From: Gemmatimonadetes bacterium T265
GTDB taxonomy: Bacteria > Gemmatimonadota > Gemmatimonadetes > Gemmatimonadales > Gemmatimonadaceae
Assembly (NCBI GenBank): GCA_019973575.1
Contig: BPUI01000002.1
Location: 186,001-250,000 of the forward strand
Direction of reading: 5' to 3'
DNA: 64,000 nucleotides
Shown here one piece after another: positions 1-64,000 of the stretch; within the stretch, counting starts at the first letter, position 1, and each line of letters starts with the position of its first letter. The notes beneath the pieces are model-generated. The model was not told where the DNA came from, did no database searches, and saw only the letters and a list, made by a program, of their open reading frames with translations. A program made the position numbers and the translations under genes.

Positions 1-34
1 GCGAAAACGTGTTAGGCACCCCGGCGGGTGCGGG

Positions 35-754
35 TCAGCCGCGGGCGCCGAAGAGGGCGCTGCCGAGCCGGACGAGCGTCGCGCCTTCCTCGACCGCGAT
101 CTCGTAGTCGCCGCTCATGCCCATCGAGAGGTCGACGGCGGGGTGTCCGACGTCGGCCAGGACCGCGCGGGCGGCGCGGGAGCCGGCGAAGATCGCCCGC
201 AGCGTGCGCTCGTCCGCGTCGAGCGGCGCGATGGTCATGACGCCGCGCACGACCACGCCCGCCTGGGTGGTGAGGCGCTCGGCTTCGGGGCGGAGCAGGT
301 CGACGTCGTAGCCGCCCTTCGACGTCTCGCCGCTGACGTTGACCTGCAGCAGCACGTCGACCGGGCGCCGGCGCGCGACGCCGTGCTCGTGCAGCGCGTC
401 GGCGAGCCGCGCACTGTCGCACGAGTGGATCAGGGCGAAGCGGTCGACCTGCCGGACCTTGTTGCGCTGGAGGTGGCCGATGAGGTGCCAGCGGACGGGT
501 ACGTCCACGGCGGCGATCTTCCCGAGCGCCTCCTGCACGCGGTTTTCGCCCACGTCGTGCACGCCCGCGGCCCACGCGTCGGCGACGACGTCGGGTCCGT
601 GCGTCTTCGTCACCGCGACGAGCGTGACGTGCTGCCCGTGTCCGCCGCGCCGGACCGCGTCCGCGATGCGCGCCCGCGCCTCGGCCACGCGGTCGGCGAC
701 GGCGGACGCGGTCGCCGGGGCGTGCGGCGCTAGGTGCATGTCCGGCAACGACAT
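35..754 (-). CDS. yggS: YggS/PROSC family pyridoxal-phosphate homeostasis protein
   Basis: This 239-residue cytosolic protein binds PLP and is thought to control free-PLP levels; the family has no known catalytic activity. Seen in the sequence: the PLP lysine in AVTKTH (about residue 50), VGENRVQE, HLIGHLQRNK, and the C-terminal phosphate-binding stretch MGMSGDYEIAVEEGATLVRL. The length fits the family. The start at 754 (MSLPDMHL) is preferred because a TTGAGA-17-TAGCTT promoter ends 7 nt before the ATG, which implies a leaderless message; the frame is open further upstream but that part looks non-coding. It is last in a leftward block, 10 nt after the DUF2723 gene. Confidence 0.93.
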   Translation of the reverse strand: MSLPDMHLAPHAPATASAVADRVAEARARIADAVRRGGHGQHVTLVAVTKTHGPDVVADAWAAGVHDVGENRVQEALGKIAAVDVPVRWHLIGHLQRNKVRQVDRFALIHSCDSARLADALHEHGVARRRPVDVLLQVNVSGETSKGGYDVDLLRPEAERLTTQAGVVVRGVMTIAPLDADERTLRAIFAGSRAARAVLADVGHPAVDLSMGMSGDYEIAVEEGATLVRLGSALFGARG

Positions 755-761
755 GGCGCCA

Positions 762-790
762 AAGCTACCGCGCCTGACAGGGCCTCTCAA
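762..790 (-). promoter_or_regulatory. Sigma-70-like promoter for yggS, leaderless
   Basis: On the minus strand TTGAGA (790-785), a 17-nt spacer and TAGCTT (767-762) lie directly before the yggS ATG at 754, with 7 nt between the -10 box and the ATG. Transcription would start at or next to the A of the start codon. The box overlaps the end of the upstream gene, so yggS may be transcribed on its own as well as by read-through. Confidence 0.55.
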
Positions 791-2948
791 GGGAATGGGG
801 GTCCGCGGCGCCCCCCCCGCGCGCGCCCGCGAGCGGCACATTGGCGAGCGGCGCGTCCACGAACGCGTCCAGAAGCGCGGCGCGTGGGCAGGCGAGCTGG
901 CGGTACGCCCACGCGACGACGCCGTCGCCGGTGTGATCGCGGAGCCAGGCGGGCGCGATGCGGGGTGCGCGCGCGGCCGCCGCGGCGAGCGCCGTCCGGT
1001 CGCCGGCGGATGTGCCGACGAGCGTGGCGAGCGTGCGATCGAGCGTGACGAGGTCTCCGCGGGCGGCCGAGGTTTCTGCAGCTGACACGCTGTCCGGGAT
1101 TCGCGCGAGGGTCAGGCCGCGCAGACGCCACGCGCCGCGCGGTCCGCGCGCCGCGGCGCGCACCGCGTCGTCGGTCGCGAGCGTGACCACGACCGGACGG
1201 CCGGCGGCGATCGCGCGGTCACGGACCGCGGCGATGGTCGCCTCGGTCCCGAGCCACGACGTCACGACCTCGGGCGGGAACAGTGCCGCGCGGCGCGCGA
1301 GCTCCGCCCGATACCAGCGCGCTGGTAGAAGAGAAGTGGTGACGACCGTAACGTCGCGGCGGATCGCGCGCGCGCCCTGCGCTTCCCAAAGCGGGTAGGT
1401 GTCGTTGTCGCCGTTCGCGAACAGCACGGCCCCGGCGGGCGCGTTCTCGAGCAGCGCGCGGGCGTAGTCGGCCGCCGCGCGCGCGGCGGGCGGGCGGGCG
1501 CGCGACACCGCGCGCCAGTTCAGCGCGAGGGGAAGCGCGGCGAGTGCCAACCCGGCCGCGCGCGCCGACGGCCGCGCGGCTCGCCCGATCCTGTGTGTTA
1601 GGCGCCGGATCTCGACCACTGCCCCGAGCCCTGCCCACAGTCCCCACGCCCACCACGCCAGCGCGAAAAAGTAGTCGCGTTCGCGCGCCTCGTGCGGCGC
1701 GGTCGCGGGGAGTACGCCGGCGCCGAAGCTGGGGCCCGCCTTCAGATTGAGGTAGCACGCCACGCCGACACTGCCGGCCCCGAGCAGGAGCAGCACCGCG
1801 GCCCACGACCGCCGGTCGCGGCGCCGGTGCCACGCGGAGCCGACGAGGCCGAGTAGCGCGAACGCGAGCGTGACCGGGGTGCGACGCCAGCTCGGTTCAG
1901 CGCCCGGCGCGAGTCCGAGTGCGACCTGCCAGTCGGCCCACTCGCCGACGTTGGCGAGTTGAAGCCACCACGGTGCCTGGCGAGGCCAGAGGGGGGCGAC
2001 GGCGTACTGCCGGCGCCCGAGCACGTCGACGAGGCGCGCCCACGTGGAAGGGTCACCCTGGTTCAGCCACGGGTCGTGGCGCGCGCGGACGAGCAGGACG
2101 AGGGTGGCTGTCAACGCGACGACGGCCGCTCCGGCGATCGCGAGCGGCTCGCCGGCCGGTGCTCGCCCGCGTGCTTCCGCGCGGCCCGGCAACACGACCG
2201 CGGCGAGGAGCCCGGCCGTGCCGAACACCGCGAGCGTCGCGCGCGCACTTCCGACGCCGGCCGCGAGCACGGTCGCGGAGAGCAGCGCCGCGATGCGCCG
2301 CACGGCGAGCCCGCTCGGCGGGCAGCGGAACCGCCGCGACGGCGCCGGAACGCACGCGAGCCAGAGCGCGGCGGGCGCGCCGACGAGCGCGCTCAGGTGA
2401 ACGGGCACGGCGAGCGCGAGCGCGTACGCGGTCGCGGCGGCGCCCCGCGAGCCGCGGCGCACGGCGGCGCCGCGCCGGTCGGCGGCCCCGGCGTGCTCCC
2501 CCGCGACGAGCGCGAGACAGGCGAGCAAGAGCGAGAGTGCGTAGACCTCGGCCTCGGTGGCGTTGGACCAGATCGAGGCCATGCTGCCCGCGCATACCGC
2601 GGCCGCGACCCCACACGCGGCACTCCCGGTCCAGCGTGCGACCAGCCACGCGGTACACGCGCCCGCGCCGGCCGTGGACGCCGACGCGAGGAGGTTTCCC
2701 GCTGCGGCGAGCGGCACGCCGAACGCGCCGGCGACGAGCGTCCACGTGCGGCCGAGTGCGACGAACAGCGGCGTGCCCGGCGGGTGCGGGATGCCGAACG
2801 TGGCGAACGCGCTGAGGAACTCGCCCGCGTCCCAGAACGTCACGTCCGGCGCGGCCGACGCGCCGTAGACGGCGAGGAGCGCGCACCCGGCAACGACCGC
2901 CGCCAGCCGCGGGGCCCCGGCGCCCGGCGCGCGCGTCCGCGCCCTCAA
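765..2948 (-). CDS. DUF2723 polytopic membrane protein (glycosyltransferase-like)
   Basis: This 727-residue multi-pass inner-membrane protein belongs to the DUF2723 family, which is related to protein O-mannosyltransferase-type GT-C enzymes; the true substrate is unknown. Seen: an N-terminal membrane segment, the luminal acidic motif FWDAGEF followed by PHPPGTPLF, then ATEAEVYAL, many hydrophobic segments, and near the C-terminal part NGDNDTYPLWEAQG. The start is TTG at 2948, overlapping the cdaA stop codon as TTGA, which suggests translational coupling; no better start is visible. A second family member begins at 62453 with the same motifs. It holds one antisense copy of GTTAGGC (1597). Confidence 0.8.
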   Translation of the reverse strand: MRARTRAPGAGAPRLAAVVAGCALLAVYGASAAPDVTFWDAGEFLSAFATFGIPHPPGTPLFVALGRTWTLVAGAFGVPLAAAGNLLASASTAGAGACTAWLVARWTGSAACGVAAAVCAGSMASIWSNATEAEVYALSLLLACLALVAGEHAGAADRRGAAVRRGSRGAAATAYALALAVPVHLSALVGAPAALWLACVPAPSRRFRCPPSGLAVRRIAALLSATVLAAGVGSARATLAVFGTAGLLAAVVLPGRAEARGRAPAGEPLAIAGAAVVALTATLVLLVRARHDPWLNQGDPSTWARLVDVLGRRQYAVAPLWPRQAPWWLQLANVGEWADWQVALGLAPGAEPSWRRTPVTLAFALLGLVGSAWHRRRDRRSWAAVLLLLGAGSVGVACYLNLKAGPSFGAGVLPATAPHEARERDYFFALAWWAWGLWAGLGAVVEIRRLTHRIGRAARPSARAAGLALAALPLALNWRAVSRARPPAARAAADYARALLENAPAGAVLFANGDNDTYPLWEAQGARAIRRDVTVVTTSLLPARWYRAELARRAALFPPEVVTSWLGTEATIAAVRDRAIAAGRPVVVTLATDDAVRAAARGPRGAWRLRGLTLARIPDSVSAAETSAARGDLVTLDRTLATLVGTSAGDRTALAAAAARAPRIAPAWLRDHTGDGVVAWAYRQLACPRAALLDAFVDAPLANVPLAGARGGGAADPHSLERPCQAR

Positions 2949-3754
2949 CCGGCCAGCGGGATCCCCGCGTACTCGGACGTACGCCCGCCGCGGCCGCGCA
3001 GCAGCTCGCGGAGCTCGGCGGGCGCGAGGGAGCGGCGGAGGCGGCCGTCGACCGCGAGCGACACGGTCCCGGTCTCCTCGCTCACGACGACGACCAGCGC
3101 GTCACTCTCCTCGCTCAGGCCGAGCGCGGCGCGGTGGCGCGTGCCTAACGAGCGGTCCTCGACGCGCGCCTGCGAGAGCGGGAGGATGCAGCCCGCGCCG
3201 ACGATCGTGTCGCCGCGCACCACGACGGCCCCGTCGTGGAGCGGCGAGTACGGGGTGAAGATCGTCGCCAGGAGGTCGCCGGAGACCTTCGCGTTCAGCG
3301 CGGTGCCGGTGTCGAGCACGTCGCCGAGCGACACGTCGCGTTCGAGCGCGACGATCGCGCCAGTGCTCGAGCGGCTCAGGCGTTCGACGGCGTCGCCGAT
3401 CTCGTCGACCACCTCGTCTTCCTCGAGCGCGCGGACGAGCCGCGTCGCGCGCGGCTGTGTCACCTGCAAGACGGTCGCGCGCAACTCCGGCTGGAACGCG
3501 ACGAGGACGACGAACGGCAGGTACCGCACGAGCGCCGCCAGGAGCGAGCCGAGCAGGGTGAGTTCGAGCGCCCACGCCGCCCCGTAACCAACGACGAGGA
3601 CGAGCAAGGCGACGACGAGCTGCACGGCGCGCGCTCCGCGGACGAGGCGCAGCAGGCGGTACGCGAGCCAGCCGACGACCCCGACGTCGAGGACGTCGCG
3701 CCACCCGACGTGGAACGCGTCGCGGAGCGCGCGGGAGAGGTCCGGGGCCGGCAT
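2945..3754 (-). CDS. cdaA: Membrane-bound diadenylate cyclase CdaA
   Basis: CdaA makes the second messenger c-di-AMP from two ATP at the inner membrane. The 269-residue protein has about three N-terminal membrane helices (roughly residues 25-95), then a DAC (DisA_N) domain with both active-site signatures: LHDGAVV and GTRHRAALG. Length and order match CdaA rather than DisA. It lies downstream of folP, as in many bacteria, and its stop overlaps the start of the DUF2723 gene. The ATG at 3754 follows a TAATTT box by 6 nt, so it may have its own leaderless promoter inside the cluster. No CdaR or GlmM is adjacent. The Leu-Gly of RSLGTRHR is encoded TTA-GGC. Confidence 0.93.
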   Translation of the reverse strand: MPAPDLSRALRDAFHVGWRDVLDVGVVGWLAYRLLRLVRGARAVQLVVALLVLVVGYGAAWALELTLLGSLLAALVRYLPFVVLVAFQPELRATVLQVTQPRATRLVRALEEDEVVDEIGDAVERLSRSSTGAIVALERDVSLGDVLDTGTALNAKVSGDLLATIFTPYSPLHDGAVVVRGDTIVGAGCILPLSQARVEDRSLGTRHRAALGLSEESDALVVVVSEETGTVSLAVDGRLRRSLAPAELRELLRGRGGRTSEYAGIPLAG

Positions 3755-3760
3755 GCGCCG

Positions 3761-3766
3761 AAATTA
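3761..3766 (-). promoter_or_regulatory. -10 box for leaderless cdaA
   Basis: The minus strand reads TAATTT, six bases (CGGCGC), then the cdaA ATG at 3754. No convincing -35 box is seen. It matches the TANNTT plus 6-7 nt plus ATG arrangement found at five other starts in this window. Confidence 0.4.
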
Positions 3767-3865
3767 GTCCCGCGGCGCGGATGCATGGACCCCCGCGCCC
3801 GTGCTCGTGCGAACTCGCGACCGGGGCGCCGAGCGGCCCGACTCACCCCCTGCCCCGTCCGCGCG

Positions 3866-4756
3866 TCACGTCTCGCCGAGGACCGCCCAGGCGACGTCGA
3901 GCGCCTCGCGGTGGGCGCGCACGTCGTGGACGCGGAACAGCCGCGCGCCGCGCGCGAGCGCGACGACGTGCGCGCCGACGCCCCCGCACACGCGGGCCGC
4001 AGGGTCGGCGACGCCGCTCACCTCGCCGATGAAGCGCTTCCGGGACGCGCCGACGAGCAGCGGCCGTCCGAGCACCGCGAGGCGCGGAAGGCCCGCCAGC
4101 ACGCGGAGCGAGTCGGCGGTACGCTTCGCGAACCCGACCCCGGGGTCAAGGACAATCGCCTCGCGGGCAATGCCCGCATCGGTCGCACGCGCGACCGCAT
4201 GCGTCAACTCCGCCGTGACCTCCGCCAGCACGTCCACGTACTCGGCATGTTGATACGTCGCCATCTCCGCGACGGGGCCGCGCGAGTGCATGAGAATCAC
4301 GCCTGCCCCGGCAGTTGCGCAGACCGCGCCGAGCGCCGGGTCGAGCCGGAGGCCGGACACGTCGTTGACGACGTCCGCGCCAGCCTCGACGGCCGCGCGC
4401 GCCACCTCCGCTTTCACGGTGTCGACCGAGATCGGCAGTGACGGGTGGGCGCGACGCACGGCCGCGATCACAGGAACGACGCGCGCGCGTTCCTCGGCCG
4501 CCGTGACCGGGGTGTTGTGCGGCCGGGTCGACTCGCCGCCGACGTCGAGCATGTCGGCGCCGTCCGCAACGAGCGCGTCCGCGTGCGCGAGGGCGCGTCC
4601 GACGTCGTCGTAGCGGCCGCCGTCGCTGAAGCTGTCGGGCGTGACGTTCAGGATGCCGACGACGAACGGGCGCGCGAGGGAAAGCGTGCCGCCGCCGACG
4701 CGCCAGCCGGCGGAGTCCCCGACGGGCGCGTCCGCGGCCGCGTGTTCACCGGCCAC
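3866..4756 (-). CDS. folP: Dihydropteroate synthase
   Basis: FolP joins 6-hydroxymethyl-dihydropterin diphosphate to p-aminobenzoate to give dihydropteroate in folate synthesis, the step blocked by sulfonamides. The 296-residue TIM-barrel protein shows the classical GILNVTPDSFSDGG signature near residue 33, then GADMLDVGGESTRP, ISVDTVKAEVA, VNDVSG, and the C-terminal GASRKRF motif. The start is GTG at 4756, 6 nt behind the exporter gene, so the two are probably co-transcribed. FolP next to CdaA and FtsH is a conserved neighbourhood. The N-terminal 25 residues before the barrel are Ala-rich and variable. Confidence 0.95.
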   Translation of the reverse strand: MAGEHAAADAPVGDSAGWRVGGGTLSLARPFVVGILNVTPDSFSDGGRYDDVGRALAHADALVADGADMLDVGGESTRPHNTPVTAAEERARVVPVIAAVRRAHPSLPISVDTVKAEVARAAVEAGADVVNDVSGLRLDPALGAVCATAGAGVILMHSRGPVAEMATYQHAEYVDVLAEVTAELTHAVARATDAGIAREAIVLDPGVGFAKRTADSLRVLAGLPRLAVLGRPLLVGASRKRFIGEVSGVADPAARVCGGVGAHVVALARGARLFRVHDVRAHREALDVAWAVLGET

Positions 4757-4762
4757 CGCGGC

Positions 4763-6406
4763 TCAGTGCGCGTCGACCGCCGCGGCCGGACCCTTCGGGC
4801 GCCGCAGGAGCAGCACCGCCGGCGCGACGACGACGAACGTGATCAGGAGCAGCAGCCACGCGTCGTTGAAGCTGAGGATCGACGCCTGCGCTTGCACCTG
4901 ACCGTCGAGCACCTTGTACGCGGCCTGGCGGGCCTCCGCGGTCGACAAGCCGCGCGCGAGGAACGCGCCCATCGTCTGCTGCACGCGGGCGTCGGTGAGG
5001 ACGTTCCCGGTCGCGAGGTGGCTCACGACGTCACTGCGGTGGAGGTCGGTGTGCGTCGTCAGGTAGTTGGCGAGAATCGCGATGCCGAACGAGCCGCCGA
5101 GCTGGCGTGCCAGGTTGATGAGGCCTGCCGCCTGCTGCGCCTCGCTGGGCTTGAGGCTCGCGTACGCGACGTTGTTGATCGGCGTGAAGAGGAAGCCAAG
5201 CCCCGCGCCGCGGATAAGCAGCGCCAGGCGCGTGTCCGGCTCGCCCGCGGCGGTGGTCAGGTGCCCGAGATCCCACATCGACCACATGAACAGCGCCATC
5301 CCGATCAGGATGAGGAGCCGCGCGTCGACGAGCGGCTTGGCGCCGTTAAGCGCGCGGCCGCAGATGATCGCGGTGGCAGCGGTGGCGAGTCCGCCGGGGA
5401 GCATCGTGAGGCCGGTCTCGGTCGGCGAAAAGTGCAGCAGACTCTGCGTGAAGAGCGGGTAGATGAACGTGCCGCCGTAGAGGCCGAAGCCCATCGCGAC
5501 GAACAGGAAGATGCTCGAGGCGAGCTGACGGTTCTTGAGCACGCGGAAGTTGACGACCGGGTGCTCGTTGCGCGGCGAGAGCTCCCACCAGAGCATGGCC
5601 GCGAGCGTGACCCCCGCGAGCACCGCGAGCCGCACGATCCACGCGTCGGAGAACCAGTCCTTCTCGTTCCCCTCTTCGAGCACGTACTGCAGCGAGCCGA
5701 GGCCGGTGGCGAGCAGGCCGATCCCGAGCCAGTCGACCGGCACGTTCTTGTTCTGCATGCCCGGCGGGTCGACGAGGAAGTTGCTGACGAGGAAGGTGCT
5801 CACGATGCCGATCGGCACGTTGATGAAGAAGCACCAGTTCCACGTGTAGTTGTCGGTGATCCACCCGCCGAGGGTCGGGCCTAACGTCGGCGCGACGATG
5901 ATGCCGAGGAGGAAGATCGCCTGCACGAGCCCCTGCTGCTCCGCCGGGAAAATCTGGCGGATGGTCGCCTGCGCGGTCGAGAGGAGCGCGGCACCGCCGG
6001 CACCCTGGACGAGGCGCCACAGCACGAGTTCGCCGAGCGAGTGCGAGTTCCCGCACAGCCACGACGAGATGATGAAGAGGACGATCGAGAACGTGAGGTA
6101 CCGCTGGCGGCCGAAGCGCTGGGTGAAGAACGCGGTCATCGGCAGGAAGATCACGTTGGACAAGATGTAGCTGGTCGAGACCCAGCTGATCTCCTGCTGC
6201 GTGGCGCCGAGATTCCCGGCCATCTGGGGGAGCGCGACGTTGATGATTGTCGTGTCGAGGACCTCCATGATCGCGGCCGTGATCAGGCCGACGAGGATGA
6301 TCCACTTGTACTGGTTCTGCTCTTCGGCGAACGCCGCGGCCGCGCGGCTCGCGGCCGTGGCGACGGCCCCGCTCGGTGCGGCGGCTTCTCTGACGGTGGT
6401 GGCCAT
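4763..6406 (-). CDS. DHA2-family MFS multidrug exporter (EmrB/QacA type)
   Basis: This 547-residue inner-membrane protein is a 14-helix drug:proton antiporter of the EmrB/QacA subfamily. Seen: a soluble Ala-rich N-terminus of about 33 residues, motif D1 around LDTTIINVALP, RFGRQRY (loop 2-3), LVQGAGGAALL and the antiporter motif LGPTLGGWITDNYTWNWCFFINVPIG split over helix 5, then GRRP-like segments and a long hydrophobic C-terminal half. No EmrA-type membrane-fusion partner or TetR regulator is adjacent. It is inserted between ftsH and folP, two genes usually close together, and lies 6 nt before folP. The substrate cannot be told from sequence. Confidence 0.9.
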   Translation of the reverse strand: MATTVREAAAPSGAVATAASRAAAAFAEEQNQYKWIILVGLITAAIMEVLDTTIINVALPQMAGNLGATQQEISWVSTSYILSNVIFLPMTAFFTQRFGRQRYLTFSIVLFIISSWLCGNSHSLGELVLWRLVQGAGGAALLSTAQATIRQIFPAEQQGLVQAIFLLGIIVAPTLGPTLGGWITDNYTWNWCFFINVPIGIVSTFLVSNFLVDPPGMQNKNVPVDWLGIGLLATGLGSLQYVLEEGNEKDWFSDAWIVRLAVLAGVTLAAMLWWELSPRNEHPVVNFRVLKNRQLASSIFLFVAMGFGLYGGTFIYPLFTQSLLHFSPTETGLTMLPGGLATAATAIICGRALNGAKPLVDARLLILIGMALFMWSMWDLGHLTTAAGEPDTRLALLIRGAGLGFLFTPINNVAYASLKPSEAQQAAGLINLARQLGGSFGIAILANYLTTHTDLHRSDVVSHLATGNVLTDARVQQTMGAFLARGLSTAEARQAAYKVLDGQVQAQASILSFNDAWLLLLITFVVVAPAVLLLRRPKGPAAAVDAH

Positions 6407-6445
6407 ACGTCGGTCGGGACAGGATTAACGCCGGTCGCCGGACGT

Positions 6446-6478
6446 ACGAACGGGCGCCGTTGCGCGGCGCCCGTTCGT
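6446..6478 (-). terminator. Hairpin terminator downstream of ftsH
   Basis: A perfect 14-bp stem, ACGAACGGGCGCCG paired with CGGCGCCCGTTCGT around a 5-nt loop, lies 28 nt past the ftsH stop and 40 nt before the exporter start. There is no clear U tract, as is usual at this G+C content. It would reduce read-through from ftsH into the exporter-folP-cdaA genes. Confidence 0.6.
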
Positions 6479-6505
6479 GACGTACGGGTCAGTCCGGCTC
6501 TGTGC

Positions 6506-8497
<1,992 letters not shown>

Positions 8498-8660
8498 GAA
8501 CCTCTCACTTCCTGCGGACTAACCCGCGGTGTGCGCGCCGGCCGCGGGCGTCCGCGACGCGCGGACGGCGGTGGCGTGCAAAGGTCTTGATACACGGCTG
8601 CGAGCGCAACGGCAATCGCGGCGCCGGCCCGCCCCTGCGCCGTACGACGGCGATCGCGTC

Positions 8661-9269
8661 TTACGACGCAAGGCTCGCCACGTACGGCACATGTCGGAAC
8701 TGTTCGGCGTGATCGAGGCCGTAGCCGACGAGGAACTCCTCGGGTGCGCCGAACCCGACGAACCGGACCGGGTGCTCCAGACAGGACGCGGTGTGCTTGT
8801 GCAACAGCGCGCAAATCTCGAGCGAGCGCGGCCGCCGCTCGCCGAGCAGTCCGACGAGCGTCTGCAGCGTGCGCCCCGAATCGACGATGTCCTCGACTAA
8901 TAGAATGTGTTTACCCTCGAGCGAGGTTTCCGGATCGTAGACCAGGCGGACGTTGCCGCTCGAGACGGTCGCATCGCCATAGCTCGATGCAACGAGAAAA
9001 TCGACCTGCAGCGGGCGGACGACCTGCCGCACGAGGTCGCTCAAGAAGATGAAGCTGCCCTTGAGCAACCCGAGTACGAGTAATTCGCCGTCCGGGTACG
9101 CGGCCGTGATCTCCCGCCCGAGCGCCGCGACGCGCGCGGCGATCTCCTGCTCGGTATACACCACGCGCAGCAATTTGCGCCCAGCGAGCCGCGGGTCGTG
9201 CGCGGGGTCGATGGGCGGGCTGGGCGGCGCGGCGATCGCGGACGACTGCGTCGGAGAGGGAGGAGGCAC
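8661..9269 (-). CDS. hpt: Hypoxanthine phosphoribosyltransferase
   Basis: Hpt salvages hypoxanthine and guanine to IMP and GMP using PRPP. The 202-residue protein contains the PRPP-binding signature ILLVEDIVDSGRTL, the flexible-loop segment ASSYGDATVSSG and the LGLLKGSF phosphate loop near residue 75. The GTG start at 9269 gives an unusual Pro/Ser/Ala-rich N-terminal extension of about 30 residues before RLAGRKLLRVVYTEQEI, where most family members begin; no internal start fits better. It stands 33 nt downstream of tilS and 163 nt upstream of ftsH, the classical tilS-hpt-ftsH order. Confidence 0.95.
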   Translation of the reverse strand: MPPPSPTQSSAIAAPPSPPIDPAHDPRLAGRKLLRVVYTEQEIAARVAALGREITAAYPDGELLVLGLLKGSFIFLSDLVRQVVRPLQVDFLVASSYGDATVSSGNVRLVYDPETSLEGKHILLVEDIVDSGRTLQTLVGLLGERRPRSLEICALLHKHTASCLEHPVRFVGFGAPEEFLVGYGLDHAEQFRHVPYVASLAS

Positions 9270-9302
9270 GGCCGAAAAGGCGGAACGGACGACGGGACGC
9301 GA

Positions 9303-10448
9303 CTACGTGTAATCAGACGAGTCAGGCGGCGCGACGCCAACAACGGCCGGCACGTGATCGACGTCGGGCGCGCAGGACGCGCCCCGCGCGACGACGAACT
9401 GCCACGAGCGACGTCCTTCCGCAGCCGGGTCGGCGTCGTAGACGAGGGTGACGTGCGGGGTACCCAGGGCGCCATCACGCCTCGAACGATCGTCGGCCAC
9501 TGGCACTCGCGCGGGCTGCACCGTGCCGTCGTTTACGCGCGCGACTACGCGCGCGGTGTACGCAACGAGCCGTGCGAGCCCGCGGCGATCGAGTCGGACT
9601 CCGCCGCGCGCGGCGAACGTGGGCCAGAAGACGGCGAGGGCGTCCGGGCTGAGCCCTGCGAGTGCACCGACTGAAAGACGCGCGTCCCTAGGCGTCGCCT
9701 CGTCGGGCGCGGCATCGCACTCGACGGAGTACGCGCCGAGTGCGGCGGCCCACGCGTCGACGTCGTTCCGCCAACGCGCTGCGCGCGCGGCGAGGTCGGT
9801 CAGTCCTGCGGTCGTGCCGGGACAGACACGGTCGATCGCGGGCAGCAGATCGGCCCGCAGCCGAACCCGGAGGTGCCGGCGGTCCTCGTTGCCCGGGTCG
9901 TCGATCCACCGGACGTCGTGCGCCGCGGCGTACTCGGCCACCCGCGCACGGGACAGCGTCAGCAGCGGACGCACGATCGTCGCCGACGGAGCAGCCAATG
10001 CGGCCAGCCCTCGCGCGCCGGCGCAGCGGAGCACGCGCATCGCCGCGGTTTCGATCTGATCGTCCGCCGTGTGGGCGGTCGCGACCGCCGCCACACGCAC
10101 GTCGGCGGCGACCGCGCGCAGGAAACGCCAACGCGCGGTACGCCACCCGGCCTCGGTGCGCGCCGGGTGCGCCGCGCGCCCGCTCACGAGTGGGACGCCG
10201 AGCGCGTTCGCGGTCTCGCGCACGAGCGACACCGCCGACTCCGCGTGCACGCCGGTGCCGTGGTCGAACGTCGCGACGGCGCGAATCGAGGCTGGGGCGG
10301 CGGTCGCGGCCGCGCGGAGCAGCACCATGCTATCGCGGCCGCCCGATACCGCGAGCACCACCGCACGCGCGCCGAACGAACCCAGCACGCCGGCGACGGT
10401 CTGCGAGACGGCGTCGTCCCCTGCGTCGTCCCACGGTCGTCCGCTCAC
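9303..10448 (-). CDS. tilS: tRNA(Ile)-lysidine synthetase TilS
   Basis: TilS changes C34 of the CAU-anticodon tRNA(Ile2) to lysidine so that it reads AUA; it is normally essential. The 381-residue cytosolic enzyme has the N-type ATP-pyrophosphatase P-loop AVSGGRDSMVLL near residue 35, followed by TFDHGTGVHAESA and AHTADDQIET. The C-terminal part is shorter and less conserved than in E. coli TilS. The start is GTG at 10448; the gene heads the leftward hpt-ftsH block. A possible substrate tRNA with a CAT anticodon lies at 36070-36143. Confidence 0.93.
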   Translation of the reverse strand: MSGRPWDDAGDDAVSQTVAGVLGSFGARAVVLAVSGGRDSMVLLRAAATAAPASIRAVATFDHGTGVHAESAVSLVRETANALGVPLVSGRAAHPARTEAGWRTARWRFLRAVAADVRVAAVATAHTADDQIETAAMRVLRCAGARGLAALAAPSATIVRPLLTLSRARVAEYAAAHDVRWIDDPGNEDRRHLRVRLRADLLPAIDRVCPGTTAGLTDLAARAARWRNDVDAWAAALGAYSVECDAAPDEATPRDARLSVGALAGLSPDALAVFWPTFAARGGVRLDRRGLARLVAYTARVVARVNDGTVQPARVPVADDRSRRDGALGTPHVTLVYDADPAAEGRRSWQFVVARGASCAPDVDHVPAVVGVAPPDSSDYT

Positions 10449-10518
10449 TGGACGGCCCGCGTCGTGCGCCTGACAACGGGGGCGGAGGCAGCCGCTACCT
10501 CGCGACGAGCCGGATGGC

Positions 10519-10524
10519 TACAAT
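10519..10524 (+). promoter_or_regulatory. -10 box TACAAT for the small membrane-protein gene
   Basis: TACAAT, a near-consensus -10 element, stands 31 nt before the TTG start at 10556 in the tilS upstream region. A transcript starting near 10531 would include the GGGAGA Shine-Dalgarno but exclude the in-frame ATG at 10514, which supports the TTG start. The -35 region is weak. Confidence 0.4.
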
Positions 10525-10555
10525 TCCGCCGCTCGCACACCCTCGGGAGACCGTC

Positions 10556-10747
10556 TTGGAACACAACAACTTTCTCGGCACCGCGTGGGCCGCCCTCGGC
10601 ATGACGGCCTACTACCTGGCGCTCGTGTGGATCAACACGCTGCTCGGCCTGTTCCTGACGCCCCTGTTCCTGATTCCAATGACGTGGCTGCAGGACCGGA
10701 TCGGCATGCGCCGAGCGCCGGCCCGCACGGCCCCGGCGGCACGCTGA
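10556..10747 (+). CDS. Small membrane protein, function unknown
   Basis: This 63-residue protein is not recognised. It has a short polar N-terminus (EHNNFLGTAW), a hydrophobic stretch of about 35 residues that could form one long or two short membrane helices, and a basic Arg/Pro/Ala tail (RIGMRRAPAR). The TTG start is chosen because GGGAGA lies 7 nt upstream and a TACAAT box lies before it; an in-frame ATG at 10514 would precede the likely transcription start. The gene stands alone, divergent from tilS, with its own promoter-like box and a strong hairpin terminator, which argues that it is a real gene. Confidence 0.6.
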   Translation: MEHNNFLGTAWAALGMTAYYLALVWINTLLGLFLTPLFLIPMTWLQDRIGMRRAPARTAPAAR

Positions 10748-10778
10748 CGCTCCGCGAACCGAGACGCTCGACGCACCT

Positions 10779-10814
10779 GAGCGGCCCCGCACAGACGTTC
10801 GTGCGGGGCCGCTC
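10779..10814. terminator. Bidirectional hairpin terminator between small gene and amtB
   Basis: A perfect 14-bp stem, GAGCGGCCCCGCAC paired with GTGCGGGGCCGCTC around an 8-nt loop, lies between two convergent genes: 31 nt after the small gene's stop and 16 nt after the amtB stop. It can serve both. Confidence 0.75.
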
Positions 10815-10829
10815 GGGCGTTCACGACCC

Positions 10830-12197
10830 TCACTGCCGGGCAACGCGCGGCGTCGGCGTGACCGGAAGCGACGCGAAAACACCGACTTCGTCGGGCGGCA
10901 GGTAGACGCTGCCGCCGAGCGCGGTACCGCGGCCGGCGAGGTCCGCCGACTCGCCCTGGTACGCGCTCTCTCCGTGCTCGCTGACGTCAACGCCATCGAT
11001 CTCGTCGGGGACGCTGACGCGGAGCGGCGAGACGACGTGGACGAGCGCGAGAATCCCGACACTCAGCGCGCCGGCCCATACGAGTGTGGCGAGCACGGCG
11101 AGCGCCTGGACCGCGAGAAGATGCGGATTCCCGGCGAGAAGGCCGTCCGCGCCGCCTGGGTTGACGGCCTTCGTGGCGAACACGCCCGTGAGTAGCGCGC
11201 CGACGATGCCGCCGACGCCGTGACACGCGAATACGTCGAGCGAGTCGTCGACGCGGGTGCGCGCGCGCAGGTGCAGCGCGCCGAAGCTCGCCGCGGCCGC
11301 GAGGACGCCGATCGCGATCGCGCTCCCGGGCGTGACGTAGCCGGCCGCCGGCGTGATCGCGACGAGGCCGACGACGGCGCCGGTCGCGGCGCCCACGGCC
11401 GAGGGCCGTGCGCCGCGGATTGCCTCGAGCGCGAGCCAGGTGAGGAGCGCCGACGACGCCGCGACGTGCGTCGTGACGAGAGCGTTGGCCGCGATCCCGT
11501 CGGCGGCGAGGGCCGAGCCGGCGTTGAAGCCGAACCAGCCGAACCAGAGGAGGCCGGCGCCGAGCAGGACGAAGGGTACGTTGTGCGGGACGGGCGGACG
11601 GCGTTCGATGCCGCGGCGCCGGCCGAGTGCAACCGCCGCGACGAGTGCGGCGGCGCCGGCCGAAATGTGCACGACTGTGCCGCCGGCGAAGTCGAGCGCG
11701 CCGAGCTGCTTGAGCCAGCCGCCGTCACCCCACACCCAGTGCGCGAGCGGGTCGTAGACGAACGTCGACCAGAGGAGCGCGAACGCGAGGTAGGCCGGGA
11801 ACCGCATCCGTTCCACGATCGCGCCGGAGACGATTGCGATTGTGATGCCGGCGAACATCGCCTGGTAACCGGCGTAGAGCACGTGCGGGACACCGGCCGC
11901 GTAGGTCGGGTTCGGGACCGCACCGACCCCGGACAGGAAGCGCCAGCCGAGCCCACCGACCCAGCGCGACCCCGGGGCGAATGCGAGCGAGTAGCCACAA
12001 AGGATCCACTGGACGGAAACGAGCGCGAGCGACGCGATGCTCATCAGCATCGTGTTGAGCGCGCTCTTGCCCCGCACGAGGCCGCCGTAGAAGAAGGCGA
12101 GTCCGGGGACCATGACCATCACGAGCGCGGTCGAGACGAGGATCCACGCCGTGTCACCCGCGCTCACGGTCGGCGGCGTCAAAGGTGTCTGGATCAT
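10830..12197 (-). CDS. amtB: Ammonium transporter AmtB
   Basis: AmtB forms a trimeric inner-membrane channel for ammonium uptake. The 455-residue protein shows the 11-helix Amt pattern with GLAFFYGGLVRGKSALN, the gate region GYQAMFAGITIAIVSG, the DFAGGTVVHISAG signature and the twin-histidine partners (in DPLAHWVW or VVHISAG, and ACHGVGGIVG). The C-terminal tail carries a segment (GESADLAGRGTA and beyond) that could contact the PII protein. The start ATG at 12197 overlaps the glnK stop (ATGA), giving coupled translation from a glnK-amtB mRNA. A hairpin terminator follows. Confidence 0.95.
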   Translation of the reverse strand: MIQTPLTPPTVSAGDTAWILVSTALVMVMVPGLAFFYGGLVRGKSALNTMLMSIASLALVSVQWILCGYSLAFAPGSRWVGGLGWRFLSGVGAVPNPTYAAGVPHVLYAGYQAMFAGITIAIVSGAIVERMRFPAYLAFALLWSTFVYDPLAHWVWGDGGWLKQLGALDFAGGTVVHISAGAAALVAAVALGRRRGIERRPPVPHNVPFVLLGAGLLWFGWFGFNAGSALAADGIAANALVTTHVAASSALLTWLALEAIRGARPSAVGAATGAVVGLVAITPAAGYVTPGSAIAIGVLAAAASFGALHLRARTRVDDSLDVFACHGVGGIVGALLTGVFATKAVNPGGADGLLAGNPHLLAVQALAVLATLVWAGALSVGILALVHVVSPLRVSVPDEIDGVDVSEHGESAYQGESADLAGRGTALGGSVYLPPDEVGVFASLPVTPTPRVARQ

Positions 12198-12607
12198 GCG
12201 GCGTCCTCCGCGTGGCCCGCGGCGGCGAGCTCGCGCTCGCGGCGCTGCACCGCGTCGGCGGTGACGGGTGTGAGTGCCGCGACGTCGCGCTCCCCGGTCC
12301 GGATGCGCACGACCTGTTCGAGCGCCTGGACGAAGATCTTCCCGTCACCGACGTCGCCCGTGCGCGCCGCGCCGAGGATCGCCTGGACGCACGGCTCGAC
12401 GAAAGGCTCCGAGCACGCCATCTCGAGCCGGACCTTGTCGTGGAACTCGAGGACCACTGTTTCGGCGCGGTAGCGCTGCACGACCTCGCGCTCGCCGCCG
12501 TGGCCGGCAACGCGCGAGACGGTCACGCCGGTGACGCCGACGCGAAAGAGAGCCGCCTTGACCTCGGGCAGGCGTTCCGGGCGGATGATTGCGGTGATGA
12601 GCTTCAC
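12194..12607 (-). CDS. glnK: PII nitrogen-regulatory protein, atypical T-loop
   Basis: PII proteins sense ATP/ADP and 2-oxoglutarate and block AmtB when nitrogen is plentiful. The 137-residue protein starts GTG (MKLITAIIRP) and keeps the B-loop AARTGDVGDGKIFV and C-loop VIRIRTGE-like QVVRIRTGE. The T-loop diverges: where E. coli GlnB has LYRGAEYMVDF this protein has RYRAETVVLEF, so the uridylylated Tyr51 is replaced and Gln39 of RQKGH is also absent. It has about 25 extra C-terminal residues (TPVTADAVQRRERELAAAG). It is translationally coupled to amtB, so GlnK is the fitting name. Control is probably by effector binding alone, an inference. Confidence 0.88.
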   Translation of the reverse strand: MKLITAIIRPERLPEVKAALFRVGVTGVTVSRVAGHGGEREVVQRYRAETVVLEFHDKVRLEMACSEPFVEPCVQAILGAARTGDVGDGKIFVQALEQVVRIRTGERDVAALTPVTADAVQRRERELAAAGHAEDAA

Positions 12608-12685
12608 GGGCGGGGTGGGTCGCGGGGGAAAGAACGCGCGGCGCTACCTTCGAGGCCTTCCCTGGAACTCTCACCCGTCTGGCCG

Positions 12686-15600
12686 GTGCGTCAATCCACC
12701 CCCCCGCGCGCACGCCGTGTGCGCGCGGCCTTTCGCACGTTCTTTATCGCCGGCGCGTTGGCGGCCGGCGTCGGGCGGACGCTCGCCGCGCAACGGTACA
12801 CGCGCCCCGACCGGCCGTGGACGACGTTCGAGACGGCACATTTCCGCTTGCACGCGCCGGCCGAGCTGGCCGACTGGGCGCGATACCTCGCCGCGCGGAT
12901 GGAGAGCGTGCGAACCGCAGAACTGCGCACGGTCGGAACGGTCCCGTCACAGGTCACGGACGTCGTCGTCGACGACCCGATCAACTCGGCGAACGGCTCG
13001 GCGTATCCGTACCTCGACGGGCCCGCGGTGTTTCTCTGGCCGGTGCCGCCCGACCCGCGTTCTTACATCGGTAACGCGCGGAGCTGGGGCGAGCTGCTCG
13101 CCGTCCACGAGTTCGCGCACATCGCCCACCTCACGCGACCGTCGCGGAACGCGCGACAGCGCTTGTTGCGCGCGCTGCTGCCCGGACGCATCGGGCCGGT
13201 GTCGACGCGCACGTCGCGCTGGGTATGGGAGGGGTACGCGACGTACGTCGAGGGGGTGCTGACCGGGTCGGGGCGGCCGCACGCGCCGCTCCGCGCGGCG
13301 GTGCTGCGTCGTTGGGCGCTCGACGGCGCGCTTCCGACGTACACCGGGATGAGTGCGACGGGCGGCTTCCTCGGCGGCAGTTTCGCGTACGTCATGGGCT
13401 CGGCGTACTTCGAATGGCTCGGCGCGACGCGCGGCGATTCCTCGCTCACGGCCGTCTGGCGCCGCGTCTCGGCGCGCGTGAACCGGCCGTTCGACGTCGC
13501 GTTCGCCGGCGTGTACGGCGACGGACCGGCGACGCTGTACGACCGCTTCGTCGCGGAGCTGACCGTCGCGGCCGCTGCGGAACGCGCGCGGCTCGACTCG
13601 GCGGGCCGGGTCGAGGGAACGCTGGTCCAACGCCTGAGTCGTTCGACGGGCGATCCGGCCGTGAGCCCGGACGGGCGCCACGTCGCGATCGAACTGGCGA
13701 GCGCGGACGGTCCCTCACGGCTGGTGGTCTGGCGCGCGGGTCCGGGGGCCTCGCACGACACGGTCGTCGATTCGGCCGAGGCGCGCGCGCGGCGCCGGCT
13801 CCTCGAGCGCGATCCCGAGGACGTGCCGGCAGTCCGCGCCTACCCGTCGCCACGTCGGCCCGTCGCGACGCTCCTCGCCGTGAACGGGCGCGGGCACCAC
13901 GACCCGCGCTGGTTCGCGGACGGGCGGCGGGTGCTGGTGTGGCGGTCGGAGTTGACGGCCGACGACGTGATGCGGCCGGACTTGTTCATCTGGGACACAC
14001 ACACCGGCGGCTTGCGGCGTGTCACGCGCGGCGCGGCCGTCCGCGACGCCGACCCGTCACCGGACGGCCGCCGCGCGGCCGCGGCGCGCTGCGCGGCCGG
14101 TCGCTGTGACCTCGTCGACGTCGATCTCGCGTCCGGCGCAGTCCGCACCGTCGTCAGCGGGACCTTCACCCGGACGTGGACGCGCCCGCGTTGGTCGCCC
14201 GACGGGCGGCGTCTGGTCGCGCCCGTGCAGGACGGCGGCCGGTGGCGGCTCGCCCTGGTCGACGGCGCGACCGGCGCGTACACGTTCGCGACGCCTAACG
14301 ACGGCGCCGAGCGCTACGACGCCGTGTTCACGCCGGACGGGGGCGCGCTCGTCTACACGTCCGAACGCGGCGGCGTCCCGAACGTCGTCCGGCTCGCGCT
14401 CGGCGATTCGACGGAACGCGCGCTGACGCGCGTGCTCGGGGCAGCGTTTGCGCCCGCGCCGAGCGCGGCGGAGCGGAGCGTGTACTACCTCGACCTGACG
14501 CCCCACGGGTTGGATCTGCGGCGCGTGGCGCCAGACGCGACGCCCGTCCCCGGCGACGTCGTCGACTTCAGCGCGCCGCCAGCGCTGGTGCCACGGTCGC
14601 CCGCCGCGGCGGTGCAGTCCGCGGTCGGGTCGCGGCCGCCGGTCGCGGTCGACACGTTCGCGACGGGTCCGGTGCGGGCGCACGCGTACGGGGCCGGACC
14701 GCGGCGCTACGTCGGCCTGCCGTTCGGGAGCGGGACGCCGGACGGGCTCGCGGGCGGCCTGCAACTCGCCAGCTTGGACCCCGCGGGGCGCCTGACGTGG
14801 TTGCTGCAGGGCGTCGCGAGCGACCCGCGCCCGTGGCACGGCGCGTCGCTGCGGGCGACCTGGCGCGGAACGCGGCCGGCGATCACCGGCGAGCTGTTCA
14901 CCGCGACACAGGCGCTGAGCGACCGGTCACGGCTCGCCGGCTTCGGGCCCGACGACCCCGCGCTCGCGGTGCGCACGCGTTATACGGCGGCCGCGCTATT
15001 CGCGGGCGGCGACGGCTGGCTGAACGCGACGTTAGGCGGTGGGCGCACGCCCGACGTGCGGCTGACAGGACGCGCCGGCGTGGTCGCCGGGCGGCTCCGG
15101 CAGGACAACGCGGGCGCCGGCGCTGCGACCGCCGCGACGGGGCGGCGCCTCGCGCTGGCCGAGGGTGGCCTGAGCGCCGGCGGCGCGCGGGGCGACCGCG
15201 GGCTGTACGCGTCGCTCGGCGCGCAGGTCGCGTCGGGGCACACGGGCGGTGCCAACTGGCGACGCGGCATGCTGACCGGGGCGATCGGGGCGTACGACGA
15301 CCGCTTCGGCGTGCGGCTCGACGGGGCGTACGCGGCCGCCGACCGCGGCGCGCCCGCCTACGAGCGGCCCGCGGTCGGCGGCGCGGCGCCCGGGCTGTTC
15401 GACCCGGGCGTGGTCTCGCAGCGACTCGCCTTCCCCGCCCTGCCGACCGCGTACCGGGCGGGGCGGAGCGCCGCGCTCTCGCGCCTAACGCTGACGGGCG
15501 CGCTGCTCACGCCCTACGCGGCCGCGGCGGGCGCCGGCGACCGGCCCGGCGGCTGGACGCGCGTGGTCGGCGTCGAGACGCGCGCGGTGACGCCGTTCGC

Positions 15601-15712
15601 GCCGTTCGCGCGCGCGCCGCAGTCGCGGCTCGTCGGCGGGGTGGCGCGGATCTTCGACGGCCCGCTCCGCGACCGCACGCGCGGGTACGTCAGCGCGGTG
15701 TTCGTGCCGTGA
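12686..15712 (+). CDS. Exported zinc-metallopeptidase / TolB-propeller protein
   Basis: This 1008-residue protein begins with a signal peptide (hydrophobic [11 protein letters not shown], cleavage near LAA-Q). Next is a gluzincin-type domain with HEFAHIAH (about residues 147-154) and downstream [10 protein letters not shown], which fits an HExxH plus Glu zinc site. From about residue 320 come repeated TolB-like blades ([48 protein letters not shown]). The last 300 residues are rich in Gly/Ala and aromatic residues, as in a beta-barrel. Peptidase MA-like proteins with PD40 repeats are known, but the substrate is not. The start is GTG at 12686. Its last 23 nt overlap the convergent aceB. Confidence 0.75.
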
Positions 15713-17396
15713 CGTGCCCCCGCAGGGGGTCGCCGTGCGGCGGCTCGGGGTCGGGGTCGTCGCCGGGCACGGCCGTGCCGTCCGCGTCGACCGCACCGTC
15801 GAGCAGGGCGTATGCGCCTAACGTCAGGAACTCCTCGAACTTCTCGCTCAGCACGAGGCGGTCGAGGAGCGCGGCGGCGGCGGCGAGCCGGTGGCCCGTG
15901 CCGGCGCGCTCGGCCTCGAGCGCGTCCAGCTCGGCCGTCCGCACGGCGCGGTAGTGCTCGGGGGTAACGCGCGTGCCGTCGGCGGTGGTGACGCCCCGGT
16001 GCACCCACTGCCAGAGCTGCGCGCGCGAGATCTCGGCCGTCGCCGCGTCCTCCATCAGGTTGTGGATCGCGACCGCCCCCGAGCCGCGCAGCCACGCCTC
16101 GAGGTACTGTAGCGCGACGTTCACATTGAGCCGCACGCCCGCGTCCGTGACCGTGCCGCCCGGCACGCGGAGGTCCGCGATCGCGCGCGCGTCGGCGACG
16201 ACGTCATCGCGCAGGCGATCTTTCTGGTTCGGGCGCTCGCCGAGTCGTTCGGCGAAGACCTGCATCGCGACGGGCACGAGGTCCGGGTGCGCCACCCACG
16301 TCCCGTCGAAGCCGTCGGCGGCCTCGCGGAGCTTGTCTTCGCGCACGCGCGCGACCGCGGCCTCGGTCACGGCGGCGTCGCGCCGGTTGGGAATGAACGC
16401 GGCCATCCCGCCGATCGCGTGCGCGCCGCGGCGGTGGCAGGTGCGGACGAGGAGCTCGGTGTAGGCGCGCATGAACGGCACGGTCATCGTCACCTGCGCG
16501 CGGTCCGGGAGCACCGGCGCGCCGGGCGCAGTGCCTAACTTCTTGATCGCCGAGAAGATGTAGTCCCAGCGCCCGGCGTTGAGCCCCGACGCGTGGTCGC
16601 GCAGTTCGAAGAGGATCTCGTCCATCGCGAACGCGGCGAGGATCGTCTCGACGAGGACCGTCGCGCGGACGCTGCCGTGCGGGACGCCGAGCGCCTGCTG
16701 CGCGTGGACGAACACGTCGTTCCAGAGCCGCGCCTCCTCGCGGCTCTCGAGCTTCGGCAGGTAGAAGTACGGCCCCGTGCCGCGCGCGAGCGACTCGGCC
16801 GCGTTGTGGAACATGTAGAGGCCGGAGTCGAACAACGTCGCCGACACCGGCCGCCCGTCGACGAGCACGTGACGCTCGTCGAGGTGCCACCCGCGCGGCC
16901 GGACGAGCAACGTCGCCGTGGTCTCGTCGAGCGCGTAGCGCCGCCCGCCCTGTTCGAGCGTGAGCGTGCGCCGGACGGCGTCCATCAAGTTCGCCTGCCC
17001 GTCGACGACGTTCCGCCAGGTCGGGCTGTTCGCGTCCTCGAGGTCGGCCATGAAGCAGTCCGCGCGGGAGTTGAGCGCGTTGATCATCATCTTCCGGTCG
17101 ACGGGGCCGGTGATCTCGACGCGGCGCCGGTCGAGGTCGGCGGGCGTCGGCGCGACGCGCCAGTCGCCCGCGCGGACGTCGCCCGCGTCCGCCGCGAAGT
17201 CCGGCAGCTCGCCCGCCGTGATGTGCGCCTGCCGCGCGCGGCGTTCGTCCAGCAACGCGCGCCGACGGGCGCCGAAGCGTCGCTCGAGGTCGGCCACGAA
17301 TGCCAGGGCGGCGGGGGTGAGCACCCGGTCGGCAGCGAGCGGGAGGTCACCCGACCCGGGCGGACGGACGGCAACGCCGGAGGGCAGCGCGGACAT
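15690..17396 (-). CDS. aceB: Malate synthase A
   Basis: AceB condenses glyoxylate with acetyl-CoA to malate in the glyoxylate shunt. The 568-residue length matches isoform A. Seen: [24 protein letters not shown] (read as separate conserved segments), [37 protein letters not shown] and the C-terminal [18 protein letters not shown] with the catalytic aspartate. No isocitrate lyase lies nearby, so glyoxylate may come from an aceA elsewhere or from glycolate or glycine. Two TTA-GGC Leu-Gly pairs are present (15816, 16533). The 3' end overlaps the convergent metallopeptidase gene by 23 nt, leaving no room for a separate terminator. Confidence 0.95.
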
Positions 17397-17482
17397 GCGG
17401 GAATCGGGAAGACGAGGACGGACGCGCCGACCGGCGACGCAGCGCCGCAGCAGACGTCGCGGCCGCCAGTGTCGGACAGAAC

Positions 17483-17488
17483 TAGCTT
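17483..17488 (+). promoter_or_regulatory. -10 box for leaderless thioredoxin-like gene
   Basis: TAGCTT is followed after 6 nt (GCGTGC) by the ATG at 17495. No Shine-Dalgarno fits in this space, so the message probably starts at the start codon. The -35 region is not recognisable. Confidence 0.4.
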
Positions 17489-17494
17489 GCGTGC

Positions 17495-18091
17495 ATGTCT
17501 TCGACCACCACTACCACGCACGTACTCGACGCGCCGACGCCGTCCGCCGACGCGGACGCGCTCCGCGACCGCTTCGCGTCGGCCCCGACGCTCGCCGAGT
17601 TCCTCCCGACCGCGGTCAAGAACGCCGACCTGTGGCGCACGACCGCGCGGCTCGCCAAGGTTCCCGACGAGATCGTCGCCCGCGTAGCCGCCCTCGGCGG
17701 GCGCTACCACCTCCTCGTCCTTTCGGAGGATTGGTGCGGAGACGCGGTGAACTCGGTGCCGTACGCGGCGCGCCTGGCCGAGCTGGCGCCGAACCTCGGG
17801 CTTCGCGTGCTGCCGCGGGACGAGAACCTCGACCTCATGGACGCGCACCTCACGGCCGGATCGCGCTCGATCCCCGCGGTGGTCGTGTACGACGACGCGT
17901 TCGTGGAGCGCGGCTGGTGGGGGCCGCGCCCGGCCGAGTTGCAGGCGTGGGTGCTCGGGCCCGGGCAAGCGTTGGAGAAGGAGGCGCGGTATAAAGAGGT
18001 GCGCACGTGGTACGCGCGTGACCGCGGCCGGAGCACGCTCGCCGAACTCGTCGCGCTGCTCGAGAGCGTCGCGGAACGCGCACGGCCGTAG
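17495..18091 (+). CDS. Thioredoxin-like protein with single active-site cysteine
   Basis: This 198-residue cytosolic protein resembles the thioredoxin_9 family: [22 protein letters not shown] is the active-site region (given here in conserved parts), followed by [14 protein letters not shown] and the cis-Pro strand [11 protein letters not shown]. The second cysteine of the usual CxxC is replaced (WCGDA), so it cannot be a simple dithiol reductase; a monothiol or binding role is possible. About 50 residues precede the fold. The start lies just behind a TAGCTT box. A short hairpin (GTCGCGC/GCGCGAC, 18094-18110) follows the stop. It is divergent from aceB with no evident link. Confidence 0.8.
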
Positions 18092-18310
18092 CAGTCGCGC
18101 GACGCGCGACGGGGCGCACTGCTGGGCGGGAACCCGCGCAGGCGGCGAGCGTAGGACGCGGGAGGACCCGCCGCGGGGCGGCCGGCGTTCGGCTGTGACA
18201 GCGCGAGCGCCTACATCGTCCCGCCCTGGGTTGCGCGCTCGAACACGCCCCGCCGCCCGCGGCGCCCGGACGACGTCGCCGGGCGTCGCTGAACGCCCCC
18301 GCCCCGCCAC

Positions 18311-20269
18311 ATGCCTTCCGTCACATCACCGTCGTCCGATCCGGCCGAGCGTTCGCCGGTCGTTCCTCCCCGCGGTGTCGCGACCGCGTTGTCCGGCGAA
18401 CCGACCCGCGAGCGCCGGAACTGGCGCACGCGGGTGCGGCTCGACCTCCTGACGCGAAGCGGAGGGCCGGTCCGCTACGGTCTCCTCGCGCTGGTGCTCG
18501 CGCTGACCGTAGCCGTCGCGACGGGGTGGCGCGTGCTGCACCCGGGCGCGCCGGAGGCGGTCTCCGTGGCGTACTCGGAGCTGGCGACCTTCATCGACGC
18601 GAACCGGGTGGGCGACGTACTGGTCGACGCGGGCGGTACGCGGGTGACGGCGCAACTGAAAGCGCGCGAGCTCGTCGGCTTTCACGTCACCGGAGTCGTG
18701 ACGGCGTCCGTTCCGGCGCGCGCGCTCACGGTCGACGTCCTGGACCGGTGGGCGCGCACGGGCGCGCGGGTGCGCGTGGCCGACGCGGACGCGGTGACCG
18801 GCCAGGAACTGGTCCAGATCGTCGGCCTGCTGCTGCTCGCGACCGTCGTCGGATTCACGCTCGTGCGCCAGCGGGGCGGCGGAACCGCGCGCCGGTTTGG
18901 CGCCACCCCGCCCGATCGGCAGCTCACGCTTGCCGACGTCGGGGGCGCGCAGGAAGCCCGCGCCGATGTCCGCGACGTGGTCGCGTATCTGAAAGCGCCG
19001 GAACGCTTCCGCGCCATGGGCGCGAAGTGTCCCAAGGGTCTACTGCTGGTCGGCCCGCCCGGCACCGGGAAAACACTCCTCGCCCGTGCGATCGCGGGCG
19101 AGGCCGGCGTTCCGGTCATCCAGGCCGCCGGCTCCGACTTCAACGAGATGTACGTCGGCGTCGGGTCGAAGCGCGTCCGCCAACTCGCAAAGCAGGCACG
19201 CGAGCAGGCGCCGTGCATCGTCTTCATCGACGAGTTCGACTCGCTCGGCGGCCGTCGCGGGCGGCCGAACCGGTCGGGCGAAGAAGAGGTCACGCTCAAC
19301 CAGCTACTCGTCGAGATGGACGGCATGGCGGGGAGCGAGGGCGTGGTCTGGATGGCGGCGACGAACCGTGAGGACATGCTCGACCCGGCCGTGCGGCGCC
19401 CGGGGCGCTTCGACCGCGTCGTCGAGGTCGGGCTCCCCACGGCCGCGGACCGGCTGGAAATTCTGCGGATCCACGCGCGCGCGGCCAAGCTCGCCCCCGA
19501 CGTCGACCTCGAGCGCCTGGCGCAGCTGACGGTCGGGCACTCGGGCGCCGAGCTCGCCAACCTGCTGAACGAGGCGGCGATCGTCGCGGTGCAGGACGAC
19601 GCGTCGCTGATCACCGCCGCGCACATCGAGCAGGCGCGCGACAAGATCCTGCTCGGCCGCGTGCGGGCGGGCGTCGTCGTGCGCGACGACGAGCGTCGGC
19701 TGATCGCCCTGCACGAGGCGGGGCACGCCGTCGTCGGGCTGATCGCCTGTCCGGAGGACCGGCTGCACAAGGTCACGATCCAGCCGCGCGGCCGGACGAT
19801 GGGCGCGGCGCACTTCGCGCCCGACTCGGACCGCCACCTGCACACGCGCCGGTACCTGCTCGGCGTGCTCGCGAAAACGTTAGGCGGCCGCGCGGCCGAG
19901 CTGGTGTTCGTGGGGCCGGAGGAGATCACCTCGGGCGCGGGCGGAGACCTCGTGCAGGCGACGGGCGTCGCGCGCCGCATGGTCGCCGACTTCGGGATGA
20001 GCGACGAGGTCGGGCTCGTGAGCGCGGACGCCTCGGCGAACGGCGGCGCGCCCTCGTCGCAGCTGCTCGGCCAGATCGACTCGGCGACGCGCGCGCTGAT
20101 CCGCGAGCAGGCGGCGCGCGCCGAGGCGCTGGTCCGCGAGCACCGGGCCGCGGTCGAGGCGGTGGCGGACGCGCTGATCGCGCGCGACGTGCTGAGCGCG
20201 GACGAGGTGATCGCGCTGGCCGAGGCGCACGGGGTCTCGGTGGCACAGCGCCCCCTCGCCGCTGCCTAA
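18311..20269 (+). CDS. Second FtsH-type AAA+ zinc metalloprotease
   Basis: This 652-residue FtsH paralogue has a polar N-terminus of about 50 residues, membrane helices near residues 55-74 and 165-185 with a short periplasmic part, Walker A GPPGTGKT, Walker B CIVFIDEFDSLGG, RRPGRFDR, HEAGHA and TSGAGGDLVQAT. Compared with the copy at 6506 it has FDS for IDA in Walker B, a different pore-side loop (RGRPNRSGEEEVTLNQ) and a shorter tail. It stands alone. Its stop codon lies in a GCCTAAC heptamer and a TTA-GGC pair encodes Leu-Gly in KTLGGR. Two FtsH enzymes may have different substrates; which cannot be told. Confidence 0.92.
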   Translation: MPSVTSPSSDPAERSPVVPPRGVATALSGEPTRERRNWRTRVRLDLLTRSGGPVRYGLLALVLALTVAVATGWRVLHPGAPEAVSVAYSELATFIDANRVGDVLVDAGGTRVTAQLKARELVGFHVTGVVTASVPARALTVDVLDRWARTGARVRVADADAVTGQELVQIVGLLLLATVVGFTLVRQRGGGTARRFGATPPDRQLTLADVGGAQEARADVRDVVAYLKAPERFRAMGAKCPKGLLLVGPPGTGKTLLARAIAGEAGVPVIQAAGSDFNEMYVGVGSKRVRQLAKQAREQAPCIVFIDEFDSLGGRRGRPNRSGEEEVTLNQLLVEMDGMAGSEGVVWMAATNREDMLDPAVRRPGRFDRVVEVGLPTAADRLEILRIHARAAKLAPDVDLERLAQLTVGHSGAELANLLNEAAIVAVQDDASLITAAHIEQARDKILLGRVRAGVVVRDDERRLIALHEAGHAVVGLIACPEDRLHKVTIQPRGRTMGAAHFAPDSDRHLHTRRYLLGVLAKTLGGRAAELVFVGPEEITSGAGGDLVQATGVARRMVADFGMSDEVGLVSADASANGGAPSSQLLGQIDSATRALIREQAARAEALVREHRAAVEAVADALIARDVLSADEVIALAEAHGVSVAQRPLAAA

Positions 20270-20286
20270 CGCCCGCGCCGCCGCGC

Positions 20287-21651
20287 CTACCGCCAGAACG
20301 GGATCACGTACGGTCCCGACGCCGTGCGCCCCGGCGCGGGGGCGGGCCAGACGGTGATCCGGTGCTCGCCCGCGGCGAGCCCGGTCGCCGGGATCAGCAT
20401 GCGGAACCCGCGGCGGTTGGTGCGCGGGTCGCTGAAGAAGTGGAACCCGAGCGAGTCGAGCGGCCTTCCATCGAGGGCCGGGCGGTGCAGGAGCGCGGCG
20501 CATTGCAGGATGTGCGCGTCGGCGGTCGCGTCGGCGGTGCTCTCGCCGAGCGAGTCGGCGACAGGCGCGGGCGCGAGCCCCGGGCAGACGCGGGTGAGGG
20601 CCGCCTCGTGGCGACTCGGGACGTAGGGGACGAAGAGCCGCACGTACGGATCCGTGATCACGTCGCTCTGGATCGACGGCGCGCGAAAACTGGCCGGGTC
20701 GTCGCCGCGGAGCGCGTCGTAGAACTGCGCGTGCACGCTGCGCGACTCGGACTCGTCGGCGAAGAAGCGGTACGCGCCCGAGTTGGGCAACGACGGTCCG
20801 GTCGGCCGCGGCTCGACTGCGATCGCCGCGCCGAGCGCGAGCAGGAGCCCGGTCATCCCGACCCCGTACGCCATGCGCGTGTCGACGTTCGTCCGCACGA
20901 CGTAGATCAGGGACGACAGGCTCGCCGGCTGGATGCGCTGCGAGAGGTACGAGAGCCCCCGCACGACCGCGGCCGGGCGGCCGCCCAGCCGGTCACCCGC
21001 CCGGTAGTCGGCCAGCGCGCCACCGAGCATCGCGGCGAAGATCACGCTGACCACGCCGACGACGGCGATCTCGGGTCGCGGGACGTGGAGGGTTCGCACG
21101 ACGGCGAAGATCACGGCGCCGGCGGCGAGGACGGCCAGCGACGACAGCGATGCGAGCGCGAGGATGAACCCGGTCGCGAAGACCAGGCTCGCGGCGTTGT
21201 CGTAGCGCGCGGCGAACGTGCCGAGCGGTCGTAGCCGCGCCTGCAGCAGGGACCGGGTGATCGGGCCGGTTTCCTTCGCCCGCTCCCATCGCACGCCGCG
21301 CGGGAACATCGAGTTGACCGCGACGAGCGCCACCCAGTACCCGCGCAGGGCGAGGTGCGTGATGAAGCATCCGATGAGCGCGAAGATCGCCGCGCGCACG
21401 TACGTCGCGAGCAGGCCGACGCCGATGAACCCCGCGAGCGTCAGGTGCGGGAGCCAACGCGTCTCGACGGCGTCGAGCGCGCCCGCCAGTTGGAAGAGGC
21501 CGACGAGCACGGCGCCGGACACGAGCATCTCGAGTTCGAACGTGGGCGCCGTGTCGCGCGGCAGCGTCGCGACCTCGCCCGCTCCGTTGCCCCCTTCGGC
21601 GCGCGTCTCTTCGTCGTGCAGTTCGACCAGCACGCCCCGGGCGTCGGTCAC
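20287..21651 (-). CDS. Multi-pass membrane protein, function unknown
   Basis: The 454-residue protein is not recognised. After a charged N-terminus (about 35 residues) there are roughly six hydrophobic helices up to residue 270, including EMLVSGAVLVGLFQLAGAL, LTLAGFIGVGLLATYV and VGVVSVIFAAMLGGALA, then a soluble C-terminal domain ending AGEHRITVWPAP and YVIPFWR. The motif MFPRGVRWERAKETGP lies in a loop between helices three and four. The start is GTG at 21651, overlapping the stop of the S9 peptidase gene (GTGA), so the two are translationally coupled and probably act together. Its end is 17 nt from the convergent ftsH paralogue. Confidence 0.7.
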   Translation of the reverse strand: MTDARGVLVELHDEETRAEGGNGAGEVATLPRDTAPTFELEMLVSGAVLVGLFQLAGALDAVETRWLPHLTLAGFIGVGLLATYVRAAIFALIGCFITHLALRGYWVALVAVNSMFPRGVRWERAKETGPITRSLLQARLRPLGTFAARYDNAASLVFATGFILALASLSSLAVLAAGAVIFAVVRTLHVPRPEIAVVGVVSVIFAAMLGGALADYRAGDRLGGRPAAVVRGLSYLSQRIQPASLSSLIYVVRTNVDTRMAYGVGMTGLLLALGAAIAVEPRPTGPSLPNSGAYRFFADESESRSVHAQFYDALRGDDPASFRAPSIQSDVITDPYVRLFVPYVPSRHEAALTRVCPGLAPAPVADSLGESTADATADAHILQCAALLHRPALDGRPLDSLGFHFFSDPRTNRRGFRMLIPATGLAAGEHRITVWPAPAPGRTASGPYVIPFWR

Positions 21652-23942
21652 GGCGCTCCCGCCGTCGTGCGCGCGGGCGCGTCGGCGAGGAGCCAGTGCG
21701 CGAACCACTGCCGGATGCGGCCTAACCGATCGGCGAGGAGCCACGGCTCGCCGCTGCGCGAGAGCTCGTGCGTGCTGCGCGGGTAGCGGACGAACTCCGC
21801 CGGGACGCCGCGCTTGCGGAGCGCCTCGAACCACATCTCGGCGTTCCCCATCGGCGTGCGGAAGTCTTCCTCGCTCTGCACGAGCAGCGTCGGCGTGCGC
21901 ACGCGCACGACGTGCCGGACCGGCGAGAGCGAGTCGTACATCGCCTGGTTGTCCCACGGCTTGCCGTAGAACTCGAACTCAGTGAGTCCCTGCGCGTCGC
22001 TCGCGCCGTACCAGTACGTCCAGTCGCTGATCATGCGGTCGACCTCGGCCGCCTTGAAGCGTGCCGTCTTGGTCGTGATCCACGCGGTCATGAAACCGCC
22101 GTACGACCCTCCGGTCACGCCCATGCGCGTGCTGTCGACGTCCGGCCGGCGGGCGGCGACGTCGACGGCGGTCATGAGGTCCTGGTAGTCCTCCGCGCCC
22201 CACCGCCCCCGCGTCGCGTACGTGAACTCGCCGCCGTAGCCGGTCGACCCGCGCGGGTTGGTGAAGAGGACCATCATCCCCGCGCCGGCGAGGTTCTGGA
22301 ACTCGTCGAACCAGTTCTCGCCGTAGTTGGAGTGCGGGCCGCCGTGAATGTAGAGCACGAGCGGGTAGCGGCGCGTCGAGTCGTAGCCGAAAGGGCGCAT
22401 GACCCACCCCTCGATCTGCCGGCCGCCGACGCTCGCGTACGTGAAGCGCTCCGCGTCGCTGAAGGCGACGTCGCGGCGGAGCGCGTCGTTGAAGCTCGTA
22501 AGGCGTCGCACGCCCGTGCCGTCGGTGTTCGCGACGTACAGTTCGGTCGGCGTCGTCGACGCGGTCGCGACGAAGGTGACGGCGTGCCGCGCGCTGTCGA
22601 GCGCGAGCCCGGCCGTCCGGCGGCGTCCGCCGAGCACCTCGCGCACCCCGCCGCCGCCGGAGCCGACGCGGAAGAGGGCCGTGCGCCCGCCGACCTGCGC
22701 GCTCACCAGGAGCAGGCGGTCGGATGCCCAGGCGAACTGCTCGGGTTCGTAGGCGAACGTGCCTAACAGATCGCGCACGCGGCCGCTCGCGACGTCGACG
22801 GTCGCGAGCCGGGCCGACTTGGTACGACCGGGCTGCCAGACGAAGGCGATGCTGGCCGCGTCGGGCGACCACGCGAGCTGCGATTCGTTCCCGGGGAGCG
22901 CGGCCAGCTTGCGCGGTGGCGCGCTGCCGTCGACGGGGACGACGTAAACGTCGACCTCGTCGCGGTCGACGTCGTCGCGCGCACGGTCGTACGGAATCGT
23001 GGCGAGCGAGTCGCGCTCCGCCCGGACGAGCGAGTCGCTGCGCAGCGCCGAGTCGGCGACGAAGGCGACGAAGCGTCCGTCGGGGGAGAGCGCGGCGTCG
23101 CGGTGCGAGTACGCCGTGGCAGTGAGCGCGCGGCGGACCGTGTCGCCCGGGCTCCACGCGTAGAGCTGTGTCGGGCGCGCGCGTTCGGGGCCCGAGGCGT
23201 TCGGGACGAACCCCCGGTCGTTGCTCTTGTACGGGATCGCGACGAACTGCCGCCCGTCGAACCGTTGCGCGTCGAGCGGCTGCGTAGTCGCGCCATACGG
23301 CGGCCGCGACGCCGGCCCGCGCGCGGACCCGTTCTCTGCGCGGGCGTTCGCCGGCGTCGAGTCCGGGCGCGGCCGCTCGCCGCGCGCGGTGTCGGTCGTC
23401 GGGCGTACGCTATCTGCCCAGACGGCGAGCTTTCCGTCGCGCGACCAACTCGCGTTCGCGGGTGGCGCGGCGGGCACCGGCACGGGCGCGACGCCCCCGA
23501 GCGGAACGGCGTAGGTCCGCGTCCCGCCCGCGCGCGTCCCCGCGTTGACGTAGAGCTGTCCGTTGGGCGAGAAGCGCGGCGCGGTCACGTCGAGTGAATC
23601 TCCGAACGCGACCCGCGTCGGCGCACCGCCGTCGGTCGCCGCGAGCCAGACTTCGGATCGACGTCGGTTCTGTTGCTCCAGCACGCGAGTTGCGACGACC
23701 GCGACGCGCTGGCCGTCGGGGGACATCGCCGGGTTGCTCACGGTCACGACGCGGTAGGTGTCCTCGGGTCGGAACGCCCGCCGCGCGGTCTCCGGTCCCG
23801 TGTCGGAGGCGGACGTCCCTCGAGCGGGCGGCTGCCCGTAGGCCGCGACGGAAGCGCCGTCCAGCGCGGCGAGCGCGATCAACGCGACGGCGGCGCGTCC
23901 GGGCGAGAGCGCGATCCTGCGCAGGCAAGACATGATGACCAT
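21648..23942 (-). CDS. S9-family (prolyl oligopeptidase) exported peptidase
   Basis: This 764-residue serine peptidase has a signal peptide (CLRRIALSPGRAAVALIALAAL region, read in part), an N-terminal TolB-like propeller (AMSPDGQRVAVVATRV, DAALSPDGRFVAFVAD) and a C-terminal alpha/beta-hydrolase domain. Nucleophile Ser is in TGGSYGGFMT, Asp in SEEDFRTPMG, His in PRSTHELSRSG; this fits the acylaminoacyl-peptidase/DPP branch. It probably cleaves peptides in the periplasm or at the surface. The start ATG at 23942 lies 8 nt behind a TATTTC box; ATG at 23933 is an alternative. The stop overlaps the next gene (GTGA). Two TTA-GGC pairs are present. Confidence 0.9.
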   Translation of the reverse strand: MVIMSCLRRIALSPGRAAVALIALAALDGASVAAYGQPPARGTSASDTGPETARRAFRPEDTYRVVTVSNPAMSPDGQRVAVVATRVLEQQNRRRSEVWLAATDGGAPTRVAFGDSLDVTAPRFSPNGQLYVNAGTRAGGTRTYAVPLGGVAPVPVPAAPPANASWSRDGKLAVWADSVRPTTDTARGERPRPDSTPANARAENGSARGPASRPPYGATTQPLDAQRFDGRQFVAIPYKSNDRGFVPNASGPERARPTQLYAWSPGDTVRRALTATAYSHRDAALSPDGRFVAFVADSALRSDSLVRAERDSLATIPYDRARDDVDRDEVDVYVVPVDGSAPPRKLAALPGNESQLAWSPDAASIAFVWQPGRTKSARLATVDVASGRVRDLLGTFAYEPEQFAWASDRLLLVSAQVGGRTALFRVGSGGGGVREVLGGRRRTAGLALDSARHAVTFVATASTTPTELYVANTDGTGVRRLTSFNDALRRDVAFSDAERFTYASVGGRQIEGWVMRPFGYDSTRRYPLVLYIHGGPHSNYGENWFDEFQNLAGAGMMVLFTNPRGSTGYGGEFTYATRGRWGAEDYQDLMTAVDVAARRPDVDSTRMGVTGGSYGGFMTAWITTKTARFKAAEVDRMISDWTYWYGASDAQGLTEFEFYGKPWDNQAMYDSLSPVRHVVRVRTPTLLVQSEEDFRTPMGNAEMWFEALRKRGVPAEFVRYPRSTHELSRSGEPWLLADRLGRIRQWFAHWLLADAPARTTAGAP

Positions 23943-24045
23943 CGCGGAAGGAAATAGCCGAGTTCGGCCGGCGAGAACGTCTCGCGGCGGGAGACCTGTC
24001 TGGAGAAGACTCGAGTCGGGATGGAACCGCCACCGGATTGCTGTG

Positions 24046-24051
24046 TAGATT
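24046..24051 (+). promoter_or_regulatory. -10 box of a putative short transcription unit
   Basis: TAGATT is followed by GCGGCG, exactly the same 12 bases that lie before the deoC start codon. A transcript would begin near 24058, the first bases of a hairpin. No -35 box is recognised. Confidence 0.35.
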
Positions 24052-24056
24052 GCGGC

Positions 24057-24096
24057 GTCGCCGCGGAAGCGCGGCGACACATCGATGCCCGATGTG
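24057..24096 (+). other. Two consecutive hairpins in a putative 5' leader
   Basis: GTCGCCGCG (24057-24065) pairs with CGCGGCGAC (24070-24078) around GAAG, and CACATCG (24078-24084) pairs with CGATGTG (24090-24096) around a 5-nt loop; they share one base. They lie between the -10 box and a very strong ribosome-binding site and could stabilise the 5' end or control access to it. Confidence 0.4.
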
Positions 24097-24109
24097 CCAC
24101 CCGCAAACG

Positions 24110-24121
24110 AGGAGGTGATCC
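24110..24121 (+). promoter_or_regulatory. Twelve-base perfect Shine-Dalgarno sequence
   Basis: AGGAGGTGATCC is fully complementary to the conserved 3' end of bacterial 16S rRNA (GGATCACCTCCT). GGAGG is followed after 7 nt by TTG at 24123, optimal spacing. Most genes here have weak or no Shine-Dalgarno, so this one is conspicuous. On the other strand it reads as an anti-Shine-Dalgarno in the region upstream of the S9 peptidase gene. Confidence 0.6.
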
Positions 24122-24122
24122 A

Positions 24123-24191
24123 TTGTCTAGTTCCTGTTCGCACGCCGGCCTGACCTGGGCAAACGGTCGCTCGACCGTCGTCGCCCGGTAA
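24123..24191 (+). CDS. Putative 22-residue peptide (leader peptide or microprotein)
   Basis: A TTG-started frame of 22 codons begins 7 nt after a perfect Shine-Dalgarno and ends with TAA at 24189-24191. The peptide begins MSSSCSHAGLTWANG and ends in ...VVAR; it has one Cys and one Trp, no membrane helix and no run of a single amino acid. It is followed by a strong terminator (24241-24272) and, 227 nt on, by the gene of an outer-membrane protein. It could be a leader peptide for attenuation or a free-standing microprotein, or the strong site could be chance. No homologue is known to me. Confidence 0.35.
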   Translation: MSSSCSHAGLTWANGRSTVVAR

Positions 24192-24240
24192 CACTGGGTC
24201 ACCGGCTCTAGCCTCCGTCTCGGGCCGGCGTAGTCGACCG

Positions 24241-24272
24241 CGGCCTCCGTAGCGGACTTGCTACGGAGGCCG
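24241..24272 (+). terminator. Strong hairpin with a competing upstream arm
   Basis: CGGCCTCCGTAGC (24241-24253) pairs perfectly with GCTACGGAGGCCG (24260-24272) around a 6-nt loop, followed by TGTTGCGTTT. The octamer GCCTCCGT also occurs at 24211-24218 and could pair with the same downstream arm (ACGGAGGC), giving two exclusive structures as in attenuators. The other 475 nt of this spacer hold only the elements listed here. Confidence 0.65.
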
Positions 24273-24417
24273 TGTTGCGTTTCCGGGTTGGTGACCGCCA
24301 TCACTCCTTCCGCCGTGTGGCCCCGCCCGGTAACGTTGGCGCGTCATCCGGCAGCCTCCCACCTCGCATCCTCTCTGTCGCGCGCCTCCTTCCCGAGCGC
24401 GACCACGCTCTCAACGC

Positions 24418-26208
24418 GTGTCGACCCGGTCGCTTTCGCCCGCCGCTCCGATGCCCGCCGTGCGCCGCGCCTGCGGCGCCGGCGTGCTGCTCGCGCTCGC
24501 GGGAGGCCGTGCGGCGGCCCAGCGCGAGAGCGCGCCGGCGACGGCGGCCGCAAGTCGCGGCGTACCGGTTGACGGCGCGTGCCGCCGCGTCGAGAGCAGG
24601 ACGAACCTGGCGGAGGTGTCGGGTCGAACGATTGGTACGCTCGACGTCGTCGCCGGCGCGCCGCAGACGCCGCGTGTGCCGTTCCTCGCGCGGCTCGCCG
24701 GTCGCACGCACGTCCGCACGCAGCAGCGGACGCTGCGCCGCTTCTTACTCATCGCGCCACGCGACACCGTCGACACACTCCGCGTCGCCGAGTCGCTGCG
24801 TCGGCTACGACGCCTGGGCTACCTCGACGACGTTCTGCTCGTCGCCAACGACTGCGGCCCGGCGACGCCGCTCGCGGTGACGCTCCTCGCGCGCGACGCG
24901 GTGTCATTGCGCCCCGATCTCCGGTTCAACACCGGCACACGGCCCGACGCCGGGACGGGCACGACGGCCGCGCCTCCGCAGAGCTACAGCGCCGGGTTCG
25001 CGGAGCGGAACCTGCTCGGCACCGGTCGGGATCTCAGCGCGGCAGCGATCGGCACGCGTGACCGGAATGGGTTCGCGGTCGCGGCGAGTGACCCGGCCGT
25101 CCTCGGCAGCCTCTACGCCGTCGGCGCGCGGCTCGCGCGCAATCCGATCGAGAACGCGACCACACTCAGCGTCCGCCCTCCGGACCGTGAGCTGGCCGAG
25201 CTGTGGCGCGGAGAGTTCGCGGTCGGCAGCACGCGCCGCGCCGGCGCCGCCCGGCGTGGCGCAAGTTTCTCGCGCGCGGGTGGCGACGCGCTGCTCGGGC
25301 GTCGGGTCGCGGCCGACGACGGTATCGGGTCGGCCACCTTCCTGATGGCCGGCGCGGAAGCCGAGCGGACGCGGCTCATCGCGGCGCCGAACGCGATCCT
25401 CGGTGGACCGTCAGTCGTGCGCCGCGACTTCGCGGGCGTCGATCTCGGCGCCGGGCGCTACGCGGAGCAGTACGGCGCGATCACGTGGCTCCTGCCGGAC
25501 GCGCGCGTCGTCGACGTGCCACGTGGCGTCGAAGGCGAACTGGTTGCCGGCATCGGGCGCGATCAGGTCGCGCGGCGCTCCGCGGCACACGTCGATTTCT
25601 GGTCGGGCCGGATGTGGCTGCCGCACCCGGATCTGCTCGGCGTCGCGGACGTTTGGGCGTCTGGCTATCTGCAGCGCGGGTCAAACGTCTCGGGCGGGTC
25701 CGCGCGCGCCGCGTTGACGGGCGTCGCGCGGCAGCCCGGGGGGTACCTGTACGGGCGCGTTGCCGCCGAGCGGCTACTCGCGCCAGACCCGGACCAACAG
25801 GCGCTGCTCGGCTTCGACCCGACGGTCCGCATCGTCGGCCGTCAGACGCGCCTCGCGCAAACCGCGGTCGCGGCGCTCGTCGAACGGGACTGGCGCATCG
25901 CGAGCCGCGTCGGGCACCTGAACCTCGATCTCGCCGGGTTCGGCGCGGCCTCGTACCGCGCGTCGGAGCGGACGCTGTCATGGCCAGTTACGCCCGGGCC
26001 TGTCCCGCCACCCGTCGATCAGTTCGTGAGCGCCGTCGGCGGGGGCGTGCACGTCGTGCCGAACGCCGTCGGACGGTCCGCGCTCCGCTTCGACTACGTC
26101 GTCCCGGCTACGCACGTGCGAGGTGGCCGTCGCAACCCGTACGTCACCGCCACCGTCACGCCGTGGATTCTCGTGAACCGATTCCGCGACGGACGGCGCG
26201 GGTTCTAA
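24418..26208 (+). CDS. Outer-membrane beta-barrel protein with POTRA-like N-terminus
   Basis: This 596-residue protein has a signal peptide (MPAVRRACGAGVLLALAGG, cleavage near RAAAQ). Residues about 95-145 (RRFLLIAPRDTVDTLRVAES, LRRLRRLGYLDDVLLVANDC) look like a POTRA domain of the BamA/Omp85 superfamily. The rest is rich in alternating hydrophobic strands with Gly and aromatic residues and ends in Phe (FRDGRRGF), as barrel proteins do. It is a single-POTRA protein, not full-length BamA; a transport or assembly role is inferred. Starts are GTG at 24418 (used) or ATG at 24451, where the signal peptide begins. It may be under the attenuator-like region just upstream. Confidence 0.65.
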   Translation: MSTRSLSPAAPMPAVRRACGAGVLLALAGGRAAAQRESAPATAAASRGVPVDGACRRVESRTNLAEVSGRTIGTLDVVAGAPQTPRVPFLARLAGRTHVRTQQRTLRRFLLIAPRDTVDTLRVAESLRRLRRLGYLDDVLLVANDCGPATPLAVTLLARDAVSLRPDLRFNTGTRPDAGTGTTAAPPQSYSAGFAERNLLGTGRDLSAAAIGTRDRNGFAVAASDPAVLGSLYAVGARLARNPIENATTLSVRPPDRELAELWRGEFAVGSTRRAGAARRGASFSRAGGDALLGRRVAADDGIGSATFLMAGAEAERTRLIAAPNAILGGPSVVRRDFAGVDLGAGRYAEQYGAITWLLPDARVVDVPRGVEGELVAGIGRDQVARRSAAHVDFWSGRMWLPHPDLLGVADVWASGYLQRGSNVSGGSARAALTGVARQPGGYLYGRVAAERLLAPDPDQQALLGFDPTVRIVGRQTRLAQTAVAALVERDWRIASRVGHLNLDLAGFGAASYRASERTLSWPVTPGPVPPPVDQFVSAVGGGVHVVPNAVGRSALRFDYVVPATHVRGGRRNPYVTATVTPWILVNRFRDGRRGF

Positions 26209-26389
26209 CGCGCGTCCGCGTGCGGGCCGCCCGTCCGGGTGCGGTCGCCCTAACCGGCGCGTGACGACGTGATCACGGCACGCGCCCAACGGCGCGGCGC
26301 GACGGACGCCCCCCGGTCGAGTAGCCCTAAGATCTCGCTACGCTCCGGCGGGTAGCGTTCGCGCGGGCACCGATCGCAGTTTTCGCGAG

Positions 26390-26395
26390 TAGCAT
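26390..26395 (+). promoter_or_regulatory. -10 box for leaderless VirJ-like gene
   Basis: TAGCAT is followed after 7 nt (TGGAGGT) by the ATG at 26403. GGAGG lies only 1 nt from the ATG, too close for normal Shine-Dalgarno use, so a leaderless start is favoured. Confidence 0.35.
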
Positions 26396-26402
26396 TGGAG
26401 GT

Positions 26403-27212
26403 ATGATTCGTATCACGTTGCGCGGCGGGGTCGGCCTGCTCCTGGTCAGCCTGTTGGGCGGGTGCTTCTTGGTCACCGCGCTGCGGCCGGGTGCGCGGGC
26501 GCCCTTTCACCCGGCCGACCCGGTCCTGCGCGCCGCGCCGCTGTACTTCTACCCCGCGCGGGATACAACGCGCCCGCCGCGCGCCGTCGTGTTCTTCCTC
26601 GGCAACGACATCGGCTTCTGGGCCGCACATCAACGGCTCGCCGAACTGCTGAGCGAGGACGGCTATGCGGTCGTCGGGTTCGACGTGAAGAAGCTGCTCG
26701 ACGGCCTCCCGAACGGCCCCACGCGCGAAAGCCTGTACCTCGCACGCGTCGACACCCTCATCACGCGCGCACGCGGCGCCCTCCGGGCGAGCGACCGCCC
26801 ACTCGTGATCGCCGGTCACTCGATCGGCGGCGAGATCGCCCTGTGGACGGCGGCGCACCTGCGCGCTCCGCAGTTCGAGCCGGGGCTGGTTGGCGTGGTC
26901 GCGATGAGCCCGGGTCAGAGGGGCCATCTGCGCACGACCGCGTCCGACCTGCGCGGCGAAGAGCCGCACGAGCGCGGTAGCTTTGCCGTCGATTCGCAGG
27001 TCGGCCTCCTTGCTCCACGCGTTCGGGTGGCGCTCGTGCGTGGCGAGCTCGACAAATTTCGCTACGCGGACTCGGGGCTCGTGGCGGCTGGCGCGCGGCT
27101 CTTTCCCGTTCCGAAGCAGCACCACTCGCTCAAGGGGATTACGTCGGCAGGCCCGGTCGTGCGCGCCGCGCTTCAGTACGCCACGGGCGACACGGCCGTG
27201 GCCCTCCGATGA
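26403..27212 (+). CDS. Lipoprotein alpha/beta hydrolase, VirJ/AcvB-like
   Basis: This 269-residue protein has a lipoprotein signal (hydrophobic GLLLVSLLGG then Cys 21). The hydrolase domain shows VFFLGNDIGFW, which resembles the VirJ/AcvB GDGGW region, followed by YAVVGFDVKKLL, the nucleophile elbow GHSIGGEIA and a likely catalytic His in KQHHSLKG. AcvB-type enzymes act on lysyl-phosphatidylglycerol in the periplasm; that substrate is only a possibility here. The ATG at 26403 lies behind a TAGCAT box. The stop overlaps the next gene (ATGA), so it is coupled to the GHL10 glycosidase. Confidence 0.7.
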   Translation: MIRITLRGGVGLLLVSLLGGCFLVTALRPGARAPFHPADPVLRAAPLYFYPARDTTRPPRAVVFFLGNDIGFWAAHQRLAELLSEDGYAVVGFDVKKLLDGLPNGPTRESLYLARVDTLITRARGALRASDRPLVIAGHSIGGEIALWTAAHLRAPQFEPGLVGVVAMSPGQRGHLRTTASDLRGEEPHERGSFAVDSQVGLLAPRVRVALVRGELDKFRYADSGLVAAGARLFPVPKQHHSLKGITSAGPVVRAALQYATGDTAVALR

Positions 27213-28897
27213 GTTCGCGATGGCTCGCCACGCTCCCCTTCGTCGCGGGCGCCCTCGTCGCGGCGCACGCCGGCGACCGCGCCGCTCGCGGGCCATCGGC
27301 GCCACGTGTACGCCGCGACGGGTGTACGGTCACGCTGCTCGATTCGGCCGCGCAGCCGGGGAGTGCGTGGGCGCCGCCCGCGGTCGCGCGCGAGTTCCGC
27401 GGCGCGTGGGTCTCGCCGGTCGAGAGCGGCGAGTGGCCGTCTCGGACCGGGATGTCGGACGCGGAGCAGCAGACGGAGTTGCAGGGGCTGTTGGACCGCG
27501 CGGCCGCGATCGGGCTGAACGCGGTCATTCTGCACGTGCGCCCGGCCGCCGACGCGCTGTACCCGACGACCCGCGCGCCGTGGTCGAGCTACCTCGTCGG
27601 GCGCGGCGGCGTGCCGGGGTACGACCCGCTCGCGTACGCCGTGCGCGAGGCGCACCGGCGCGGGCTGCAGCTGCACGTCTGGTTCAACCCGTTCCGGGCG
27701 GCCCCGCCGGACCGGCGCGAACCGGCGGGCGCGCAGCGCATCGCCGGCCAGCACCCGGAGTGGCTCGTCCGCTACGGCTCGCAGCGCTGGATCGACCCCG
27801 GGTTCCCGGAGGCGCGCAAGGACGTGCTCGGGTCGTTGTTCGAGGTCGTTGACAGGTACGACATCGACGCGCTGCACCTCGACGACTATTTCTATCCTTA
27901 CCGCGAAGAAGAGACGGTGACGCGGCGCGTGCGCGTCGGCCGCCGCGTGCGCCGCGTGCGGACGACCGAGACGATCGCGTTCGACGACGCGCGGTCGTGG
28001 GCGCGGTACGGGGCGGGGGAAGACCGTGCCGCGTGGCGCCGCGAGAACGTCTCGGACTTCGTGCGGCAGCTCTACGCCGGCGTGAAGGCGCGCAAGCCGT
28101 GGGTGCTCGTCGGCATCAGCCCTTTCGGGATCTGGCGCCCCGGATCGCCCGCGGGCGTGAGCGGGCTCGACGCGTACGAGGAGATCTACGCGGACTCGCG
28201 GCGCTGGCTGCGTGAGGGGTGGGTCGACTACCTCGCGCCGCAGCTCTACTGGGCGAGCGACGGCGAGCAGGCGCGGTTCCGCAGGCTCGACGCGTGGTGG
28301 CGCGGCGAGAACTCCCAGCGCCGCCACGTCTGGCCCGGCCTGCTGACGATGCGCGTCGCGGAGGGGCACAACAAGTGGCCCGCGAGCGAGATCGCGCACG
28401 AGATCGAGCTCCTCCGCGCGGCGCGCGCGCCCGCCGGCGAGTCGCAGGGACACGTGCACTTCCGCCTCAAGTCGCTCCTCGCGGACGCGGCCGGGGCGTT
28501 AGGCGACCGCCTCGCCGGGACGCTCTACGCCGCGCCCGCGCTCCCGCCGGCGAGCCCGTGGCTCGACGCCACGGTCCCGGCCGCGCCGCGCTTCGCGGGG
28601 TGCGCGGCCGTGGGGGGGACGGCCGCGGGCGGAGCGGCCGCAGGGGGCGGCGCCGCCGACGTGCTCACGGTCGCGGCGGGTGACTCGACGCGCGTGCGGT
28701 GGTGGCTCGCCAGCTGGCGCGACGCGCGCGGCGGGTGGACGACGCGCGTGCTGCCGGGCGAGACGCCGCTCGTCTCGGCGCGCTTCCGGTCGGGCGAGGA
28801 CGCCGACGCGGTCGCGGTCGCGGCGGTGAGCGCGACCGGCGTCGTCGGCCCGTCGCTCGTGCTCCGGCCGGGCACGGCGGTGGTCGGCGCGCGGTGA
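27209..28897 (+). CDS. GHL10-family glycoside hydrolase-like protein
   Basis: The 562-residue exported protein belongs to the GHL10 (PF02638, FenI-like) family of TIM-barrel glycosidases. A signal peptide (residues 1-22) is followed by EFRGAWVSPVESGEWPS, GLNAVILHVRPAADALYP, LQLHVWFNPFRA, the active-site region LHLDDYFYPY, LVGISPFGIWRPG and WVDYLAPQLYW. The last 130 residues form a Gly/Ala-rich linker and a likely fibronectin-III-type domain. Family members act on cell-wall or related glycans; the substrate is unknown. It starts inside the stop of the VirJ-like gene and converges on the aldehyde dehydrogenase gene. One TTA-GGC pair is present (28498). Confidence 0.88.
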   Translation: MSSRWLATLPFVAGALVAAHAGDRAARGPSAPRVRRDGCTVTLLDSAAQPGSAWAPPAVAREFRGAWVSPVESGEWPSRTGMSDAEQQTELQGLLDRAAAIGLNAVILHVRPAADALYPTTRAPWSSYLVGRGGVPGYDPLAYAVREAHRRGLQLHVWFNPFRAAPPDRREPAGAQRIAGQHPEWLVRYGSQRWIDPGFPEARKDVLGSLFEVVDRYDIDALHLDDYFYPYREEETVTRRVRVGRRVRRVRTTETIAFDDARSWARYGAGEDRAAWRRENVSDFVRQLYAGVKARKPWVLVGISPFGIWRPGSPAGVSGLDAYEEIYADSRRWLREGWVDYLAPQLYWASDGEQARFRRLDAWWRGENSQRRHVWPGLLTMRVAEGHNKWPASEIAHEIELLRAARAPAGESQGHVHFRLKSLLADAAGALGDRLAGTLYAAPALPPASPWLDATVPAAPRFAGCAAVGGTAAGGAAAGGGAADVLTVAAGDSTRVRWWLASWRDARGGWTTRVLPGETPLVSARFRSGEDADAVAVAAVSATGVVGPSLVLRPGTAVVGAR

Positions 28898-28931
28898 GCG
28901 GCGGACGCGCACGACAACGGGCGTCGGACCG

Positions 28932-31355
28932 TCACTCGCCGTACGGCACCCAGACGTTCTTGACCTGCGTCGCCTCGCGGAGGAACGCGCGACCCTCGGC
29001 CTGCCCCGCGTCGTACCAATCGATGGCGTCCCACGCCGTCCAGGTGCGCTTCAGGTTGCCCGCGGACGCGCGCTCCACGTCGGTCCCACCCGCGCGTGTT
29101 CCGTGGTACCAGAGCGCATCGACGTCGTCGTGCTCCGCGAGCACGAGGGCGAGCGGGTCGCGCGCGCCGGTCACGATGTTGACCACGCCGCCCGGCACGT
29201 CGCTCGTATCCAGGACGCCATAGAAGTCGGTGGCGGCGAGCGGGTGTTGTTCGGACGGGACGACAACGACCGCGTTCCCGGTCGCGACAAGCGGCGCGAC
29301 GAGCGACACGAAGCCGAGCAGCGGCGCGTCGTCGGGGCAGGCCACGCCGACGACTCCGATCGGCTCGTGCATCGCGAGCGCGACGGCGCGGATCGGGACG
29401 TCGTGCACCGCGCCGTCGTACTTGTCCGCCCACGCCGCGTAGGTGAACAGCCGCCGCACGGTGGCGTCGACCTCCGCCGTGCCGTCCCCGCAGCCGCGCA
29501 TCGCGTCCAGCCGGCGCGCGAACTCGTCGGCGCGCGCCGAGAGGTTCTCGGCGACGTAGTAGAGCACCTGCGCGCGCGCGTGACCGCTCGTGCGCGCCCA
29601 CCCGGACGCCGCCGCGTGCGCCGCCTCGACGGCGTTGCGCAGATCCTTCCGGTTGCCGTCTCCCACCTCGCCGACCGCGCGTCCGTCCGGGCCGAGCACG
29701 CGGCGCGTGTAGCCCGAATCGGGGCGCGCCTGCTTGCCACCGACGTAGAGCTTCGGGGTGCGGTCGATCGGCAGCAGCGCGCCCGCGGCACGCGGCGTCG
29801 CCGGCGCGGCGGCGCCCGCCTCCGCCGGCCGCGGCGCGACGTTAGGCGTCGGGGCCGGCGTGCGGACCGGCGCGAGGTACTCGTACATCCCCTCGCGACC
29901 GCCCTCGCGGCCGAACCCGCTCTCGCGGTATCCGCCGAAGCCCGCAGCGGCGTCGAACTGGTTGGTCGAGTTGATCCACACCACGCCGGCCTTGACGCGC
30001 GGCGCGACGTCGAGCGCGAGGTTGACGTTCTCCGTCCACACGCTCGCGGCGAGGCCGAACGGCGTGTTGTTCGCGAGCGCCACCGCCTCGGACGGCGTGC
30101 GGAACGGCATCGCGACGGCGACCGGCCCGAAAATCTCGGTCTGCGAGACGGTCGACGCGGGTGACACGCCGGTGAGCAGCGTCGGCGGGTAGAACCACCC
30201 GCCTTGCTCTTCTTCGACCCGCGCCCACGACGGCTGCCAGCACGCCGCGCCCTCGTCGACGCCGCGCGCGACGAGCGCGCGGATGCGCTCGAGTTGGACG
30301 GGCGCGACGATCGCGCCGAGGTCGACGCCCTTGTCGAGTGGTGGGCCCATGCGGAGCCGCTCCATGCGCCAGCGCAGCTTCTCGATCAGCCGGTCGTGGA
30401 CGCCCTCCTGGACGAGCAGCCGCGAGCCCGCGCAGCACACCTGCCCCTGGTTGAACCAGATCGCGTCGACCACGCCCTCGACGACGCTGTCGAGGTCCGC
30501 GTCCTCGAAGACGAGGAACGGGCTCTTGCCGCCGAGTTCGAGCGAGAGCTTCTTGCCGCTGCCCGCCGTCGTGCGGCGGATCGCGCGCCCGACCTCGGTC
30601 GAGCCGGTGAACGCGACCTTGTCGACGCCCGCGTGCGCGACGAGCGCCGCACCGGTGCGTCCGTCGCCGGTGACGACGTTGAGGACGCCCGCCGGGAGCC
30701 CCGCGTCGTGGGCGAGCTCGGCGAAGCAGAGGGCGGTCAGCGGCGTGAACTCGGCGGGCTTCAGCACGACAGTGTTCCCCGCCGCGAGCGCCGGCGCGAC
30801 CTTCCACGCCAGCATGAGGAGCGGAAAGTTCCAGGGGATCACCTGGCCGACGACGCCTAACGGGCCGTAGCCCGGGAACTCGGCGTCGAGGAGCTGCGCC
30901 CACCCGGCGTGGTGGTAGAAGTGTCGCGCGACGAGCGGCACGTCGAGGTCCCGTGTCTCGCGGATGCTCTTCCCGTTGTCGAGCACCTCGAGCACGGCGA
31001 GCAGGCGCGCGTGCTTCTGCACCGCCCGCGCGAGCGCGTACAAATGCCGCGCGCGCCCATGGCCGCCGAGCGCGGCCCACGCCGGTTGCGCGCGACGAGC
31101 CGCGTCGACGGCGCGGTCCACGTCGTCCTCCGTGCCTTGCGGCGCGCGGGCGAGGAGCACCCCCGTTGCGGGCTCGAGGACGTCGAACAGCTCGGCGTCG
31201 GCCGCGCGGTACCAGGCGCCGCCGATGTAGTGCGCCCCCTCCCCGCCCCGCGCCGCGATCCAGCGGCGCGCCTCGGCGTCCGACTCGGGGGCCGGGCCGT
31301 AGCTCATCGACCGGAAGATGTCGGCAACCGTGTTGCCCGCGACCGTGGTGGCCAT
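28932..31355 (-). CDS. ALDH16-type two-domain aldehyde dehydrogenase
   Basis: The 807-residue protein is two aldehyde-dehydrogenase units in one chain. Domain 1 (about residues 30-495) is complete: PWNFPLLMLAWK, FTGSTEVG, LELGGKSPF with the general-base Glu, and the nucleophile in NQGQVCCAGSR. After a Pro/Ala linker, domain 2 (about 530-807) has the NAD-domain part (EPIGVVGVACPDD, VVNIVTGARDP) but no CxxGSR segment, as is typical of bacterial ALDH16. It starts 7 nt after deoC, so a likely role is oxidation of the acetaldehyde made by DeoC. The domain-2 remnant probably serves in dimerisation. Confidence 0.92.
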   Translation of the reverse strand: MATTVAGNTVADIFRSMSYGPAPESDAEARRWIAARGGEGAHYIGGAWYRAADAELFDVLEPATGVLLARAPQGTEDDVDRAVDAARRAQPAWAALGGHGRARHLYALARAVQKHARLLAVLEVLDNGKSIRETRDLDVPLVARHFYHHAGWAQLLDAEFPGYGPLGVVGQVIPWNFPLLMLAWKVAPALAAGNTVVLKPAEFTPLTALCFAELAHDAGLPAGVLNVVTGDGRTGAALVAHAGVDKVAFTGSTEVGRAIRRTTAGSGKKLSLELGGKSPFLVFEDADLDSVVEGVVDAIWFNQGQVCCAGSRLLVQEGVHDRLIEKLRWRMERLRMGPPLDKGVDLGAIVAPVQLERIRALVARGVDEGAACWQPSWARVEEEQGGWFYPPTLLTGVSPASTVSQTEIFGPVAVAMPFRTPSEAVALANNTPFGLAASVWTENVNLALDVAPRVKAGVVWINSTNQFDAAAGFGGYRESGFGREGGREGMYEYLAPVRTPAPTPNVAPRPAEAGAAAPATPRAAGALLPIDRTPKLYVGGKQARPDSGYTRRVLGPDGRAVGEVGDGNRKDLRNAVEAAHAAASGWARTSGHARAQVLYYVAENLSARADEFARRLDAMRGCGDGTAEVDATVRRLFTYAAWADKYDGAVHDVPIRAVALAMHEPIGVVGVACPDDAPLLGFVSLVAPLVATGNAVVVVPSEQHPLAATDFYGVLDTSDVPGGVVNIVTGARDPLALVLAEHDDVDALWYHGTRAGGTDVERASAGNLKRTWTAWDAIDWYDAGQAEGRAFLREATQVKNVWVPYGE

Positions 31356-31362
31356 GGGATCG

Positions 31363-32373
31363 TTAAACCATCGCGTGGCGGTGGGCGGCGGCGTAGCGCC
31401 CCGTGATGAAGTGCTCGAGCTGGCGCTCGATGTCGGTGAGCAGCGCGCTCGCGCCGATGCGGAAGAGGTCGGACGCGAGCCAGCGTGTCCCGAGCTCCTC
31501 GCGCATCACGTACTGGAACTCGAGCGCCTGCTTGGCGGTGCGGATGCCGCCCGCGGGTTTGAAGCCGACCGCGACGCCGGTGCGCTCGTGGTAGTCGCGG
31601 ATCGCGCGGCACATGACGAGCGCGAACGGCAGCGTCGCGTTGACGCCCTCCTTCCCGGTGCTCGTCTTGATGAAGTCGGCGCCGGCCATCATCGCCACCT
31701 GGCTCGCGCGCGCGACGTTCGACAGCGTCGCGAGCTCGCCGGTCGCGAGGATGACTTTCAGGTGCGCATCGCCGCATGCCGTGCGCATCGCGCGGACCTC
31801 GTCGTAGAGCGCCTCCCACTCGCCGCGGAGCACGTGGGCGCGCGTGATCACGGTGTCGATCTCGACGGCGCCGTCGTCGACCGACGCGCGGATCTCCGCC
31901 AGCCGCTCGCGGAGCGGCGAGAGGCCGGCGGGGAAGCCCGTGGACACGGCGGCGACGGGAACGCCCGTGCCACGCAGCGCGTCGACGGCGGTCGCGACGT
32001 ACGCGTGGTAGACGCAGACCGCGCCCGTGCGGATGCCCAGCGGCGCGGCGCCGAGCGCGTCGACGAGGTCGTCGCGGAGGGGGCGGACAGCTTTCGCGCA
32101 AAGCCGGCGCACGTTGGATGGGGTATCGTCGCCAGCGAGGGTCGTGAGGTCGATGCAGGTGATCGCGCGCAGCAGCCACGCAGCCTGCCACGCCTTCTTC
32201 ACCGTCCGGCGCGCCGGGAGCGTCGCCGCCCGCCGCTCGACCGCCGACCGGTTGATGCGCTGGGCGCGGACGAGGGCGAGGTCGAACGGTGTGCCGGGGT
32301 TGCGCGCCGGCCCGACCGCGGCGTCCGGCACGCGCGACGGTCGCGCGGCGGCGAGGAGCGAGGTGGCGGACAT
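31363..32373 (-). CDS. deoC: Deoxyribose-phosphate aldolase
   Basis: DeoC splits 2-deoxyribose 5-phosphate into acetaldehyde and glyceraldehyde 3-phosphate in deoxynucleoside use. The 336-residue protein carries both active-site lysines: LKVILATGEL and the Schiff-base motif DFIKTSTGKEG, then VGFKPAGGIRT. It has about 75 more N-terminal residues than E. coli DeoC. The ATG at 32373 lies 6 nt behind a TAGATT box, so the mRNA is probably leaderless. The next gene, 7 nt on, is an ALDH16 that could remove the acetaldehyde; together they would make a two-step pathway. Confidence 0.95.
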   Translation of the reverse strand: MSATSLLAAARPSRVPDAAVGPARNPGTPFDLALVRAQRINRSAVERRAATLPARRTVKKAWQAAWLLRAITCIDLTTLAGDDTPSNVRRLCAKAVRPLRDDLVDALGAAPLGIRTGAVCVYHAYVATAVDALRGTGVPVAAVSTGFPAGLSPLRERLAEIRASVDDGAVEIDTVITRAHVLRGEWEALYDEVRAMRTACGDAHLKVILATGELATLSNVARASQVAMMAGADFIKTSTGKEGVNATLPFALVMCRAIRDYHERTGVAVGFKPAGGIRTAKQALEFQYVMREELGTRWLASDLFRIGASALLTDIERQLEHFITGRYAAAHRHAMV

Positions 32374-32379
32374 CGCCGC

Positions 32380-32385
32380 AATCTA
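32380..32385 (-). promoter_or_regulatory. -10 box for leaderless deoC-ALDH operon
   Basis: The minus strand reads TAGATT, GCGGCG, then the deoC ATG. The same TAGATTGCGGCG occurs at 24046. No clear -35 is visible. Confidence 0.45.
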
Positions 32386-32396
32386 CGGTCGCAACG

Positions 32397-33074
32397 TCAG
32401 CGGCTTCGGCGTACGCTTCCCAGGAGGAGGCCGATCCCGAGTACGGTGAGGGCGGCCGCGAGCGGGCGCTCGGCGGCCCGACGCGCGAGCCCCGACCCGG
32501 CGACGGCGCGGCGCGCCGCCTCGAAGCCACGCATTCCCTGCGTCTCGACCGCCTCGGCCGCGTCGTGCGTCCGCGCATGGAACACCTCGACGCCTCGCGA
32601 AACGACGCCGAGCGACTGCACGGTCATGTCGACCCAATCGTAGTGGCGGCGTTCGTCGCTCGCCGCGTCGCGGACGATCGCCTGGACGTCGGACGGCCAG
32701 GCGGCCGCACGCTCGACCGCGCGCGCGTACTTGTCCCGGGCCTGGCGCTCGTTCGCGCGGAACGAGATGAGGACGTGCGTGTCGCCGCCGCCCGTCGACG
32801 CGAAGCCCTGCACGGCGAGCTTGTCGACGCTGCTCGGGTGCGGGAAGTCGATCGGCTGACCGCCGTGTCGGCGGATCGCCGGCGTCAACTCGGCGATGTG
32901 ACGCTCGTGGTCGCCGCGGTACCGGCGGATCGTGTCGCGGTACGCGTGCGCCTTCAGCTGCTCGACCGCGAGCGTGTACGAGCCGACCGCGTCGTGGTCG
33001 AGCTGGAGCAGGTCGTTCCACTCGGCCATCGTCGCGGCGTCGACAGTCGACGTCGGTTGGGCGGGGGCGGTCAT
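32397..33074 (-). CDS. Ferritin-like four-helix protein with C-terminal membrane anchor
   Basis: The 225-residue protein resembles DUF2383/ferritin-like four-helix-bundle proteins. Likely metal ligands are in LLQLDHDAVGSYTLAVEQ (helix 1), DHERHIAEL (helix 2) and DERRHYDWVD (helix 4). A hydrophobic segment near residues 200-220 (PLAAALTVLGIGLLLG) would anchor it in the membrane. It may bind iron or act in oxidative stress, but no function is proven for this family. An AGGAG Shine-Dalgarno lies 4 nt before the ATG at 33074. It stands 23 nt before deoC, though deoC seems to have its own promoter. Confidence 0.75.
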   Translation of the reverse strand: MTAPAQPTSTVDAATMAEWNDLLQLDHDAVGSYTLAVEQLKAHAYRDTIRRYRGDHERHIAELTPAIRRHGGQPIDFPHPSSVDKLAVQGFASTGGGDTHVLISFRANERQARDKYARAVERAAAWPSDVQAIVRDAASDERRHYDWVDMTVQSLGVVSRGVEVFHARTHDAAEAVETQGMRGFEAARRAVAGSGLARRAAERPLAAALTVLGIGLLLGSVRRSR

Positions 33075-33266
33075 GCGGCTCCTGGGCGGGTGTTCTGACG
33101 GGTGCGGATTCGGCGGCTCCGAACGCGGCAGCAGATCGCGCGTCGCAAGCCGCGCGCTCGCGGCCCCTCACCCGCACGGAGCGTGCGCGCCGGTCGCACG
33201 CGCGCGAACTCGGGCGATGGTTGCCCGGTGCGCCATCTTGTAGGACGCCCACCCGTTCCCCCCGAC

Positions 33267-34832
33267 ATGCCCGACGCCCTCGCCCCCGCTCCTCGCCCTA
33301 CCCGCCGCCCGCGCGCGCTCCCGGCGCCGCCCGCCCGCGCGCCGTCCGCCCTGCCGTGGGTACAGGCCACGCCGGGCGTCCCGTACTTCTCGCTCGACAC
33401 CGGCGAGGCGTGGACCCCGATCGGCGCGAACGAGGCGATCACCTGGCCGGGGCTCGCCGGATTGTTTCGGCGGCGCGACCTCGCCGGCGCGGAGGCGTAC
33501 GTGCGCGACCTGCACGCGCGCGGCGTGACGGTGTTGCGCCTGATGCTGGAGTACAGCCAGAGCCAACACCGCTACTTCGAGCGCCCGGCCGGCGTGTTCA
33601 ACCCGGCGATGGTGCGGCTCTGGGATGACTTGTTCACGATCTGCGAACAGGTCGGCATGCGGGTGCTGCTCACGCCCTACGACACGTTCTTTCAGTACAT
33701 CCGCTGGCGCCACCACCCGTACAACCGCCGCAACGGCGGCCCGTGCGCCGATCGCTCGCGGCTGCTGGTCTGCGCAGACACGCGCGCGCTCGTCAAGGCG
33801 CGCCTCGCATTCGCGACCGAGCGCTGGGGCGCGAGCGGCGCGCTGTTCGCCTGGGACCTATGGAACGAGTTGCACCCCGCCCAGGGGAACAACGACTACT
33901 TCGGGATGTGGGGCTTCGTCACCGAGGCGAGCGCGTTCCTCCGCGACCTCGAAGTGCGCCTGCACGGGCGCGCGCACCCGCAGACCGTCTCGGTGTTCGG
34001 CCCCGAGCTGCTGTGGAAGCCCGAGCTGCACGAACTGATCTTCCGTCATCCCGGGCTGGATTTTGCGAGCACGCACTTCTACGCCGAAGCGACGATCGAC
34101 GACCCGCGCGACACCGTCGGGCCGGCCATCGCCGCGGCGCGGCTCACGGAGGACGCGCTCGCCGAGATTCGCGACGGGCGCCCGTTCTTCGAGAGCGAGC
34201 ACGGGCCCATCCACACGTTCAAGGACCGACGCGTCACGCTGCCGGCGGCGTTCGACGACGAGTACTTCCGCAACATTCAGTGGGCGCACCTCGCGTCGGG
34301 GGGCGCGGGCGGCGGGATGCGCTGGCCCAATCGGCGCCCGCACGTGCTGACGCCCGGAATGCGCGACGCGCAGGGCGCGCTCGCGCGTGTCGCCGCGCTG
34401 GTGGACTGGGGCGAGTTCCGGCGGGTCTGCCTCAACGAGCAACTCGTCGTACGTGACGTCGGGGGGCGCCCGCTCGCGCTCGTTACCTCGCGCCCGCACA
34501 CGCCGGCGGGTCACCCCCCGGTCGTGCCGATGGCCGGACGCGAAGCGGCCGCGTTCGGCTGCGGCGACGAGCGGCAGGCGGTCGTGTTCCTGCTGCGTGC
34601 GGACACGCTCGGGGGCGACGGCCGCCTCCGGCGCAACGTGCCGCCGCGACCGGTCTCGGTCGAGCTACCCGGGCTGAACGCCGGTACGTACGTCGCGACC
34701 GAGTGCGATCCGGTGACGGGGAGTGTGCGCCGGACGCGAGAGATGACGCATGATGGTGGCGCCGTCACGCTCTCGCCGGTGGATCTCGTAGCGGACGCGC
34801 TACTACTCGTCGGTCCGAGAACGTCGGCGTAA
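33267..34832 (+). CDS. Clan GH-A glycoside hydrolase (GH5/mannanase-like)
   Basis: This 521-residue protein has a TIM-barrel with the two catalytic glutamates expected of clan GH-A: acid/base in AWDLWNELHP and nucleophile in PFFESEHGPI. Other conserved parts are VTVLRLMLEYSQ, MRVLLTPYDTFFQYI and DFASTHFYAEA. A beta-rich C-terminal domain (about residues 390-521) follows. There is no clear signal peptide; the N-terminus is Pro/Ala/Arg-rich, so its location is uncertain. The start at 33267 (MPDALAP) is chosen because the frame upstream is Arg-rich shadow sequence. The glycan substrate is unknown, and neighbours give no hint. Confidence 0.75.
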   Translation: MPDALAPAPRPTRRPRALPAPPARAPSALPWVQATPGVPYFSLDTGEAWTPIGANEAITWPGLAGLFRRRDLAGAEAYVRDLHARGVTVLRLMLEYSQSQHRYFERPAGVFNPAMVRLWDDLFTICEQVGMRVLLTPYDTFFQYIRWRHHPYNRRNGGPCADRSRLLVCADTRALVKARLAFATERWGASGALFAWDLWNELHPAQGNNDYFGMWGFVTEASAFLRDLEVRLHGRAHPQTVSVFGPELLWKPELHELIFRHPGLDFASTHFYAEATIDDPRDTVGPAIAAARLTEDALAEIRDGRPFFESEHGPIHTFKDRRVTLPAAFDDEYFRNIQWAHLASGGAGGGMRWPNRRPHVLTPGMRDAQGALARVAALVDWGEFRRVCLNEQLVVRDVGGRPLALVTSRPHTPAGHPPVVPMAGREAAAFGCGDERQAVVFLLRADTLGGDGRLRRNVPPRPVSVELPGLNAGTYVATECDPVTGSVRRTREMTHDGGAVTLSPVDLVADALLLVGPRTSA

Positions 34833-34975
34833 TGCGGGCGATTCGGGGACGGAGGCGGACGGATTAACGCGGCCCGGATCGCGGCGTCTCCCTCGGTGTG
34901 CACGGCGCGACGAGCGGTTAGGCAACCGCGCCTCGCGGCCGAGCGCATCAAACGTCCACCTTCGCCCCACCTGTC

Positions 34976-35539
34976 ATGCGTATCGCCCAGCTTCTCACCG
35001 CCGTCGTCCTCGTACCGGCCCTCACCGCGGCCAGCGCCGGCGCGCAGCAATCGCTCCCCGGGCTCTCGGCCGCCGACAACGCGGCCCGCGCGCGCGACAT
35101 CCGGCACGACCGGCGCGACGTCCAGCGCGACGAGCACCGCGACGGGTACGTCCGCCGCGAGCTGCGCGGCGACCGCGCCCTCGACCGGCGCGACGACGCG
35201 CTGATCAACCGTGATCGTCGCCTGCGCAACGACGACCGCCAGGTCGACCGGTCGGCCGATGCGGCGGTGAGCGCCGAGCGTCGCGCGCTCTGGTCGGCGC
35301 GCGCGGCGCACGACCCGGCCGCGGCCCGGGCGGACCGGCAGGCCCTGATCGATGCGGAGCGTGCGGACCGGCGCGATGACCGGGTGTTGCGCCAGGACAA
35401 CGCCGAGCTCCGGCACGACCGCCGGCTCGACGCGCGCGACGACCGCGCGACGAGTCACGAGGCGTACGTCAACCGCCGGCTGGAGCGCGACATCCGCCAC
35501 GACCGGCAGGACCTGCGCCGCGACCGCCGCAATCCGTGA
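34976..35539 (+). CDS. Exported Arg/Asp-rich low-complexity protein
   Basis: The 187-residue protein is not recognised. A clear signal peptide (MRIAQLLTAVVLVPALTAAS, cleavage near AGAQ) is followed by about 160 residues made mostly of Arg, Asp, Ala and His in RHDRRD-, RRDD- and DRR-type repeats with few hydrophobic residues. It should form a long, highly charged helix or be disordered. It may bind polyanions, metal or the cell wall; this is speculation. It is monocistronic, with a GTTAGGC copy 53 nt upstream and a hairpin terminator downstream. Confidence 0.65.
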   Translation: MRIAQLLTAVVLVPALTAASAGAQQSLPGLSAADNAARARDIRHDRRDVQRDEHRDGYVRRELRGDRALDRRDDALINRDRRLRNDDRQVDRSADAAVSAERRALWSARAAHDPAAARADRQALIDAERADRRDDRVLRQDNAELRHDRRLDARDDRATSHEAYVNRRLERDIRHDRQDLRRDRRNP

Positions 35540-35556
35540 GCGGCGGACGGGCGCAG

Positions 35557-35589
35557 CCCGCGGCGCGCGGAACTCGCGCGCGCCGCGGG
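35557..35589 (+). terminator. Hairpin terminator after the Arg/Asp-rich protein gene
   Basis: CCCGCGGCGCGCG pairs perfectly with CGCGCGCCGCGGG around a 7-nt loop, 18 nt after the stop codon. There is no U tract. Confidence 0.55.
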
Positions 35590-35603
35590 GGTCCGCAATG
35601 TGC

Positions 35604-35609
35604 TAGACT
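35604..35609 (+). promoter_or_regulatory. -10 box upstream of tatA
   Basis: TGCTAGACT contains a TAGACT -10-like element, 114 nt before the tatA ATG. The resulting leader would include an imperfect G+C-rich hairpin (about 35619-35660). The -35 region is not recognised. Confidence 0.35.
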
Positions 35610-35723
35610 CCGCTGGGCCGGCCCGGGCGTACCCGTATAGCGCGCCCGGTCCGGGCCGCAGATTTCGGACTCGCCACGCGCTGGGCGTTCACCGCTCGCG
35701 CTTTTGCCCAGGAGCGCCTCGCC

Positions 35724-35987
35724 ATGCTCGGTAACCTGCTCGCCCCCGAACACTTGCTCATCGTCCTCGCCGTCATCCTGCTGATGTTCGGCGGCAAGAA
35801 GATCCCCGAGCTCGCCAGCGGACTGGGCAAGGGCGTCCGCGAGTTCAAGAACGGGGTCGCCGGGGGCGGCGAGTCGTCGCCGCAGGTGACGGCCTCGACG
35901 ACGACGCCGGAGCCGATCGCGCGCGCGACGACGGAGACGGTGACCGTCTCGGCGCCGCCGCCCGAACCGAAGCGGCTGATCGGCTGA
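35724..35987 (+). CDS. tatA: Twin-arginine translocase subunit TatA/TatE
   Basis: TatA oligomers form the membrane-permeating part of the Tat system for folded proteins. The 87-residue protein has the usual short N-terminus, one membrane helix (LLIVLAVILLMFGGKKIPEL region), the amphipathic helix ASGLGKGVREFKNGV and an acidic/Ser-Thr-Pro tail. Length fits TatA. It is monocistronic; no tatC or tatB is adjacent. The likely promoter lies 114 nt upstream and a very strong palindromic terminator follows. Confidence 0.95.
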   Translation: MLGNLLAPEHLLIVLAVILLMFGGKKIPELASGLGKGVREFKNGVAGGGESSPQVTASTTTPEPIARATTETVTVSAPPPEPKRLIG

Positions 35988-36003
35988 CCGACCGCGCGCC
36001 CGC

Positions 36004-36049
36004 AACGCACGACGCCCCGGCCGATCGATCGGCCGGGGCGTCGTGCGTT
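36004..36049. terminator. 46-nt perfect palindrome, shared terminator of tatA and tRNA-Met
   Basis: The 23 bases from 36004 are exactly complementary to the 23 from 36027, centred on GATCGATC; the arm core is CGACGCCCCGGCCG. It lies 17 nt after tatA on one side and 21 nt after the tRNA on the other, so it can end both transcripts. Confidence 0.85.
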
Positions 36050-36069
36050 CGAGCCGCATCGTGTGGCAA

Positions 36070-36143
36070 TAGCAGGGGAGGGGCTCGAACCCTCGACCTC
36101 ACGATTATGAGTCGTGCGCTCTGACCAGCTGAGCTACCCTGCC
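36070..36143 (-). tRNA. tRNA with CAT anticodon (elongator Met, or Ile2)
   Basis: The minus strand folds as a 74-nt tRNA without encoded CCA: acceptor GGCAGGG/CCCTGCT (G1-U72 wobble), D stem GCTC/GAGC, anticodon arm CACGA-CTCATAA-TCGTG, variable AGGTC, T arm GAGGG-TTCGAGC-CCCTC, discriminator A. It most resembles elongator tRNA-Met, but a TilS-modified tRNA-Ile2 has the same anticodon and cannot be excluded by eye. Confidence 0.93.
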
Positions 36144-36202
36144 GACTGCACGGGGCGTGCACCGGGCGGCCACGCGTCGGAGCGGGACGTTGGCCTCCTG
36201 AC

Positions 36203-36236
36203 GCGAACGGGCCGGCTGGAAAGCCGGCCCGTTCGC
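36203..36236 (-). terminator. Hairpin terminator after tRNA-fMet
   Basis: GCGAACGGGCCGGCT pairs perfectly (15 bp) with AGCCGGCCCGTTCGC around a GGAA tetraloop, beginning 1 nt beyond the tRNA 3' end. It separates the two tRNA genes, so they are probably separate transcripts. Confidence 0.75.
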
Positions 36237-36237
36237 A

Positions 36238-36672
<435 letters not shown>

Positions 36673-36694
36673 GCGACCGTTGCCTAACGCGCGC

Positions 36695-38011
<1,317 letters not shown>

Positions 38012-38740
38012 TTAGGCAACGGCGGGCACGCCGTACACGTCGCGGAGCTCGGCCGCGAGCCGGTCGTGGACGCGCCCGCTCAGTGCCTCGCGCGCGTCGT
38101 ACCCGAGGCCCGCCGTCTCGACGGGTTCGAGCAGGTGGACGTCGACGCGCGCCGCGCGGAGCCACAGTGAGCCGCGCGGGAGTGCTTCGAGCGTGCCGTG
38201 CAGCAGCGTGGGTACGACGGGGACCCCGGCCGCAATCGCGAGCACGAACGGCCCCTTCTTGAACGCGCGTAGCGCGTAGGTCGCGCCGCGCGTGCCCTCC
38301 GGGAACACGACCACGCTGCGGCCGTCGCGGATCCGGGCCGCGGCCTCGTCGTACGACTGGAACGCCGCCGCGCGGTTCTCCCGGTCGATCGGGATCGTGC
38401 CGACCGCGCGCGCGGCCGCGCCGAAGACGGGCACGCGGAACAGCTCCGCCTTCGCGACGAACGAGTACCGCGGCAGGTGCGCGACGAGCACGAGGACGTC
38501 GTACCAGCTGACGTGGTTGCACGCGAAGATCCGCGGCTCGCCGGTGCGCGCGCGCTCGGCGCCGTGCATGACGACGGTGATCCCCGAGACCGCGAGCACG
38601 GCCTTCGCCCACCAGCGCGGCGCGCGCTCGTAGATCGTCCCCGGCCCGTCGGGCACGCCGAAGAGCCGCGCCAACAACACGATCGAGCCGAGCACGGTGG
38701 TCAGGACGGCGAGCGTGAGGGCGGCGGCCAGGGTGCGCAT
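38012..38740 (-). CDS. plsC: 1-acyl-sn-glycerol-3-phosphate acyltransferase
   Basis: PlsC makes phosphatidic acid from lysophosphatidic acid at the inner membrane. The 242-residue protein has an N-terminal hydrophobic segment, the catalytic HX4D motif in CNHVSWYDVLVL, the substrate motif FPEGTRG and PVVPTLLHGT. Its ATG shares one base with the thiL stop (TGATG), so translation is coupled. Its own stop codon is the TAA of a GCCTAAC heptamer (38011). Confidence 0.93.
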   Translation of the reverse strand: MRTLAAALTLAVLTTVLGSIVLLARLFGVPDGPGTIYERAPRWWAKAVLAVSGITVVMHGAERARTGEPRIFACNHVSWYDVLVLVAHLPRYSFVAKAELFRVPVFGAAARAVGTIPIDRENRAAAFQSYDEAAARIRDGRSVVVFPEGTRGATYALRAFKKGPFVLAIAAGVPVVPTLLHGTLEALPRGSLWLRAARVDVHLLEPVETAGLGYDAREALSGRVHDRLAAELRDVYGVPAVA

Positions 38741-39693
38741 CAGCGCGTAAAGTGGTCGTGCCCGGCGGGGAGGTCAACGCGCGCCGCGCCCCGCAGCGCG
38801 ACCGGCTCGCCGCCCGTCTCACGGCCGAGTACGTCGCCGACGCGCGTGAGGGGCAACCCGTACGCGTGCGCGAACGCGTCGACCTCGAGCGCGACGGCGG
38901 AGGCGCAGAGCAGTTCGTACTCCTCACCGCCTGCCAACGCGTCCTCGACTGACGCGCCGTGCACGCGCGGGACGGCCGCCGGGTCCAGCACGAGCCGGCA
39001 CCGGCTGGCGGCGGCGACGTGCCCTGCATCGGCCAGTAGCCCGTCGGAAACGTCGATCATCGCGCGGGCGCCGTGCTCGGCGAGCCAGCGCGCCTCCGCG
39101 ATGCGGGCGGATGGGCGCGCGAAGCGCTCCCGATCCGCGGCGAGGGGCGTCTCGCCGCGCAGCAGCGCGTCGAGCGCGCGCCGCGGCCCACCAAGCCGCC
39201 CGGTGACGTACAGGCCGTCGCCTGGGCGCGCGCCGTCGCGCGTCACGGGACGCACCGCCTCGCCGAGGACCGTGATCGTGAGCGCAAGATCCCGCCCGGC
39301 CGTGAGATCACCGCCGACGATCGGACAGCCTGCGGCGGCGGCGGCCTCGCCGATCCCGTCGCCAATATCTGGCAAGGCGTCGCGCCAGTCCGCGGGCACG
39401 CTGGCCGCGAGCAGCACGCCCAACGGCCGCGCCGCCATCGCGGCGAGGTCGCTGAGCGCACTCGCGGCCGCGCGCCAGCCGATCTCGGCCGGGGTGAACC
39501 AGGCGCGCCGGAAGTGCACGCCTTCGACCGACGCGTCGGTGCTCACGACGAGCCGCGCGCCGGGCGAGACGTCGAGCACGGCCGCGTCGTCCCCGACGCC
39601 GCGGGCGCGGTCGCCCCAGCGCGCGAGTAAGGTGCGGATCGCATCGAACTCACGCCCGGGTCCGACCCGCGTGTGGAGCGGACCGTCGGTCAC
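38740..39693 (-). CDS. thiL: Thiamine-monophosphate kinase
   Basis: ThiL phosphorylates thiamine monophosphate to the active diphosphate with ATP. The 317-residue protein shows GVGDDAAVLD, STDASVEGVHF, SDLAAMAARPLGV, VGGDLTAGRDLALT and IDVSDGLLADAGH, all typical of the PurM/ThiL fold. The start is GTG at 39693, with GAAGGA at proper distance and 14 nt behind nnr. No other thiamine gene is nearby; nnr-thiL-plsC looks like a housekeeping operon. The stop overlaps plsC by one base. Confidence 0.95.
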   Translation of the reverse strand: MTDGPLHTRVGPGREFDAIRTLLARWGDRARGVGDDAAVLDVSPGARLVVSTDASVEGVHFRRAWFTPAEIGWRAAASALSDLAAMAARPLGVLLAASVPADWRDALPDIGDGIGEAAAAAGCPIVGGDLTAGRDLALTITVLGEAVRPVTRDGARPGDGLYVTGRLGGPRRALDALLRGETPLAADRERFARPSARIAEARWLAEHGARAMIDVSDGLLADAGHVAAASRCRLVLDPAAVPRVHGASVEDALAGGEEYELLCASAVALEVDAFAHAYGLPLTRVGDVLGRETGGEPVALRGAARVDLPAGHDHFTR

Positions 39694-39707
39694 GTCCGAT
39701 CCTTCGG

Positions 39708-41309
39708 TCAGCCCACGACCCGCGGCAGCTCGGCGATGACGGGGTACGGGGCGCGCGACTCCGCGGTACCGTCGCGCGGCCACGCGTCGCGGAGTGCGTC
39801 GAGCACGTCGGCCAGCGTGGCGCCGCGCACCCCGCCGCGGAGGGCCGTCGCGAGCTCGCCCGCGCGGCCGTGGGTCCAGGCGGCCGCGGCGCCGCGCAGG
39901 AGCGCCGTCTCGTCCACGGGCGTGTGGGCGAGCAGCGCCGCCGCGATGCCGCCGAGCACGTCGCCGCTGCCCGCGGTGCCAAGCGTGGGGGTGCCCGTCG
40001 CGCTCACGAGCGTCGCCGCACCGTCGCTCACCACGGTGGGCACGCCCTTGAGCAGGACCGCCGCGTGCGCGGTGCGGGCGGCCTCGCCGGCGATTTCGAA
40101 GCGGCGCGCGAGGACGTCGTCGACCGTCGTGCCGAGCAGGCGCGCGAGCTCCAGCGGGTGTGGCGTGAGGAGCGCGGGTCGCCCGGCGAGCAGCGCGCCT
40201 AACGCACCGAGCCGGCCGGCGTAGTGGTTGAGCGCGTCCGCGTCGACCACGACCGGGCCGCGCCAGGCGGAGAGCACGCGCTCGAGCAGCGCCGCCGCGG
40301 CGTCGGACCGGCCTAGTCCGGGGCCGAGGAGGATCGCGTCGGCCCAGTCGAGCACGGCATGCTGCAGCGTGTCCGCGTCGTCCGGCGCGGGCCACGCGGT
40401 CGCCATCGCGGCGTGCAGGCCGTTCTGGAGGATCGGCACGCTTTCGGGCGCGACGACGGCGCGGACCATCCCCGCCCCGCTGCGGAGCGCGGCATCGGAG
40501 GCGAGCGCCGCCGCGCCGGCCATCCCCGCCGCGCCGCCGACGACGGCGACCTTGCCGCGAACGCCCTTGTGCGCATCGGCGGGGAAGCTGCGGAGCACGT
40601 CGGCGCTGAACGCGTCCGCTGTGACGAGCGTCGGGAGCGACGCGCGGCCCGGCGGGGCGAACGCGACGTCGTCGAGCCCGATGTCGAGGACGGCGATCTC
40701 GCCGGCCGCGTCGCGGTCGACGAGGAGGCCGCGTTTGAGCGTCCCGAAGACGAGCGTCAGGTCGGCGCGGACGGCGGTCCCGATCGCCGCGCCGGTGGTC
40801 GCGTCGAGGCCGGTCGGGACGTCGAGCGCGACGACCACCCGGCGCGCGTTAGGCGCTGCCGCGTCGCGGGCGCGCGCCAGCTCCGCCGCGTACGCCTCGG
40901 CGTAGTCGCGCGCGGGCGCGCGGGCGCCGGTGCCGAGCACGCCGTCGACGACGACGCGTTCGGCGCCGGTCGGCGCGGGGACGTCGCCCGCGTCGCGCGC
41001 GCGGTCGTGCTCGTAGCGCGCGTCGTCGGTGGTCGGCGCCGGGGCGCCCCACTGCGTCACCCCGACGCGCACGCCGTAGCGGCGCAGCGCGCGGGCGACG
41101 ACCCATGCGTCGCCGCCGTTGTTGCCCGGGCCCGCGTGGACCGCGACGCCGGCGCCGAGCAGCGCCGCGTAGCGGCGGACGATCTCGGCGGCGGCCGCCG
41201 CGCCCGCGCGCTGCATCAGGGCGCGCGAGGGGACGCCGGCGGCGATCGTGGCCGCGTCAGCGGCCGCGGCTTCGGTCGCGGTGGTAACGCGGACCGCGGG
41301 CGCGCCCAC
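39708..41309 (-). CDS. nnr: Bifunctional NAD(P)H-hydrate epimerase/dehydratase
   Basis: This repair enzyme reconverts damaged NAD(P)H hydrates. The 533-residue protein joins the YjeF_N epimerase (about residues 1-215, with GPGNNGGDAWVVARAL) to the ADP/ATP-dependent dehydratase (about 235-533, with LLTPHPLELARLL, LLKGVPTVV and LGTAGSGDVLGGI). The start is GTG at 41309. It lies 11 nt behind the zinc-ribbon gene and 14 nt before thiL. It has one TTA-GGC pair and one antisense copy of the heptamer. Confidence 0.96.
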   Translation of the reverse strand: MGAPAVRVTTATEAAAADAATIAAGVPSRALMQRAGAAAAAEIVRRYAALLGAGVAVHAGPGNNGGDAWVVARALRRYGVRVGVTQWGAPAPTTDDARYEHDRARDAGDVPAPTGAERVVVDGVLGTGARAPARDYAEAYAAELARARDAAAPNARRVVVALDVPTGLDATTGAAIGTAVRADLTLVFGTLKRGLLVDRDAAGEIAVLDIGLDDVAFAPPGRASLPTLVTADAFSADVLRSFPADAHKGVRGKVAVVGGAAGMAGAAALASDAALRSGAGMVRAVVAPESVPILQNGLHAAMATAWPAPDDADTLQHAVLDWADAILLGPGLGRSDAAAALLERVLSAWRGPVVVDADALNHYAGRLGALGALLAGRPALLTPHPLELARLLGTTVDDVLARRFEIAGEAARTAHAAVLLKGVPTVVSDGAATLVSATGTPTLGTAGSGDVLGGIAAALLAHTPVDETALLRGAAAAWTHGRAGELATALRGGVRGATLADVLDALRDAWPRDGTAESRAPYPVIAELPRVVG

Positions 41310-41320
41310 GTCGCGTCCCG

Positions 41321-41512
41321 CTACTTATTCGACGGGCCGACGGCGCGGCCGTAGCCGATCTCGCCGTTGTCGATCCGGATGTTGAACCCGCACTCGGGGT
41401 TGCTGCACACCCACGCCTTGTAGGTGATCGGCGCGCCGTCCCGCCCGTAATCGCTCAGCGGCAGCAAGGTTCCCTCGCCGCACTTGTGGCAAGGGGGGAG
41501 CTCGGAGGGCAT
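41321..41512 (-). CDS. Small zinc-ribbon protein
   Basis: This 63-residue protein has two Cys pairs, CHKCGEG and CSNPECGF, about 25 residues apart, which fits a zinc ribbon; the middle reads LPLSDYGRDGAPITYKAW. No known family is recognised. ATG at 41512 is used; GTG at 41521 is also possible. It lies between a Minf_1886 protein and nnr, with 11-27-nt gaps, and is probably in the same operon. Small zinc ribbons often bind nucleic acid or other proteins, but nothing here shows which. Confidence 0.75.
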   Translation of the reverse strand: MPSELPPCHKCGEGTLLPLSDYGRDGAPITYKAWVCSNPECGFNIRIDNGEIGYGRAVGPSNK

Positions 41513-41539
41513 GGCGGTCACGCGGCGTTCATGGGTCGG

Positions 41540-41926
41540 TCAGGTGAGCGCCGGACAGCGCCAGGGGTAGTCGCGCGCGAACGCGACGTCGAAGTCGTAC
41601 ACGGCGGCGAAGTCGTCGCGCGTGTCGTTGGGCTGCGCGGCGAGCAGTTCGAGGTCGACGAGCGCAAACACGACGTCGCCGACGTCCTCGGTCCGTCGAA
41701 TGCCCCAGTACTCAAGCACCTCGCGCGCGAGCACGCCGAACCGTTCGATGGCGAGGTCGCGGACGGCGCGCGCGAGGTCCGCGCCCGACACGTGGCGCCG
41801 CTCCGACCGGCGCGCCTGGGCGTACTCCAACGCGGCGAGCACGAACAGGTACCCGCGCTCGTGGAAGCGCGGCTCGCGCAGGCGGATCTGGTCCATCAGT
41901 CCATCGCGAAACGCCAACTCAGGCAA
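41540..41926 (-). CDS. Minf_1886-family conserved protein
   Basis: The 128-residue protein fits the Minf_1886 family (TIGR04138), known mainly from Planctomycetes, Verrucomicrobia and related phyla. Conserved parts: REPRFHERGYLFVLAALEYA, RHVSGADLARAVRDLA, FGVLAREVLEYWGIRRTEDVG and RDDFAAVYDFDVAF. No function is known. The TTG start at 41926 is preferred because family members have about 10 residues before the REPRF segment; ATG at 41896 is the alternative. It lies 27 nt before the zinc-ribbon gene. Confidence 0.82.
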   Translation of the reverse strand: MPELAFRDGLMDQIRLREPRFHERGYLFVLAALEYAQARRSERRHVSGADLARAVRDLAIERFGVLAREVLEYWGIRRTEDVGDVVFALVDLELLAAQPNDTRDDFAAVYDFDVAFARDYPWRCPALT

Positions 41927-42103
41927 CGGTGCGACTCCGGGCGACTACGGGCATGGCCAACGAGGGAGGACGGGATGCAATACTGCGGGGTCGCCGGGCG
42001 CCCCGCAACCGCCGGGGCGTACCCCCGCCGCCGCAGGAGCGGTCCGCGCCCGTCGGGCGCGTGCGGTGCGTAACGGGCGAGCTACAGCGGCGCGGTGGAC
42101 ACG

Positions 42104-43402
42104 TCAGGCGGCGCCGGCGAACGCGCCGGCGGGCGCGGGATACAACGGGAACCGGGCCGCGAGCGCGCGGACTTCGGCGCGCACCGTCTCGCTCACCCCG
42201 GCGTCGTCCGGCGCGTGCAGCACGCGGTCGATGAGCTCCGCGATCTCACTCATCTCGGACGTGCCCATGCCACGCGTCGTCACCGCCGGCGTGCCGATGC
42301 GGATGCCGCTCGTGACGAACGGCGACTGCGTCTCGCGTGGCACCGTGTTCTTGTTCACCGTGATCCCCGCGCGGTCGAGCGCCTGCTCGGCGGCCTTGCC
42401 GGTGAGCCCGCGCGCGCGCAGATCGAGCAGCATGAGGTGGTTGTCCGTACCGCCCGACACGACGTGGAGCCCGCGCGCGACGAACGCCGCGGCGAGCGCC
42501 TGCGCGTTCGCGACGACCTGGCGCGAGTAGTCGCGGAACTCCGGGCGCAGCGCCTCGCGGAAGGCGACCGCCTTGGCCGCGATCACGTGCTCCAACGGAC
42601 CGCCCTGCGTGCCCGGGAACATTGCCTTGTCGACCGCCTTCGCGTGCTGCGCCTTACAGAGAATCAGGCCGCCGCGTGGCCCGCGCAGCGTCTTGTGCGT
42701 CGTCGTCGTCACGACGTCCGCGTACGGCACCGGCGACGGGTACACGCCCGCGGCGGCGAGCCCCGCGAAGTGCGCCATGTCGACCATGAAGATCGCCCCG
42801 ACCTCGTCGGCCGCGTCGCGGAACTGCTGCCAGTCGATCGCGCGCGAGTAGGCGCTGTAGCCGGCGATGATCATCTTCGGGCGGTGCTCGCGCGCCAGTT
42901 CGCGCATGCGCGCGTAGTCGAGCAGCCCCTCGTCGGTGACGCCGTACGAGGTGGCCCGGTACAGCAGCCCCGAGAAGTTGACCGGCGAGCCGTGCGTCAG
43001 GTGCCCGCCGTTCGACAGGTCCATGCCGAGGAACGTCTCGCCCGGCTTGAGGAAGGCGAGGAAAACGGCGGCGTTCGCCGACGCGCCGGAATGCGGCTGC
43101 ACGTTCGCGTGGTCGGCCGCGAACAGCTGCTTGGCGCGGTCGATCGCCAGCTGCTCGACCTTGTCGACGACCTCGCAACCGCCGTAGTACCGCTTCCCGG
43201 GGAGCCCCTCGGCGTACTTGTTCGTCAGCGGCGATCCCATCGCCTCGAGCACGGCCGGCGAGACGAAGTTCTCGCTCGCGATCAGCTCGAGCCCGTCGTT
43301 CTGCCGTTCCGTCTCCTCGCCGATCAGCGCCGCGATCTCGGGGTCCGTCTCGGCCAGCGCCGCGCCCGGCGGACAGCGGTCCCACGCCTTCCATGTCAGC
43401 AT
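42104..43402 (-). CDS. glyA: Serine hydroxymethyltransferase
   Basis: GlyA interconverts serine and glycine with tetrahydrofolate and PLP, feeding one-carbon units to purine and thymidylate synthesis. The 432-residue protein shows [51 protein letters not shown] and the PLP lysine in [20 protein letters not shown] Shine-Dalgarno lies before the ATG. It starts 25 nt after leucine dehydrogenase, probably one transcript. Confidence 0.98.
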
Positions 43403-43427
43403 CGCGAAGCTCCCGTTCGGTTCGACG

Positions 43428-44567
43428 TCAGGTGGACTTGTTCGGCCACTGCGGCCACGTCTTCACCATCGCGCCGAGCGACGCGATCCGGCGCTCCGCG
43501 ACGCGGTCGGCGGCGCGGTAGGTCGGGATCCCGTCCTGCTCGGCGATCTCGAAGACGTTCCGGGTCGTGTGGTAGATCTCGTCGGCCTTGCGGAGCGCGC
43601 GTTCGCGGCTCCAGCCGGCCAGCTCGCTGTACACGTTAATCACCCCGCCCGCGTTCGCGACGTAGTCGGGGGCGTAGAGGATCCCGCGTTCCTCCAGTTC
43701 GTCGCCGTGGCGGTCCTCGAGGAGCTGGTTGTTGGCCGCGCCCGCGACGATCTCGCACCGCAGCTGCGGCAGCGTCCGGTCGTTGATGACCGCGCCGAGC
43801 GCGCACGGGGCGAAGATGTCGGCCGGCTGGCCGTAGATCTCGCCCGAGTCGACCGCGCGGGCGCCGGTGTCGCCAACGACGCGGGCGACGCGCTCGGTGT
43901 CGATGTCGCTGACGACGAGCGCGGCGCCGGCGCGATGCAGCTCGCGGGCGAGGTGGTGCCCGACGTTGCCGCAGCCCTGAATCGCGACCGTCCGGCCCTC
44001 GAGCGAGTCGCTGCCCCACCGCCGGTGCGCGGCCGCCTGGATCGCCCGAAAGACGCCGTGCGCCGTGACCGGCGACGGGTCGCCGGACGCGCCCGCGAGC
44101 CCGGCGACGTAATCGGTTTCCATGTGCACGAAGTCCATGTCGCCCGTGCTCGTGCCGACGTCCTCGGCCGTGACGTACCGTCCGCCTAACGAATCGACGA
44201 ACCGGCCGTGCGCGCGGAAGAGCAGCTCGCGCTGCGCGGTGCGGTTGTCACCGATGATGACGCTCTTGCCGCCGCCGAGGTTGAGGCCGGCAACGGCGTT
44301 CTTGTACGTCATCCCGCGCGCGAGCCGGAGCGCGTCGATGATCGCCTCCTCGTCGGTCACGTAGTTCCAGAAGCGCGTGCCGCCGAGCGCGGGGCCGAGC
44401 GTCGTGTCGTGGATGGCGATGATGCCGCGGTAGCCGCTCGTCTTGTCGTGGCAGACGACGAGCTGCTCGTGGCCCATCTCGGCGAGCGTGTCGAACAGGC
44501 GCAGGGTCGAGGCGCCCGGGAACGCCTGCGACTCGGAGCGCGGCGGGGTGATGGCGGCGACGGTCAT
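43428..44567 (-). CDS. ldh: Leucine dehydrogenase (Glu/Leu/Phe/Val dehydrogenase family)
   Basis: This NAD-dependent enzyme deaminates branched-chain amino acids to 2-oxo acids. The 379-residue protein has [17 protein letters not shown], the substrate/catalytic lysines in RGMTYKNA and LGGGKSV, a TAEDVGTS segment and the Rossmann motif [12 protein letters not shown]. Length and motifs fit leucine dehydrogenase better than glutamate dehydrogenase. With the acyl-CoA dehydrogenase, Hbd and thiolase genes upstream it suggests leucine/valine catabolism. Confidence 0.92.
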
Positions 44568-44588
44568 AACACGCGGGAAGAGTCGATG

Positions 44589-45782
44589 TCAGGTGTAGAG
44601 TTCGCGCGCGATCACGATGCGCTGGATCTCGGACGTGCCTTCGTAGATTTCGGTCACCTTGGCGTCGCGCAGGTAGCGCTCGACCGGGTAGTCCTTGACG
44701 TAGCCGTAGCCGCCGAAGATCTGGACGGCCTCGTCGGCGACGAACATCGCGGTCTCGCTCGCGAGCAGCTTGCACATCGAGCTGAACTGCGTGACGCGCT
44801 CGCCGCGGTCCTTGGCCGCGGCGGTCTGGTGGAGCAGCGCGCGCGCGGCCGCGATCCGGCTCGCCATGTCGGCGAGCTTGAACTGGATCGCCTGGAAGTT
44901 GCGGATCGGCTGGCCGAACTGCTTGCGCTGGTCGGCGTAGTCGCGGGCCGCGGTGAGCGCCGCGCGCGCGATGCCGAGCGCCTGCGCGGCGATCCCGAGC
45001 CGGCCGTGGTCGAGCGACTGCATGGCGTAGACGAACCCCTGCCCCTCCTCGCCGACGAGGTTCGCCGCGGGCACGCGCAGGTCCTCGAAAACGACCTGCA
45101 CGGTCGGCGACGAGCGGAGGCCGAGCTTGTTCTCCTTCTTGCCGACGCGGAACCCCGGCATGTCGGGCGTGACGATGAACGTCGAGATGCCCTTACCGCC
45201 CCGGCGCGCGTCCGGCGTGTCGGTGCGGGCCATCGCGAGCAGCACGAGGTCGGGGTAGGTTCCGTGGGTGATCCACGCCTTCGTGCCGTTCAGCACCCAA
45301 TCGTCGCCGTCGCGCACCGCCTGGGTACGCAGCGACGCGGCGTCGCTCCCCGCGTCGGGCTCGGAGAGGGCGAAGCCGCCGAGCTTCTCGCCGCGCGCCA
45401 TCGGCGGCAGGTAGCGCGCCCGCTGCTCCTCGTCGCCGAAGCGGAGGATCATCTGCGTCGGCAGCGAGTTGTGGACGCTCATCAGCACCGCCGTGCTCGC
45501 GTCGGCCGCGGCGATCTCCTCGATCGCGAGCAGGTAGCTCGACGTGTCGAGCGCGAGGCCGTCGTACTGCTCGGGGAGCAGCATGCCGAGGAACCCGGAC
45601 GCACCGAGCTGCGCGACGACCGCGGGCTCGAAGCGCTGGTCGCGGTCCCACTCCGCCGCGAACGGCGCGACGTGCTCGGCGGCGAAGTCGCGCGCGAGCC
45701 GCTGGATGTCGCGCTGCGTTTCGGTGAGCGGGAGGACGCCGTCGAAGGCGACGACGTCGGCGGGGGCGATGGTTGCAGACAT
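44589..45782 (-). CDS. Acyl-CoA dehydrogenase
   Basis: This FAD enzyme oxidises acyl-CoA to trans-2-enoyl-CoA. The 397-residue protein has the signature FALSEPDAGSDAASLRT, VLNGTKAWITHG, and the catalytic base in EIYEGTSEIQRIVIARELY; the RRQFGQPI-like segment is RKQFGQPIRNFQA. The class matches short-chain or isovaleryl-type dehydrogenases; the neighbouring leucine dehydrogenase favours a branched substrate, not proven. ATG at 45782 is used; a TTG lies two codons upstream. It follows hbd with a repeat element between. Confidence 0.95.
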   Translation of the reverse strand: MSATIAPADVVAFDGVLPLTETQRDIQRLARDFAAEHVAPFAAEWDRDQRFEPAVVAQLGASGFLGMLLPEQYDGLALDTSSYLLAIEEIAAADASTAVLMSVHNSLPTQMILRFGDEEQRARYLPPMARGEKLGGFALSEPDAGSDAASLRTQAVRDGDDWVLNGTKAWITHGTYPDLVLLAMARTDTPDARRGGKGISTFIVTPDMPGFRVGKKENKLGLRSSPTVQVVFEDLRVPAANLVGEEGQGFVYAMQSLDHGRLGIAAQALGIARAALTAARDYADQRKQFGQPIRNFQAIQFKLADMASRIAAARALLHQTAAAKDRGERVTQFSSMCKLLASETAMFVADEAVQIFGGYGYVKDYPVERYLRDAKVTEIYEGTSEIQRIVIARELYT

Positions 45783-45818
45783 AGGCAAGATTGCTAGGAA
45801 GGCGTGCCGTGCCCGCCC

Positions 45819-45889
45819 CTGTCATCCCGAGCGCAGCGAGGGACCGCTCCGCGCTGCACGCCGATCCCTCGCTGCGCTCGGGATGACAG
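45819..45889. repeat. REP-like inverted repeat, copy 1
   Basis: A 25-nt arm (45819-45843, core TCATCCCGAGCGCAGCGAGG) is repeated in perfect inverted form at 45865-45889, separated by 21 nt. It lies between hbd and the acyl-CoA dehydrogenase gene in one operon. A related pair is at 60604-60718. The arm sequence is of a kind found dispersed in many bacterial genomes. Confidence 0.75.
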
Positions 45890-45918
45890 TAGGCGTGCGC
45901 GGGGCGACACGGGGCGGG

Positions 45919-46779
45919 TTAAGGCGTTCGGTAGTCGTAGAAGCCGCGCCCGGACTTGCGGCCGAGCCAGCCGGCGGCGACGTACTTCTTGAGCAGCGGG
46001 CAGGGGCGGTACTTCGGGTCGCCGAGCCCGGCGTGCATGACGTCGAGGATCGCGACGCAGGTGTCGAGGCCGATGAAGTCGGCGAGTGCGAGCGGGCCCA
46101 TCGGGTGGTTCATGCCGAGCTTCATCACCGTGTCGATCGCCTCGGGGGTGCCGACGCCTTCCATGACGCAGTACACCGCCTCGTTGATCATCGGCATGAG
46201 GATCCGGTTGGCGACGAACCCCGGGTAATCGTTGACCTCGACCGGCGTCTTGCCGAGCGCGCGCGCGAGGTCGAGCACGCGCGCGGTGGTCGCGTCGCTC
46301 GTCGCGAGTCCGCGGATCACCTCGACGAGTTGCATCACCGGGACGGGGTTCATGAAGTGCATCCCGATGACGAGCTCGGGGCGCCGCGTGCGCGCGGCGA
46401 TCTCGGTAATCGAGATCGAGCTCGTGTTGCTCGCGAGCACCGCGTCCGCACCGGCGAGCCGGTCGAGGTCGTCGAAGATCTTGAATTTGAGCGCGGTGTT
46501 CTCGGTCGCGGCCTCGACGACGAGCTCGGCCCCGGCGACGGCGGCGAGGTCGGTGTGCGCCGCGACGCGGCCCAACGTGGCGTCGCGGGCGGCCGCGTCG
46601 AGCGCGCCCTTCTTGACCTGGCGGTCGAGGTTCTTCGCGATCGTGTCGCGGCCGCGCTGCAGCGCCGCGTCGTTCACGTCGAGCATCGCGACCGCGAAAC
46701 CGCTCTGCGCGAACGCGTGCGCGATGCCGTTGCCCATCTGCCCGGCGCCGACCACGGCGACCGTGCGTCCCTCGCTCAT
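45919..46779 (-). CDS. hbd: 3-hydroxybutyryl-CoA dehydrogenase
   Basis: Hbd interconverts 3-hydroxybutyryl-CoA and acetoacetyl-CoA with NAD(P). The 286-residue protein has the Rossmann motif [24 protein letters not shown], the catalytic region [17 protein letters not shown] and [15 protein letters not shown]. Full length. Its ATG at 46779 overlaps the CPBP stop (ATGA). Together with thiolase and acyl-CoA dehydrogenase it gives three of four steps of a short-chain beta-oxidation cycle; no enoyl-CoA hydratase is in the cluster. Confidence 0.97.
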
Positions 46780-47708
46780 GTCTCGGACGTCCTGCGGCCA
46801 AAGCCGCCGAAGAGTTGGAATGTGTGCGCGGCGCCGCGCGGCGCCCAACGCCAGAGCAGCGCGAGTCCGCCGAGCATGCCTGCGACGGCGGCGGCCCCGC
46901 CCTCGGGCCCCCACGCGCCGCCGGTGAGCCAGTCGGGCCCGGCGTCGACGACGCGGTAGCCCGGCGCCGCGAACGGGAGCCCGCTCACTGCGGCGTGAAA
47001 GCCCGCCGCGAGCGTCCAGTTCCACGCGAGGTGCGCGGCGAACGCGGCCCACAGGCTTCCCGTCGCGAGCCGGATCGCGCCGAGGAAGACGCCGGCGAGC
47101 GTGACCACGGCGGCCGAAGCGAGCGAGGCGTTCGGGTTGTTGAGGTGCAGCACGCCGAAGACGACGCTCGTCAGCACCAGCGCGAGTGGCGCGCCTAACG
47201 ACTCGACGAGCACGACCAGCGGGTACCCGCGGACGAGCAGCTCCTCCCAGAGCGCGGCCGGCGCGAGCGCCACGGCGAGCGCGCCCGCCGCCGCCGCCCA
47301 ACTGCCCGCGGGCGCGGCGACCGCGCGGAGCTCGCCGCCCGCGAGCAGGAGCGCGGACGGCACGCCGACCGCGGCCGCGCCGAGCAGCGCGCCCGCCGCG
47401 AGGAGCCCCGGGCGCGCCGCCGACCGTCCGAGCCCGACATCGGCGAGCGGACGCCGCTCGACCGCGCGCAGGACCAGGACGTGCGCGAGGAGCACCGCCG
47501 CCAACAACAGCCAGTACTCCAGCGACGGACGCGGCGTGAGGTGCCGCGCGAGCGCGAGCAGCGGGTCGTACAAGAGGCCGAGCGCCACCGCGGTGCCGGC
47601 GTAGAGGGCGAGGCCGTAGAGGAGGAGGCGCCACGGCGCACGCAGCCGTCCGGGGCGCGCGTAGCGCCAGTCGCCGCCGCCGGCGCGCTCGCCCGGGGCC
47701 GTGCTCAG
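46776..47708 (-). CDS. CPBP-family intramembrane metalloprotease
   Basis: This roughly 310-residue membrane protein of the CPBP (Abi/CAAX-like) family has about eight hydrophobic helices and the three motifs: [17 protein letters not shown] and HLAWNW. Family members include prenyl-protein proteases and bacteriocin-immunity proteins; the substrate here is unknown. The start is unclear: no ATG, GTG or TTG lies between the thiolase stop and the first helix; CTG at 47708, overlapping the thiolase stop, is proposed, and a start inside the thiolase gene is possible. The stop overlaps hbd (ATGA). Confidence 0.78.
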
Positions 47709-48949
47709 GCGACGCGCTCGACGGAGAGCGCGACCGCGTCGCCGCCCCCGAGGCAGAGCGTCGCGAGCCCCGTCGCGGCCCCGCGGTCGCGCATCGCGTA
47801 GAGGAGCGTGGTGAGCACGCGCGCGCCGCTCGCGCCGATCGGGTGGCCTAACGCGATCGCGCCGCCGTTCACGTTCACCCGGTCCCACGCCCAGTCGAGC
47901 CCCTGCCCCGTGGCGAGCGCCTGCGACGCGAACGCCTCGTTCGCCTCGATCAGGTCGTAGTCGTGGATCGTCGTGCCGGCCTTGCGCATGAGGTTGTTGA
48001 CCGCCTCGATGGGCGCGAAGAAGAGGTCCTGCGGCGCGACCGGCCCCGTCGCGTAGCCGGTGACGCGGCCGAGCACGTCGAGGCCGTGCGCGCGGGCGTA
48101 GGCCTCGCTCGTCACGACGACCGCGGCGGCGCCGTCGTTGAGCGACGAGGCGTTCCCCGCGGTGACCGTGTACTCGTCGGCGATCTCCTCGGCCGACGCC
48201 TTGCCGGGCCCGGCGAACGCGGGCTTGAGCTTCGCGAGCGACTCGATCGTCGTGTCGGCGCGCACGCCTTCGTCGGCGTCGACCGTGGTCGGGCCCTTGC
48301 GACCCGGGATCTGTACGGGCGCGATCTCGTCCCTGAACTTGCCGGCGGCCACCGCGGCCGCGGCCTTCTGGTGCGACTGCGCGGCGAACGCGTCCTGCTG
48401 CGCCCGCGTCACCCCGGCCTTCCGCGCCGTGTACTCGGCGTGCGTGCCCATCGCGACGTCGCAGGTGGCGCACCAGAGGCCGTCGAGCTGCACCCCGTCG
48501 GCGAGGCGCTGCTCGCCGAACTTGGTGCCCGTGCGCATGCCGAAGTTGTAGTACGGCGCGTTGCTCATCGACTCCTGCCCGCCCGCGACGACGACCTGGG
48601 CGTCGCCGGCGCGCACGGCCTGCGCGGCGAGCATCACCGCGCGCAGCCCCGAGCCGCAGACCATGTTCACGGTGAGCGCGGAGACGCCCGGGTGCACGCC
48701 GGCCTTGAGCGCCGCCTGGCGCGCGGGCGCCTGCCCCACCCCGCCCTGCACGACGTTGCCGAAGATGACTTCCTCCACGTCGCTCCCCGGCACGCCGGAG
48801 CGGCGGAGCGCTTCGCGGATCGCGACGGCGCCGAGCTCGGGCGCTTTCAGCGACGCGAGGCCGCCGAGGAACTTGCCGACCGGCGTGCGCGCGGCGCCGA
48901 CGAGGACGGGGGTGCGGTTCGGGTCAAACGGGCGGTGTTGGTCGGGCAT
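47705..48949 (-). CDS. Acetyl-CoA acetyltransferase (thiolase)
   Basis: This thiolase condenses or cleaves acetyl-CoA units. The 414-residue protein has the acyl-accepting Cys in [46 protein letters not shown] and a C-terminal CLGGGDA with the second Cys (GGGDA where GGGQG is usual). The start ATG at 48949 (MPDQHRPF) is chosen over an upstream TTG that would add a hydrophobic prefix. It heads the catabolic operon. Confidence 0.96.
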
Positions 48950-48988
48950 CGGAACGGGTCCGAGGAACAGGCGAAGGATGAAACGCAA

Positions 48989-49027
48989 GCGGCTGCACCG
49001 TGCGCCGGGGCGCGCCAGTGCAGCCGC
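48989..49027. terminator. Hairpin between thrS and the thiolase gene
   Basis: GCGGCTGCAC (48989-48998) pairs with GTGCAGCCGC (49018-49027); the 19-nt interior can form a further short G+C stem. It lies 145 nt after the thrS stop and 40 nt before the thiolase ATG, so it may be a thrS terminator or part of the thiolase leader. The remaining spacer (49028-49171) shows nothing else. Confidence 0.4.
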
Positions 49028-49171
49028 TGCAAACTACCCGTCCGACCCGAACGATTCAACGCATTCGAACTGGTTCAGAGTCGTTCGATACGCCCGCCGT
49101 CCCGCGCGTAACAGGACAGCTACGTCGAGTATCCATGCGCGCCCGAAGTTTGTCGAGCGCTCCGACGTTCC

Positions 49172-51211
49172 CTAACGTGCGACGGCACTGTTCGTCACGC
49201 CGCCGTGCGCGGGCGAGCCGTCGCTGAGCTCGCCTTCGCTCGCGTCGTTGGGCACGTAGTCGTGCGGCAGCGCGCGGGCGCGGACCTCGTCGACGCAGCG
49301 CGCGACGAATGCGTCGAGTGGCATGGTCTCCTGCTGCTTCTCCTGCCCGCGCCGCCGCACGGTGACCGTGCCGGCCTCCTCCTCGCGGCGGCCGAGCACG
49401 GCCATGTACGGCACCTTGAGCCGGCTCGCCTCGCGGATGCGGACTTGGTAGTGCTCGGTGCTGCCCGCGTCGAACCCGACACGGAGTCCGGCCGCGCGCA
49501 GCGCGCCGGCGACCTGCCGCCCGTAGTCCGCGAGTTCGGGCGAGATCGGGACCACGGTCACCTGTTCGGGCGCGAGCCAGAGCGGGAACGCGCCGGCGAA
49601 GTGCTCGATGAGGATCGCGACGAAGCGCTCGAGCGAGCCGCACACGGCGCGGTGGATGACCACGGGGCGGTGCGGGTGGTTGTCGTTCCCGGTGTACGTC
49701 AGGTCGAAGCGCTCGGGCGCGGCGTAGTCGAGCTGGATCGTGCCTAACTGCCACGCGCGCCCGATCGAGTCGGTGACGTCGAAGTCGATCTTCGGGCCGT
49801 AGAACGCGCCGTCGCCTTCCTTCAGCTCGTACGGGCGTCCGGTCGCGTCCAGGGCGTCGCGGAGCGCCGCCTCGGCGCGGTCCCACATCTCGTCGCTGCC
49901 GATCCGCTGCTCGGGGCGCGTGGCGAACTTGAGCGACGCGGTGAGGCCGAACGTCTCGTAGTGGCCGAGGATGAAGTCCATCAGGAAGCGGACCTCGTCG
50001 GCGATCTTGTCCTCGCGCAGGTAGACGTGGCAGTCGTCCTGCGCGAACTGGCGCACGCGCGTCAGCCCGGACAACGCGCCGGAGAGCTCGTTGCGGTGCA
50101 GCACGTCGAACGTGACGTAGCGGAGCGGCAGCTCCCGGTACGAGTGCTTCGTCGCGCCGAAGTACAGGTGGTGCGAGGGGCAGTTCATCGGCTTGAGCGA
50201 CATGTCGTGCTCGCCCGTCTCGTTGTCGAGGACGAGGAACATGTTCTCGCGGTACTTGCCCCAGTGCCCGCTCTGTTCCCAGAGCTTCTTCGTGAAGAGG
50301 AGCGGCGTCTTGATCTCGAGGAACTTCTCCGCCTGGCGCTCGCGCACGAAGTCGACGAGCGTGTTGTAGAGCGTCGTGCCGCGCGGCGTCCAGAACGCGG
50401 CGCCGGGCGCGTGCGGGAAGAACTGGAACAAGTCGAGCTGCTTGCCTAACAGCCGGTGGTCGCGCTTCTTCGCCTCCTCGATGCGGTGCAGGTGCGCGTC
50501 GAGCGCGTCCTTTTTGAAGAAGGCCGTGCCGTAGATGCGCTGCAGCGACTGGTTGCGCGCGTCGCCGCGCCAGTAGGCGCCCGCCGCGTGCGTCAGCTTC
50601 ACGTGCCTCAGCCACCCCGTGTCGGGCACGTGGGGTCCGCGGCAGAGGTCGACGAAGTCGCCGTCGCGGTAGACGGAGATGACCTCGCCGTCGGGCAGGT
50701 CGGCGAGGCGCTCGCGCTTGAGCGGGTCGTCGCGGAAGATCTCCGCCGCCTCGTCGCGCGACACCTCGCGGCGCTCGAACGGCAGCTTCTCGGCGGCGAC
50801 CTTGCGGAACTCGGCCTCGAACTGCTCGAGGTCCTCGGGCGTGAACGGCGCGCCGACGCCGAAGTCGTAGTAGAACCCGTCCTCGATGGCCGGGCCGAAG
50901 CCGATCTCCGCACCCGGGCGGAGGCGGCGCACGGCCGTGGCGAGCGCGTGCGCGGCCGAGTGGCGCAGCACACCGAGCGCCTCGGGATCGCGGTCGGTGA
51001 GGACGCGGAAGGCGCCGCCGCGCCGCAGCGGCGTCACGAGGTCCTGGACTTCCCCGTCGACGCTCACCGCGACCGCGGCGCGCAGCAGGCGCTCGCCGAT
51101 CGACGCGACGACCTCGCTCGGCAGGGTGCCGGGCGCGACCTCGCGCGTGTCGCCATTGGGGAGCGTGAGAACGAGGGGCGGGGCGGAGGCGGCAGGCGCG
51201 GCGTCGATCAT
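49172..51211 (-). CDS. thrS: Threonyl-tRNA synthetase
   Basis: ThrRS charges tRNA-Thr and removes mischarged Ser. The 679-residue protein has the TGS domain (LTLPNGDTREVAPG), editing domain with RHSAAHALATAVRRL, catalytic core with the zinc Cys in LKPMNCPSHHLYF, motif 2 RNELSGALSGLTRVRQF, motif 3 TYTGNDNHPHRPVVIHRAVCGSLERF and the anticodon-binding domain. The ATG at 51211 (MIDAAP) is preferred to an upstream frame extension. The stop TAG is in a CCTAAC sequence; two TTA-GGC pairs are present. No T-box or leader structure is seen upstream. Confidence 0.97.
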   Translation of the reverse strand: MIDAAPAASAPPLVLTLPNGDTREVAPGTLPSEVVASIGERLLRAAVAVSVDGEVQDLVTPLRRGGAFRVLTDRDPEALGVLRHSAAHALATAVRRLRPGAEIGFGPAIEDGFYYDFGVGAPFTPEDLEQFEAEFRKVAAEKLPFERREVSRDEAAEIFRDDPLKRERLADLPDGEVISVYRDGDFVDLCRGPHVPDTGWLRHVKLTHAAGAYWRGDARNQSLQRIYGTAFFKKDALDAHLHRIEEAKKRDHRLLGKQLDLFQFFPHAPGAAFWTPRGTTLYNTLVDFVRERQAEKFLEIKTPLLFTKKLWEQSGHWGKYRENMFLVLDNETGEHDMSLKPMNCPSHHLYFGATKHSYRELPLRYVTFDVLHRNELSGALSGLTRVRQFAQDDCHVYLREDKIADEVRFLMDFILGHYETFGLTASLKFATRPEQRIGSDEMWDRAEAALRDALDATGRPYELKEGDGAFYGPKIDFDVTDSIGRAWQLGTIQLDYAAPERFDLTYTGNDNHPHRPVVIHRAVCGSLERFVAILIEHFAGAFPLWLAPEQVTVVPISPELADYGRQVAGALRAAGLRVGFDAGSTEHYQVRIREASRLKVPYMAVLGRREEEAGTVTVRRRGQEKQQETMPLDAFVARCVDEVRARALPHDYVPNDASEGELSDGSPAHGGVTNSAVAR

Positions 51212-51363
51212 CGCAGGGGCAGTCGGGGCGGGCGGAGGGGCCGTAAGTGGCCTTGAACTTGCGCCCGCGGACACGCTTCCGAACGGTCCTGCGGCGACGC
51301 CGGCCCCTGCCGCACGAGCCAAGGTAACCGTTCTTCAGGACCCCCCGCCACCACACGCAACGC

Positions 51364-52260
51364 ATGCCAACTTTACGCTACCGCGACCGCGACAACTCGG
51401 CGGCGAGCGCCGTCTTCGTCGCCGTGGGCGCGCTCGCCGGGCTCGCCGCGGGCGTCCTACTCGCCCAACGCATGGGCGGCATCTCGGGGATCGGCGCGCG
51501 GGTGCGCGACCGCCTCGACGGGGCGCGCGGCCGGGGCCGTGACGCGGACGACCGGCCGATGGCGCACGACCAGCCCGAGTACGACGACGAGCCGCTCGAG
51601 GCGAACGGCGGCGCGGCGGCCGCGCGCGGCGGCGCAGGCCGCGGACCCGGCGCCCAGGACGACGACGGCGAGGCGCTCGAGGAGCGCGTACTCGAGGCGT
51701 TCCGCAACGACCCCGTGTTGAGCGAGCGCGCCGTCGACATCGGCGCGGTCGGGCGCGGCATCATCGAGCTCACTGGCTTCGTTCAGGCGGAGAGCGAGGC
51801 GCACGGCGCCGTCGTGCTCACGCGCGGGGTGCCGGGCGTGACGACGGTCGTCAACCGGCTCGAGGTGCGCGAGGACGAGGCGCGGTACGAACAGACGGCC
51901 GCGCAGTACGAAGCGGGTGACGCGCCGGGCGGTGCGATGTGGGAAGGGCAGCAGGTCGGCATCGGCCGTCCGCGCCAGGGCACGTCGAACGACGCGGCGC
52001 GGCACTCCGATCCCAAGCCGACGCTCGAAAACCGCTGGCTCGGCGAACAGGCGGCGATCCGCGCCGCGGCCGACGACCTCGAAGGGTTGGCGGAGCGCCG
52101 GCAGAGCGCGGCCGACCTTCCGTCCGGCGACGAAACGGGCGGGTCGCCGATCGCCCCCTCGGGCGTGCCGAAGGGCGATCACGTGGCCGATCCGGCGTCT
52201 GCCGCGCCGTTCCTGCGCGAGACGACCGGGCGCGTCGACCCGAACCTGCGGAACGGCTGA
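51364..52260 (+). CDS. BON-domain protein with N-terminal membrane segment
   Basis: The 298-residue protein has one hydrophobic helix near residues 15-35 (VFVAVGALAGLAAGVLLAQR), an acidic Gly/Ala linker, a BON domain at about 105-168 (LEERVLEAFRND, GRGIIELTGFVQ, GVPGVTTVVNRLEV) and a disordered acidic tail. BON domains bind membranes or help in osmotic and envelope stress. The role is unknown. It is divergent from thrS and upstream of a small acidic protein with a strong ribosome-binding site. Confidence 0.82.
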   Translation: MPTLRYRDRDNSAASAVFVAVGALAGLAAGVLLAQRMGGISGIGARVRDRLDGARGRGRDADDRPMAHDQPEYDDEPLEANGGAAAARGGAGRGPGAQDDDGEALEERVLEAFRNDPVLSERAVDIGAVGRGIIELTGFVQAESEAHGAVVLTRGVPGVTTVVNRLEVREDEARYEQTAAQYEAGDAPGGAMWEGQQVGIGRPRQGTSNDAARHSDPKPTLENRWLGEQAAIRAAADDLEGLAERRQSAADLPSGDETGGSPIAPSGVPKGDHVADPASAAPFLRETTGRVDPNLRNG

Positions 52261-52379
52261 GCTCGCGGTCCGTCCCGCGGCCCCGGCGGTCGCGGGCCCG
52301 CGCCTTGCCCCACACCGCGGTCCGGTCACCGGCCGGCCCGGTCCCGGACCGGGTGTCACCTGCGAGAGGAGGAGAAGGG

Positions 52380-52640
52380 ATGTCGGAACGCACCAAGCCG
52401 CACCTCGGCCGCGCCCGCGACGGCGACCTCGAAAAGCCGTACGACACGCTCGAACTGGCGGGCACCGATCCGATCGGAACCGCCGGCGTCGCCGACAGCG
52501 TCGACATCGACGGCACGCGGTCGGACGTGGGCGTCGCGGCCAACCGGCACGCGGACGAGTTGCAGCGCATGATCGACAACAACCGCGACTGCGTGGACCG
52601 GTTCCGCAACCCGGACGCGGGCCCGACCGGCGAGCGCTAG
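52380..52640 (+). CDS. Small acidic protein, function unknown
   Basis: The 86-residue soluble protein is not recognised. It is rich in Asp, Ala and Gly (LAGTDPIGTAGVADSVD, MIDNNRDCVDRFRNPD) with one Cys and no membrane helix. A good Shine-Dalgarno (GAGGAGG with GAAGGG) lies before the ATG at 52380, which supports translation. It follows the BON-domain gene by 119 nt and ends at a strong hairpin, so the two may form one unit, perhaps in stress response; this is a guess from context. Confidence 0.65.
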   Translation: MSERTKPHLGRARDGDLEKPYDTLELAGTDPIGTAGVADSVDIDGTRSDVGVAANRHADELQRMIDNNRDCVDRFRNPDAGPTGER

Positions 52641-52660
52641 CACCGCACGCGTACGCACAC

Positions 52661-52695
52661 GCGGCGCCGCCCCGAACGCTTCGGGGCGGCGCCGC
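52661..52695 (+). terminator. Hairpin terminator after the small acidic protein gene
   Basis: GCGGCGCCGCCCCGAA pairs perfectly (16 bp) with TTCGGGGCGGCGCCGC around a CGC loop, 20 nt after the stop and followed by GGGCGTTTG. It insulates the unit from valS. Confidence 0.8.
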
Positions 52696-52723
52696 GGGCG
52701 TTTGGGGGCAGTCCCGGGACTGC

Positions 52724-52729
52724 TAGCTT
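52724..52729 (+). promoter_or_regulatory. -10 box for the valS operon, leaderless upstream frame
   Basis: TAGCTT is followed after 7 nt by an ATG at 52737; TTTGGG or TTGGGG at about 52701 could be a weak -35. Transcription would begin at the upstream small frame rather than at valS. Confidence 0.45.
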
Positions 52730-52736
52730 ACGGCGC

Positions 52737-52799
52737 ATGATGGCTTCATCCGCCGCCCGCCCCGGGTCCGACGGCGCGCCCTGCACGCGCGCGCGATGA
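52737..52799 (+). CDS. Putative 20-codon upstream frame coupled to valS
   Basis: ATG-ATG-GCT begins 7 nt after a TAGCTT box and the frame ends in TGA that overlaps the valS ATG (ATGA). The peptide would begin MMASSAARPGSDGAP and contains no Val, so ordinary valine attenuation is unlikely. The valS ATG has no Shine-Dalgarno (preceded by CACGCGCGCG), so translation may reach it by coupling from this leaderless frame. Confidence 0.4.
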   Translation: MMASSAARPGSDGAPCTRAR

Positions 52800-55597
52800 G
52801 CGACGAACTGCCGGCCGCGTACGACGCGGCCGCGACCGAACGCGCGATCTACGCCCGCTGGCAGGCCGCGGGACTCTACACCGCGCAGGCCGCGCGCTCC
52901 GAGCGCGACGGCGGCGGGCGCGTGCCGTTCACGGTGCTCATGCCACCGCCGAACGTCACGGCGGTCCTGCACGTGGGCCACGCGCTCAACAACACCGTGC
53001 AGGACGTCCTCGCCCGGTGGCGGCGCATGGCGGGCGACGAGGCGCTCTGGCTGCCCGGGATGGACCACGCGGGGATCGCGACGCAGAACGTCGTCGAGAA
53101 AAAGATCGCGCGCGAGGAGGGGCTGAGCCGGTACGAGGTCGGGCGGGAGGCGTTCGTCGAGCGGACCGCGGAGTTCGTGCGCGAGACCGGGGGCCAGATC
53201 CTCGACCAGCTGAAGGCGATCGGCGCGTCGGCGGACTGGTCGCGCACGGCGTACACGCTGTCCCCCGAGCTGTCGCGCGCGGTACGCGAGGCGTTCGTGC
53301 GGCTGTACGAGCGCGGGCTGATCTACAAGGGGCACCGGGTGATCCACTGGTGCCCGCGCTGCATGACGTCGCTCTCCGACGAGGAGGCGGAGTTCAAGGA
53401 GGCGCCGGGGCGGCTCTACCACCTCCGCTACGCCGTGAGCGACGAACCCGCCCGCGCGATCGTCGTCGCGACGACGCGGCCCGAGACGCTGTTCGGCGAC
53501 GTCGCCGTGGCGGTCAACCCGGACGACGAGCGCTACGCGGACCTCGTCGGACGCACGGTGCGCCTGCCGCTCGTCGGCCTCGACATCCCGGTCATCGCCG
53601 ACGCGTACGTCGACCGCGAGTTCGGCACCGGCGCGCTCAAGATCACGCCCGCGCACGATCAGAACGACTTCGAGGTCGGGCGGCGGCACGGGCTGCCAAC
53701 GCCGGTCGTGATCGACGCGGCGGGGTTCGTACGCGCCGTGGCCGACGCCGACGGGCGCGTGCCCGCCGCCGTCGATGGGATGGAGCGCTTCGACGCGCGC
53801 GCGCGCACCGCCGACCTGCTCGAGGCGGAGGGAACGCTCGTCGGCGTCGAGGCGCACCAGCACGCGGTGCGGCGGTGCTACCGTTGCGACACCGTGGTCG
53901 AGCCCCGGCTCTCGGACCAGTGGTTCGTGCGCATGGCGCCGCTGGCCGCGCCGGCGCTCGCGGCCGTGCGCGAGGGGACGATCCGCATCCTCCCCGAGCG
54001 GTGGGAGGCCGTGTACGTGCACTGGATGGAGAACATCCGCGACTGGAACATCTCGCGGCAGCTCTGGTGGGGCCACCGCATCCCGGTGTGGTACGACGAT
54101 GCGACGGGCGAGACGTTCGTCAGCCGCGAGGAGCTCGCGGTCTCGCCGACGACGGGCAACCCGGTGCGCCAGGACGATGACGTGCTCGACACGTGGTTCT
54201 CATCGTGGCTCTGGCCGGTGTCGACGCTCGGGTGGCCGAACGAGGAGGCGCCGGACCTCCGCGCGTTCTACCCGACCGACGTACTCGTGACCGCCCCCGA
54301 GATCCTCTTCTTCTGGGTGGCGCGGATGATCATGGCCGGGTACGCGTTCGGCGGCGCGGCGCCGTTCCACACGGTGTACCTGCACGGCACGGTCCGCGAC
54401 ACGCTGCACCGCAAGATGTCGAAGTCGTTAGGCAACGGGATCGACCCGCTCGAGGTCGTCGCGCGCTACGGCGCCGACGCGCTCCGCTGGACGTCGGTCG
54501 CCGGGCTCGGCATGGGCGCGGACGTGATCCTCGACCCGGAGGACCTCGAGAAGTCGTTCACGCCGGGCCGCAACTTCTGCACGAAGCTCTGGAACATCGG
54601 GCGCTACCTGCTGCAGAACGTCGGCGCGGAACCGGTGCTCGCGCTCGACGCGATCGCGCCGGAGCGGCTGACACAGGCCGACCGATGGGTGCTCGCGCGC
54701 CTCGACGCCGCGGTGCGCGACTGCGACGCCGCGCTCGGCCCGGCGCGGCCGCCGCGCGCGGCGTCGCCGGGCGCGGAGCCGCGCTGGCCGGAGGCGGCGC
54801 GCGGCGCCGGGCTCCGATTGAACGAGTACGCGGAAGCGGCGCGGCGCTTCGCCTGGAGCGAGCTCGCCGACTGGTACCTCGAGAGCACCAAGGCGCGGCT
54901 CGCCGGCAACGATGCCGACGACCGCGCGGTCGCCCGCGCCGTGCTCGCGCACGCGTTCGACGGCGCGCTGCGGCTGTTGCACCCGATCGTGCCGTTCATC
55001 ACCGAGGCGCTCTGGCACCGACTCCCGTCGTCCCCGCCGGACGCGCTGCTGGCGGCCGCCGCATGGCCGGCGCCGCGCGGCGCGGCCGACGCGTCCGGGG
55101 CCGACGCGCTCGACGGGGCGGCACCGTTTGACACCGTGCGCGCGTGCGTCGAGGCGGTCCGGCAAATCCGGTCGGACTACGCCGTTCCGCCAGGGCGACG
55201 CGTCGACGTCTACCTGCAGGCCGCCGGCGAGCCGCTCGATGCCGAAGCGGCGGGGATGGTGGGCGCGCTCGCGCGGGCGGACGTACGCGTCGCCGACGGA
55301 GACGGGACCCTGCCCTTCGACCGCCAGCTCGCCGCGCAGCAGCTCGTCCGGGGGGCGCGGGTCTACGTCCCGCTCGTCGGCCTCGTCGACGTGGCGAAGG
55401 AACGTGAGAAGCTGACGAAGGAACTCGCGGGGCTCGACAAGCAACTCGGTGCCCTCCGCGGCCGCCTCGCGAACCCCGGGTTCGTCGAGCGCGCGCCCAC
55501 CGCGGTCGTCGACGCCGAGCGTGCGAAGGAGCGCGCGTGGACCGCGCGCGCGGCGGAACTGGAGGCGTCGATCGCGGCGCTGCAGCGCGAGTCATGA
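52796..55597 (+). CDS. valS: Valyl-tRNA synthetase
   Basis: ValRS charges tRNA-Val and edits Thr. The 933-residue class-I enzyme has PPPNVTAVLHVGHALNNT with the HIGH-type HVGH, the CP1 editing domain (TTRPETLFGDVAV, GTGALKITPAHDQND), the KMSKSLGNG loop near residue 540, an anticodon domain with ESTKARL, and a C-terminal coiled-coil arm (VAKEREKLTKELAGLDKQL). Full length. The Leu-Gly of KMSKSLGNG is encoded TTA-GGC, a copy of the dispersed heptamer in an otherwise strictly conserved motif. The stop overlaps the next gene (ATGA). Confidence 0.98.
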   Translation: MSDELPAAYDAAATERAIYARWQAAGLYTAQAARSERDGGGRVPFTVLMPPPNVTAVLHVGHALNNTVQDVLARWRRMAGDEALWLPGMDHAGIATQNVVEKKIAREEGLSRYEVGREAFVERTAEFVRETGGQILDQLKAIGASADWSRTAYTLSPELSRAVREAFVRLYERGLIYKGHRVIHWCPRCMTSLSDEEAEFKEAPGRLYHLRYAVSDEPARAIVVATTRPETLFGDVAVAVNPDDERYADLVGRTVRLPLVGLDIPVIADAYVDREFGTGALKITPAHDQNDFEVGRRHGLPTPVVIDAAGFVRAVADADGRVPAAVDGMERFDARARTADLLEAEGTLVGVEAHQHAVRRCYRCDTVVEPRLSDQWFVRMAPLAAPALAAVREGTIRILPERWEAVYVHWMENIRDWNISRQLWWGHRIPVWYDDATGETFVSREELAVSPTTGNPVRQDDDVLDTWFSSWLWPVSTLGWPNEEAPDLRAFYPTDVLVTAPEILFFWVARMIMAGYAFGGAAPFHTVYLHGTVRDTLHRKMSKSLGNGIDPLEVVARYGADALRWTSVAGLGMGADVILDPEDLEKSFTPGRNFCTKLWNIGRYLLQNVGAEPVLALDAIAPERLTQADRWVLARLDAAVRDCDAALGPARPPRAASPGAEPRWPEAARGAGLRLNEYAEAARRFAWSELADWYLESTKARLAGNDADDRAVARAVLAHAFDGALRLLHPIVPFITEALWHRLPSSPPDALLAAAAWPAPRGAADASGADALDGAAPFDTVRACVEAVRQIRSDYAVPPGRRVDVYLQAAGEPLDAEAAGMVGALARADVRVADGDGTLPFDRQLAAQQLVRGARVYVPLVGLVDVAKEREKLTKELAGLDKQLGALRGRLANPGFVERAPTAVVDAERAKERAWTARAAELEASIAALQRES

Positions 55598-57105
55598 GAC
55601 GGCGCGTCCGAACGGCCGCGGCGGCCGCGGTCGTCGCGGCGGGCGCGTGCGCGTCGCCCGGCATACCGCCGGGAGGCCCGCCCCGCTTCACCCCGCCGCG
55701 GCTCGTCGCGGTCGCGCCCGACACGCTGGCCGTGAACGCGCGGCCGCGGTCGGTCGCGTTCACATTCGACGAGGTCGTGAACGAGGCGTCGCGCGGAACG
55801 GGCCCGGCCGCCTCGTCCGGAGGCGGCGCGAACGGGCTGGAGTCGATGGTCCTCGTCTCGCCGCGCAACGGCTCGGTCGCAGTCGACTGGGGGCGCGAGC
55901 GGATCTCCGTGCGGCAGCGCCGCGGCTTCCGGGCGAACGCGACGTACACGATCACGATCCTCCAGGGGCTCTCCGACCTGCGCGGGAACGCGCGCGATTC
56001 GGCGGTCGTGGCGGTGTTCAGCACCGGCGCGGCGATTGCGCGCGGTGAGCTGCGCGGGGTCGTGTTCGACTGGGTCAACGGGCGGATCGCGCCCGGGGCG
56101 GTCGTCGAGGCCGTGGCGGGCGACAGCGTCCCGTACGTCGCGCTTTCCGACAGCACGGGCCGGTTCCTGATCCCGAACGTGCCGCCCGGCGCGTACGTCG
56201 TGCGCGGCGCGGTCGACGTCAACGGCAACCGGGCGATCGACCCGCGCGAGCCGTTCGACACCGCGCGCGCGACCGCGGCGGTGCAGCCCGGACGGCCGTT
56301 CTTCACGCCGCCGATCCGGCTTGCGGTACTCGACTCGGAGATCGTCACGGGCGCGGACACGACGCGCCCGCGCCCGCGGCGGCCGGCGGGCCGCGGCGCC
56401 GCGGCGCCTGACACCGCACCGTTAGGCATCGCGCTCTACGCCTTCGTCCACGACACCCTCGCGCCGCGCGTCTCGACGGTGAACGTCGTCGACAGCACGA
56501 CCGTCCGGCTGACGTTCGACCGCCCGCTGCGCCCGGAGCAGCCGTTCGGGCCCGCGCAGTTCCGCATCGTCGGGCCGGACTCGGCCGTGGTCCCGGTGCG
56601 CGAGGTCGCCACGGCCGCGGTCGCCGATTCGATCGCGCAGGCGGCCGCGCGGGCGGCGGCGGCGCGTGCGGACTCCGCCGCGCCCGCCGACACCACCGCG
56701 CGTGCGGACACGACCGGCCGCGGCGCGACCCGGCCGCCGCCTGCGGTCGGGTCGCGTCCGTCGTCCGCGGCGCCTCCGGCGGCCGCGCGCGGCGCGCCGA
56801 GCGCGGCGGACACGGCGGCGCGACGCCTGGCCGCATCGACCTCGCTCGGACCGCGTCTGCAGCGTCCGGTTCCGCCGGTCGAACTCGTCGCGCGGCTCGG
56901 CATGCCGCTGCGGCCGAACACGATCTACCGCCTCACCGCGCGCGACGTGCGGTCGCTCTCCGGCGTCGCCGGCTCGACGACCCGGACGTTCACGACCCCG
57001 CGCCCGACGCCGCCGGCGCCCGCCGCGCGTCCCGCCGCGCGTCCGCCGGCCGCGCCGGCGTCGCCGCCGCGCCCCCCCTCGTCCCCGCCGACTCGTGGAC
57101 CCTGA
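55594..57105 (+). CDS. Exported Ig-like (Big_5/SbsA) domain protein
   Basis: The 503-residue protein has an N-terminal export signal ending in VVAAGACAS (a weak lipobox around Cys 21), then GPPRFTPPRLVAVAPDTLAVN and the Big_5-type domain (VAFTFDEVVNEA). Next is a carboxypeptidase-regulatory-like beta-sandwich (RGVVFDWVNGRIAPGAVVEA, GRFLIPNVPPGAYVVRGAVD), and a C-terminal part with an Ala/Asp/Thr-rich spacer and a Pro-rich tail. Such proteins are typical of Bacteroidetes- and Gemmatimonadota-like genomes, probably on the outer membrane. It is coupled to valS and overlaps gmhB by 11 nt. One TTA-GGC pair (56421). Confidence 0.78.
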   Translation: MRRRVRTAAAAAVVAAGACASPGIPPGGPPRFTPPRLVAVAPDTLAVNARPRSVAFTFDEVVNEASRGTGPAASSGGGANGLESMVLVSPRNGSVAVDWGRERISVRQRRGFRANATYTITILQGLSDLRGNARDSAVVAVFSTGAAIARGELRGVVFDWVNGRIAPGAVVEAVAGDSVPYVALSDSTGRFLIPNVPPGAYVVRGAVDVNGNRAIDPREPFDTARATAAVQPGRPFFTPPIRLAVLDSEIVTGADTTRPRPRRPAGRGAAAPDTAPLGIALYAFVHDTLAPRVSTVNVVDSTTVRLTFDRPLRPEQPFGPAQFRIVGPDSAVVPVREVATAAVADSIAQAAARAAAARADSAAPADTTARADTTGRGATRPPPAVGSRPSSAAPPAAARGAPSAADTAARRLAASTSLGPRLQRPVPPVELVARLGMPLRPNTIYRLTARDVRSLSGVAGSTTRTFTTPRPTPPAPAARPAARPPAAPASPPRPPSSPPTRGP

Positions 57106-57697
57106 GCACGCGACGACGACGGGCGCAAAGGCGCGCGGCGCGGTGTTCTTCGACCGCGACGGCACGCTGATCGACGACGAACACTACCTCTCGGACCCCG
57201 CGCTCGTCCGGCTGCGCCCCGGCGCGGCCGCGGCCGTGCGCGCGGTCCGCGACGCCGGCCTCGCCGCGGTGGTCGTCACGAACCAGTCGGGGATCGGCCG
57301 CGGGCTGTTCGACCACGCGGCGTACGAGGCGGTGCGCGCCCGCTTGGACGCGGTGCTCGCCGCCGAGGGCGCCGTGCTCGACGCGACCTACTACTGCCCA
57401 CACGCGCCCGACGTCGGACCGCCCTGCGACTGCCGCAAGCCCGGACCGGGGCTGTTCCGGCGCGCGGCGGCCGACTTCGGCCTCGACCTGGCCCGCTCGG
57501 GCGCGATCGGCGACCGCGTCCGCGACCTCACACCCGTCGTCGCGCTCGGCGGCTACGGCGTCCTCGTCCCGTCCCCCGACACGCCCGCGGCGGAGCTGAC
57601 CCGCGCCCGGGACGAGCACGCGGTCGTGGCGACGTTAGGCAATGCGGTCGCGCGCGTCCTCGCGTGGGCGGCCGCGCGCCAGGTCGGGGCGGCGTGA
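57095..57697 (+). CDS. gmhB: D-glycero-D-manno-heptose-1,7-bisphosphate 7-phosphatase (HAD family)
   Basis: GmhB removes the 7-phosphate in ADP-heptose synthesis for lipopolysaccharide; histidinol phosphatase is the close relative. The 200-residue protein has FFDRDGTLID, VVTNQSGIGRG, the zinc-loop Cys/His set YYCPHAPDVGPPCDCRKPGPGL (in parts) and AIGDRVRDL. The zinc loop favours GmhB. The start is GTG at 57095, inside the end of the Ig gene. The stop overlaps purN (GTGA). No other heptose gene is in the window. Confidence 0.85.
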   Translation: MDPEHATTTGAKARGAVFFDRDGTLIDDEHYLSDPALVRLRPGAAAAVRAVRDAGLAAVVVTNQSGIGRGLFDHAAYEAVRARLDAVLAAEGAVLDATYYCPHAPDVGPPCDCRKPGPGLFRRAAADFGLDLARSGAIGDRVRDLTPVVALGGYGVLVPSPDTPAAELTRARDEHAVVATLGNAVARVLAWAAARQVGAA

Positions 57698-58404
57698 GCG
57701 CGGCGGCGCGGGCGCGCGTGGCGGTGCTCGCCTCGGGCGGCGGTAGCAACCTCGGCGCGTTGCTCGCCTTCCTCGCCGAGCGCGGCGCGGGGCGCGCGGC
57801 CGACGTCGTGCTCGTCGCGGGCGACCGCGCCGGGGCTGGGGCGTTCGAACGCGCTGCCACATGCCGCATCGCGACGCACCACCTCGCCGACCCGGCTGAC
57901 GGCGCGGGAATGCGCGCGCAGTTCGAGGCGTACGGCGTCGACCTCGTCGTGCTCGCCGGGTATCTCAAACACGTCCCGGACGCGGTGACACGCGCGTACG
58001 CCGGGCGCATGCTCAACGTGCACCCGTCGCTCCTGCCCGCGTTCGGCGGCCCGGGGATGTACGGCGCGCGCGTCCACCGGGCGGTGCTGGCGGCCGGCGC
58101 GTGCGTGAGCGGGGCCACGGTCCACTTCGTGGACGACGCGTACGACCGCGGGCCGATCGCCGCGCAGTGGCCGGTGCCGGTCCGCGCGAACGACACGCCC
58201 GAGTCGCTCGCCGCGCGCGTGCTGCGCGTGGAACACCTGCTGCTCCCGCGCGCGGTCGAGGCGGTCGCGGCGGGGCGCGTGCGCGTCGGCGCGGACGGCC
58301 GCGTGCATTCGCCCTACGAGCCCGCGGACGTCCCGTTCACGCTTCCTCCGTCCGCCACCGACGACGATGTCGCGTCCGCGCTCGACGCCGCGCTCCGCGC
58401 CTAA
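57694..58404 (+). CDS. purN: Phosphoribosylglycinamide formyltransferase
   Basis: PurN transfers formyl from 10-formyl-THF to GAR in purine synthesis. The 236-residue protein has ASGGGSNLGALLAFL, VVLAGYLKHVP, the catalytic NVHPSLLPAF and YDRGPIAAQWPVPV with the conserved Asp. The C-terminus is about 25 residues longer than in E. coli. The start is GTG at 57694, coupled to gmhB; the stop TAA is in a GCCTAAC heptamer (58399). The M42 peptidase gene begins 38 nt before the end. purH lies 2.4 kb downstream. Confidence 0.93.
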   Translation: MSAAARARVAVLASGGGSNLGALLAFLAERGAGRAADVVLVAGDRAGAGAFERAATCRIATHHLADPADGAGMRAQFEAYGVDLVVLAGYLKHVPDAVTRAYAGRMLNVHPSLLPAFGGPGMYGARVHRAVLAAGACVSGATVHFVDDAYDRGPIAAQWPVPVRANDTPESLAARVLRVEHLLLPRAVEAVAAGRVRVGADGRVHSPYEPADVPFTLPPSATDDDVASALDAALRA

Positions 58405-60574
58405 CGTTCGGCGGGCCTTCGGCGCGCTCGCGCTCGCGGCACTCGCGCTCGCGGCACCGGGGGTCGCGCGGGCGCAGCCGTCCGCGGCGGCCCGGGAGGT
58501 GCTCGTCTACGCCGACGACGCGCCGCCCGCGGAGCTCTTCGGGTGGCTGGACGTGGTCACCGGGACCGAGCGCGCGCCCGCGGTCGCGCGGCGCGTCGGC
58601 GCGCTGCTCCCCGGGTGGACGCAGGACGCGCTCGGGAGCTGGACCATCACCCGGGGACGCGGCGCGCCGCACCGCGTCGTCGCGTGCGCGCTCGACCGGC
58701 CGGCGTATGTCGTCAGCGAAATCACCGACGACGGGTACCTGCGGCTGCACGACCCGGCCGCGGGCCGCGCGCAGCACCCGCTCTGGGACCAGTTCCACGA
58801 GGGGCAGCGGGTGCGCGTCCGGGCCCGCGCCGACACCGCGTCGCCAGACGCGTTCCCCGGCGCGGCCGTGCCCGGGGTGGTCGGCGTCCGCAGCACGCAC
58901 CTCTACCGCCGCCGCGCCGCCGACAGCACCCGCGCGACCGTCGACGCGTTCTACGTCGACGTCGGCGCGCGCTCGCGTGCCGAGGCCGAGTCGCTCGGCG
59001 TGCGACTGCTCGCGCCGGTGACGCGCGACTGGGCACCGCTCGCGTACGGCGCGAGCGCGGTCGGGGCCGCCGCGTTCGACGCCGGGCCGGTGATCGCGCA
59101 GCGCGTCGGGTGCGCCGCCGTCGCCGCGGCGTCGCGCGGCACGCCGGCGGTCGGGCGCACGACGTTCGTCGCCGCCGCGCAGAGCGCGTACGCGAACAGC
59201 GGCCTCGCCGCGGTGCTGGCGCGCGTCGGGCCGGTCGACTCGCTCGTGCTCGTCGAGCCCGGCGACGCGCCGAGCGACGCCGACACGGCGGCCGTCGTTA
59301 GGCGCGCGACGCGGCCCGCCCCGCGCGCCGTGGGCGTGCACCCCGCGAGCGCCGTCGTGCTCGGCGTGCGCGCGCGATTCCCCGGCACGCTCGTCGAATC
59401 GGTGCGGCGCGACGACGGGCGCGCGTTGGTCGCAGCGGTCGCCCGCGCCGCCGGCGTCGGTCCGGCGGTCGCGCTGCTCGGGCGGGCCGGCCGCCCGCGC
59501 GGCGGAGGCGCGGTGAGCTGGGACGACGCAGTCGCCGGACTGCCGACCGCGGCGCACCCCGACTCGCTCGCCGGGGACGCGCGGCTGCTCGCCGGGTTGG
59601 CGGACGCGTACGGCGCCTCCGCCCACGAGGCGCCCGTCCGCGACGCGGTGCGCGCCGCCCTGCCCGCCTGGGCGCGCGACCGCGCCACGGTCGATTCGGC
59701 CGGCAACCTCGTCGTCGCGGCGGGGCCCGACCGCGACAGCGTCGCGATCGTCGCGCACCTCGACGAGATCGGCTTCGCCGTGACGCGGATCGCGCGCGAC
59801 GGCACGGTCGCGCTCCGGCCGTTAGGCGGCTTCTACCGCGCGCTGTGGGAGGGGCAACCCGCGCTGCTCCACCGCGACGGCGCGGCGCCCCTCGCCGGCG
59901 TGTTCGTGCCACGCGACACGCCGCGCACGCGCGAGCCGGCGGAACTGACGGCGTGGTTCGGCGTCGACTCCGCGGCGCTGGCGCGCCTCGGTGTGCGGCC
60001 GGGCGCGGCCGTCACCGGCGTCAAACGCGCGACCCGGCTCGGCGCGGTCCGCTTCACGGCGCGCAGCTCCGACGACCGCACGGGCTGCGCGGCGCTCGTC
60101 CTCGCGATGCGGGCGCTCGACCCGGCGCGACTCACGCACAAGGTCGTCTTCGCCTTCACAACCCGCGAGGAGATCGGCCTCGAAGGCGCCGCGGCGCTCG
60201 CGGCCGAATGGGGCGCCAACGTGCGGCGTGTGTACGCGGTCGACACGTTCGTGGCGAGCGACGCCCCGCTCGAGAGCCACCGCTTCGCGTACACCCCGCT
60301 CGGCGCGGGAGCGGTCGTGCGCGCGGTCGACAACTCGAGCGCGGCGCCGCTCGAGGTGGTCGACGAGGTGGTCGCGGTCGCACGGGCGGCCGGGATCCCG
60401 GTGCAGGTCGGCACCACGAACGGCGGCAACGACGGCTCGGAGTTCGCGCGCGTCGGGGTCGTGGACGTGCCGTTGTCGTGGCCGGGGCGCTACAGTCACT
60501 CGCCGGTCGAGGTGCTCGACCTGCGCGATCTACGCGCGCTCGCGCGGCTCATCGCGGCACTCGCGGCGCGGTAG
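58367..60574 (+). CDS. Exported tandem M42 metallopeptidase (inactive plus active half)
   Basis: The 735-residue protein has a signal peptide (LALAALALAAPGVARA) followed by two M42-like halves. The C-terminal half (about residues 400-735) looks active: AHLDEIGFAV, DDRTGCAALVLA, FTTREEIGLEGAAALA and a late HSPVEVLD supply the expected dinuclear-zinc ligands. The N-terminal half (about 40-370) keeps the shape (WDQFHEGQRV, DAFYVDVGARS, AEAESLGVR) but has CALDRPAYVV in place of AHLDEIGFAV and AQRVGCAA in place of DDRTGCAA, so it has probably lost metal binding. It overlaps purN by 38 nt. Confidence 0.78.
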   Translation: MSRPRSTPRSAPNVRRAFGALALAALALAAPGVARAQPSAAAREVLVYADDAPPAELFGWLDVVTGTERAPAVARRVGALLPGWTQDALGSWTITRGRGAPHRVVACALDRPAYVVSEITDDGYLRLHDPAAGRAQHPLWDQFHEGQRVRVRARADTASPDAFPGAAVPGVVGVRSTHLYRRRAADSTRATVDAFYVDVGARSRAEAESLGVRLLAPVTRDWAPLAYGASAVGAAAFDAGPVIAQRVGCAAVAAASRGTPAVGRTTFVAAAQSAYANSGLAAVLARVGPVDSLVLVEPGDAPSDADTAAVVRRATRPAPRAVGVHPASAVVLGVRARFPGTLVESVRRDDGRALVAAVARAAGVGPAVALLGRAGRPRGGGAVSWDDAVAGLPTAAHPDSLAGDARLLAGLADAYGASAHEAPVRDAVRAALPAWARDRATVDSAGNLVVAAGPDRDSVAIVAHLDEIGFAVTRIARDGTVALRPLGGFYRALWEGQPALLHRDGAAPLAGVFVPRDTPRTREPAELTAWFGVDSAALARLGVRPGAAVTGVKRATRLGAVRFTARSSDDRTGCAALVLAMRALDPARLTHKVVFAFTTREEIGLEGAAALAAEWGANVRRVYAVDTFVASDAPLESHRFAYTPLGAGAVVRAVDNSSAAPLEVVDEVVAVARAAGIPVQVGTTNGGNDGSEFARVGVVDVPLSWPGRYSHSPVEVLDLRDLRALARLIAALAAR

Positions 60575-60603
60575 CGCCGTGCACCGGGTGCGGTACTCCT
60601 TAC

Positions 60604-60718
60604 CTGCCGTCCAGAGCCCGGCGAGGGACCTGTCCTCCTCGGCGGCGGCGGTGGAAACGCGCTCGACCTGGACCCGTCGCCCCGGACTGTAGGTCCCTCG
60701 CCGCGCTCGGGACGGCAG
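60604..60718. repeat. REP-like inverted repeat, copy 2
   Basis: A 28-nt arm at 60604-60631 (core GAGCCCGGCGAGGGACCT) and its inverted copy at 60691-60718 match at 26 of 28 positions. The arm is clearly related to that at 45819 (CCGAGCGCRGCGAGGGA). It fills the spacer between the M42 gene and purH and may form a long hairpin in RNA. The rest of this 197-nt spacer shows no clear promoter. Confidence 0.7.
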
Positions 60719-60771
60719 TGCGGGTGTAATCGGCCGTCCTGCATTCTGTTTCGTTCCCAAGCCACACGTTC

Positions 60772-62322
60772 ATGCCCCGCGCACTTCTTTCTGTTTCGGA
60801 CAAAACGGGCCTCGCCGAGTTCGCCCGCGGCCTCGCTGCGCTCGGCTTCGAGCTCGTCTCGACCGGCGGGACCGCGCGCGCGCTCCGCGAGGTGGGTCTG
60901 GCCATGGCCGACGTGAGCGACGTGACGCGCTTCCCCGAAATGCTCGACGGCCGCGTCAAGACGCTCCACCCGGCGGTGCACGGCGGCCTGCTCGCGCGAC
61001 GTGACCTGCCGGAGCACGTGGCGACGATCGCCGAGCACGGGATCGCGCCGATCGACGTCGTGGCCGTGAACCTGTATCCGTTTCGCGAGACGGTGGCCCG
61101 CCCGGATGTCACGCCGGATGCGGCCGTCGAACAGATCGACATCGGCGGGCCGTCGATGCTTCGCTCGGCGGCGAAGAACTTCGACTCCGTGACGGTCGTC
61201 GTCGATCCGTCGGACTACCCGGCGGTGCTCGACGCGCTCGGCCGCGGCGGCGACCCCGCGCTCCGCCGCCGGCTCGCGGCCAAGGTGTACGGGCACACGG
61301 CCGCCTACGACGCCGCGATCGCGGCGTGGTTCGCGGCGCAGGAGGGCGAGCGCTTTCCGGAGCGCCTCACGCTGAGCGGCGAGCGCCGGCAGACACTGCG
61401 CTACGGCGAAAATCCCGACCAGCGGGCCGCCTTCTACGTCGAGCGCCCCGGCGCCGGCCTCGGCGCGCTGCGGCAGCTCGGCGGCAAGGAGCTGTCGTTC
61501 AACAACCTCCTCGACCTCGACGGCGCACTGCTCGCCTGCGAGCCGTTCGCCGACGACGCCGGGTTCGAGAACGCGGGCGCGTGCTGCGCGATCGTCAAGC
61601 ACACGACGCCGTGCGGGCTCGCCGTCGGCGCGACGGCGCGCGAGGCCTACGACAAGGCGCTCGCCGGCGACCCGACGAGCGCGTTCGGGTCGGTGATCGC
61701 GTTCACCGTGCCGGTCGACGACGAGACGGCGGCCGTCCTCTCGCAGCTCTTCGTCGAGTGCGTGGTCGCGCCGGCCTTCTCCGACGGCGCGATCGAACTG
61801 CTCGGCCGCAAGAAGAATTTGCGCGTGCTCGCCGGTCGGGTCATGCGCGACGCGGACGAGCTCGACGTGAAGCGCGTCCGGGGCGGGTTCGTCGTCCAGG
61901 ACCGGCAGCCGCTGCCGATCGTCGGCGACGCCTGGCGCGTCGTGACGCAGCGCGCGCCGACGGGCGACGAGCTGGCCGACCTGCGCTTCGCGTGGCGAGC
62001 GGTCCGGAGCGTCAAGTCGAACGCGATCGTGCTCGCGCGGGGTGGCATGACGCTCGGGATCGGCGCCGGACAGATGTCCCGCGTCGATGCGGCGTTCGTC
62101 GCCTCGCACAAGGCGCGTGAGGCGGGGCACGCCGCGGCCGGCGCGGTGCTCGGCTCCGACGCGTTCTTTCCGTTCCGCGACGGGGTGGACCAGGCGGCCT
62201 CCGCCGGGGTACGCGCGATCGTGCAGCCCGGCGGCTCGGTCCGAGACGCCGAGGTGATCGCCGCCGCCGACGAGCACGGCATGGCGATGGTGTTCACCGG
62301 GCAGCGCCTGTTCCGGCATTGA
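60772..62322 (+). CDS. purH: Bifunctional AICAR transformylase / IMP cyclohydrolase
   Basis: PurH does the last two steps of IMP synthesis. The 516-residue protein has the N-terminal cyclohydrolase (SVSDKTGLAEFARGL, STGGTARALRE, GRVKTLHPAVHGGLL, NLYPFRETV, IDIGGPSMLRSAAKN) and the C-terminal AICAR transformylase with RYGENPDQRAAFY, SFNNLLDLDGAL, KHTTPCGLAVG with the catalytic Lys-His and ending GMAMVFTGQRLFRH. Full length. It is not coupled to purN; a REP-like element lies before it. It needs 10-formyl-THF, linking to glyA and folP here. Confidence 0.98.
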   Translation: MPRALLSVSDKTGLAEFARGLAALGFELVSTGGTARALREVGLAMADVSDVTRFPEMLDGRVKTLHPAVHGGLLARRDLPEHVATIAEHGIAPIDVVAVNLYPFRETVARPDVTPDAAVEQIDIGGPSMLRSAAKNFDSVTVVVDPSDYPAVLDALGRGGDPALRRRLAAKVYGHTAAYDAAIAAWFAAQEGERFPERLTLSGERRQTLRYGENPDQRAAFYVERPGAGLGALRQLGGKELSFNNLLDLDGALLACEPFADDAGFENAGACCAIVKHTTPCGLAVGATAREAYDKALAGDPTSAFGSVIAFTVPVDDETAAVLSQLFVECVVAPAFSDGAIELLGRKKNLRVLAGRVMRDADELDVKRVRGGFVVQDRQPLPIVGDAWRVVTQRAPTGDELADLRFAWRAVRSVKSNAIVLARGGMTLGIGAGQMSRVDAAFVASHKAREAGHAAAGAVLGSDAFFPFRDGVDQAASAGVRAIVQPGGSVRDAEVIAAADEHGMAMVFTGQRLFRH

Positions 62323-62452
62323 TCCGGGCGGCGCGCGCCGTCGATCTTTCGTGCCTCCCCGGGCCGGTGTCAGAGGATGACGCCGGCACGGATTATTGTT
62401 CGCGCGACCGACCGCATTGTCGACCGGGCGGCCCACGTCCCTTCCCTTGCTG

Positions 62453-64000
62453 ATGTCTGCTGCCGTTCTCCGTCCCGACGCCGTTCCGTCCACCGCGCGC
62501 GGTGCCGCCGTCCTGCCCGCGGCCGGGGTCGACTTGGACTACCGGCCGTCATACGGGGCGGCGGGGCTGGCGGCGCTCGGCGTGTTCCTGCTCTACGTGC
62601 TCACGCTCGCGCCCTCGACGGGCATGTGGGACGCCAGCGAGTACATCGCGGCCGCGTACGTGCTCGGCATCCCGCACCCGCCGGGGAACCCGTTCTTCGT
62701 CCTCGTCGGCCGGGTGATGAGCCTGCTGCCCGTCGCCCCCACGGTGGCGATGCGCATCAACGTGCTCGCCGCGCTCTGCTCGGCGGTGGCGGCCGGCGTC
62801 TGGTTCCTCGTCGCCGAGCGCGTGCTGGTGAGCTGGCTGCCGCGCCGCGCGCTCCGGCTCGCCGGGGGCGCGCTGGCCGCCCTCCTGGGCGCGACCGCGT
62901 TCACGGTGTGGAACCAGAGCGTGGTGAACGAGAAGGTCTACACCGTCTCGCTCGCCTTCTTCGCCCTGGTCTCGTGGCTGGTCGTGCGCTGGTGCGACGA
63001 CCCGGAGGGGCCCAAGGCGCCGCGGCTGCTGCTGCTGGCGGCGTACCTGATCGGGCTCGGCTACGCGAACCACCCGGCCGGCTTCCTGGTCGCGCCGGCG
63101 GTGGCGGCCGGGGTGCTGCTGCGGCGGCCGGCGACGCTGCTCGACTGGCGGCTGCTGAGCCGGGCGGCGCTCTGCTTCGCGCTCGGGCTGACGCCGTTCC
63201 TCTACCAGCCGATCCGGGCGGCGCAGTTCCCCGCGCTCAACGAGGGGGAGCCGACCGCGTGCACGACGCGGCTCACGGTCGCGTGCACCTTCACGAAGGT
63301 GACCGCCGACCGGTTCCTGGCGAACGTGAACCGCGAGCAGTACGGCAAGCCCGACCTCGCCGACCGCCAGGCGCCCTTCACGGCGCAGGTCGGGATGTGG
63401 TGGCTCTACTTCAAGTGGCAGTGGCTCCGGGACGCGCACGGCGAGCGGCCGGCCGCGCAGAGCGCGCTCGCCGTGCTCTTCCTCGCGCTCGGCGCGATCG
63501 GGGGGTGGGTGCACTTCAAACGCGACCGGCAGAGCTTCTGGTTCTTCGGGCCGCTCGTGTTCTCGGTGACGCTCGCGCTCATCTACTACATGAACTTCAA
63601 GTACGGCGCGTCGCAGGCCCCCGAGCTGACCGACGTGCCGCGCGAGGTGCGCGACCGCGACTACTTCTATCTCTGGAGCTTCAGCACCTGGGGCGTGTGG
63701 GCCGCGCTCGGGCTGATGTGGGTGTGGGAATCGCTCGCCTCGCTGCTCGGGACCGAGCGCGTGCGGCTCGGTCGCGACACGGTCGAGGTGCCGCGCGAGC
63801 GCTCGTGGATCGGCGCGTCGCCGGTGCTCGCGCTCTCCGTGATCCCGCTCGCCGGCAACTGGCACCAGGCCTCGCGCGCCGGGCACCGCGACACGGCCGC
63901 GTTCGCGCGCGACCTGCTCAACTCGGTCGAGCCCTACGGCATCCTCGTCACGGCGGGCGACAACGACACCTTCCCGCTCTGGTACGCGCAGGAAGTCGAG
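62453..64000 (+). CDS. DUF2723 polytopic membrane protein, 3' end beyond window
   Basis: The frame runs from ATG 62453 to the last base without a stop (516 codons visible). It has the DUF2723 pattern: a polar N-terminus of about 35 residues, first helix LAALGVFLLYVLTLAP, luminal MWDASEYIAAAY and IPHPPGNPFFVLVGR, SVVNEKVYTVSL, about ten hydrophobic segments and, near the end, AGDNDTFPLWYAQEVE. The protein at 765-2948 shares all these motifs, but identity is modest. Where the family protein ends cannot be seen. Likely a GT-C-type glycosyltransferase acting on the periplasmic side; substrate unknown. Confidence 0.85.
   Translation, partial: MSAAVLRPDAVPSTARGAAVLPAAGVDLDYRPSYGAAGLAALGVFLLYVLTLAPSTGMWDASEYIAAAYVLGIPHPPGNPFFVLVGRVMSLLPVAPTVAMRINVLAALCSAVAAGVWFLVAERVLVSWLPRRALRLAGGALAALLGATAFTVWNQSVVNEKVYTVSLAFFALVSWLVVRWCDDPEGPKAPRLLLLAAYLIGLGYANHPAGFLVAPAVAAGVLLRRPATLLDWRLLSRAALCFALGLTPFLYQPIRAAQFPALNEGEPTACTTRLTVACTFTKVTADRFLANVNREQYGKPDLADRQAPFTAQVGMWWLYFKWQWLRDAHGERPAAQSALAVLFLALGAIGGWVHFKRDRQSFWFFGPLVFSVTLALIYYMNFKYGASQAPELTDVPREVRDRDYFYLWSFSTWGVWAALGLMWVWESLASLLGTERVRLGRDTVEVPRERSWIGASPVLALSVIPLAGNWHQASRAGHRDTAAFARDLLNSVEPYGILVTAGDNDTFPLWYAQEVE

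Follow-up and report, generated by a model that had tools for sequence, protein, structure and literature searches.

Attenuator leader peptides of the trpL type combine a short open reading frame with alternative pairing and a terminator, and dual-function small RNAs of the SgrS/SgrT type join a small RNA to a short open reading frame. In Flavobacteriia, rpsU is autoregulated by an extended and unusually complete Shine-Dalgarno (SD) sequence that senses the 16S rRNA tail. A further system of interest here is CC2171 (Rfam family RF01867), a small RNA listed from Caulobacter; we find counterparts of it in several phyla, in most cases a single one in each genome. A search of the literature on CC2171, on AGGAGGUGAUCC small RNAs and on Gemmatimonadota RNAs found nothing on the unit described below.

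This unit lies on the plus strand of a 64,000-nucleotide stretch of Gemmatimonadota DNA (the window), and its features are arranged as follows.

24046-24051, plus strand: TAGATT, a -10-like box 59-64 nt 5' of the SD.
24057-24078, plus strand: 5' hairpin, 9 of 9 bp, at the presumed transcript start.
24079-24095, plus strand: second hairpin, small and weaker, the partner strand being missing in relatives.
24089-24109, plus strand: conserved leader (GCCCGATGTGCCACCC..AA) linking the hairpins to the SD.
24110-24121, plus strand: SD of 12 nt, AGGAGGTGATCC, the exact complement of the 16S rRNA 3' end, with an invariant core.
24123-24191, plus strand: micro-ORF LSSSCSHAGLTWANGRSTVVAR, TTG start, 22 codons, TAA stop.
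24142-24153, plus strand: 5' strand of the long-range helix P1, inside the ORF.
24157-24171, plus strand: GGGCAAACGGTCGCT, an imperfect reverse complement of GGTGATCCATTGTCT that could sequester the SD and start codon.
24184-24198, plus strand: hairpin CCCGG-TAACA-CTGGG, whose loop contains the stop codon.
24220-24231, plus strand: 3' strand of P1.
24239-24274, plus strand: intrinsic terminator, with a 13-bp stem at 24241-24272 and a T-rich tail; predicted transcript end at about 24275-24285.

The preliminary description had listed the TAGATT box, two tight hairpins, the 12-nt SD, a spacing of 7 nt, the 22-codon TTG frame and the 13-bp terminator, and each of these is found where it was placed, the 7 nt being the distance from GGAGG to the start codon. 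It had missed the helix 24142-24153/24220-24231 and the stop-codon hairpin at 24184-24198. Both of the hairpins that it reported exist, although the second is the weaker and is apparently specific to the window genome; at the position of the first, a 5' hairpin of different sequence is present in relatives such as the loci L014, L020, L074 and L097 and in Nitrospinota. The promoter element also stands in part, in that TAGATT is present but a promoter scan found no complete sigma-70 promoter, -35 included, near it, and we therefore grade it only as a -10-like box. The segment 24046-24290 (245 nt) has a folding energy of -133.5 kcal/mol, as compared with -103.7 in shuffled sequences (z -6.2). 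The unit's terminator is the sole terminator-like site on the plus strand between 23700 and 24700, as compared with 0.3 in shuffles counted over both strands together. The unit is flanked by a divergent S9 peptidase gene (start near 23945, minus strand) and by a gene at 24418 on the same strand as the unit, whose protein had no match in a Pfam search and is unclassified. Elsewhere in the window there are two adjacent tRNA genes (36070-36311, minus strand; Rfam), an FtsH-like AAA/M41 protease (18311-20269, plus strand) and an aldehyde dehydrogenase of 807 residues, a single protein that is matched along two stretches (28932-31355, minus strand).

The SD sets this unit apart within its own genome. 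There are three copies of the 12-mer AGGAGGTGATCC in the window genome (5.6 Mb), two of them antisense to the 3' ends of the two 16S rRNA genes and one in the unit, while the shorter GGAGGTGATC occurs 29 times; strong SDs are thus common, but the full complement is not. The 16S tail of the window genome reads GCTGG, which is why a tail pattern containing GTTGG found no match there. Part of the micro-ORF itself resembles the 16S tail and is predicted to be able to pair with the unit's own SD.

In a DNA search of 40 relatives, at least 15 genomes from the family and order of the window genome have a conserved block corresponding to 24087-24210, with 73-94% identity and with the SD and start codon at its centre. 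A sequence-only model (R1), built from 16 aligned loci, matches the leader in 229 of 395 Gemmatimonadota genomes at E<=0.01, nearly always in single copy. In 24 good genomes that R1 does not match, AGGAGGTGATCNNNTG is wholly absent, so that the absence there is likely to be real and not a failure of detection; the RNA is absent from many complete genomes and hence is not universally needed. One divergent Gemmatimonadota copy (L113 in genome G126) lacks GGGCA and the usual P1 sequence (LLSRTGDKGYRERARHVAIR) and may be decaying or of a separate type. Conservation limited to the strain, which the preliminary description had named as an outcome that would speak against a gene, is not what we observe, as the unit reaches other phyla. 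With its direction and parts conserved over the phylum, and with the 12-mer otherwise present only antisense to the 16S ends, the small gene proposed at the outset holds up and the unit is real, not a chance assembly of parts. As one element of the explanation that we consider best, and which we hold with moderate confidence on comparative grounds, it would be a gene for a small RNA some 220 nt long, spanning roughly 24058-24280 on the plus strand.

On a wider scale, an exact scan for AGGAGGTGATCCANTGTCT returns mostly Alphaproteobacteria and Gemmatimonadota, together with one Nitrospinota locus and a few Gammaproteobacteria; nearly all of these loci have a short closed frame and many have a visible terminator. 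For frame, structure, terminator and match counts, the set that we call Alphaproteobacteria includes a few gammaproteobacterial loci and one Nitrospinota locus. A mixed leader model (R2) finds one strong match in 9 of the 10 genomes reached and two in Azospirillum, at 30-39 bits with the next best below 20; it matches 68 of 398 Pseudomonadota genomes (counted at phylum level) and, in the phylum titled Nitrospinota, 29 of 77. The relatives show an enrichment of TANNNT upstream of the SD, at -29 in Alphaproteobacteria, at -40/-41 in Gemmatimonadota and at -65 to -70 in Nitrospinota, where the 5' hairpin comes after this peak. In three Azospirillum loci (L162, L190 and L202) the frame following the same SD and start runs to 57-59 codons with a signal-peptide-like beginning (MSHGASPVVAALFGLAALLTAGIANA...), and may have turned into a secreted small protein.

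An Rfam scan gives end-to-end but sub-threshold matches to CC2171 in the window and at all six other loci first scanned. The curated gathering threshold of RF01867 is 75 bits. The window copy scores 21.2 bits, copies in Gemmatimonadota score 21-36 bits and none of 21 genomes exceeds the threshold, whereas three alphaproteobacterial loci (L133, L157 and L267, from Bosea, Brevundimonas and a Methylobacterium-like genome) reach 86-88 bits. Scores of 36-45 bits are seen in Rhizobium, Bradyrhizobium, Defluviimonas and Pelagibacterium, and 28 in Nitrospinota. The leader, the complete SD and the NUG-UCU start occur in Gemmatimonadota in the order of RF01867, and the unit aligns over the full length of the consensus structure with several non-standard pairs. 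Other Rfam matches at the element (miRNA, CcsR1) are chance or terminator matches.

A rival explanation for this likeness is that the phyla have converged on an ideal SD and second codon, which would be compatible with any function. The 19-mer occurs in viral contigs in ordinary longer genes, mostly of 65 codons, or in bacterial flanks, so a phage origin was rejected and the combination of SD and NTGTCT is not specific by itself. These phage genes with 65-codon frames likewise carry AGGAGGTGATCCATTGTCT, and beyond codon 2 Gemmatimonadota match Alphaproteobacteria weakly (7.2 of 12 positions against 6.2 in shuffles), both of which would be expected under convergence. However, Gemmatimonadota and Nitrospinota have the same 16 nt, TTGTCTAGTCACAGTA, following the SD, and they match at 7.6 of 12 positions beyond codon 2 against 5.0 shuffled; the short frame, terminator and single copy are also shared, and the Rfam scores are graded, so that convergence seems to us a rather unlikely account. 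Common descent of the Gemmatimonadota and Nitrospinota units is well supported and common descent with those of Alphaproteobacteria is likely; a distant relationship to the Caulobacter CC2171 RNA forms part of the same best explanation and is proposed with the same moderate confidence. Eleven related viral contigs (L246, L248, L249, L251, L252, L256, L257, L259-L261 and L264) have the same SD, TTG and TCT in front of a conserved 65-codon gene (LSTTVFDVLN...), which is ordinary and strongly translated and could serve as a control.

Comparison of the loci also provides insights into the structure of the RNA. In an alignment of 45 sequences, covariation is strongest for pairs in the terminator and in P1, where alignment columns 70-206 and 75-201 covary in register with z of 11.3 and 9.4. 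When the 5' strand before GGGCA is paired with a site 40-140 nt downstream, P1 averages 9.7 bp over 75 loci, against 6.4 in shuffles, and is made from 57 distinct helix sequences; in the close group of the window genome it has 11 bp that are mostly invariant, with a few compensated columns. RNAalifold pairs GGTGATCcCTTGTCT, comprising the SD and start, with GGGCAAGcGATCGCC. As the SD and the anti-SD-like parts are nearly invariant, covariation cannot test their pairing, and the minimum predicted fold of the window copy alone lacks the full SD/start hairpin. The SD is nevertheless more paired than in shuffles, with p values that are optimistic because the loci are related (1.6e-8 in Gemmatimonadota and 1.2e-3 in Alphaproteobacteria); its unpaired probability is 0.22 against 0.36 shuffled, a moderate excess of sequestration, which is not seen in Nitrospinota (0.37 against 0.34). 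The stop codon lies in a hairpin loop in a fraction 0.37 of Gemmatimonadota loci (background 0.09) and 0.80 of Nitrospinota loci (background 0.07), and weakly so in Alphaproteobacteria (0.14 against 0.10). P1 and the conserved parts are thus established by comparison, whereas the SD hairpin is a prediction. The 5' strand of P1 falls in the loop of the SD/start hairpin, so the two together would form a pseudoknot.

A stand-alone, structured and terminated RNA with a sub-threshold match to a small RNA family might also act in trans by base pairing with other RNAs, its frame being incidental or a dual-function extra, and Hfq-independent small RNAs do exist. We regard this as rather unlikely: conservation peaks at the SD and start and not at an unpaired seed, the frame is always closed, and Hfq (PF17209) was found in none of 395 Gemmatimonadota genomes, with 5 of 14 controls positive. 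tmRNA was found in all 20 Gemmatimonadota genomes searched, and no tRNA-like domain or tmRNA family score was matched at the element (Rfam). The absence of Hfq together with the presence of tmRNA makes a classic Hfq small RNA or a tmRNA substitute unlikely, and both candidates were set aside, the one for the lack of Hfq in the phylum and the other for the genuine tmRNA elsewhere in the genome. Gemmatimonadota, in which no Hfq was found, nonetheless keep a small RNA that is conserved.

The frame itself is conserved. The first in-frame stop falls at codons 11-22 in all 95 Gemmatimonadota loci, as compared with a stop within codons 10-27 in 45 and 5 of the 95 in the other two frames. The start codon is TTG in 93 of 95 Gemmatimonadota and 19 of 19 Nitrospinota loci and GTG in 88 of 99 of the mostly alphaproteobacterial set, so the combination of a maximal SD and a weak start is a constant feature; codon 2 is mostly TCT. 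This conservation of start, frame and stop position is what a microprotein gene would require, in which a peptide of 11-25 residues is the product and the RNA merely its mRNA, and recognisable peptides are indeed kept within several clades (for example LSSPSTQPNPARASDRRFGN and VSYxKRCHLAGIAR). Yet substitutions between nearest-neighbour pairs are flat over codon positions 1, 2 and 3 (116/123/113, with no third-position excess), and the synonymous share is 0.31 against 0.26 expected at random; this codon test gave no sign of purifying selection on the peptide, from which it follows that the peptide is not the conserved product. The peptides vary between families, and GATCGCC is preserved as nucleotides in two reading frames. 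A weak codon bias could be masked by RNA structure, but a microprotein gene appears improbable to us. Frame, start and stop are kept and the peptide sequence is not. The earlier suggestion of a microprotein mRNA is therefore borne out for the frame and not for codon-position constraint, and of the codons and stems that it proposed to test for covariation, the stems do covary while the codons lack coding constraint.

The genes flanking the unit are shared within some families but differ between families. Beside the unit in the family of the window genome is the divergent S9 peptidase; in another family the divergent gene is a different one and there is a CPBP-type protease-like gene (judged by eye), and in a third the downstream gene is convergent in 18 loci. 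The neighbours in Alphaproteobacteria and Nitrospinota are different again. Terminator-like sites occur within 230 nt past the stop in 36 of 95 Gemmatimonadota, 60 of 98 alphaproteobacterial and 18 of 19 Nitrospinota loci; shuffles gave no such site, and the zone from +700 to +930 gave a total of two. As neighbours vary between lineages and transcription would end at the unit's own terminator, we take it to be a stand-alone gene and not the leader of the gene at 24418; the terminators, the promoter-like box and the neighbours together suggest a stand-alone transcript. A cis-acting leader or attenuator, here for the outer-membrane protein that the preliminary description placed at 24418, is brought to mind by the same-strand gene and by the pairing of leader peptide and terminator, but is highly improbable given a strong terminator and a downstream gene that changes with lineage, is often convergent and is unrelated in the other phyla, no conserved downstream gene under control being found across the lineages compared. 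In ten Rhodobacterales-like loci (L126, L129, L131, L135, L138, L155, L173, L174, L203 and L205) a gene downstream has an RF-1/GGQ domain, as in an ArfB-like ribosome rescue factor (Pfam RF-1, E 1.4e-19 for the L126 copy); this may be coincidence.

As the peptide sequence is not preserved, the RNA probably acts by engaging ribosomes and not by making protein, and with neither a cis target nor a selected peptide, ribosome engagement itself is most likely what is selected. The most constant part of the RNA is the ribosome landing site. We propose, again with moderate confidence, a stand-alone RNA that uses its complementarity to the 16S tail to engage the 30S subunit, and whose output would be the fold, stability or occupancy of the RNA itself; its function, we infer, would be the regulated capture of 30S subunits. 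In this model, the SD and start codon would be paired in a closed form with the 16S-tail-like stretch of the frame. The loop of the resulting hairpin would pair with the 3' side (P1) to give a compact pseudoknot. A free 30S subunit would bind and open the closed form, and translation of 11-25 codons to the fixed stop would unfold both helices. Free 30S subunits may in this way be sensed or buffered by the RNA, the consequence lying in the RNA itself and not in a peptide or a downstream gene. A broader version, that the units form a multi-phylum RNA class that captures or senses 30S subunits by a sequence exactly complementary to the 16S tail, the readout being translation of a micro-ORF of unconstrained sequence, we advance only tentatively. 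Should the RNA indeed gauge or buffer free 30S subunits, then it would act as a general regulator of translation capacity that needs neither Hfq nor a peptide product.

Such an RNA would share features with each of the systems described above while differing from all of them. It resembles tmRNA in being a single-copy RNA whose short ORF would engage ribosomes, but it has no tRNA-like part. With leaders of the trpL type it has in common the short ORF, alternative pairing and terminator, although a conserved downstream gene is absent and the peptide has no runs of regulatory codons. It differs from RNAs of the SgrS/SgrT type in having no Hfq, no evident seed region and no selected peptide. The unusually complete SD is like that of Flavobacteriia rpsU, whereas the unit is stand-alone and encodes no ribosomal protein. 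With CC2171 of Caulobacter it shares the leader CAAC..GAAAGGAGGUGAUCCA-NUG-UCU, the terminator and, as it appears, the 3' structure, and it is distinguished from it by a TTG in place of a GTG start and by the GGGCAAGCGATCGCC element, which is present only in Gemmatimonadota.
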